Shown in pieces: positions 1 to 35,262 of a stretch of DNA of 35,262 nucleotides. The stretch lies in NCBI GenBank assembly GCA_016927895.1, contig JAFGLT010000106.1, positions 1 to 35,262 on the forward strand, read 5' to 3'. How positions within the stretch are numbered: the stretch's first letter is position 1; the number at the start of each line of letters is the position of its first letter. Both the position numbers and the translations under genes were made by a program. The notes beneath the pieces are model-generated. The model was not told where the DNA came from. It searched no databases and worked only from the letters and a program-made list of their open reading frames with translations. The DNA comes from Candidatus Bathyarchaeota archaeon (lineage in GTDB: Archaea > Thermoproteota > Bathyarchaeia > Bathyarchaeales > Bathycorpusculaceae).

Positions 1-213
1 AGGTGAAACTGGGGAGAAATACTCAAAGATGGCGGCCCTTCTTGGAAAAGATATTCTCTGCGCTCTGTAAAAACGCATAACACTAAAACCCAACAGTTCC
101 ATCAGACCCGCTTCGCCTTCCTCGCAGTAACGAACATAGGCTATCCAGTTCAGTCTGCCAAAAGCGTCGGTGTCATCCGGAAGAACTCTCACGTTCTTTT
201 TTACATAAATCAT
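1..213 (-). CDS. hot-dog fold acyl-CoA thioesterase-like protein (C-terminus cut by window edge)
   Basis: Reverse strand from ATG at 213 reads MIYVKKNVRVLPDDTDAFGRLNWIAYVRYCEEGEAGLMELLGFSVMRFYRAQRISFPRRAAIFEYFSPVSP; the DTDxxGxLN...YxRYxEEG pattern resembles 4HBT/YbgC thioesterases. Open to window start; absent from ORF track. Confidence 0.65.
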   Translation of the reverse strand, partial: MIYVKKNVRVLPDDTDAFGRLNWIAYVRYCEEGEAGLMELLGFSVMRFYRAQRISFPRRAAIFEYFSPVSP

Positions 214-422
214 TTTTTATCGTGATACCTTTTATTCTCAAGACTTAAAAATACTGTGAGGCGAGCACTTGGACTTGGAAAAAGATAGGGCAAACTAATT
301 TTAATCCAAAAAACAACGTAAAAACACATAGGTGCTCTCAAAAGTAGGGAGTAAAAGCCGCGCTTTCCGATTCAAATGTTTATCAGTAAGTCACTGGATT
401 AATCCTCTTTGGAGGAAAAAAC

Positions 423-587
423 TTGACGAAAAGCTTGATACAATCTGAAGAAAAAATGAAACAGAGGATAATCGACTGTTTAAAAGATATTGAATGGGAT
501 ATAATACAGGGAAAAATTGATGATGTAATGACGAAACTGGAGGAAGCGCATAAACTTGCTCAGGAATGGGGAGAAAAAAAGAGTTAG
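423..587 (+). CDS. small hypothetical protein (54 aa, charged, helical)
   Basis: TTG start 5-10 nt after GGAGGA; reads LTKSLIQSEEKMKQRIIDCLKDIEWDIIQGKIDDVMTKLEEAHKLAQEWGEKKS*. Below ORF-track threshold. Confidence 0.5.
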   Translation: MTKSLIQSEEKMKQRIIDCLKDIEWDIIQGKIDDVMTKLEEAHKLAQEWGEKKS

Positions 588-721
588 CAGTGCGTCACGC
601 GCGTCCTAACTGGTTGATTCTTCAAGACTGCGTGTTCTCAAGAACTATTCTTTTGCAGTGGTGGACTATTATAGAATAACTTTAAAGCGCGGAGCAGATA
701 ATAGTAATCTGGTTGTTGAGT

Positions 722-907
722 ATGGTTCGATGTATCTGCGGAGCGGATAACATGGAGCAGAAATACTGCACGAGTTGTGGCACGCAATTACTGTACGATT
801 GCGAAAAATGCAAGAAACCTGTAAACATAACAGAGAAATTCTGTGGAGCCTGCGGGACTAAGAACCCCCATTATAACGCTAAAACATATAACACGCACCC
901 GCGCTAA
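722..907 (+). CDS. small double zinc-ribbon protein
   Basis: MVRCICGADNMEQKYCTSCGTQLLYDCEKCKKPVNITEKFCGACGTKN has repeated CxC/CxxC pairs; the track starts at 713 but ATG 722 is a good alternative. Confidence 0.6.
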   Translation: MVRCICGADNMEQKYCTSCGTQLLYDCEKCKKPVNITEKFCGACGTKNPHYNAKTYNTHPR

Positions 908-1217
908 GCAGATTCCTTCTCTTTTTACTGTTGCGCCCCAAGTAGCGTGCGCTTCAGAAATCAGAAAATCAATTGTTTCTGAAATGGCCACATTTATAAC
1001 ATGGGAATTCCCCACGCAAGCCCTCGGATGCGAATGCAATGGCAACAAAACGTAATGTCGTATTGTATCTAAACAAAGCCCTCGTTGAAAAATTTGGAAG
1101 AAATCGGCTTTAATCTGAGTAAAACGTTTGCAAACCATTTAAAACATTTAATGATGCAGTTCTCAACGTTCAATTCAGTGAGTAACGTTAATTCTACCGA
1201 AAATGGAATAAATAATA

Positions 1218-1292
1218 TGGGGCTGCCCGGATTTGAACCGGGGTCTATAGAGCCCAAGTCTACAAGCCTAGACCAAACTAGCCGACAGCCCC
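1218..1292 (-). tRNA. tRNA-Pro (anticodon UGG)
   Basis: Reverse complement GGGGCTG TC GGCT AGTTTGGTCTA GGCT T GTAGA CTTGGGC TCTAT AGAC CCCGG TTCAAAT CCGGG CAGCCCC A; full cloverleaf, loop CU-UGG-GC, A73, no encoded CCA. Confidence 0.9.
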
Positions 1293-1467
1293 GCATGTTT
1301 TGCCGTCCTTATGCGGGTGGCAGAGAAAGATAATTTGGTATGCACCATAAAAACTTTAGCTATACTGCCGTGTTTTTTAAGCGGCATTCCTCGTTTCTTT
1401 GTTAAAAGTCGAATCGATTTTCTGTTTTCATGTTAGAGTTAGGGGCTTTTCTTGTTGTTTGTTGTGT

Positions 1468-1806
1468 TCATTTTTTGCGTAGGCTGCATTGGAGTACTTT
1501 TGGGCAGAGTAGGCATTCTTCTGGTAGAGGTGCGTCGTGTGGTAGTGTGTTTAGTAGGCTGGAGAAGTGTGCGCATTTTGCTGGTGACTCGAAAACTTTC
1601 GGGTATTCGGCTGGTTTCACGTCTACGATTTTCATGTTTTCTATGGTTATGTCGAGTTTTGACATGCAGTGAGGACAAGCGTAGTATGACTGGCGGGGTA
1701 TGGTGGACTTGTCTGTTAGGATGGTGGGTTTTTCGAATGTTTTTTCGCATCCCTTGTATGGGCATCGGAGTTTTTCGGCGTGGGAATGCGGATGGGGAAA
1801 ATGCAT
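1468..1806 (-). CDS. zinc-finger/zinc-ribbon protein (112 aa)
   Basis: MHFPHPHSHAEKLRCPYKGCEKTFEKPTIL...YYACPHCMSKLDI... with CPYxGC, CPHC and CLLC elements. Confidence 0.7.
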   Translation of the reverse strand: MHFPHPHSHAEKLRCPYKGCEKTFEKPTILTDKSTIPRQSYYACPHCMSKLDITIENMKIVDVKPAEYPKVFESPAKCAHFSSLLNTLPHDAPLPEECLLCPKVLQCSLRKK

Positions 1807-1908
1807 TTTTTGTCCACCTTGTTTAATTTCTTCGATGGTATCGTTACTGTTAATATTTTATAAACGTTTCTGAACATAAGAACAACATAACTACAAAACG
1901 ATAAAAAA

Positions 1909-1982
1909 AGCCCCGGGCGGGCTTTGATCCCGCGGCCTGCTGCTTACGAGGCAGCCGCTCTGCCAGGCTGAGCTACCGAGGC
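1909..1982 (-). tRNA. tRNA-Thr (anticodon CGU)
   Basis: Reverse complement GCCTCGG TAGCTCAGCCTGGCAGAGC G GCTGC CTCGTAA GCAGC AGGCC GCGGG ATCAAAG CCCGC CCGGGGC T; cloverleaf with anticodon CGT and T73. Confidence 0.92.
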
Positions 1983-2127
1983 ACCTTTAACAGCTAAACC
2001 AGTGATGTATGCGCATTTTTAAATGTTAGGAAAACATGTTGCGGCAAGCGTCAATTTTAAAAGCTTCGCCTCTAAATTAAACATTGTACGCTACATTTGA
2101 TTTTTTTTAGGGTGGAGGCTTGTTTAG

Positions 2128-3156
2128 TTGAGGAAAACAAGGGTTAAAAAAGGCGTTAAGGGCGGGACAAGCGGAGACTTAGGCGAACGAAAGCTAATTA
2201 AGCTCATGCAGAGCCACTTGAGCGTTATGCCCGATTTGCCTGTGCCTTTCGGGGACGACGTTTCCGCTGTTAACATAGGCGGTGGACGCGTTGCAGTTTT
2301 GAAAACTGATATGCTGATAGGCAAGACTGATGTGCCGCGGGGCATGAGCCTTTGGCAAGCGGCGCGTAAAGCGGTTGTGATGAACATCAGCGATTTTGCA
2401 GCTAAAGGCGTGGAGCCTACGGCGCTGCTTGTGTCGCTTGGGCTGCCACGAGATTTCATCCAGAAGGACGTGGAGGAGATCGCACGAGGATTGAATACTG
2501 GAGCGCGGGAGTACGGTGCCTACGTGGTCGGCGGTGACACTAGTGAGGCTTCAGATTTGGTTGTGGCGATTTCGCTTTTTGGAACCGCCAAACGCAAAGA
2601 ACTTGTGTTGCGTAGCGGTGCTAGGGCAGGAGACATTGTGGCGGTTACGGGTTTCTTCGGCAAGACGGCTGCGGGTTTGCGGCTGCTTCTTGACGGCTAC
2701 GCGACGTCGAAAGGGTTGCGCGAAGTGCTTTTGCGTTCGGTTTGTATGCCTAACGCCCGGTTATGTGAAGGCTTGGCTCTTTGCCGTTCAGGTGCTTTGT
2801 CATCTTCAATTGATTCCAGTGATGGTTTAGCTTGGAGTTTACATGAGCTGGCGAGGATGAGCGGCGTGGGATTCGTGGTTAACAAGGTGCCGCTTGCGGA
2901 TGAAGTTCGCAGGTTTGCTGAGTTCAATGGTCTTGACGCTTTGGAGCTTGCGCTTTACGGCGGGGAAGAATACGAATTGGTGGTTACCGTTAAGCCTAAA
3001 CGGTGGGCTGACGCGGAAATGGCTGTTAAAACAGCTGGTGGACGTCTTTTACCTATCGGCAAGGCTACACGTGATAGACAAGTGCTGTTGGATGTTGACG
3101 GAGAGAAAAGTCCTATTGAGGCGCGGGGCTGGGAACATTTTAAAAGCAAGATTTGA
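2128..3156 (+). CDS. thiL: thiamine-monophosphate kinase
   Basis: 342 aa AIR-synthase/ThiL-like: LGERKLIKLMQ...PFGDDVSAV...VLKTDMLIGKTDVPRGM...NISDFAAKGVEPTALLVSLGLP...VGGDTSEA...SSIDSSDGLAWSL...YGGEEYELVVTV. Confidence 0.92.
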   Translation: MRKTRVKKGVKGGTSGDLGERKLIKLMQSHLSVMPDLPVPFGDDVSAVNIGGGRVAVLKTDMLIGKTDVPRGMSLWQAARKAVVMNISDFAAKGVEPTALLVSLGLPRDFIQKDVEEIARGLNTGAREYGAYVVGGDTSEASDLVVAISLFGTAKRKELVLRSGARAGDIVAVTGFFGKTAAGLRLLLDGYATSKGLREVLLRSVCMPNARLCEGLALCRSGALSSSIDSSDGLAWSLHELARMSGVGFVVNKVPLADEVRRFAEFNGLDALELALYGGEEYELVVTVKPKRWADAEMAVKTAGGRLLPIGKATRDRQVLLDVDGEKSPIEARGWEHFKSKI

Positions 3157-3709
3157 CTTTGCGGTCCAAAAGATAGTTCAATATGGTTATGCACGAAGCG
3201 GCTAGGTACGGCTGTTTGCCCAAGCTGATTTTTTCTCCGTAGCGAAGCGTGAAAGCCTCTGCTTTCTTGGGTAAACCCACGTGGTCGCCTAGCACGAACA
3301 CGCAGTTCTCAGTCAACTCGGTTTTTGCTACGTCTTTTCCGCCCTCCTCAAGCACGTATACGCTTGTGGTTTCAGCTTTAACCTTCAAGAGCGCTTCAAA
3401 ACTTGTCTTGCTGGTTGTTATGCCTGGGTGCTGTTTGCCTGAAATCACTTTTTTGAGGATGCTTTGCCAAGTATCAATGTCCGTGCGTACATCATAAAGT
3501 GTTGCGCCGTCTATCTGGATGTGTAATGGCGGTTTGGTTGGACCGTTTAGAACAGCGTGGAAAACAACGTTTCTGCGTAATCCGTGTGAGAGAAAGAGGC
3601 TTGCAACTATGCATTCGTGGACGATGTCTAAGCGGCCTGCGTCGTGTAGGTTGTGGAAGCTTGAGTCTGTTTTTCCTAGGCGTGAGAATAGTATGAACTC
3701 GCGTGTCAA
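3140..3709 (-). CDS. trmY: tRNA (pseudouridine(54)-N1)-methyltransferase
   Basis: 189 aa; MTREFILFSR...GRLDIVHECIVASLFLSHGLRRNVVFHAVLNGP...FVLGDHVGLPKKAE...SLGKQPYLAASCITILNYLLDR matches the TrmY SPOUT family pattern. Confidence 0.87.
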   Translation of the reverse strand: MTREFILFSRLGKTDSSFHNLHDAGRLDIVHECIVASLFLSHGLRRNVVFHAVLNGPTKPPLHIQIDGATLYDVRTDIDTWQSILKKVISGKQHPGITTSKTSFEALLKVKAETTSVYVLEEGGKDVAKTELTENCVFVLGDHVGLPKKAEAFTLRYGEKISLGKQPYLAASCITILNYLLDRKVKSCF

Positions 3710-3770
3710 CTGTTAATCACGGGTTTTGTTATTTGCATATGACCTTTTAAACCAGACCATTGATTCGCGG

Positions 3771-4022
3771 TTAAGTGCGTTTTAGGCCTCGTTTTATTCT
3801 TTCCCTCACGTCTTTGGTTAGCGTGATGACTATGTATCCGATGTAGGCTAGTATGGCGCCGATTATATAGTGGTGCGGAATGGGAAATCCAAATGTGCCC
3901 GACCATATGGGGTCGCTTGGAGACTGATACGCCAACTCGAATGCTCCCCAGAAAAACGTCCAAAACCCAATGTTGAATACGGTATGTCCAAGCCAAACTC
4001 TCCAATTCATTTCAGTAACCAC
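3771..4022 (-). CDS. small membrane protein (83 aa)
   Basis: Two hydrophobic segments (GHTVFNIGFWTFFWGAFELAY, HYIIGAILAYIGYIVITL) and a basic C-terminus. Confidence 0.6.
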   Translation of the reverse strand: MVTEMNWRVWLGHTVFNIGFWTFFWGAFELAYQSPSDPIWSGTFGFPIPHHYIIGAILAYIGYIVITLTKDVRERIKRGLKRT

Positions 4023-4155
4023 CCATTCAGAAAGCCTATTGTGTATATCTGCTAGAAAAAACTTTGCATACGATGTTGACTGGAAAAAGTGATGGATTTG
4101 CTTCTAGAACAAATGTTTTAAGTTTTGCACAGGAACTTGTTAATTGTGACTGTGT

Positions 4156-4485
4156 ATGGGCAGCAAAGAAACAGGCGAAAGTAACGTTGAGAAGATTGGT
4201 AATCTTAACGAGATTTTTGAAGATATAATCTCGGATGCGTCTGACCTGATAAAGGACCTTTACTGGAGCGTGAAGACTTACCTACTTTTTGGGCTCATAA
4301 CGATTCTGTTCGGGGTGCAAACGCTCGTTTACAATATAGACACAATCCAAGAGCATTTTTTCATACCTGCATTTGTGGCTGGGACTATGCTTTTTGCTGG
4401 TGCGGTTCAAATTGGTAACTACTTCAGACTCCGAAAGAAGTATTCGCGATTGTTCAGGGTGCAGGATGAATTGAAGCGAGCCTAG
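4156..4485 (+). CDS. membrane protein (109 aa)
   Basis: ATG start; hydrophobic helices YLLFGLITILFGVQTLVYNI and FIPAFVAGTMLFAGAVQIGNYF. Confidence 0.65.
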   Translation: MGSKETGESNVEKIGNLNEIFEDIISDASDLIKDLYWSVKTYLLFGLITILFGVQTLVYNIDTIQEHFFIPAFVAGTMLFAGAVQIGNYFRLRKKYSRLFRVQDELKRA

Positions 4486-4496
4486 GAGAATGATTG

Positions 4497-4796
4497 ATGT
4501 CTTTTCCTAGGAGAAAACCCGCTAGAATAGCGTTGGACTTGTTCGATTGCATAGATGAGAAAAACGGCCAAGCCTCTAAATGGGACCTGATTAAAGTGGT
4601 TGGAACCGAATCCCAGTTTCATTACTGGCTTGAAGAGTTTCTGCTGAAAGACAAGTTTGTTGAGGAACAGCAAACGTCGAACCGCAGTTTTTACAGGAAA
4701 ACCGAATCTGGGGAACTTTTGCACAGGTTACTGAAGAACGGCAAGATAATGCACGCACTGTTAAAAGTCAGCGGAAGAAGACTGCGAAGAGATTAA
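4497..4796 (+). CDS. winged-helix-like DNA-binding protein
   Basis: About 100 aa; ALDLFDCIDEKNGQASKWDLIKVVGTESQFHYWLEEFLLKDKFVEEQQTSNRSFYRKTESGELLHRLL resembles archaeal wHTH proteins; follows 4156-4485 closely. Confidence 0.65.
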   Translation: MSFPRRKPARIALDLFDCIDEKNGQASKWDLIKVVGTESQFHYWLEEFLLKDKFVEEQQTSNRSFYRKTESGELLHRLLKNGKIMHALLKVSGRRLRRD

Positions 4797-4897
4797 AATT
4801 GAACATCCATTTGCATAATGCTTGCTTGTTTTTCGAATAACCGCGATTTGTGGTAAAGTTACTGCCACGAAAAAGAAGTCGCCTTGGTTCTGGTTTG

Positions 4898-5296
4898 TTA
4901 GAAGGGAACGATGTAAGTTTTGTCGCCTTCTTTTTTGCCTTTTACCAGTTCAAGGTGTCTGAGTATGGCGATTTGGTTTTGTGCTCTCACTGGCGACAGG
5001 TTTAACTCGGCGCAGATTTCTTGAAGGGTGACCTTGCCTTTGTCGGTTACGAACCTGTACAAGGCTTTCTGCTGGTCGTCTAAGGTATCTTTCCCGCTTG
5101 GCTTGTCCTCTTGGTCTAGTATTTTAGCTGAGTACACGGCTTTTGGGTCGCAGGTTTGAACAGGGTGTGTTTCTTCCATGTGGCAGTCTTCGCAGAGGGT
5201 TGCGCCTTTAAAGATGTGGCTGTTTTCTTTTGAGATTTCGCATCCGCAGAGTTGGCATTTTATATTTCCATTTTCAACCATTATGTCTTCACTCAT
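4898..5296 (-). CDS. zinc-ribbon plus winged-helix protein
   Basis: CQLCGCEISKENSHIFKGATLCEDC followed by LYRFVTDKGKVTLQEICAELNLSPVRAQNQIAILRHLELVKGKKEGDKTYIVPF; internal ATG 5296 preferred to track start 5380. Confidence 0.75.
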   Translation of the reverse strand: MSEDIMVENGNIKCQLCGCEISKENSHIFKGATLCEDCHMEETHPVQTCDPKAVYSAKILDQEDKPSGKDTLDDQQKALYRFVTDKGKVTLQEICAELNLSPVRAQNQIAILRHLELVKGKKEGDKTYIVPF

Positions 5297-5484
5297 CCAG
5301 TTGCTTATGTGCCAAAGAAAGAAGTTTTTAGCCTTAAAATGGTTTTTTGATAAAGCCTGCGTTGTGTGCCGCTTAAGCAAATCTTGGATGGACGCGGTTT
5401 TTGTCTAGTTTCCCCTCTTTTTGGTGTAGAAGTGGATTAGTAATTCATAAAAAACTAATAAAGCAAGCGGTCAAGGTGAAAAAC

Positions 5485-5619
5485 ATGTGCATATTACCAA
5501 ATTTCGAACAGTCGGATCTCGAGGAGTTTACACGAAAAGGGAAACGCGGCGTTAAGAAAGCCGAAGCTGAAACTGTGGAATTGTTTATCGCTGAGCAGCC
5601 ATTAGAGACTCAGGTTTAA
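5485..5619 (+). CDS. small hypothetical protein (44 aa)
   Basis: ATG 5485 after AAGGTGAAAA; MCILPNFEQSDLEEFTRKGKRGVKKAEAETVELFIAEQPLETQV*. Confidence 0.5.
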   Translation: MCILPNFEQSDLEEFTRKGKRGVKKAEAETVELFIAEQPLETQV

Positions 5620-5662
5620 CGGCTGTTTTCTAACTATCAACAGGTCTACCCGTTTTGGCTTA

Positions 5663-5728
5663 ACCTGTACAACACTTTGTCCCAAAAAACGTCACGTTTT
5701 TATTTGACACCCATGGACCTGTACAACA
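5663..5728. repeat. 12-bp direct repeat ACCTGTACAACA, two copies
   Basis: ACCTGTACAACA at 5663-5674 and 5717-5728, start-to-start spacing 54 bp, in the intergenic region upstream of the HtrA-like gene. Confidence 0.6.
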
Positions 5729-5982
5729 AGGCTACACTAATAGCCTACTTATGTTCCTTGTCTTTTCGTGGTTACTGAATGGTTCATCGAAATCAGGTGA
5801 GCATAATAAAAAGTCGATTCGGAGTTAATTTGGAAAAATCATTAAATAATTTCGTTTGAACATGTTAAACAGCGACAAGAAAGAGTTGTTAACGTTTGAT
5901 AAGACAACAAGAAAACAGGCTTTTGAGGTCTTTGCACGCCCCTACATATCTGGCAGTCGCGGAGTTAGCGGGTGGTGATCAC

Positions 5983-7056
5983 TTGGAAATTCCGAAGAAA
6001 CAGGAAAGAAAAATTGCATTCAGCCTTATAGTAATCGTTTTAGCGGTTAGCCTTTGCACAGGCACGTTAGTGGGCTACTGGGCAGGTCACATGTCCACTT
6101 CAAACAAAATTGATGAGCTGGAAAATCAATTATCAGCAATTCAAGAACAAATCAGCAATTTTCTAACAGCAACTGAAACCTCTAGTCAAGACCAGAGCGA
6201 TATTTTGGAGACAATAGTTGCGCTTGAAGATGAACTTTCAGAAATCCAAGATGAAATAGATGACTTGGAAACGTCTAACACTGGCGGCCAAGACACTGAC
6301 GAAATTATGGACGAAATCAGCAGACTCAAAAGTCAACTTTCAACGCTTCAGGGGGACATCAGTAACCTTAAAACCCAGCTGTCAACATTACATGAAGACA
6401 TCAGCAGCATCAACTCAACCACTGTGATTTATGAGAACACAACTTACGTTCTGGGCGAGAATGTGTCGCTCTCTGAGCTTTTCGAGCAGGTTAGCGAATC
6501 AGTTGTCGTAGTAGAAGCGGTACTTAGCCCAACCACGGGCTCTCAAGGCTCTGGTTTTGTATACAACTATTCAGGACAGATGATTATCCTCACAAATAAT
6601 CACGTAATCGACGGTGCCATGAGCATCAACGTAACATTCTCGAACGGGAAAACGTACACAGGCTCGCTTGAAGGTTCCAACCCAAACATGGATGTTGCAG
6701 TGCTCACAACAAGTGCACCGCAAAGCGAGTACAATCCTCTAAGCATGTTTAGCTCTTCAACACTTAAGGTTGGCGACCCCGTGATAGTGGTTGGCACCCC
6801 CTATGGTCTACCCGGGTCAATGAGCAACGGCATAGTAAGCGCCTTGGACAGAATAATAACCATAGATACAATCACGCTGACCAACATAATTCAAACAACT
6901 GCTCCCCTGAACCCGGGCAACTCGGGAGGCCCAGTAATGAATTATCTGGGGCAAGTGGTCGGCATGGCTACTGCCATAGTTGAAGATTCCCAAGGTATAG
7001 GGTTCGCAATACCGTCGGATACAATTCTGCAAGAAATTATGGACATCATGAGCTAA
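5983..7056 (+). CDS. HtrA/DegP-like trypsin-fold serine protease, membrane anchored, coiled-coil N-terminus
   Basis: Candidate triad ILTNNHVIDG (His), NMDVAVLTT (Asp), LNPGNSGGPVMN (Ser); N-terminal TM helix IAFSLIVIVLAVSLCTGTLVGYWAG then heptad-like coiled coil. TTG 5983 after GGTGGTGATC preferred over 5896. Confidence 0.88.
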   Translation: MEIPKKQERKIAFSLIVIVLAVSLCTGTLVGYWAGHMSTSNKIDELENQLSAIQEQISNFLTATETSSQDQSDILETIVALEDELSEIQDEIDDLETSNTGGQDTDEIMDEISRLKSQLSTLQGDISNLKTQLSTLHEDISSINSTTVIYENTTYVLGENVSLSELFEQVSESVVVVEAVLSPTTGSQGSGFVYNYSGQMIILTNNHVIDGAMSINVTFSNGKTYTGSLEGSNPNMDVAVLTTSAPQSEYNPLSMFSSSTLKVGDPVIVVGTPYGLPGSMSNGIVSALDRIITIDTITLTNIIQTTAPLNPGNSGGPVMNYLGQVVGMATAIVEDSQGIGFAIPSDTILQEIMDIMS

Positions 7057-7133
7057 CACTGGTAGCTGTTTGTTTGCTTTCAGAATCGAATGTTCTATAA
7101 AAAGGGGCAAAAAGCTACGTTAGTCCGCGTTAG

Positions 7134-7283
7134 TCATGTTCTCTGCTTGTTCAATTCTCTAAGCGTTTTTCTCTGTTCAATTTTACGCCTGAGTCTGTAA
7201 CTCCTTTTCACTCGGTACCAATTGCCGTGAGTGTTTCTATAACTTTTTTTGCCTTTATCTTTCTTTTTTGGTTTTCGTCTCAT
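7134..7283 (-). CDS. small highly basic protein (49 aa)
   Basis: Reverse strand ATG 7283: MRRKPKKKDKGKKSYRNTHGNWYRVKRSYRLRRKIEQRKTLRELNKQRT*; below track threshold. Confidence 0.5.
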   Translation of the reverse strand: MRRKPKKKDKGKKSYRNTHGNWYRVKRSYRLRRKIEQRKTLRELNKQRT

Positions 7284-7334
7284 TTTTTAACCCGTAAAAA
7301 GGGGTAGTTTTTTGGTTTAGAACCATGTTTTTTA

Positions 7335-7613
7335 CTAGATTTTACACTCTTTAAGATTTTTTAAATCCATGAGGGTCTTGTTGAGTGCTATTACATCGCC
7401 TACTTTTTTAACGGCGGTTATAGGTAAACAAACCGTTAGGGAGCCGAGAAAAGGTTTTTTGAAGCCAAGTTCTAATGTTGCCTCTTTGGTTAAGTCGACG
7501 TCTAGATGTGTTATGTTCCACGTGTTTATGTCTGCGTGTGCGCCGTCTACTTCTCCCAGAGTGTACGCGTCCGATGTAATTACGTTCATTCCATTCAATT
7601 TACCAACTTTCAT
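7335..7613 (-). CDS. PRC-barrel domain protein
   Basis: MKVGKLNGMNVITSDAYTLGEVDGAHADINTWNITHLDVDL...AVKKVGDVIALNKTL resembles archaeal PRC-barrel proteins. Confidence 0.8.
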   Translation of the reverse strand: MKVGKLNGMNVITSDAYTLGEVDGAHADINTWNITHLDVDLTKEATLELGFKKPFLGSLTVCLPITAVKKVGDVIALNKTLMDLKNLKECKI

Positions 7614-7768
7614 ATCAAAACAACCATACGAATATTCTCACCATAATATTTGAATATTCTGGATATTTGTCCAAATCTAAAAAAGAAAAATAAAAACAAG
7701 TGTGAATAGCCAATGACGTAGCTAAACATTAAAAAAGGGCGCTCCGTACATTACTGTTGTGATTTAAT

Positions 7769-8017
7769 TTGTTCGAGAAGGCTTCTGAGAAAGTATTAAC
7801 GGATAATGAGGTAGATATAGATTCAACTCTTCTTGCCGCCAATAAAGTTACAGACTTTTTAGATGAAAACTTGGAAAAACCGTTTGAACGTTACATGGTA
7901 GCAAGGCTTGTCTCTATTCTGTATGAGGAAACAAAAGATTACTCTTTAGAACCAGAATTTGAGTCTAAACTTAGGCAACTCGCCCGACAAAAACCGAAGA
8001 AATCAAATGGAGACTAA
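7769..8017 (+). CDS. hypothetical protein (82 aa)
   Basis: Acidic helical ORF MFEKASEKVLTDNEVDIDSTLLAANKVTDFLDENLEKPFERYMVARLVSILYEETKDYSLEPEFESKLRQLARQ. Confidence 0.55.
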   Translation: MFEKASEKVLTDNEVDIDSTLLAANKVTDFLDENLEKPFERYMVARLVSILYEETKDYSLEPEFESKLRQLARQKPKKSNGD

Positions 8018-8069
8018 CCTACTTACATCACATTTTTATTCCTGAACGCGCTGGACTCAGATCTTCGAC

Positions 8070-8486
8070 ATGGAAAGCCATAGCATGGTTCCTGAGTTTA
8101 AAGGCCGGTTCCTCGGCATTATCGTTTTGGTAGCCGTCCATTTCATCATCGGATTTATTCACGTGATTTTTGGGTTTGCTTTGCTTTCAGGCAGTTTTTC
8201 TGTTTCTGTCCTATCTGTTACGACGCTGGTTTACAGTATTTACACTTCAGCTTATGGCCTGTTAACGTTGCTGTTCACATTTTTGGTTTGGACAGGCAAA
8301 CGTTTAGGGTGGATTGGCACTACCGCGGTCTCTTCATTCGTGATTATCGCGGATTCCCTAACTATGCTAGGTTTGCTCACCGTTCTGGGTATACCAAAGT
8401 TTGCCGCCGTCGGCGAAATACCTGTTAGCATTATAATCTTGGGATACCTTTTCCAACCCCACGTTAGAGCAAAATATGCCATATAA
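8070..8486 (+). CDS. integral membrane protein (138 aa)
   Basis: About four hydrophobic helices beginning LGIIVLVAVHFIIGFIHVIFGFALL. Confidence 0.65.
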   Translation: MESHSMVPEFKGRFLGIIVLVAVHFIIGFIHVIFGFALLSGSFSVSVLSVTTLVYSIYTSAYGLLTLLFTFLVWTGKRLGWIGTTAVSSFVIIADSLTMLGLLTVLGIPKFAAVGEIPVSIIILGYLFQPHVRAKYAI

Positions 8487-8614
8487 CACGGCACATCGCA
8501 GTTTTTCTATCTGTTTGGGATTAAATTGAATTCACTTGGATGATGAGGTGAACTCACGTCTCAAGTAAAATGGGCAAAATGCAGGTGCTGCGCTGAAGGG
8601 TGGGTTTGTTTTTT

Positions 8615-9247
8615 TTATTGTTTTCTGAGTAGAATTTCAATGGAAAATGGGATTCCGGGTATTCTATAGATTACTGGAAAGGGTGCATAATATCGTTTAT
8701 CAACGGTTTTCAGATTGTATTTTTTAATGATTCTTTTCAATTCTTGTTCTTGCAAAACAGAGATGTGTGTCTTGTCTTTATCCAAGAAACCAAAATACCT
8801 TCTAGGCCACTCGTCAAGGGGTGTTGACACAATCAAATATCCGCCTTTCTTGAGTTTCTTCACTATTTCTTCAAAGTTTTTTTCAAAGTTCTTTGTATGT
8901 TCTAAAACGTCTATAGCTGTGATGCAGTCAAAGCTGTTGTCGGCGTATGGAAGTGGGTCTTCTAAGCTGTGAATCTTTAAACTCGCTTCTGGTACTACCT
9001 GTTTTGCTTTTCCAATAGCAAACTCCGAGATGTCAAAACCATGCAATTCGTCAAAAACTGAAGAAAGCTCTTTCAAGAGAAAACCGAAAGCGCATCCAAC
9101 ATCTAATACTTTGTTGACTTTAATGTTGTGTTTTTTTACAAAATATATTATTCCTGAAAAAAGTTTGGCTGGGTCTAATTTTTCGTAATTTAAGTAATTT
9201 GATTTGCTGAAGCCGTAGAAATAGCTTCTACCAAATTCCTCTCTCAT
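8615..9247 (-). CDS. class I SAM-dependent methyltransferase
   Basis: KVLDVGCAFGFLLKELSSVFDELHGFDISEFAI...FDCITAIDVLEHTKNFEKNFEEIVKKLKKGGYLIVSTP. Confidence 0.88.
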   Translation of the reverse strand: MREEFGRSYFYGFSKSNYLNYEKLDPAKLFSGIIYFVKKHNIKVNKVLDVGCAFGFLLKELSSVFDELHGFDISEFAIGKAKQVVPEASLKIHSLEDPLPYADNSFDCITAIDVLEHTKNFEKNFEEIVKKLKKGGYLIVSTPLDEWPRRYFGFLDKDKTHISVLQEQELKRIIKKYNLKTVDKRYYAPFPVIYRIPGIPFSIEILLRKQ

Positions 9248-9427
9248 GACCCGTTAGAATGTCATCGGTTATTTAAAAATGAATCTAACTTACAATCATG
9301 TTTGATAATATTGATTCTTGTATATGTCTCTTGTTCCTTTTGCTACGTTGCCAATCTTCTAAAGGAGCATTTCTTGTACTTTGGTCCGCTAAAATAGAGA
9401 ATCTCTGAGTAATGCTTAAACCCTTTT

Positions 9428-9769
9428 TCAAAATATGGTTTTTGTGAATTCCCACAGCTCTTCTCTTGAATCCAGTATGGTGTCTATGGTCTCTTTTCCT
9501 TTTTGGGTTAATCTGTATACTCGTTTGTTTTCAGCTGCTTCGCCCATTAATAGGTGCTTGCGTTCCATCGAATATAGCAAAGTATAGACAGTGCCTGAGC
9601 TAAACTTGAAACCAAATTTGCTGTGCACTACATCAATGAGTTCGTACGCGCTTAACGGTTCATTCTTTCTAAGTTCTGCCAAAAAAATTGTTTCCAAGTA
9701 ACTCTTTACAATTTTACGCCTTATTTCTTCTAAAACTTGGTCTTCCAAGGCTTCTCCCTCCTTTTTCAT
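9428..9769 (-). CDS. PadR-family transcriptional regulator
   Basis: FLAELRKNEPLSAYELIDVVHSKFGFKFSSGTVYTLLYSMERKHLLMGEAAENKRVYRLTQKGKETI. Confidence 0.88.
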   Translation of the reverse strand: MKKEGEALEDQVLEEIRRKIVKSYLETIFLAELRKNEPLSAYELIDVVHSKFGFKFSSGTVYTLLYSMERKHLLMGEAAENKRVYRLTQKGKETIDTILDSREELWEFTKTIF

Positions 9770-9976
9770 AAGCGCCTAGTTTTTACCATAAACATTGTCT
9801 GGTCGAAGTTTTTTGTAAACGCGCCTTTTGGTTCTTCCAAGGCTTATATATGTTTATTCTTTTGCTAAAATGTATGCGCGCTTATTAAGATTGTTAAAAA
9901 CTTGGGTTTGGCTTTAAGGCATGCCTGAATTGTTTGGGGGGCTCGACTGTGTGCTTTGGGATGCAATTGTACAAAC

Positions 9977-10012
9977 TACTTTGTAATGCAAAGCTTTATA
10001 TTTCACAAAGTA
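9977..10012. promoter_or_regulatory. inverted repeat TACTTTGT-N20-ACAAAGTA flanking a TATA-like element
   Basis: TACTTTGT 9977-9984, ACAAAGTA 10005-10012, enclosing TTTATATTT (9995-10003), about 35 nt before ATG 10036. Confidence 0.5.
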
Positions 10013-10035
10013 AATTATGTAATCAGGTGAAAACA

Positions 10036-10674
10036 ATGACAAAACAGAACACCTTGAGAGAGGTCGAGAAAAAAGCATACATGTCCTACCATCAAGACGG
10101 CCTGCTGGACATATTCATCGGACTATACGCTATAGCTTTCGGTTTAGGCATAGTCGCAGACAAGGTTCTAGATTTCAGCTTTGGAATAATCATGCCTGGC
10201 ATCTTAATTGCGATAGTGCTGCCAATCTGGCTTCAAGCAAAAAGAAAAATCACCATGCCCAGAATCGGCTACGTGAATTTCGGAACACGCGGATCAAACA
10301 AGCTCTTTGCCCTCTTATTAGGCTTATCAGTGGCGGGTTTAGGCGTCTTCTTCTTGTTCACTATGGCAACATTTCAAGACGGCAGACCAGAGTGGATTGA
10401 GACCATTCTCTTTCAATACGGCATGATCTGGATAGGCTTAGGAGCAGCAGTCATAGGAAGCCTGTTCGCCTACACTATGGGACTTAAACGACTTCACGGG
10501 TATGGCCTGTTAACACTTGCGCTGTTCATCAGCGGCTACTTCCTCAGTGTCCCCTTCGAATACCTCCTACTAGTCATAGGCAGCGTAATCATAGCAAGCG
10601 GCACAGTACTGCTAGTGCAGTTCACACGTCGTTATCCATTGCAAAAAGGTGCCATTGCCATTGCCTCCCAGTGA
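10036..10674 (+). CDS. polytopic membrane protein
   Basis: MTKQNTLREVEKKAYMSYHQDGLLDIFIGLYAIAFGLGIVADKVL... with several TM segments; ATG 10036 after AGGTGA preferred to 9934. Confidence 0.75.
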   Translation: MTKQNTLREVEKKAYMSYHQDGLLDIFIGLYAIAFGLGIVADKVLDFSFGIIMPGILIAIVLPIWLQAKRKITMPRIGYVNFGTRGSNKLFALLLGLSVAGLGVFFLFTMATFQDGRPEWIETILFQYGMIWIGLGAAVIGSLFAYTMGLKRLHGYGLLTLALFISGYFLSVPFEYLLLVIGSVIIASGTVLLVQFTRRYPLQKGAIAIASQ

Positions 10675-10972
10675 CGAAGGAATACAAAACATCGACAGGC
10701 TAATCCACGAGCCCTCCCGGCTAATCATAATGATGCACCTTTACGTTGTTCAAAGCGCTGACTTCCAGTTCCTCCAACACCAAACGGAAATGACGCCGGG
10801 CAACCTGTCTTCTCATCTGCGGAAGCTGGAGGACGCTGGCTACATTGAAGTAACAAAGGACTTCGTTGATAGGACGCCGCACACAGCATTGAAGCTGACA
10901 AAGAAGGGCAGGGAAGCCTTTAAACAATACCGAAGAGACGTGAAGCGCTTCATCGATAAGCTACCTGAGTAA
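10649..10972 (+). CDS. winged-helix transcriptional regulator (ArsR/MarR-like)
   Basis: IHEPSRLIIMMHLYVVQSADFQFLQHQTEMTPGNLSSHLRKLEDAGYIEVTKDFVDRTPHTALKLTKKGREAFKQY; overlaps the upstream gene. Confidence 0.85.
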   Translation: MPLPLPPSDEGIQNIDRLIHEPSRLIIMMHLYVVQSADFQFLQHQTEMTPGNLSSHLRKLEDAGYIEVTKDFVDRTPHTALKLTKKGREAFKQYRRDVKRFIDKLPE

Positions 10973-11138
10973 AACAGTCCCGTAAACATCTTTCCCATTT
11001 TCTTCTTTCTTTTAATGTGGAGTGCCATTTTTTGGAAATTTTGCCATAAAAAGCCTGATGTTTTTGTATTTAAACCGACGCCTCTTGATGGAAAAATGTG
11101 CCAAAAGTTTTAACTTGATTTTAAAGCATTACCCTTCA

Positions 11139-11163
11139 CCTGTGGGCTGGAGAGGTGCACAGG
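11139..11163 (+). promoter_or_regulatory. hairpin CCTGTG-N13-CACAGG presenting an SD-like sequence in its loop
   Basis: CCTGTG 11139-11144 pairs with CACAGG 11158-11163; loop GGCTGGAGAGGTG contains GGAGAGGTG, just before GTG start 11165. Confidence 0.4.
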
Positions 11164-11164
11164 G

Positions 11165-12487
11165 GTGAGTAGGAAGAGAAGCAGACATGGTGACTTCCGA
11201 AACTTCATTTTGCTCGTTTTGATGAAAGAGGGTCCGCTTGGTCTATCTGAACTATATCAAAAGAAGTCTATTTTGACCTCTCAATTTGAGATGATTGGTA
11301 CAGAGTTTGGTACACGAATTGTCTCTGGTCTTTTTTCCAAGTTTGGGCGTCCAGCTCCGCTTCGTTCTAGTAGAGTTAAGCTAGAAGAGGAAAAACAACA
11401 AATTGATATCCAATTTGAATGCGAAAGTTTGCAGGAATGCCGTCTTATCACGATGAATCAAACGGGCAAGTATGAACTCACTGGGAAAGGAACAGAAAAA
11501 GCGAAAGAGTTCGAGAAAGGCTTGAAGAAGGGGGCAGAGATTCTTGAAGGTCAAGTTCTTAATCCACATGCTGCAGCTCGCAACACGGTTCTTATCGACT
11601 TTTTCCTTGCTACATTGAAACTCCTTTCAGGTATTTTCAGTGGAAGTGTTGGCCTCTTAGCTGATGGTGCCGACGCCGCAGTTGACACTATTTCAGCTGC
11701 AATAGTATGGTTGGGCATGAAAATTAAAAGAGAAAATTTGGGAACCTTCATTGTTCTTGTAATGATGTTTGTCACTGGCATCAGCGTGGGCTACGACTCG
11801 ATTATATCCCTTATAGACGCTTTCCTTGGAATGCTGTCTCCTTTAGCTATGCCTTACTTGGTAATTTTAACTGAAATTGTTGCACTTATATTTGCCACTT
11901 TACTTTTTCTGTATCAGAGATTTGTTGGCAAACGGAACGGCAGTTTAGCGCTTATCTCGCAGTCAATTGACTCTAAAAATCACATATACGTTGCTGCGGG
12001 AGTCATCGTAGGTGCGGTATTTTCAATTTTCGGTATACACTTTGTAGACGCGCTTATAGGAGGTTTTATTGCTGCTAGAATCCTTGTAGACGGCATAAAA
12101 TTATCAAAGGAAACCATTGCCTCAATCAAAGGAGAAGATGTAGACTTAGCTAAATATGAGGTTCCATTTGAGAGACATTGGAGATTAAGCAAAGTCGAAA
12201 CCTTCAGAACTTGGATATTATACTCTGTCAAGGAACTCAAATTGAAAACAAGAAATGAACTTGTAAATGAGCTTAAGGCCACATTTAAACCAGAATACGT
12301 TCCCATATTATCCGAGTATAAGTTTATGTTAGGAGAAGGTGTTGATTTTGATGACTCCTTCGATGGTCTTGTAACGCCATTAATTGAAGAGGTTCTTTTA
12401 AACAAACAGAAAGAAGAATTTATAATTACAGAAAAGGGAGCAAAACGCGTAACTGAACTAACCAGGAACCTTAGATTTCTCCAGTAA
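11165..12487 (+). CDS. CDF-family cation transporter with N- and C-terminal winged-helix-like domains
   Basis: N-terminus LLVLMKEGPLGLSELYQK...LITMNQTGKYELTGKGTEKAKEF; CDF core VLIDFFLATLKLLSGIFSGSVGLLADGADAAVDTISA...LALISQSIDSKNHIYVAAGVIVGAVFSIFG..FVDALIGGFIAARI; C-terminus TRNELVNELKATF...LIEEVLLNKQKEEFIITEKGAKRVTEL. Confidence 0.8.
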   Translation: MSRKRSRHGDFRNFILLVLMKEGPLGLSELYQKKSILTSQFEMIGTEFGTRIVSGLFSKFGRPAPLRSSRVKLEEEKQQIDIQFECESLQECRLITMNQTGKYELTGKGTEKAKEFEKGLKKGAEILEGQVLNPHAAARNTVLIDFFLATLKLLSGIFSGSVGLLADGADAAVDTISAAIVWLGMKIKRENLGTFIVLVMMFVTGISVGYDSIISLIDAFLGMLSPLAMPYLVILTEIVALIFATLLFLYQRFVGKRNGSLALISQSIDSKNHIYVAAGVIVGAVFSIFGIHFVDALIGGFIAARILVDGIKLSKETIASIKGEDVDLAKYEVPFERHWRLSKVETFRTWILYSVKELKLKTRNELVNELKATFKPEYVPILSEYKFMLGEGVDFDDSFDGLVTPLIEEVLLNKQKEEFIITEKGAKRVTELTRNLRFLQ

Positions 12488-12806
12488 TTATGGCTTTCAC
12501 ATGCGGGGTCGACGGGATTAGGTTTACATTTCAATCCTGCGTTAATGTGATGACAAGTGTAAATGGTTTTTCAGTCAGTTTTTCTCATCTTTTCATGGTG
12601 TTGCCTGTTTAGTGTTTTCTTCATTTTAGCAGACTATATTTTGCTTCAGAAAGAGTGTGGTGTTAATTTGCCTTGAATCGCAAATCCTTTTAGTTTAATG
12701 AGCTAATAGAGTTCAACAATGCGTTTGCAGTGAAGGAAGGGTTAACATAAAAAGCGCGAAGTTCTATGCATTTTGCGTTGCTGTTCTAATATTATCTTTA
12801 GCTTTA

Positions 12807-13394
12807 ATGGTGGTTGTTTTAGGAGCCTTCAGAGACAAGTCAATACGTGTTGCATGCGTCGGTGACAGCATCACCACTTTAAGCACGTATCCGAGTGACC
12901 TGCAGGACTTGCTTGGACCTGACTATAATGTAAAAGAATTTGGTGTTGTGGGATCAACAGTTTTGTCTAACGGCTATAACCCGTACATTGATCAGCCGGA
13001 ATTTCAAGAAGCCAAAGATTTCATGCCAACTATTGTTGTTGTGCTGCTCGGAACCAACGATGCTCGTGAAGACATTTACCTAGCTATTGACAATTTTGTT
13101 GGAGAATATAAGCAGCTGATTGGCGAAATACAGGCGCTCTCAAGCAACCCGAAAATTTTTCTTGTAATACCTCCTCCTCTTTTCGAAAATAACCTATTTC
13201 TGAGCAACGAGTATCTGTTGAATGGCGTTATTCCTCGTATTAAACAGGTGGCAGAGGAGCTTGGTTTATCTTTGGTTGACGTGTACACGCCGTTAGATGG
13301 TCATCCTGAATGTTTCGTGGATGGTGTTCACCCTAACTACGACGGCGCAGCCATCATTGCAGGTGAAGTTTATGAGGCGTTTTTAACCGATTAA
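12807..13394 (+). CDS. SGNH/GDSL hydrolase with N-terminal membrane segment (start uncertain)
   Basis: VACVGDSITTLSTYP (block I), VVVLLGTNDARED (GxND), ECFVDGVHPNYDGAAIIAGEVYEAF (DGVHP). Confidence 0.82.
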   Translation: MVVVLGAFRDKSIRVACVGDSITTLSTYPSDLQDLLGPDYNVKEFGVVGSTVLSNGYNPYIDQPEFQEAKDFMPTIVVVLLGTNDAREDIYLAIDNFVGEYKQLIGEIQALSSNPKIFLVIPPPLFENNLFLSNEYLLNGVIPRIKQVAEELGLSLVDVYTPLDGHPECFVDGVHPNYDGAAIIAGEVYEAFLTD

Positions 13395-14606
13395 CTTCTT
13401 CAAAACTGGGATTTTTTTCATAATGAGGACTAACCCAAGCGTAATTAGGAAGGTAACAACGGCTATGAGAGGCACGCCGATGATTGGGTTAATTACTGTA
13501 AGGCTTAGTGTGACTCCGAAGAATCCTCGTTGTAGCGACATCAATATTATTACGTGAAGCAGGTAGATTGCCAGCGTGTTTTTACTGACTAGACGAAGAA
13601 ATTTCCTGAAATGCGGGTGATTTCTTCCCGGCCAGTCTGGTTTGAACCTGCTTAAGATCATGAATAAGGCAACTGAAGTTATGATTACGTTTGCAGATAG
13701 GTAGTCAAAGAAGAAGTAGTATTGTTCCAAGGAGTAAAAAACGAAATGCATTGCCCACGTGCTGAATACAGTCCAGATGAACCCTATGACTAATAGGGCG
13801 TACAAGATTGCAGGTCGTATCCGTACTTTTGGAAGGTGTTCGCCTAGTAAGAAGTATCCTATGCATCCGCTCCATATGAAGACGCCGGCGTTTAAGGCGT
13901 AACCTGTGATCAGTTCGATGAGGGGCATGACGGCTACGCCTATGAACCATAAGATTAAGAGGTATCTGATTATGTTGTGGTCTTTGTTTGCTACTACTAC
14001 GCGTAAAACTGGGGTAATCAAGTAAAGGCCTGTCATGAGGTAAAGGAACCAAAAGTGGTACCAGGGTCCAGTGAAAACGCCCCACATTAATGCTTGGAAG
14101 ACGTTGTCGAGGGTTACTGGCATGTCGGAGATGAAGAAACCCCATGCAAGGTAGATTACACTCCAGAACCCGTATGCCCAGCCGATGCGGTCGGCTCGTT
14201 TCTTTAGGAAAGCCTTGATGGGCTCGTCAATCTTGGCTGGCTGAAGCAGTAAGGCGCCGCTTAGCATGATAAATAGGGGAACGCATGACAAATTAAAGAA
14301 CTTGTAAACTGTAGCTGTCCACCAATACGAGGCTGTGACGGGGTCGAGAGCTACACCAGGTTGGTAAATCGCCGTGTAGTACTCGTTGGACGCGTGAAGC
14401 ATCACCACCATAAAGATTCCGACGGTGCGAATCAAGTCTACTGGAAGAGAAAAAGTATCTTCTTTTTTAACGGCTTCAGCTTCAGAGACTGATATTTTTA
14501 ACACACGCCGACCACGAGGTAATTGGCGAGAACCACGGCTTTTCAATTTATTAACTTTGTTCCGCCATCTCGAAGATTTTTTCGTAGATTCCCCGAAACG
14601 TCTCAA
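13383..14606 (-). CDS. acyltransferase family 3 (AT3) membrane protein
   Basis: LPVDLIRTVGIFMVVMLHASNEYY...FNLSCVPLFIMLSGALLL...RADRIGWAYGFWSVIYLAWGF... with about 10 TM helices, as in Acyl_transf_3. Confidence 0.87.
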   Translation of the reverse strand: MRRFGESTKKSSRWRNKVNKLKSRGSRQLPRGRRVLKISVSEAEAVKKEDTFSLPVDLIRTVGIFMVVMLHASNEYYTAIYQPGVALDPVTASYWWTATVYKFFNLSCVPLFIMLSGALLLQPAKIDEPIKAFLKKRADRIGWAYGFWSVIYLAWGFFISDMPVTLDNVFQALMWGVFTGPWYHFWFLYLMTGLYLITPVLRVVVANKDHNIIRYLLILWFIGVAVMPLIELITGYALNAGVFIWSGCIGYFLLGEHLPKVRIRPAILYALLVIGFIWTVFSTWAMHFVFYSLEQYYFFFDYLSANVIITSVALFMILSRFKPDWPGRNHPHFRKFLRLVSKNTLAIYLLHVIILMSLQRGFFGVTLSLTVINPIIGVPLIAVVTFLITLGLVLIMKKIPVLKKLIG

Positions 14607-14775
14607 AGGGCACTTGGCTGAGGCGCTTAGTGGTTTCTAACTTGATGCGCAATGGCTTTTCCGCGTGGAATTTTTGCGGGTGTTTTGTCGTTGAGGTTGC
14701 TCGGGCGTGGAGCCTGTTCTTGTTTGTTTTTTGGTTTTTTGGGGAATACTGTTTTTATACGTGGTTGGGGTTGCT

Positions 14776-15501
14776 ATGGGGAAAGGGAGCTTCACGTTGA
14801 CTATTGTTGTTGATGACGCGGGTAGTGGTGACTTGCTTTTCGGCGTGGTTATTGGTGCTTACCGCGAGGAAACAGACGAGTTCACGTATGACGTTATAGA
14901 CGTGCGGTTCTACAAGGATATTTTCTCGACTAAGGAGTATTTGCAGGAGGCTTCGCGTGTTACGGCTCGGCTGCTTGAAAAGTTGAAGGTAAAGCCTGAC
15001 GAGGAAATTCAGGTTTGCCAAGGCAACATTTTTGATGCGGCTGTGGCGGATTTGCAGGAGGCTCATGGCGAAGACAAGGTTATTCGCGTGCGGGTGACAG
15101 GTGAAGCGCAGCGGCTTGTGGAAGTCTCTTACTTAGATGAGATCAGAAACTTGGGTTACGAGCCTTTGCCTGAGCGGGAGGAGAAGCGCGCAAAAAGCTT
15201 CTTTCACATGATGAGATGGCTTAAAGCACACCCAGACATGATTCAATACGCGAAGACGGGGTGGCCCAGACTGAAACGTTACCGCCTCTTCAAGGAGCCG
15301 CCAGAGCCCGAGGAAGTGCATCAGGCGGTATGTAGCGAATGTGGCAACACCTGCGAAGTGCCATTTAAGCCTGAACCAGACCGGCCCGTTTACTGTCCAG
15401 CATGCTGGAAGAAACGGAAGCCTCGCCCCAAAAAGAGTTCCAAGAGGAACATGAAGAACGTTAAGGGCGGTAAACGGAACAACAGAAAAGTGGCGTGTTA
15501 G
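14776..15501 (+). CDS. conserved protein with possible RNase H-like N-terminus and C-terminal zinc ribbon
   Basis: MGKGSFTLTIVVDDAGSGDLLFGVVIGAYREE..., then CSECGNTCEVPFKPEPDRPVYCPACW zinc ribbon and a Lys/Arg-rich tail; track start is 14707, ATG 14776 fits the fold better. Confidence 0.7.
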   Translation: MGKGSFTLTIVVDDAGSGDLLFGVVIGAYREETDEFTYDVIDVRFYKDIFSTKEYLQEASRVTARLLEKLKVKPDEEIQVCQGNIFDAAVADLQEAHGEDKVIRVRVTGEAQRLVEVSYLDEIRNLGYEPLPEREEKRAKSFFHMMRWLKAHPDMIQYAKTGWPRLKRYRLFKEPPEPEEVHQAVCSECGNTCEVPFKPEPDRPVYCPACWKKRKPRPKKSSKRNMKNVKGGKRNNRKVAC

Positions 15502-15576
15502 CGTTTTCGTATGTGCTGTGGCGAAACTGTTTTAAGTGGTTGCGGTTGTTGGTTGCGGTAAGAAGGTTGGTTAGGT

Positions 15577-15885
15577 ATGGGTCAGGTTGATGCGCCGAGG
15601 CGGCTGGGTAAGGACGAGTTGTATCGGTGTCCGTTTCCGCATGTGCATCCTCGGCATAAGCAGGCGTTTTTCAAGGATTTTGATAAGCACTTCAGGATTT
15701 TCAGCAACCGCGATGACCATTTGGAGGTTGTGCAGTTGCATGAGCAGCTTGCTTGGGAATATAGGCGCGCGGCGTCTGAGAAGCAAAAGCTCAGCGAGGA
15801 GGACTTGCAGAATATCTCACTGGGGGCTTGGCTGCAGGCAATAGAGAAGAAGACGGGTAAGCCGATTACAGTGGTTAAAAAGTAA
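15577..15885 (+). CDS. hypothetical protein (102 aa)
   Basis: MGQVDAPRRLGKDELYRCPFPHVHPRHKQAFFKDFDKHFRIFSNRDDHLEVVQLHEQLAWEYRRAAS... Confidence 0.6.
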   Translation: MGQVDAPRRLGKDELYRCPFPHVHPRHKQAFFKDFDKHFRIFSNRDDHLEVVQLHEQLAWEYRRAASEKQKLSEEDLQNISLGAWLQAIEKKTGKPITVVKK

Positions 15886-15937
15886 AAGTTGAAAATTTTA
15901 AAAGTTTAGGGTTGAAAAGTAAAGAGGAAAAGCGGTT

Positions 15938-16186
15938 TTATTGTACTGCTTCGACGCTTATGATTTCTGGGACTTTTTGTTTGATGACGCGTTCTACGCC
16001 TGCTTTTAGTGTTAGTGCGGACATGGGGCAGCCTACACATGCTCCTCTTAGGCGGACTTTTACGATGTTGTTTTCGATGGCTACGAGGTCTATGTCTCCG
16101 CCGTCAGCTTGAATTTGCGGCTTGATTTCTGCGAGGGCAGCTTCAACTCTTTTCTGAACTGTTTCACTCATACTGTTTTTCACCAC
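15938..16186 (-). CDS. NifU C-terminal-domain-like Fe-S scaffold protein
   Basis: VEAALAEIKPQIQADGGDIDLVAIENNIVKVRLRGACVGCPMSALTLKAGVERVIKQKVPEI with CxxC; ATG 16171 is an alternative start. Confidence 0.92.
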   Translation of the reverse strand: MVKNSMSETVQKRVEAALAEIKPQIQADGGDIDLVAIENNIVKVRLRGACVGCPMSALTLKAGVERVIKQKVPEIISVEAVQ

Positions 16187-16324
16187 GCTCTAAGTTTAAA
16201 TCCTAAACCATTACACACGATTGGTCATAAAAGCATTACCCTGAACCTCTCCTAACAAGCAAGTCTATCTTTTGAAGCAACAAATGGAAGCAATGGGGTT
16301 TATTTTTGATTTTGGCATCGTTTT

Positions 16325-16945
16325 TCATTTTTCTTGTTTGGTGAGTAGGTGTCCAGCGAATGCTGCGAGCCACATGAGTGCGGGGTAGATGATAATGCGT
16401 TCCATTCCGCCTGGGCCTAGTCCTAGGTAGAAGGTGCTGTTGTTTGCGGTGGTGCTGGTTAGTGAGCCGCTTGTGAGCATGCCCATTGAGAAGAGGGATA
16501 GTGCTGTTATTGTCATGGCTCCGAGTGCGATGCTTATCAGAGAGAAGGGTTTTGGCAGCACTTTGAATGAGGTTATGGCGGATAGTCCGGCGAAGAAGAA
16601 TGCTGCTGTGGCTGCTGCGCCGTGTGGGAGGGTGTAGTCTTTAGTGAAGATGCCGACGCCCATTGCGCCTGCTGCCATTAACAGCAGTAGTATGTTTAGT
16701 GTTTTGAGGTTTGGTGTGTGTCTTTGGAGGTATGTTCCGGCGAGAAGTAGTAGTCCTAGGAGGAAGACGGATGAGTTGAAGATTATGGCGGATGGTCCTA
16801 CGCCTAGGTCGCTTATGTAGTTGGCGGACACGCTGTAGCCAGGATACAAGGTCTCTGCAATAATCATGCATAGCACGAACTGGGTGACTGCGATTAGAAA
16901 GAGTAGTCCCGCCATTTTTCCCTTTGAATAACACATGCGTTGCAT
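16325..16945 (-). CDS. DUF998-like membrane protein
   Basis: GLLFLIAVTQFVLCMIIAETLYPGYSVSANYISDLGVGPSAIIFNSSVFLLGLLLLAGTYL. Confidence 0.78.
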   Translation of the reverse strand: MQRMCYSKGKMAGLLFLIAVTQFVLCMIIAETLYPGYSVSANYISDLGVGPSAIIFNSSVFLLGLLLLAGTYLQRHTPNLKTLNILLLLMAAGAMGVGIFTKDYTLPHGAAATAAFFFAGLSAITSFKVLPKPFSLISIALGAMTITALSLFSMGMLTSGSLTSTTANNSTFYLGLGPGGMERIIIYPALMWLAAFAGHLLTKQEK

Positions 16946-17077
16946 TATCGCCCGCCTGAAAAGATAAAACTTTCCACATGCCCTCTGCTGGGTTTTTTCT
17001 TGTTTTTTGGGTAGCCTTTTTTTGTGGCGGGTTTTGGCGGGTTTAATGCTTAAATTCTTGTTCTTCAGAGTATTATT

Positions 17078-17383
17078 TTGGTGACGTTTTTGTCGAGTTT
17101 TATTGTGTTTGGAAACTGGACGGAGCAGGGCATAAAGAAAGTCACTGATGCGCCTGAACGAATCAAGGACACCCGAGGGATGATTGAGAAGGCTGGCGGG
17201 AAAATGCAGCTCTATTACACGGCTGGGAAATGGGATTTCGTAATGATTGTGGAAATCCCCAAGGATGAAGACTTAATGGCTATCCTCCTATGCATTGGCA
17301 GCATGGGCAACATCCGCACTACTACCATGAAAGCGTGGACCGAAGATGAAGGCGCAAAAATACTGACCGCTCCACACCCGTAA
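17078..17383 (+). CDS. GYD-domain-like protein
   Basis: FGNWTEQGIKKVTDAPERIKDTRGMIEKAGGKMQLYYTAGKWDFVMIVEIPKDEDLMAILLCIGSMGNIRTTTMKAWTEDE. Confidence 0.78.
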   Translation: MVTFLSSFIVFGNWTEQGIKKVTDAPERIKDTRGMIEKAGGKMQLYYTAGKWDFVMIVEIPKDEDLMAILLCIGSMGNIRTTTMKAWTEDEGAKILTAPHP

Positions 17384-17474
17384 ACCGCTAGCTTGCTGCC
17401 TCCGCAACTTCAACACAACAGGTTTAGCTTCAGCACAAAAACGACTAAGCTTCATGACATAAACTAAAGTATAC

Positions 17475-17498
17475 CTATTCTGGCAAAAACCAGAATAG
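17475..17498. terminator. perfect 9-bp inverted repeat followed by a T-rich tract
   Basis: CTATTCTGG (17475-17483), loop CAAAAA, CCAGAATAG (17490-17498), then GCTTTTTTATTTT on the + strand. Confidence 0.5.
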
Positions 17499-17525
17499 TT
17501 TACCACCGCTTTTTTATTTTCGCGT

Positions 17526-17636
17526 TTATTCCGCGTTGTGGCTTCTTTTTCTGCGTGAATACAAGTACTCGATTACTGATACAAGTAGTGAAGATGAGCT
17601 TGTACCAATTATCACCAGAGTTGCTGAATCTACCAT
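17526..17636 (-). CDS. possible single-TM microprotein (36 aa)
   Basis: Reverse strand ATG 17636: MVDSATLVIIGTSSSSLLVSVIEYLYSRRKRSHNAE*; one hydrophobic segment with basic tail; no similarity evidence. Confidence 0.3.
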   Translation of the reverse strand: MVDSATLVIIGTSSSSLLVSVIEYLYSRRKRSHNAE

Positions 17637-17835
17637 TTCACTTTCATCCCTGTTTTTGATGCTGTGAGCACAATTGAATTATATAAACTCATTTGAGAAA
17701 TGTTCACAATTCTAATGGGAAAACCCGACACGCGAATGTGTTAAGTTTTTTCAAGTGGTTTCTGGGTTATTTTGCAAAACATTTAAGCGTTGGTCGCCGT
17801 GTAGTTTTGGAAGGTGCCTGTTAGGGAGAAGGAAA

Positions 17836-19221
17836 ATGAAGCCACATGTTACCCTTGTGAATCCATCCGCCCCAAGTGGCTCAACAGGACACATGCCCTT
17901 CGCCCTGCTGGGTTTAGCATATTTAGGTGCTATTTTAGAAAAACACAACTACAACGTCGACGTCATCGACTGCCATGTACTTGGGCTTTCGTACGAGGAT
18001 TTCAGAAGCGAAATCGCCAAGCGCAAACCCGACATAGTTGGGTTATCATCTACTACACTTACATACAAAACCGCATTGAAACTAGCAGAAATCGCCAAGG
18101 AAGAATTACCCGAATGCCTTGTTCTCATAGGAGGTCCACACGTTACCTTCTGGGATGATGAAGCACTGGAAGAATCTTCAGCTTTAGATGTTATTGTAAG
18201 GAAAGAAGGTGAATACACGCTGCTGGAGCTTGTGCAGAAAGTTGAGGCAGGTGAAAGTTTCGACGACGTTCTGGGCATAACTTATCGAAAAAACGGAAAG
18301 ATCGTTCGAACACCCGATAGACCTTACATAGAGGATTTAGATTCACTTCCCTTTCCAGCTCGCCACTTGTGGCCAATAGAACGTCTTCGAAAATTTGAAG
18401 ATATGTTTTATTTGATAGCGAGTCGCGGATGTGTTTTCTGGTGTGAATTCTGTGCGACTGTTCGAATGCATGGGCGTAAATTTCGTATGCGAAGCCCGAA
18501 AAATATTGCCGACGAACTGGAGTTTCTCTACAAAACTTACGGGGTCACAAATTTCACGTTTTGTGATGATGCGTTCACTGTTGAGCCTGCTAGAATTGAA
18601 GAGTTATGCAGGCTAATTATGGAACGAAACCTGACGATAAAATGGAACTGTGGCACCCGTGTGGACATGCTTACACGAGAGTTACTAGTTAAGATGCGTG
18701 ACGCAGGATGCATCTCTGTATGGTCTGGAGTTGAATCAGGCACACAACAAGTCCTAGATGCCATGCATAAAGGCATAACCATTGAGCAAACGATGCGTGT
18801 TTACCAGTGGCTAAGAGAACTCGGATTAAAGCCAGCGCCAAACGTTATTCTCGGCTTTCCTGGAGAGACCAAAGAGTCCGCTTGGGAAACAATAAAATTC
18901 GTTGAGAAGATAAGCCCTGACGAAGTAGGCTTCTACAATATAGCTACGCCGTTTCCGGGAACGCCCTTGTATGACTCGGTAAAGGAGAAGGGTTGGCTGA
19001 GAGTCACTGACTTCGACCAGTATGACACTGCGACGCCCATTTTTGAGACTCCGTGGTTAACCATGAAGGAGCTAAAGCAGGTTCGAGAAGACGCTTTTCA
19101 CCATTTCTATATGCGCCCCAACTATGTTATTCGCATGTTCGGCAAGGGTTGGATGTACGGTTTTGCAGCACTTAGAACAGCAGTATCGCATTTCATGATG
19201 TCGCTCAGGTCGAAACTTTAG
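17836..19221 (+). CDS. B12-binding-domain radical SAM protein (class B-like)
   Basis: N-terminal Rossmann-like MKPHVTLVNPSAP...LLGLAYLGAILEKHNYNVDVID...IVGLSS; radical SAM CVFWCEFC (CxxxCxxC); ATG 17836 after GGAGAAGGAAA. Confidence 0.88.
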   Translation: MKPHVTLVNPSAPSGSTGHMPFALLGLAYLGAILEKHNYNVDVIDCHVLGLSYEDFRSEIAKRKPDIVGLSSTTLTYKTALKLAEIAKEELPECLVLIGGPHVTFWDDEALEESSALDVIVRKEGEYTLLELVQKVEAGESFDDVLGITYRKNGKIVRTPDRPYIEDLDSLPFPARHLWPIERLRKFEDMFYLIASRGCVFWCEFCATVRMHGRKFRMRSPKNIADELEFLYKTYGVTNFTFCDDAFTVEPARIEELCRLIMERNLTIKWNCGTRVDMLTRELLVKMRDAGCISVWSGVESGTQQVLDAMHKGITIEQTMRVYQWLRELGLKPAPNVILGFPGETKESAWETIKFVEKISPDEVGFYNIATPFPGTPLYDSVKEKGWLRVTDFDQYDTATPIFETPWLTMKELKQVREDAFHHFYMRPNYVIRMFGKGWMYGFAALRTAVSHFMMSLRSKL

Positions 19222-19271
19222 CGCTGAGAAAACAGGAATTAAGTAATTAACGCTCGAAGCGACTTTTGTGT

Positions 19272-20096
19272 CTAAACCGCGAGTGATGCAAGGATTCCGC
19301 CAGCTAAACCTAGGATTACAGGAAATGGTAAGCCGGGGAAAATGCCTTTTTTTTCCAGCATTATGAGCGTTAGGAATGAGCCTACTAGGATGCCGATTAG
19401 CGAAACGACGTATGGTAGCAGTGAATTGTAGTTTAGTAGTATGCTTCCGGTGAGCATGGAGTAGAAAACCAAGTCGCCTAAACCCATCTGGACATCCTTG
19501 AAAGAGTAGCTTAAGCCTTGAAGCTGGTCAAGTCCTGAATGTGCTATTTTGCCTACTGGTCCATAGTAAACTGCGAACACGTCGTAAACCGCTAAGAAAA
19601 CCAGAATCAGTATTGCACTGGAGAATGGAATGACTGCGCTGAAGAACACGCCAAGTCCTCCGCCTAGCAGTACCACTGCGAGATTGCGGGCTTTGCTACC
19701 TAACTTGAAGATGGTTATGTCAAAGATGACGGTTAACAGTATGGAAAGAGGAATAACTAGGAAATCCCAACTTGGTGCATATGCAAAAATTGCTGATAAG
19801 TAAACTATCGACAATAGTAACGAAGCAGTTGTCAACGCCATGGCGATGAGCGCAAATATGATTTTGCGGGTTTTCTTCTTGAGTAAAATGTAGAAGACTG
19901 TAGCGCTCAAAGCGATGAGTATTACAAAGTAGGCGGCGTTGCCTAAGGGTGCTGAGGGAGTGCCCTCTTGAAAAGGCGTGACCTCCATGGGAGGCAGCGG
20001 TTGAGCAATAAGCAGGTAGGTGCAGCCGAGTCCAAACAGTAAACTTGCCAGTACTGGAACCAAATATACTAGTTGAGCGCTGAATTTTTCAGTCAT
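19272..20096 (-). CDS. presenilin/signal-peptide-peptidase-family intramembrane aspartyl protease homologue
   Basis: Polytopic; LVFLAVYDVFAVYYGP (YD), VQMGLGDLVFYSMLTGS (GxGD), FPGLPFPVILG (PAL-like). Confidence 0.85.
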   Translation of the reverse strand: MTEKFSAQLVYLVPVLASLLFGLGCTYLLIAQPLPPMEVTPFQEGTPSAPLGNAAYFVILIALSATVFYILLKKKTRKIIFALIAMALTTASLLLSIVYLSAIFAYAPSWDFLVIPLSILLTVIFDITIFKLGSKARNLAVVLLGGGLGVFFSAVIPFSSAILILVFLAVYDVFAVYYGPVGKIAHSGLDQLQGLSYSFKDVQMGLGDLVFYSMLTGSILLNYNSLLPYVVSLIGILVGSFLTLIMLEKKGIFPGLPFPVILGLAGGILASLAV

Positions 20097-20101
20097 GCTT
20101 C

Positions 20102-20653
20102 TTACCTTAACTTATTGCTGCTTGTTTTAGCATGTAAGTAGCATTTGTCACAGAAATAGCTTTGTTTCATATCTGTATCGGAAATTGAGTTAGAAAAATG
20201 CATAACGCATGAAGACTGCGGACAGTGCTCTAAACCCAAAGTATGACCGAGTTCATGTACTGCTTCTTTAAGTGTTCTTTCCAGAAAGAGCGATGTGTTG
20301 GTTGGTTCGCCGTAGAATTCAGGTTTAAGCCGCCATAAGGATATCACAGCGACTTTCCCAGGACACGTAGCCTCTCCGAACACAAAACTCAATTTAGGAA
20401 CAAAAATATCCGCGTTCACAACGCCTAAAACCCTGTTCAACGTTGGCTTTCTAACGGCGGAGCCTTGAACTTCACTTAGGATAACGTGCGACTGATACTG
20501 CTTTCGTTTTTCGTCAAAGGCTTTCTCTCTCAGAGGAACCTTTTCGTTAATCACCACGCATGTTGCATCTGGAAAGACCCTTGTCAAGTTCTCTTTAATC
20601 CAGGCAATTATGGTTTCGTCTGTTTCTCCGATGGGTAAAATGCCGATTTGCAT
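20102..20653 (-). CDS. amzA: archaemetzincin (M54-like zinc metalloprotease)
   Basis: EAVHELGHTLGLEHCPQSSCVMHFSNSISDTDMKQSYFCDKC: HExxHxxGxxH-Cx4-CVM plus later CxxC. Confidence 0.92.
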   Translation of the reverse strand: MQIGILPIGETDETIIAWIKENLTRVFPDATCVVINEKVPLREKAFDEKRKQYQSHVILSEVQGSAVRKPTLNRVLGVVNADIFVPKLSFVFGEATCPGKVAVISLWRLKPEFYGEPTNTSLFLERTLKEAVHELGHTLGLEHCPQSSCVMHFSNSISDTDMKQSYFCDKCYLHAKTSSNKLR

Positions 20654-20662
20654 GGTTACGAC

Positions 20663-21919
20663 CTAAATCTCAAAGATGTCGCCAGTTTTCGGGGCAACAG
20701 CATCCAAGCCTAGTTCGGACTTAGCCCACTTAGCGAAGGTTTTACAGTTTTCTTCCTCGCCGTGAACAACAAACACTCGTGGTTTTCCACCCAGTTTTCG
20801 CAATGAATCTTTCAGTTGGCTTGCTCCGCAGTGAGAGGAGAAATCAAAGTGTTCGTAACGGGCTTTAACTTTGCGCACCTTGCCGTCGATAGTGCAGACA
20901 CCCTTTTCAAGTAGCTCTTTTCCAGGAGTTCCCGGGATTTGGTAGCTCACTAAGAAAATGCCGTTGTTGGCTTTTTTGCCTAGTTTTGATACGTAGAAAG
21001 CAGCTGGACCGCCTTTAAGCATGCCTGCCGTGGAGATAATTACTTTTGGTGATTTGATGGCTTTTCGCCTGTCTCTCCAGCCGTCAATCCAGTCTGCTGA
21101 GCGCATGGCGTTCATGAACAATTTCGGGTCTCTCAGGAACTCTTTATGGTTCATGATTATCCTGCTTGCTTCTCGGGTCATGCCGTCTAAGACGACAGGG
21201 TACTCGAAACGGTGAGCAGCGAGGATGCAAGCCATTTCCTGTGACCTGCCGACTCCAAAGGCTGGCACTAAAGCGATGCCGCCTTTCTCCACTACTTCGG
21301 TGACGGATTCTACGAAGCGTTTTTCGAGTTCATTGCGATCTGCGTGGTCTGCGTTTGCGTAAGTGCTTTCTATGACCACCGCGTCCAAGTCTCCATAGTC
21401 CATTGTTGCTCCTGCTAATAGTTGGCTGTCGGTGGTGTTGAAGTCGCCTGTGTAAAGGAGCTTTTTGCCTTTAGCTTCGATTAATACTTGGGCGCTTCCA
21501 GGTGTGTGCCCTGCGTTCAAGAGCTTGAATTTCATGTCGCCTACTTTTTCTTCTGCGCCGAAGTCCATGTGCTTGTTGCTTTTCATCATGGTTTTTAATT
21601 CTAAGTATTCAAATGGCAGGTAGTAGCCTGAAAGATGAATGAAGTCTTTTATCAAAAGTTGTGATAAGTCTAAGTTCAGCCTGTTTGTGTACAAGGGTGT
21701 TTTCCCTTGAATGTAGAATATTGGGAGGGCACCTGAATGGTCAAGGTGGCTGTGGGTTAAAATTAACGCGTCAACTTCTTTTGGAGGCACATGCATGGGA
21801 AAACCTGGTTCGTGGTCGAACATTACGCCGTAATCTAATAACGCCTGTGTTTTTTTGGTTTTAACGGATATGCTTATTCTGCCGACTTCGCGTGCTCCGC
21901 CTAGAAATCCAACCTGCAA
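20663..21919 (-). CDS. beta-CASP metallo-beta-lactamase ribonuclease, aCPSF2-like
   Basis: LTHSHLDHSGALP, NAGHTPGSAQVLI, LYTGDFNTTD, VVIESTYA, VPAFGVGRSQEMACIL, STAGMLKGGPA, RVFVVHGEEE; no N-terminal KH region. Confidence 0.9.
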   Translation of the reverse strand: MQVGFLGGAREVGRISISVKTKKTQALLDYGVMFDHEPGFPMHVPPKEVDALILTHSHLDHSGALPIFYIQGKTPLYTNRLNLDLSQLLIKDFIHLSGYYLPFEYLELKTMMKSNKHMDFGAEEKVGDMKFKLLNAGHTPGSAQVLIEAKGKKLLYTGDFNTTDSQLLAGATMDYGDLDAVVIESTYANADHADRNELEKRFVESVTEVVEKGGIALVPAFGVGRSQEMACILAAHRFEYPVVLDGMTREASRIIMNHKEFLRDPKLFMNAMRSADWIDGWRDRRKAIKSPKVIISTAGMLKGGPAAFYVSKLGKKANNGIFLVSYQIPGTPGKELLEKGVCTIDGKVRKVKARYEHFDFSSHCGASQLKDSLRKLGGKPRVFVVHGEEENCKTFAKWAKSELGLDAVAPKTGDIFEI

Positions 21920-21977
21920 TCAGTACCAATCCTTTTCATTTGAGTTCGAAAGAGTGAAATGAGACTCGCGTTCTCTT

Positions 21978-22583
21978 TTAAAAATGTATTGACCTTGCTG
22001 TTGAATGTGTTGTGACTAAGCCTTTCTTTATCGCTTTGAGGATTTCGTCAACGTTTAAGTCTGCTTGGATTTCCGTGTAGACAGTTAATGGCTCTGAAGG
22101 GCTGTGTGCGTCGCTTCCAGCTGTGCCTGGTAGCTTCATGGATTTGGCGAGGTCGTGAGCCATCTTGTTTGCTTGTGGTGTTGATTCGCCGTTGATTACT
22201 TCGATGGCGTCAACTTTGTAGTTTCTGGCGAGGTCGCCCATGCCGTATTCGCGGTAGGGGTGTGCAACCACTGAGATATAGTCGTTGTTTCGGGCGAAGT
22301 CAACGACGTTTTCTACTGTCCATGGTTTCGGCGGGTTTTCTTCTGCGCCTAATACCAGTAAGTCTCCTTCTGGGGTGCTGATTTCTACGCCTGGAATTAT
22401 TAGTATGTCTGGGTAGGCTGAGGCGAGTTTTCGTGTTTCGTTGAGTCCTTTGACGGTGTCGTGGTCGGTTACGGCTGCGGCTTTTATGGAATTGTGCGCG
22501 TTAAGTTTTTCTACAAGAGTTTTAGGAGTTACTGTTGAATCGTCTGAATAAGTGGTGTGGATGTGGAGGTCAGCTCTAATCAA
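21978..22583 (-). CDS. PHP-domain metal-dependent phosphoesterase
   Basis: RADLHIHTTYSDDSTVTP...AAVTDHDTVKGLNE...LIIPGVEIST...SVVAHPYREYG...GTAGSDAHSPSE. Confidence 0.92.
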   Translation of the reverse strand: MIRADLHIHTTYSDDSTVTPKTLVEKLNAHNSIKAAAVTDHDTVKGLNETRKLASAYPDILIIPGVEISTPEGDLLVLGAEENPPKPWTVENVVDFARNNDYISVVAHPYREYGMGDLARNYKVDAIEVINGESTPQANKMAHDLAKSMKLPGTAGSDAHSPSEPLTVYTEIQADLNVDEILKAIKKGLVTTHSTARSIHF

Positions 22584-22585
22584 GG

Positions 22586-24211
22586 TTATTCGCTCAGGTG
22601 TTTTCGCAGAATCATCTCTAAACGAGTTAAAATGTTTTTGCTTCCTTCCGCTGTGCTGTTTACGGCTTCAAAAGTTACGTTTTTCTTTCGGCATGCTTTG
22701 CTGCATTGGGTTTTGACGCTGTTACCCCATTGTTCAGTGTCGTGGAGTAGCACAACTTTTTCGTAACGTTGTTGCCTTATGTATTCTGCTGTTTGGTTTG
22801 CTACGTAGTTGATGGTTTCTTGGTCGAGTGGAAGGGTAATTTCATGTTGTGAGAGAGGGTAAATTTCGTCTAGTTCTATGGGGATTACGCCGAATGGTGC
22901 TGCGTAGAAGCAGATGTGGATTTTGCCTGTGAGTTCTTCGCCTAAGCGCTTGCTGACTTGTTTGACTATTTTGAATTCATGTGCTTTGTGGAAGGGTTTC
23001 TTGCGGGTTTGCGGCACAAGCAGGAGTAAACGGGATTTTTCAGGTGGACTGTAGCGTTCTTGTAGACGTTTTCTGTAATGGGTGACTTGGGGTCTTGCGA
23101 GGTCTACGTGGTTGTAGAAGAATAGACCGCTTTTTTTGCTGGCGGGACTGTGTTCTTCGATGAAGTCCGTGTGGTTTTCAAGTTTTTTGAGGGCAGTGAA
23201 AAGGGCTGGGTGAGTGTGTGTTCTCATTTGCGTATATTCCCAGAGTCTTCCGTCTTTTATGGCTTGTTTAACGCGTCTCAGTTCTGCCATGCAGACGTAG
23301 AGGTTGTGTTCGGCTAGGAATGTTTCACGTTCTTTCTGCGGTTTAGCCATAACTTCTTGTGGTGTCAAAGTTGAGCATTTTGGGCATTGGCAGGGGAAGT
23401 AGTCGAGTTCGCTGACTCTCCATGTGCCGTTTTCGGTCATGTACCGATTTTCTCTGGCGTACAGTGCGTATGCTGCAGAATCAAAAAGGTCGCAACCCAA
23501 AGCAACTGCAAGCGAGAACATGATTGGGTGTCCTGCGCCGAAAAGGTGGAGTGGTCTTTCGGGTGGCAGGTGTTTTTTTGCGGTTAGTATCATGTCGGTT
23601 AGAACGTCGAAGCGGTAGTTTTCCATGACTTCGGTTGGGCTTCCCAAGGCGTGGATTTGGAAGGGTAGTTTACTCATTTCCGCGGCGGATTTTGCCACAA
23701 GGTCTAGGTGTCTTCCTCCTTGTACTGGTCCAACCCAAAGAATGTCATCGCGTGTTTTGGTTTTGAAGAATACTTTGGCGCGTTTGAGTGTTTCTTTTAC
23801 TGTTGTGGTGGCTTGTTCTTGGGTGATTTTCCAGCCTGTGGGGATGTCTAGTATGGTGGCGATGTCGCTGCCGATTTGCTCTTGGTACCCTACGATTTCG
23901 GGTTGGTTTACTTCGACTTCGCCGTAAACGAGTATTTGGTATGCTCCAGAATCGGTCATCACTGCGCCGTTGAAGTCTAGGAATTTGTGTAGGCCTTGTG
24001 TTATGGGCTTGTTTTCGAAGCGTTTTTTGAGTATGTACGCGTTTGTTATGACTGCTTCAAAACCGAATATGTCTTTGAGTTTTTGTGGGGGAACCAGTTG
24101 GATGCTTGGGTTTATGACTGGGAACAGGAGCGGAGTTTCCACTGTGCAGCTTTTGGTTTTGAGCTTTCCGATTCTTCCAAGCAAGTCTTTATCCTTTATC
24201 TCGAAACTCAT
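22586..24211 (-). CDS. tgtA: archaeosine-type tRNA-guanine (preQ0) transglycosylase
   Basis: FDVLTDMILTAKKHLPPERPLHLFGAGHPIMFSLAVALGCDLFDSAAYALYARENRYMT...CQCPKCSTLTP; extended C-terminal region typical of archaeal enzymes. Confidence 0.9.
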   Translation of the reverse strand: MSFEIKDKDLLGRIGKLKTKSCTVETPLLFPVINPSIQLVPPQKLKDIFGFEAVITNAYILKKRFENKPITQGLHKFLDFNGAVMTDSGAYQILVYGEVEVNQPEIVGYQEQIGSDIATILDIPTGWKITQEQATTTVKETLKRAKVFFKTKTRDDILWVGPVQGGRHLDLVAKSAAEMSKLPFQIHALGSPTEVMENYRFDVLTDMILTAKKHLPPERPLHLFGAGHPIMFSLAVALGCDLFDSAAYALYARENRYMTENGTWRVSELDYFPCQCPKCSTLTPQEVMAKPQKERETFLAEHNLYVCMAELRRVKQAIKDGRLWEYTQMRTHTHPALFTALKKLENHTDFIEEHSPASKKSGLFFYNHVDLARPQVTHYRKRLQERYSPPEKSRLLLLVPQTRKKPFHKAHEFKIVKQVSKRLGEELTGKIHICFYAAPFGVIPIELDEIYPLSQHEITLPLDQETINYVANQTAEYIRQQRYEKVVLLHDTEQWGNSVKTQCSKACRKKNVTFEAVNSTAEGSKNILTRLEMILRKHLSE

Positions 24212-24260
24212 CAGCAAACCTAAACAAACAATTCTGCACGCTTATAAAAAACATTAGTCT

Positions 24261-24395
24261 TTGACTTCAGGGAACGTTGGCTCTGATACGTTCATCAATG
24301 TGACCTTAATACTGATGCCTGTCATTGTAATTGAAACTATATTGGGCTCATTAATAGGCTACAAAATCTATCAAAGAGTAATAAAAATCTGGTAA
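24261..24395 (+). CDS. possible single-TM small protein (44 aa)
   Basis: TTG 24261: LTSGNVGSDTFINVTLILMPVIVIETILGSLIGYKIYQRVIKIW*; no clear SD. Confidence 0.3.
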   Translation: MTSGNVGSDTFINVTLILMPVIVIETILGSLIGYKIYQRVIKIW

Positions 24396-24433
24396 AACAA
24401 GATTTCTGTAATTTGCCATCAAAAAGTTGTTGG

Positions 24434-24554
24434 TGGTGCTACGGGCAGGATTCGAACCTGCGAACCCCTACGGGAAAGGATTTCCCATCGGGCGCCTGAT
24501 GTCAAAGCGTCGATCTTGAGTCCTTCACCTTTGACCTGGCTTGGTTACCGTAGC
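24434..24554 (-). tRNA. tRNA-Leu (anticodon CAA) with 33-nt intron at 37/38 and encoded CCA
   Basis: Acceptor GCTACGG/CCGTAGC, A73, CCA; exon ...AAGGA CTCAAG | intron 24482-24514 | A TCCTT; class II variable arm TCCCGTAGGGGTTC; T arm GCAGG TTCGAAT CCTGC. Confidence 0.93.
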
Positions 24555-24621
24555 ATTCAAGCCTAACAAAATTTAACGCTCTTTCTTATTAATCATTTCC
24601 CGCCGGCATCTAACAGGGGGT

Positions 24622-26283
24622 TTATCCTCTGTATTTTTTGATGTAGATTACTGCTCCGACTGCTGCTAAGCCGCCGCCGACTCCGCCGCCTATGTATAGT
24701 CCGTACGCCACCAAGAACGATTGTTCCTGAACCGTCACTAGTACTGGTTCGCTTTCGCATGCGTAAATGCTGTTGTTTCCAGCGAAAGAGGCTTGCACTT
24801 GCCAGTCTCCGGTGGTTTCAGGCTGGTAGGTTGCGGTGAAAGTGCCGTTTGCCATTGCGGTGCACTTGATTGTTTCTGTTGAGTTTATGGACATTAACGT
24901 GACTGTTATGGGGGCGCCGCCAGCTTCTGCGGAAATTGTTCCTGCGACGGTTATGTTTTCGCCTATGGTCACCGTCATGCGGGTGGCGTTAAAATCGGTT
25001 ATCGCTGAGAGGTGCTTAACTGTGAAGTTGCCTGTTGCCACAAGCCTATTCTTTATGGCGTCAGTTGCTTCAACTGTGTACTCTACGACGCTGCCTGCCT
25101 CTTGCTGCGGAATCGTAGCGTTACACGTCATGTTACTGACCACCATCTCTACTTTGGTCGTGTTTTTCCAGTTATCCACAGTGTACCTTAACGAGGCGTT
25201 CTCCAGCCTTGTCGTGTTCGTCGCATAAGAAATTTCTGTTATGTTACTAGGCGTTACGCTTTGTGGGAACGTTAAAGGTGTCAGGGTGCCGCCGAACGAG
25301 GTTTTAACTAGGAATTCTATGTTGCCTTCGCCGACTTCACCCATCAAAACCAAGTGGTAAACGTTTTCGCCTCCAAACGGTTGGCTATAATTCAGGAACA
25401 TGTCTTGCCCATTATACTCGCAACTTGCGTAGGCTACACCGCGGTACGCCTCACTCTCAAGGTTGTAGCCGCCTACCGTAGTCTTGTTGCCATAGAGACC
25501 CGGCTCCCAAGGCAGCGAAACATTGTTCACAGTTACCGATTGCGTGTTGCTCATCAAGTACAGCCTAGCCTCGTACATGTCCAGAGTGTCCGGCACGCGC
25601 ACCCACAGCTCTATCTGCGGGCTGGCTGTTATGAACTCGTAAGCCCAACTGGTGTTAAACGCTGGCGTATCACCGACTTTTCCGGTTACCGAGTGCGTGT
25701 ACCACGTGTCACCCTCAACATTCTCAATTATCATGAAGGTCGCCTGTTCCGCGCCGTTGCTTTCTCGGGCATCATTCACTATCACGAAAGTGTAGTTGCC
25801 TGAGCTGCCGGGAACGAAGAACGCGTCGTCAACCGTGGTGCCTAAGTGCTCGGGAAGCCCCGCTGCCTCAGTGTGTGTGCCCTCCAACTCGCCCTGCGGG
25901 TTATAGACGTAGATGTCGTAGTCTGTCTTAGGCTCATCCCCAGTGTGTACCCATTCACCGTAGCAGTAGACGTGGTAGCTGTGGCTTTCCTGTAATGGGC
26001 AGATGACGGTCCAGTTCTTGCCGATGGGCACTTGGGACTCGTTAAGGTAAACTGGGAACATAGGCTTCTCCACGTAGGTCAAGTTTGCCATCCAGTCAGT
26101 GTGAACATACCGTTCGTATTCTGGAAAAGAATCGGTGTCGACCTGTGCGTCAACCGTGACTTTGAGGGTCATGAGTAGCAAAGCTGCTATCATGGCGATG
26201 GCGAATATCTTTTGCATGCTTCGTGCTGGTAAGGCGCCTTTCAAGTTGAACACTGATTGCGACTTTTGTTTGTGCTTATGCAT
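24622..26283 (-). CDS. secreted/surface protein with Ig-like regions and C-terminal TM anchor
   Basis: Signal-like MQKIFAIAMIAALLLMTLKVTVDAQ; many N-x-S/T sites; C-terminal FLVAYGLYIGGGVGGGLAAVGAVIYIKKYRG. Starts 26319, 26283 and 26217 are all possible. Confidence 0.82.
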   Translation of the reverse strand: MHKHKQKSQSVFNLKGALPARSMQKIFAIAMIAALLLMTLKVTVDAQVDTDSFPEYERYVHTDWMANLTYVEKPMFPVYLNESQVPIGKNWTVICPLQESHSYHVYCYGEWVHTGDEPKTDYDIYVYNPQGELEGTHTEAAGLPEHLGTTVDDAFFVPGSSGNYTFVIVNDARESNGAEQATFMIIENVEGDTWYTHSVTGKVGDTPAFNTSWAYEFITASPQIELWVRVPDTLDMYEARLYLMSNTQSVTVNNVSLPWEPGLYGNKTTVGGYNLESEAYRGVAYASCEYNGQDMFLNYSQPFGGENVYHLVLMGEVGEGNIEFLVKTSFGGTLTPLTFPQSVTPSNITEISYATNTTRLENASLRYTVDNWKNTTKVEMVVSNMTCNATIPQQEAGSVVEYTVEATDAIKNRLVATGNFTVKHLSAITDFNATRMTVTIGENITVAGTISAEAGGAPITVTLMSINSTETIKCTAMANGTFTATYQPETTGDWQVQASFAGNNSIYACESEPVLVTVQEQSFLVAYGLYIGGGVGGGLAAVGAVIYIKKYRG

Positions 26284-26385
26284 ATCTGTTATGAAATCCG
26301 ACTCTGAATTCAGAATCAAAATTCCACAGAACTACACACCAAAAAAAGTAAAAACACCACACACGTATAACACAAGGAACACCAA

Positions 26386-27285
26386 ATGCAAACGGAACAC
26401 ACAATAATCATCGCAAACAGCCAACAGATGCCCGAAATCGCAGACTCCAGCATCCACCTAATGGTAACCTCGCCGCCGTACCCCATGATAAAAATGTGGG
26501 ACACCCAATTCGCCGCCATAAACCGGCAAATCGCCGTCCTATGGAAAAAACTAGAAGCAGACGGCGCAGAAGAAACAGTCACCCAAATCTACGACGCCAT
26601 GCACGAAACGCTCGCCAGAACATGGCGCGAAACCTACCGCGTCCTCGTAGACGGCGGCATAGCGTGCATAAACATAGGCGACGCCACCCGCACCGTAAAC
26701 GGCAAATTCCGACTTTTCCCCAACCACTCACGAATAATCGAACACTGCGAAAACACAGGCTTCACCACGCTACCGTACATCTTGTGGAAGAAACCCACCA
26801 CAAAACCAAAATACAAAGGCAAAGGCGCATTCCTCGGCTCAGGATTCCTACCACCAAACGCCTACGTCACCTTAGACTGCGAATTCATACTCATATTCAG
26901 AAAAGGAAAACTTAGAAAGTTCCCGCCAAAAGACCCCTGCCGATACGACAGTGCCTTCACAAAACAGCAACGCGACGAATGGTTCACGCAGATATGGGAT
27001 GTGATAGGTAAGCGTCAAACAACAACCCAAATCGAAAGAAGAACCGCAGCCTACCCAGACGAAATCGCTAACAGACTCATCAGAATGTTCAGTGTAAAAG
27101 GCGACACCGTGCTCGACCCCTTCCTCGGCTCAGGCACAACTGTCAAACTCGCAATACGCAACGAACGAAACAGCGTAAGCTACGAAACAGACGAAACGTT
27201 ACTGCCGCTTATCAAAAAGAAAATACACTCCGAACCAGCAACATGCAAATTAAGCATACAAAAACGCGCAGGCGTCAAACCTTAG
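26386..27285 (+). CDS. beta-class DNA methyltransferase (m4C or m6A), apparently solitary
   Basis: Motif IV VTSPPYPMIKMWD near N-terminus; motif I-like VLDPFLGSGTTVKLAIRNERNSVSYE near C-terminus. Confidence 0.9.
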   Translation: MQTEHTIIIANSQQMPEIADSSIHLMVTSPPYPMIKMWDTQFAAINRQIAVLWKKLEADGAEETVTQIYDAMHETLARTWRETYRVLVDGGIACINIGDATRTVNGKFRLFPNHSRIIEHCENTGFTTLPYILWKKPTTKPKYKGKGAFLGSGFLPPNAYVTLDCEFILIFRKGKLRKFPPKDPCRYDSAFTKQQRDEWFTQIWDVIGKRQTTTQIERRTAAYPDEIANRLIRMFSVKGDTVLDPFLGSGTTVKLAIRNERNSVSYETDETLLPLIKKKIHSEPATCKLSIQKRAGVKP

Positions 27286-27492
27286 CAGGTTACAGTTGCC
27301 CCTGTCTTAACCAGAAAAACCTGTTACTCACCGATTTTAACCCGTATGCCTCGTATCCGTTCCTTATTCAGGTTTTGCGGAGCGCAACCCAACTCAAAAA
27401 AGTTATTAGCCTGTAGTAACTCTAAAAAAGTCAAGAACGCCGTAGTTTGTGCGTGTATACATAAAAAAGTTTATTAGTGAGCTATGTAGCAT

Positions 27493-27636
27493 GTGTTTGT
27501 GCTCTTTAAAAAAGATAGTGGACCCTTTTTCGAGTTGGAAATTCCAACATCGGAGGAAATCGAAAGTTTGAGAAAAAACCCGCACCAAAACAAACCTATT
27601 CACACTTACAAATTTAACTTCGCGGGAGGATGTTAA
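27493..27636 (+). CDS. possible short leader ORF upstream of rpoB (47 aa)
   Basis: GTG 27493: VFVLFKKDSGPFFELEIPTSEEIESLRKNPHQNKPIHTYKFNFAGGC*; stop 2 nt before ATG 27639; preceded by in-frame TAG 27487. Confidence 0.4.
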   Translation: MFVLFKKDSGPFFELEIPTSEEIESLRKNPHQNKPIHTYKFNFAGGC

Positions 27637-27638
27637 AA

Positions 27639-30600
27639 ATGACCGAATTTCAAAAAGAAGATATCCATATTTTATTGAAAACTTTCTTCAACGAGAAAGG
27701 CCTAGTAAGGCAACACCTTGATTCTTACAACGAATTCATCGACCACGGCTTACAAGAAGTAGTTGACGAAGTCAATGAAATACCCATCGAAGTCCCCGAA
27801 TCCCCCTACAAAGTAAAACTTGGGCAAATATGGGTTATCGACCCTCAATCAAGGATCACAGGCCCATACGCCACAGAAGTAGACGGTACAAAACACGAAA
27901 TCTACCCCATGGAAGCCAGACTCAGAAACTTGGCATACGCGGCACCAGTAGCCCTTGAAATGACGCCCGTAATAGACGGACGCGAACAAGATACAGAACT
28001 CGTCTTCATCGGGAACATCCCTGTCATGCTTAAAAGCAAACTGTGCTTCCTTTCACAGCTCTCAAAAGACGAGCTTATCGCCGCAGGAGAAGACCCAGAT
28101 GACCCAGGTGGCTACTTCGTAGTAAACGGTTCTGAACGCGTCATAGTGGCCATGGAAGACCTCGCACCCAACCGTGTCATCGTAGACATAGACGACAAAG
28201 GAACTTCACCAGTTTATCAAGCAAAAATATTCTCAACAACCGTGGGCTTCAGAGCAAGAATAGAACTGAAACTAAAGTCAGACGATTCCATCTACGTTAC
28301 AATGCCCGGCGTACCAACCGAAATCCCCTTCGTAGTTATAATGCGCGCGTTAAACCTTGAAAAAGACAAAGACATAGCTGAAGCAGTCTCCCTCGACAAA
28401 GACCTGCAAAGCATACTCGGACCCTCATTCGAAAAAGCCATAGGAGTAGACACCCCTGCCGACGCCATGCTATTCATCGGAAACCGCGTAGCCCATGGTC
28501 AAGTAGAAGAATACCGCCTGCAAAAAGCTGAAACAGCCCTTGACAAAAACTTCCTACCCCACCTTGGCAGAAGCAACAAGAACAGACAGGAAAAAGCCAT
28601 ATTCCTAGGCGAAATGGCTTACCGCGTCATCCAGCTTAAGCTCGGAAGAAGGCAAACAGATGACAAAGACCACTTCAAGAACAAACGCCTGAGACTCGCA
28701 GGACCCCTCCTCGCAGACCTCTTCCGTGTTTCCTTCAGAAACTTAACTCGCGACATAAAATACCAGCTTGAACGCATAGGCGTAAAAGGCCCAATCATAA
28801 CTGTGTCCGCGGCAGTCCGCCCAGGCATAATATCTGAAAGATTCCAGCATGCCCTTGCAACCGGAAACTGGGGCAGAGGCCGAGTCGGCATAACCCAGCT
28901 TCTGGACAGAACAAACTATATATCCACGCTCAGCCATCTACGAAGGCTCCAGTCCCCGCTAAGCAGAAGCCAACCTAACTTCGAAGCCAGAGACTTGCAC
29001 CCGACACACTGGGGACGCTTATGTCCAAACGAAACTCCTGAGGGGTCTAACTGTGGTCTGGTCAAGAACCTAGCTTTATCAGCGTCAATTTCAGTGGGTG
29101 TAAACGCCGAGAAAATCAGGCAACTGTTTTTTGAGATGGGCACGGTTCCAGCTTACGAGGCTAGCGAGGATTTAAGAACTTCTGGAGCAAAAGTTTTCGT
29201 TGACGGAAACATAATCGGCTACTGCGATTCAGCATCAGATATGGTTAACGCTTTCAGAGAGAAAAGAAGAACAGGCGAAATCTCAACTGAAGTTAACATA
29301 ACTTACTTCTCGAAGAAGCAAACTGAAATGGAAGAAGTACACGCCAACTGTGATGAAGGACGCGTTAGGCGCCCCCTTATAATTGTCGACAACGGCGTTC
29401 CAAAACTTCAGCCTGCACACCTAGAAAAAATTGGTCTGGGCGAATGGGGCTGGGAAGACCTTGTTAAAAACGGTTTAATCGAGTATCTAGACGCTGAAGA
29501 AGAAGAAAACGCTTACGTAGCTGTTTCTCTCGAAAAGGTCACTCCTAAACACACACATGTTGAAATCGCTACGTACACGATTCTGGGAATCTGCGCGTCA
29601 ACAATACCCTTTCCAGAACACAACCAGTCCCCGCGTAACTCCTATCAAGCTGCCATGGCTAAACAGGCGCTTGGAATTTACGGTACAAACTTCCATCACC
29701 GCGTGGATTCAAGGTCACACATCCTGCATTACCCACAAATACCTTTGGTTGAAACCGAACTTATGGAAATTATGGGTTACAAGCAGCGGCCTACAGGACA
29801 AAACTGTGTTGTCGCCGTGCTGAGCTTTGAAGGCTACAACATGGAAGACGCCTTAATCTTCAACAAGGCTTCAATTGAAAGAGGCTTAGCTCGCTCCACA
29901 TTCTACCGTATATACGAGGCTGAATGCCGCCAGTACTTAGGCGGGTTAAAGGACAAGTTCAAAGTTCCCGAACCCGGAACCAGAGGATACCGCGGAGAAC
30001 AGTATTACAGGCTTCTTGAACCTGACGGGATAATAAGTTTGGAGTCTGCAGTTGTAGGCGGCGACGTTCTAATCGGAAGAATAAGCCCGCCAAGGTTCCT
30101 TGAAGAATACAAAGAATTCGAAGTTAAAGGCCCCTCAATGCGCGACACATCCACAGACATGCGCCCGTCAGAAACAGGCACCGTCGACGGAATTTTCGTA
30201 ACCGAATCTGGAGAAGGAAGCAAACTCGTGAAAGTCAGAGTCCGAGACCAGCGTGTTCCAGAGTTAGGCGACAAGTTTGCCTCTCGTCACGGACAGAAAG
30301 GCGTCATAGGCTTAATAGTGCCGCAGGAAAACATGCCCTTTACAGACGAAGGCATCGTTCCAGACATAGTAATCAACCCTCACGCCATACCCTCAAGAAT
30401 GACCATTGGCCAGTTCATCGAATCCCTTTCAGGAAAAGCTGCAGCGGCAAGAGGAAAACCAGCAGATGGCACACCATTCTCCAATGAAGGACCCGACAGA
30501 ATCAGGAAAGACCTTGTGAAGCTGGGATTCAGCCACACGGGAAGCGAAGTATTCTACAACGGTACAACAGGCGAAAAATTCGTTGCTGAAATCTTCGTCG

Positions 30601-31004
30601 GCATCGTTTACTACCAGAAACTGCACCACATGGTAGCTGATAAAATCCACGCCAGAGCCCGCGGTCAAGTTCAGATGCTCACGCGGCAACCAACGGAAGG
30701 CAGAGCTCGAGGTGGAGGTTTACGGTTCGGAGAAATGGAACGCGACTGCCTCATAGGCCACGGCGCTGCTATGCTGCTTAGGGACAGGCTGCTGGAAGAA
30801 TCTGACAAGTACACCCTGTACATCTGCGAAAACTGCGGTCAGATATCATATTTCGACATGAAGCAGCGGAAATACGTCTGTAAAATCTGCGATGAAAAAG
30901 CCAAGATTTCCCCTGTGATAGTTTCTTACGCTTTCAAACTCTTGCTGCAAGAGCTTCAGAGTTTGTGTATCACACCAAAATTAACATTAAAGGAGAAGGC
31001 ATAG
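27639..31004 (+). CDS. rpoB: DNA-directed RNA polymerase subunit B (unsplit)
   Basis: About 1121 aa; LHPTHWGRLCPNETPEGSNCGLVKNLAL, GDKFASRHGQKGVIGLIVPQENMPFT, GRARGGGLRFGEMERDCLIGHGAAMLLRDRL, CENCGQ...CKICD. ATG 27639 after GGGAGGAT; track starts 27630. Confidence 0.98.
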   Translation: MTEFQKEDIHILLKTFFNEKGLVRQHLDSYNEFIDHGLQEVVDEVNEIPIEVPESPYKVKLGQIWVIDPQSRITGPYATEVDGTKHEIYPMEARLRNLAYAAPVALEMTPVIDGREQDTELVFIGNIPVMLKSKLCFLSQLSKDELIAAGEDPDDPGGYFVVNGSERVIVAMEDLAPNRVIVDIDDKGTSPVYQAKIFSTTVGFRARIELKLKSDDSIYVTMPGVPTEIPFVVIMRALNLEKDKDIAEAVSLDKDLQSILGPSFEKAIGVDTPADAMLFIGNRVAHGQVEEYRLQKAETALDKNFLPHLGRSNKNRQEKAIFLGEMAYRVIQLKLGRRQTDDKDHFKNKRLRLAGPLLADLFRVSFRNLTRDIKYQLERIGVKGPIITVSAAVRPGIISERFQHALATGNWGRGRVGITQLLDRTNYISTLSHLRRLQSPLSRSQPNFEARDLHPTHWGRLCPNETPEGSNCGLVKNLALSASISVGVNAEKIRQLFFEMGTVPAYEASEDLRTSGAKVFVDGNIIGYCDSASDMVNAFREKRRTGEISTEVNITYFSKKQTEMEEVHANCDEGRVRRPLIIVDNGVPKLQPAHLEKIGLGEWGWEDLVKNGLIEYLDAEEEENAYVAVSLEKVTPKHTHVEIATYTILGICASTIPFPEHNQSPRNSYQAAMAKQALGIYGTNFHHRVDSRSHILHYPQIPLVETELMEIMGYKQRPTGQNCVVAVLSFEGYNMEDALIFNKASIERGLARSTFYRIYEAECRQYLGGLKDKFKVPEPGTRGYRGEQYYRLLEPDGIISLESAVVGGDVLIGRISPPRFLEEYKEFEVKGPSMRDTSTDMRPSETGTVDGIFVTESGEGSKLVKVRVRDQRVPELGDKFASRHGQKGVIGLIVPQENMPFTDEGIVPDIVINPHAIPSRMTIGQFIESLSGKAAAARGKPADGTPFSNEGPDRIRKDLVKLGFSHTGSEVFYNGTTGEKFVAEIFVGIVYYQKLHHMVADKIHARARGQVQMLTRQPTEGRARGGGLRFGEMERDCLIGHGAAMLLRDRLLEESDKYTLYICENCGQISYFDMKQRKYVCKICDEKAKISPVIVSYAFKLLLQELQSLCITPKLTLKEKA

Positions 31005-31005
31005 A

Positions 31006-34000
31006 ATGGCTTCAGAAATATCAATTCACAAAATTGTTGACGGAATATCTTTCGGTTTGATTTCCCCCCAAGACCTGCGCAAACAGTCAGTCGTCGAAAT
31101 TCAAACACCAGACACTTACGATGAAGACGGCGCGCCCATCACCGCCGGGCTAATGGATGGCCGATTAGGCACTTTGGAGCCCAGACAGAGATGCAAAACT
31201 TGCGGCAACACGGCAATCCGTTGCCCAGGACACTTTGGACACATTGAACTCGCCGTGCCTATAGTACACATAGAATTCACGAAAATAATTCACGAAATCC
31301 TGAAGTCAACCTGCCGCAGTTGCGGCCGGGTACTCTTGTCAGAAGAGAAAGTGAAAAAGGTCCAAAAAAGAATTGAACGATACAAAGCGCTTTTGGGCAC
31401 GATACCTGACGTAGTGTATAAGACCATAATGCAGGAAATTAAGGCTAAGCAATGTCCATACTGCGCGGCTAACCAGTATAAAATCACTTTTGAGAAACCT
31501 ACCAAATTCATAGAGCAAACCGAAGCAGGCTCTGAACCGTTAACGCCCAGCATGATTAGGGAAAGACTGGAACGCGTTTCTAATGAGGACTTGGAACTTT
31601 TAGGGTTCAACCCTACCGTGGCGAGGCCTGAATGGATGGTTCTGCAGGTTTTGCCTGTGCCTCCAGTTTACGTTCGCCCCTCCATCACTCTGGAGTCAGG
31701 GATCCGCTCGGAAGACGATTTAACTCACAAACTTGTTGACATCATTAGGATTAATCAGCGGCTTAAAGAAAACATGGAAGCAGGCGCACCAACACTTATC
31801 ATTCAAGACTTATCTGAGCTTCTACAGTACCACGTAACCACTTACTTTAACAACGAAGCCTCTGGAATACCGCCAGCACGGCACCGTTCAGGAAGAGCGT
31901 TGAAAACACTCTCGCAGCGGTTGAAAGGAAAAGAAGGGAGGTTCAGAAGCAACCTTTCAGGCAAAAGAGTTGACTTCTCAGCGCGCACAGTTATTTCTCC
32001 AGACCCGAACCTCGACATAAACGAAGTTGGTGTTCCAAGAGACGTTGCAATGCGCTTGTCTGTTCCCGAGAAAGTAACCGAGTGGAACATTGAGGAAATG
32101 AGGCGGCTGGTCATAAACGGTCCTGAACAGTATCCAGGTGCCCTTTACATTATCAGGCCAGACGGAAAACGCATAAGGCTTGAATTCGTAGTAGACAGAG
32201 AAAAAATCGCTGAAGCCGTAGAACTAGGCTTCGTTGTAGAAAGACACCTTAAAAACGGCGACATTGCAATATTCAACCGTCAGCCTTCACTTCACCGCAT
32301 GTCAATTATGGCGCATTACGTGCGCGTTTTACCCTACAAGACTTTTCGTCTGCACCTCTGCGTTTGTCCACCTTACAACGCTGACTTTGACGGGGACGAA
32401 ATGAACCTTCACGTGCCTCAAAGCGAGGAAGCGCGAACAGAAGCCCTGCTGCTAATGCAGGTTCAAGACCAGATACTTTCACCAAGGTTTGGTGGACCCA
32501 TAATCGGCGCAATACGTGACTTCATCACTGGGGCATACTACTTCACAAGACGCGAAAATCTTATGCCTAAAGAAGAGGTTTCCCGGATACTCACAGCAAC
32601 AGGCTACGTAGGTGAGCTGCCAGAGCCTAAGGTCAAGGAGCCTCAGCCGTTATGGTCGGGCAAACAGATTTTCAGCCTCTTCTTGCCTAAGACTTTGAAT
32701 TATGTCTTGAAAGCGAACCTTTGCCAAGGATGCACTAAATGTGAAGAGGAAGACTGCAAGCACGACGCATATGTAGTTATTAAAAACGGTGAGCTTGTTA
32801 CCGGCATCATAGACCGCCGTTCCATAGGCTCTGAGCAGTCCGAAAGTCTTTTACACCGCATAATCAAGGACTACGGAACTCAAGCGGGACGCGAATTCCT
32901 GAACAAAATAACGCGGATGCTAAAGCTGTTCATAACCATGCGCGGATTCAGTTACCCGTATGACCAGCTTGTTCTATCCTCCAGAGCTGAGAACAAGATT
33001 AAGAAAACAATGGAGAAAATCCAGAAGAAAATAGACGAGCACATAGAAAACTACCGTAACGGAACTTTACCGCGGCTGCCTGGGCAAACACTTGAAGAGT
33101 CTTTTGAAATTTATGTTATGCACGAGCTCGCTCAAGCCAGAGACGAGGCAGGAAAAATTGCAGACCAAGATTTCACGATAGACAACTCGGGCATTGTTAT
33201 GACTCGAACAGGAGCAAGAGGTTCAAGCCTTAACATTGGGCAAATGGTTGCTTGTGTCGGTCAGCAATCAGTGCGTGGCAAACGAATCCTTAGAGGTTAC
33301 GTTGGAAGAGCTTTGCCGCATTTTGTTGAGGGTGACCCCCGACCTAGAGCAAGAGGCTTCGTTTACAATTCTTACCAGACTGGTTTGGACGCGATTGAAT
33401 TCTTCTTCCACGCCATGGGTGGCAGAGAAGGATTGGTCGACACTGCAGTTAGAACACAACAGAGCGGTTACATGCAAAGAAGGCTTATCAACGCTTTGGA
33501 GCACATCCGATTGGAATACGACGGCACCGTCCGCGACTCAGCTGGAGATATAATCCAGTTCATGTACGGCGAAGACGGCGTTGACCCCGCTAAAAGCGAC
33601 CACGGGCAAGCAGTGAACGTAAGTCGACTTATCAGCCAGATAAAAATCGGAGAAGAAAAAGGCAAACCTGCATCAGCTGATTACATTAAAAATCAGATGA
33701 AGGCGGTTGAGGGTCAACTCACGCCGATACTTATGGACCAGCTTAAACAGGGTTTAGCTAAAGCTGGACTTACCACGCAGGGTGTTGACAAAGCCGTTGC
33801 TCTTACGGCTGAACAGTACAATAAGGCGCTGATGGAGCCCGGCGAAGCCGTGGGTATAGTTGCCGCTCAGTCAATAGGTGAACCTGGGACTCAGATGACT
33901 CTCAGGACATTCCACTACGCAGGAGTCAAAGAGCAAAACGTCACCTTAGGCTTACCCCGACTTATCGAAATAGTTGATGCCAGACGGATTCCGTCAACTC

Positions 34001-34839
34001 CAATTATGACTATTTACTTGACAGAGAAATACCGGAAAAGCAAAGAACGCACAGTAGAAATTGCGCGTAACATAATCTACACGAATTTGGAAACAATAGC
34101 CTCAGCGATTTACGAGGATCCTGTGCGCGAAGTAATCGTGGTTGAACTGAACAAGTCCATGATGGAAGACCGCGCGATAACCATGGATTACCTCAAGGAC
34201 CAGTTGCAGATTCCTAATGCCACCGTGGAGTTGGATGGTGACACCGTACTGATTACCCCTGCGAAAGTTGAAAATATGAAGAAACTGCTCGGTAAAGTCC
34301 CAGATGTTCAGGTTAAAGGCGTGCCTGACATAAAGCGTGTTTTGGTTACTGAAGAACGCGGCGAATGGGTTATACGGACAGATGGTTCAAACTTAGGTAT
34401 GGTGTTACAGGTTTCTGGTGTAGATACTTCACGGACAACAACAAACAACGTCCACGAGATAGCTAAGACGCTTGGAATAGAAGCTGCGAGAAACGCTTTA
34501 ACAAACGAGGCGAAAGGAGTCTTGGAAGACCAAGGCTTAGACGTAGACGTGCGCCATGTCTTGCTCGTTGCAGACATGATGACCTCTACAGGCGAGGTGC
34601 AGCAGATAGGAAGGCATGGAATCAGCGGCAAGAAAGCAAGCGTGTTAGCTAGGGCAGCATTTGAAATCACAGTCCCGAACATTGTTGAAGCAGCCGTAAA
34701 AGGCGAAAGCGATCCATTGGAAGGCGTAACCGAAAACGTAATAGTCGGGCAGTCTATTCCAATTGGCACGGGTTTAGTGGAGTTGTATATGTCCACTTTT
34801 GAAAAACAAGAAAAGACTGGAGGAAAAACTGAAACATGA
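31006..34839 (+). CDS. rpoA: DNA-directed RNA polymerase subunit A, A' and A'' in one ORF
   Basis: 1277 aa; A' zinc region CKTCGNTAIRCPGHFGHIEL, catalytic YNADFDGDEMNLHVP, continuing into A'' MEPGEAVGIVAAQSIGEPGTQMTLRTFHYAGV and DMMTSTGEVQQIGRHGISGKKASVLARAAFE. Confidence 0.97.
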   Translation: MASEISIHKIVDGISFGLISPQDLRKQSVVEIQTPDTYDEDGAPITAGLMDGRLGTLEPRQRCKTCGNTAIRCPGHFGHIELAVPIVHIEFTKIIHEILKSTCRSCGRVLLSEEKVKKVQKRIERYKALLGTIPDVVYKTIMQEIKAKQCPYCAANQYKITFEKPTKFIEQTEAGSEPLTPSMIRERLERVSNEDLELLGFNPTVARPEWMVLQVLPVPPVYVRPSITLESGIRSEDDLTHKLVDIIRINQRLKENMEAGAPTLIIQDLSELLQYHVTTYFNNEASGIPPARHRSGRALKTLSQRLKGKEGRFRSNLSGKRVDFSARTVISPDPNLDINEVGVPRDVAMRLSVPEKVTEWNIEEMRRLVINGPEQYPGALYIIRPDGKRIRLEFVVDREKIAEAVELGFVVERHLKNGDIAIFNRQPSLHRMSIMAHYVRVLPYKTFRLHLCVCPPYNADFDGDEMNLHVPQSEEARTEALLLMQVQDQILSPRFGGPIIGAIRDFITGAYYFTRRENLMPKEEVSRILTATGYVGELPEPKVKEPQPLWSGKQIFSLFLPKTLNYVLKANLCQGCTKCEEEDCKHDAYVVIKNGELVTGIIDRRSIGSEQSESLLHRIIKDYGTQAGREFLNKITRMLKLFITMRGFSYPYDQLVLSSRAENKIKKTMEKIQKKIDEHIENYRNGTLPRLPGQTLEESFEIYVMHELAQARDEAGKIADQDFTIDNSGIVMTRTGARGSSLNIGQMVACVGQQSVRGKRILRGYVGRALPHFVEGDPRPRARGFVYNSYQTGLDAIEFFFHAMGGREGLVDTAVRTQQSGYMQRRLINALEHIRLEYDGTVRDSAGDIIQFMYGEDGVDPAKSDHGQAVNVSRLISQIKIGEEKGKPASADYIKNQMKAVEGQLTPILMDQLKQGLAKAGLTTQGVDKAVALTAEQYNKALMEPGEAVGIVAAQSIGEPGTQMTLRTFHYAGVKEQNVTLGLPRLIEIVDARRIPSTPIMTIYLTEKYRKSKERTVEIARNIIYTNLETIASAIYEDPVREVIVVELNKSMMEDRAITMDYLKDQLQIPNATVELDGDTVLITPAKVENMKKLLGKVPDVQVKGVPDIKRVLVTEERGEWVIRTDGSNLGMVLQVSGVDTSRTTTNNVHEIAKTLGIEAARNALTNEAKGVLEDQGLDVDVRHVLLVADMMTSTGEVQQIGRHGISGKKASVLARAAFEITVPNIVEAAVKGESDPLEGVTENVIVGQSIPIGTGLVELYMSTFEKQEKTGGKTET

Positions 34840-35168
34840 TTGACGTAGATAAAGCAATAGCAACAGCTGTGAAAACTGGTAAGGTTTCTTTCGGAGCCAA
34901 CACGGCTTTGCAAAATGCCAAGACTGGTAAGGCCAAGATGATTGTCCTGTCCGCTAACTGTCCAAAAGACATAAAAGAACAAGTAGAATATTATGGTAAA
35001 ATCTCTAAGGTTCCTATCATGACGTATAAAGGCACTTCCATAGATTTGGCGGCGGTCTGCAACAAACTCTTTATTATTTCAGCATTAAGTATAAGAGAAA
35101 CAGGTGACTCAGAGATTCTCAAATTAACAGAAAACACTGAAAAAGAATCTAAGGGAGGCAATGCATGA
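34836..35168 (+). CDS. rpl30e: 50S ribosomal protein L30e
   Basis: MIDVDKAIATAVKTGKVSFGANTALQNAKTGKAKMIVLSANCPKDIKEQVEYYGKISKVPIMTYKGTSIDLAAVCNKLF; ATGA overlap with rpoA. Confidence 0.93.
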   Translation: MIDVDKAIATAVKTGKVSFGANTALQNAKTGKAKMIVLSANCPKDIKEQVEYYGKISKVPIMTYKGTSIDLAAVCNKLFIISALSIRETGDSEILKLTENTEKESKGGNA

Positions 35169-35262
35169 CAAGCGGCATTAAAATCACGTGCGACGAAATG
35201 CGCTACATCGCTTTGTTTGAAAGCGTCAGCGGCGCCGGCGTCAAAGACTGCATAATCGATGA
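35165..35262 (+). CDS. nusA: NusA-like transcription factor (truncated by window end)
   Basis: ATG 35165: MTSGIKITCDEMRYIALFESVSGAGVKDCIID...; N-terminus and position after rpl30e fit archaeal NusA. Confidence 0.8.
   Translation, partial: MTSGIKITCDEMRYIALFESVSGAGVKDCIID

Follow-up and report, generated by a model that had tools for sequence, protein, structure and literature searches.

The gene at positions 11165–12487 (+ strand) of the window, the window being the whole 35,262-nucleotide stretch of contig JAFGLT010000106.1 that was analysed, encodes a protein of 440 aa in which a CDF (cation efflux) core of six TM helices lies between two winged-helix domains. This three-part architecture, assigned from the reading frame, the relatives and an AF2 model, is confirmed, and the family that carries it is both wide and old. 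It is proposed, with middling confidence, that the family is a CDF branch in which a winged-helix pair replaces the ferredoxin-like C-terminal domain (CTD) as the module for dimerisation and control, around a core that binds ions and probably transports them. Control of CDF transporters is ascribed to their ferredoxin-like tail and to a loop communicating with that tail, and the CTD of YiiP and MamM has the role of joining the protomers and of sensing or gating. Because the cation efflux model matches strongly and the winged-helix models match weakly, the unusual ends can easily be overlooked. No description of a fusion between a winged-helix or other DNA-binding domain and a CDF protein was found in the open-licence literature.

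The reading frame starts with GTG, runs, as had been stated in the preliminary description, for 440 codons without interruption, and is preceded by a probable ribosome-binding site, GGAGAGGTG, 7 nt 5' of the start codon (11149–11157, +). The overlapping frames on the opposite strand are all shorter. The genome also contains two ordinary CDF genes. It should also be noted that the window holds a gene for a multi-pass membrane protein overlapping that of an HTH_34 winged-helix regulator (9934–10972, +), which together with a PadR gene (9428–9769, −) brings three regulator-type folds into 3 kb.

The six-helix membrane core comprises residues 134–321 (11564–12127, +). Pfam model PF01545 was matched by residues 142–320 (E 1e-17; 65.1 bits against a cut-off of 26.6) and, at the search threshold, by 18 of 18 and 38 of 38 aligned members, with NCBIfam TIGR01297 narrowly below its cut-off (81.5 vs 82.35). 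A sequence search of the PDB with the window protein matched FieF/YiiP, and a Foldseek search with the AF2 model identified a YiiP-like six-TM fold with 18 YiiP/ZnT matches below 1e-3, which bears out the CDF-type core described earlier for the middle of the protein.

Alignment with FieF/YiiP and Bathyarchaeial CDFs placed one half of metal site A in TM2, as a D-xxx-D motif (11672–11686, +) formed by D170 (11672–11674) and D174 (11684–11686), and alignment placed the other half in TM5 (11969–11983, +), formed by D269 (11969–11971) and H273 (11981–11983). This TM5 pair reverses the canonical H-xxx-D order, so that the full set reads D-D-D-H versus D-D-H-D. Comparison with 13 ordinary CDFs from the same class shows that the winged-helix family keeps D170 and D174, while in TM5 D269 replaces H or N and H273, S, A or G replaces D, with S, A or G as the fourth ligand in one of the Bathyarchaeial subgroups. 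The commonest set among the Asgard members is E-D-D-N, followed by D-D-D-H and E-D-E-H. Nearly all members with an intact module have an acidic residue at 170, D174 and an acidic residue at 269, the exception being L016, in which D174 is changed to G. As far as the alignments allow this to be judged, the four site-A positions still form a polar cluster that is mostly acidic, and the core is likely to have retained the binding of a divalent metal ion and probably its transport. Some of the cores need not transport, given the S, A or G ligand of the one subgroup and a dead site in the double-module proteins described below. Since the branch that diverges first in the core tree (L092, 1–1041, +) keeps the canonical H-D-H-D of ordinary zinc CDFs, the ligands of site A appear to have changed once the winged helices were already in place. 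L092 has a winged-helix C domain and a short loop despite its canonical site A, and the contig end truncates it at the N-terminus.

The usual CDF tail domain, which the preliminary description had noted as missing, was indeed not detected: none of the 18 Bathyarchaeial-type members matched PF16916 (ZT_dimer CTD), and the C domain is modelled as a winged helix. In the set of 38 aligned proteins only two matched PF16916, as many as the control CDFs (L122 and L123) which this set includes. The TM2–TM3 loop is 14 residues shorter in all members of the family than in ordinary CDFs, with a spacing between D174 and M201 of 28–29 residues in every member as opposed to 42 in all 13 ordinary Bathyarchaeial CDFs. 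In YiiP, this loop holds site B, touches the CTD and moves with it through the transport cycle (PMC10617992). The joint loss of loop and CTD would be expected if both function as a unit.

The N-terminal winged-helix domain comprises residues 1–131 (11165–11557, +) and was assigned from the AF2 model and its homology to the C domain. The C-terminal winged-helix domain, which stands in the place of the ferredoxin-like CTD, comprises residues 334–439 (12164–12481, +) and was assigned from AF2, Foldseek and the missing ZT_dimer match. The AF2 model, a monomer computed with an 18-sequence alignment, had a mean pLDDT of 74 for the whole protein and of about 80–91 for the winged-helix cores. Residues 8–131 and 334–439 each follow the order helix-helix-helix-strand-strand-helix, the former with a low-confidence insertion at residues 39–78 (11279–11398, +; alignment and AF2) that is found in the subgroup of the window protein and is mostly missing from the other Bathyarchaeial subgroup. 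The last helix of the N domain (107–131) leads almost straight into TM1, and the linkers between the winged helices and the membrane are very short in the model (about 3 and 13 residues). Modelled alone, the C domain had a pLDDT of 80, and the nearest PDB folds in Foldseek were the winged helices of MarR, PadR and O-methyltransferases, with weak E-values of which none was significant. This agrees with the earlier suggestion of a second winged helix at the C-terminus.

In a profile comparison the N and C domains aligned end to end (93 columns, E 5e-6), with no alignment of either to the profile of the core. The two winged helices are thus homologues, most likely descended from one ancestral domain. 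The closest Pfam family is HTH_45, matched in the window protein by the C domain only (residues 403–434; 18.6 bits against a cut-off of 25.5) and more strongly in relatives (best E 1.4e-6). The N-terminal domain had been described as PadR-like, of which the winged-helix fold is supported by the model and by the homology of the two ends; PadR identity was rejected as no Pfam model supports it, with none of 18 members matching PF03551 at E 0.1 and no match in the N domains either.

In the class of the window, 257 genomes were searched and the protein was detected in 17, in 16 of them as a single open frame. The copy in the remaining genome, G090, is a pseudogene (L070, 5036–5918, −) whose N domain is disrupted by a frame shift and several stop codons, and the gene is therefore dispensable enough to be lost. 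Most of the other genomes lack the protein, including two of the same genus, so the gene is accessory. Two further Thermoproteota genomes (G291 and G425) also encode it. Among the Asgard archaea, the phylum of the Sigynarchaeota MAG G580, about 38 of 228 genomes gave long profile matches extending into the C-terminal winged helix, in frames of 450–700 residues and often with two to four copies per genome, four being the maximum. Judged by these sequences, the Asgard branch is large and diversified. Full-length relatives with the same three parts are thus found in Bathyarchaeia, other Thermoproteota and Asgard archaea. A near-Bathyarchaeial copy on a Sigynarchaeota MAG contig of 4457 bases (L031) may have been misbinned or recently transferred; Asgard copies of greater divergence are independent of this contig. 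The C domain is tied to this protein, as its profile found nothing outside it at E 1e-3 across the class and no standalone relatives. A viral origin was rejected since no relatives were found in viral contigs, and a role as a defence system was rejected since PADLOC yielded weak winged-helix matches only.

Several Asgard members have further parts. Double-module proteins of 680–696 aa (L085, 841–2928, −; L086, 811–2892, −; L087, 737–2779, −; L088, 726–2792, −) contain three winged helices that alternate with two six-TM modules, the first of these degenerate and the second intact, and resemble a covalent heterodimer with one metal site dead, most clearly in L085 and L087. Another eight loci (L098, L100, L101, L102, L109, L111, L113 and L116) encode an N-terminal extension of about 150–200 residues in which TM helices abound, with two copies arranged head to head in L101.

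In a FastTree phylogeny of CDF cores, the winged-helix family formed one clade (support 0.94). Over seven pairs, whole-gene dN/dS was 0.13–0.22, with comparably low values for the N, TM and C parts. Purifying selection acts on all three parts, and both ends therefore matter to the organism. These results also bear on the explanation that the architecture is an artefact, either of an assembly error joining two neighbouring genes or of a wrong start codon adding the N domain. The genomes are metagenome-assembled, which would allow for such errors; however, the same fusion with the same boundaries occurs in independent genomes of two phyla, selection is seen over all parts, and a start-site artefact is ruled out because the relatives start near the same residue as the window protein. 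The artefact, which is almost certainly the wrong explanation, was rejected on the basis of these independent full-length copies. The preliminary description had allowed for termini of another fold or for homologues lacking them; both termini are modelled as winged helices and the homologues carry them.

The winged-helix fold most often serves to bind DNA, and winged helices also act as plain dimerisation domains, for example in O-methyltransferases. The putative recognition helices of the window protein are acidic, with a net charge of −4 in the N domain and −5 in the C domain. Across 19 Thermoproteota-type members, helix 3 of the C domain had a mean net charge of −2.8, with no member above 0, and in the Thermoproteota branch the N-domain helix 3 averaged −1.4; the C-domain helices 3 of the Asgard members are on average neutral. 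Soluble winged-helix candidates at the same loci averaged +0.8, a comparison with five controls only, one of them doubtful, in which the rows of the family are mutually related. Neither helix 3 contains an invariant basic residue in the alignment. The acidity of helix 3, read from the sequences, weighs weakly against DNA binding.

No operator-like inverted repeat was found upstream of the gene in the window, and no metal regulon or consistent target-like neighbour was found in the neighbourhoods compared, the neighbours differing between groups. At five loci of relatives in the subgroup of the window protein (L062, L073, L074, L075 and L031), the next gene upstream has the same orientation, overlaps or is closely spaced, and encodes a class I SAM methyltransferase, which is absent from this place in the window. 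An RPA-like OB protein is the neighbour in one genus, where synteny suggests an old vertical context, and in Asgard genomes a nitroreductase or ICMT-like methyltransferase is found. An ICMT-like membrane methyltransferase gene overlaps the gene on the same strand in a Thermoproteota genome (L072, 4566–5045, +), and one adjoins it divergently in two Asgard genomes (in one of them at L133, 10830–11390, +).

The main rival explanation is that the protein is a membrane-tethered one-component transcription regulator, in which the CDF core would bind or move a metal ion and its conformational change would be passed to winged helices that bind promoters at the membrane; this is considered possible, at a likelihood well short of even. 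Each chain has two winged-helix domains, and basic arms (RKRSR, KRRR) are seen at the N-terminus. A single Asgard genome may contain as many as four diversified paralogues, many paralogues per genome being common among regulators, and the double-module proteins keep the degenerate CDF module together with its winged helices. Membrane-bound regulators are also frequent in archaea, with about four transmembrane transcription regulators per genome (PMC10269533). Against these points stand the acidic or neutral charge of the C-domain helix 3 across the Thermoproteota branch, the lack of any invariant basic residue in both helices 3, the upstream region of the window without an operator-like repeat, the missing target-like neighbour and the shortness of the linkers to the membrane. 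The fuller version, that the core senses or counts ion flux and thereby sets DNA binding of both ends, as a regulator family that radiated in Asgard archaea and Bathyarchaeia, is rather doubtful. The regulator suggested in the preliminary description, tethered to the membrane and linking metal flux with DNA binding, is thus a putative one, with the acidic helix 3, the lack of an operator repeat in the window and the non-metal neighbours speaking against it and DNA binding kept as a possible function.

A further explanation is that the winged helices bind another macromolecule and bring it to the membrane, with the core mainly an anchor; the partner could be a protein such as a chaperone or a transcription-machinery subunit. 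Winged helices often make protein contacts and the putative contact helices are acidic, both of which would suit such a role, but the strong constraint on site A in most members would be needless for a mere anchor, and this explanation is regarded as unlikely.

The evidence accounts for the protein without requiring DNA contact. In the preferred explanation, replacement of the CTD by a winged-helix pair, a monophyletic archaeal CDF branch has lost the ferredoxin-like CTD along with its partner, the TM2–TM3 loop, and carries in its stead a related winged-helix pair, one per end, around a core that would retain binding, and probably transport, of a divalent metal ion. Both ends would be cytoplasmic because the core has six TM helices, and the pair may join the protomers and sense or gate, as the CTD does in YiiP and MamM. 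Dimerisation through the winged helices is inferred, the AF2 model being a monomer. The branch represents a natural replacement experiment on CDF dimerisation and gating, in which tail and loop were dropped together and winged helices gained. If the ends do bind DNA, the family would be a regulator built from a metal transporter and widespread in Asgard archaea, the archaeal group closest to eukaryotes.

When compared with known systems, the family shares with YiiP/FieF and the ZnTs (PF01545 + PF16916) the six-TM core fold, the D-xxx-D of TM2, a polar or acidic TM5 pair at the site-A positions and, by topology, two cytosolic termini. It differs from them in lacking the ferredoxin-like CTD with its site C, in the shortening of the loop that holds site B, in having a winged helix at each end, and in its TM5 motif, which is D-xxx-H, D-xxx-S/A/G or D-xxx-N instead of H-xxx-D. 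The CDF and NifX-like (Nitro_FeMo-Co) fusions of the same archaea also combine a CDF core with an extra C-terminal domain, but these (L122 and L123) retain the ZT_dimer CTD and the long TM2–TM3 loop. Transmembrane regulators such as ArnR, BcrR, ToxR and CadC resemble the family in having a fold of the DNA-binding type and membrane helices in one chain (PMC10269533). Unlike these, it has membrane helices that form the recognisable core of an ion transporter with the metal site kept, the winged helices lie at both ends, helix 3 is acidic in the branch of the window protein and DNA binding is putative.
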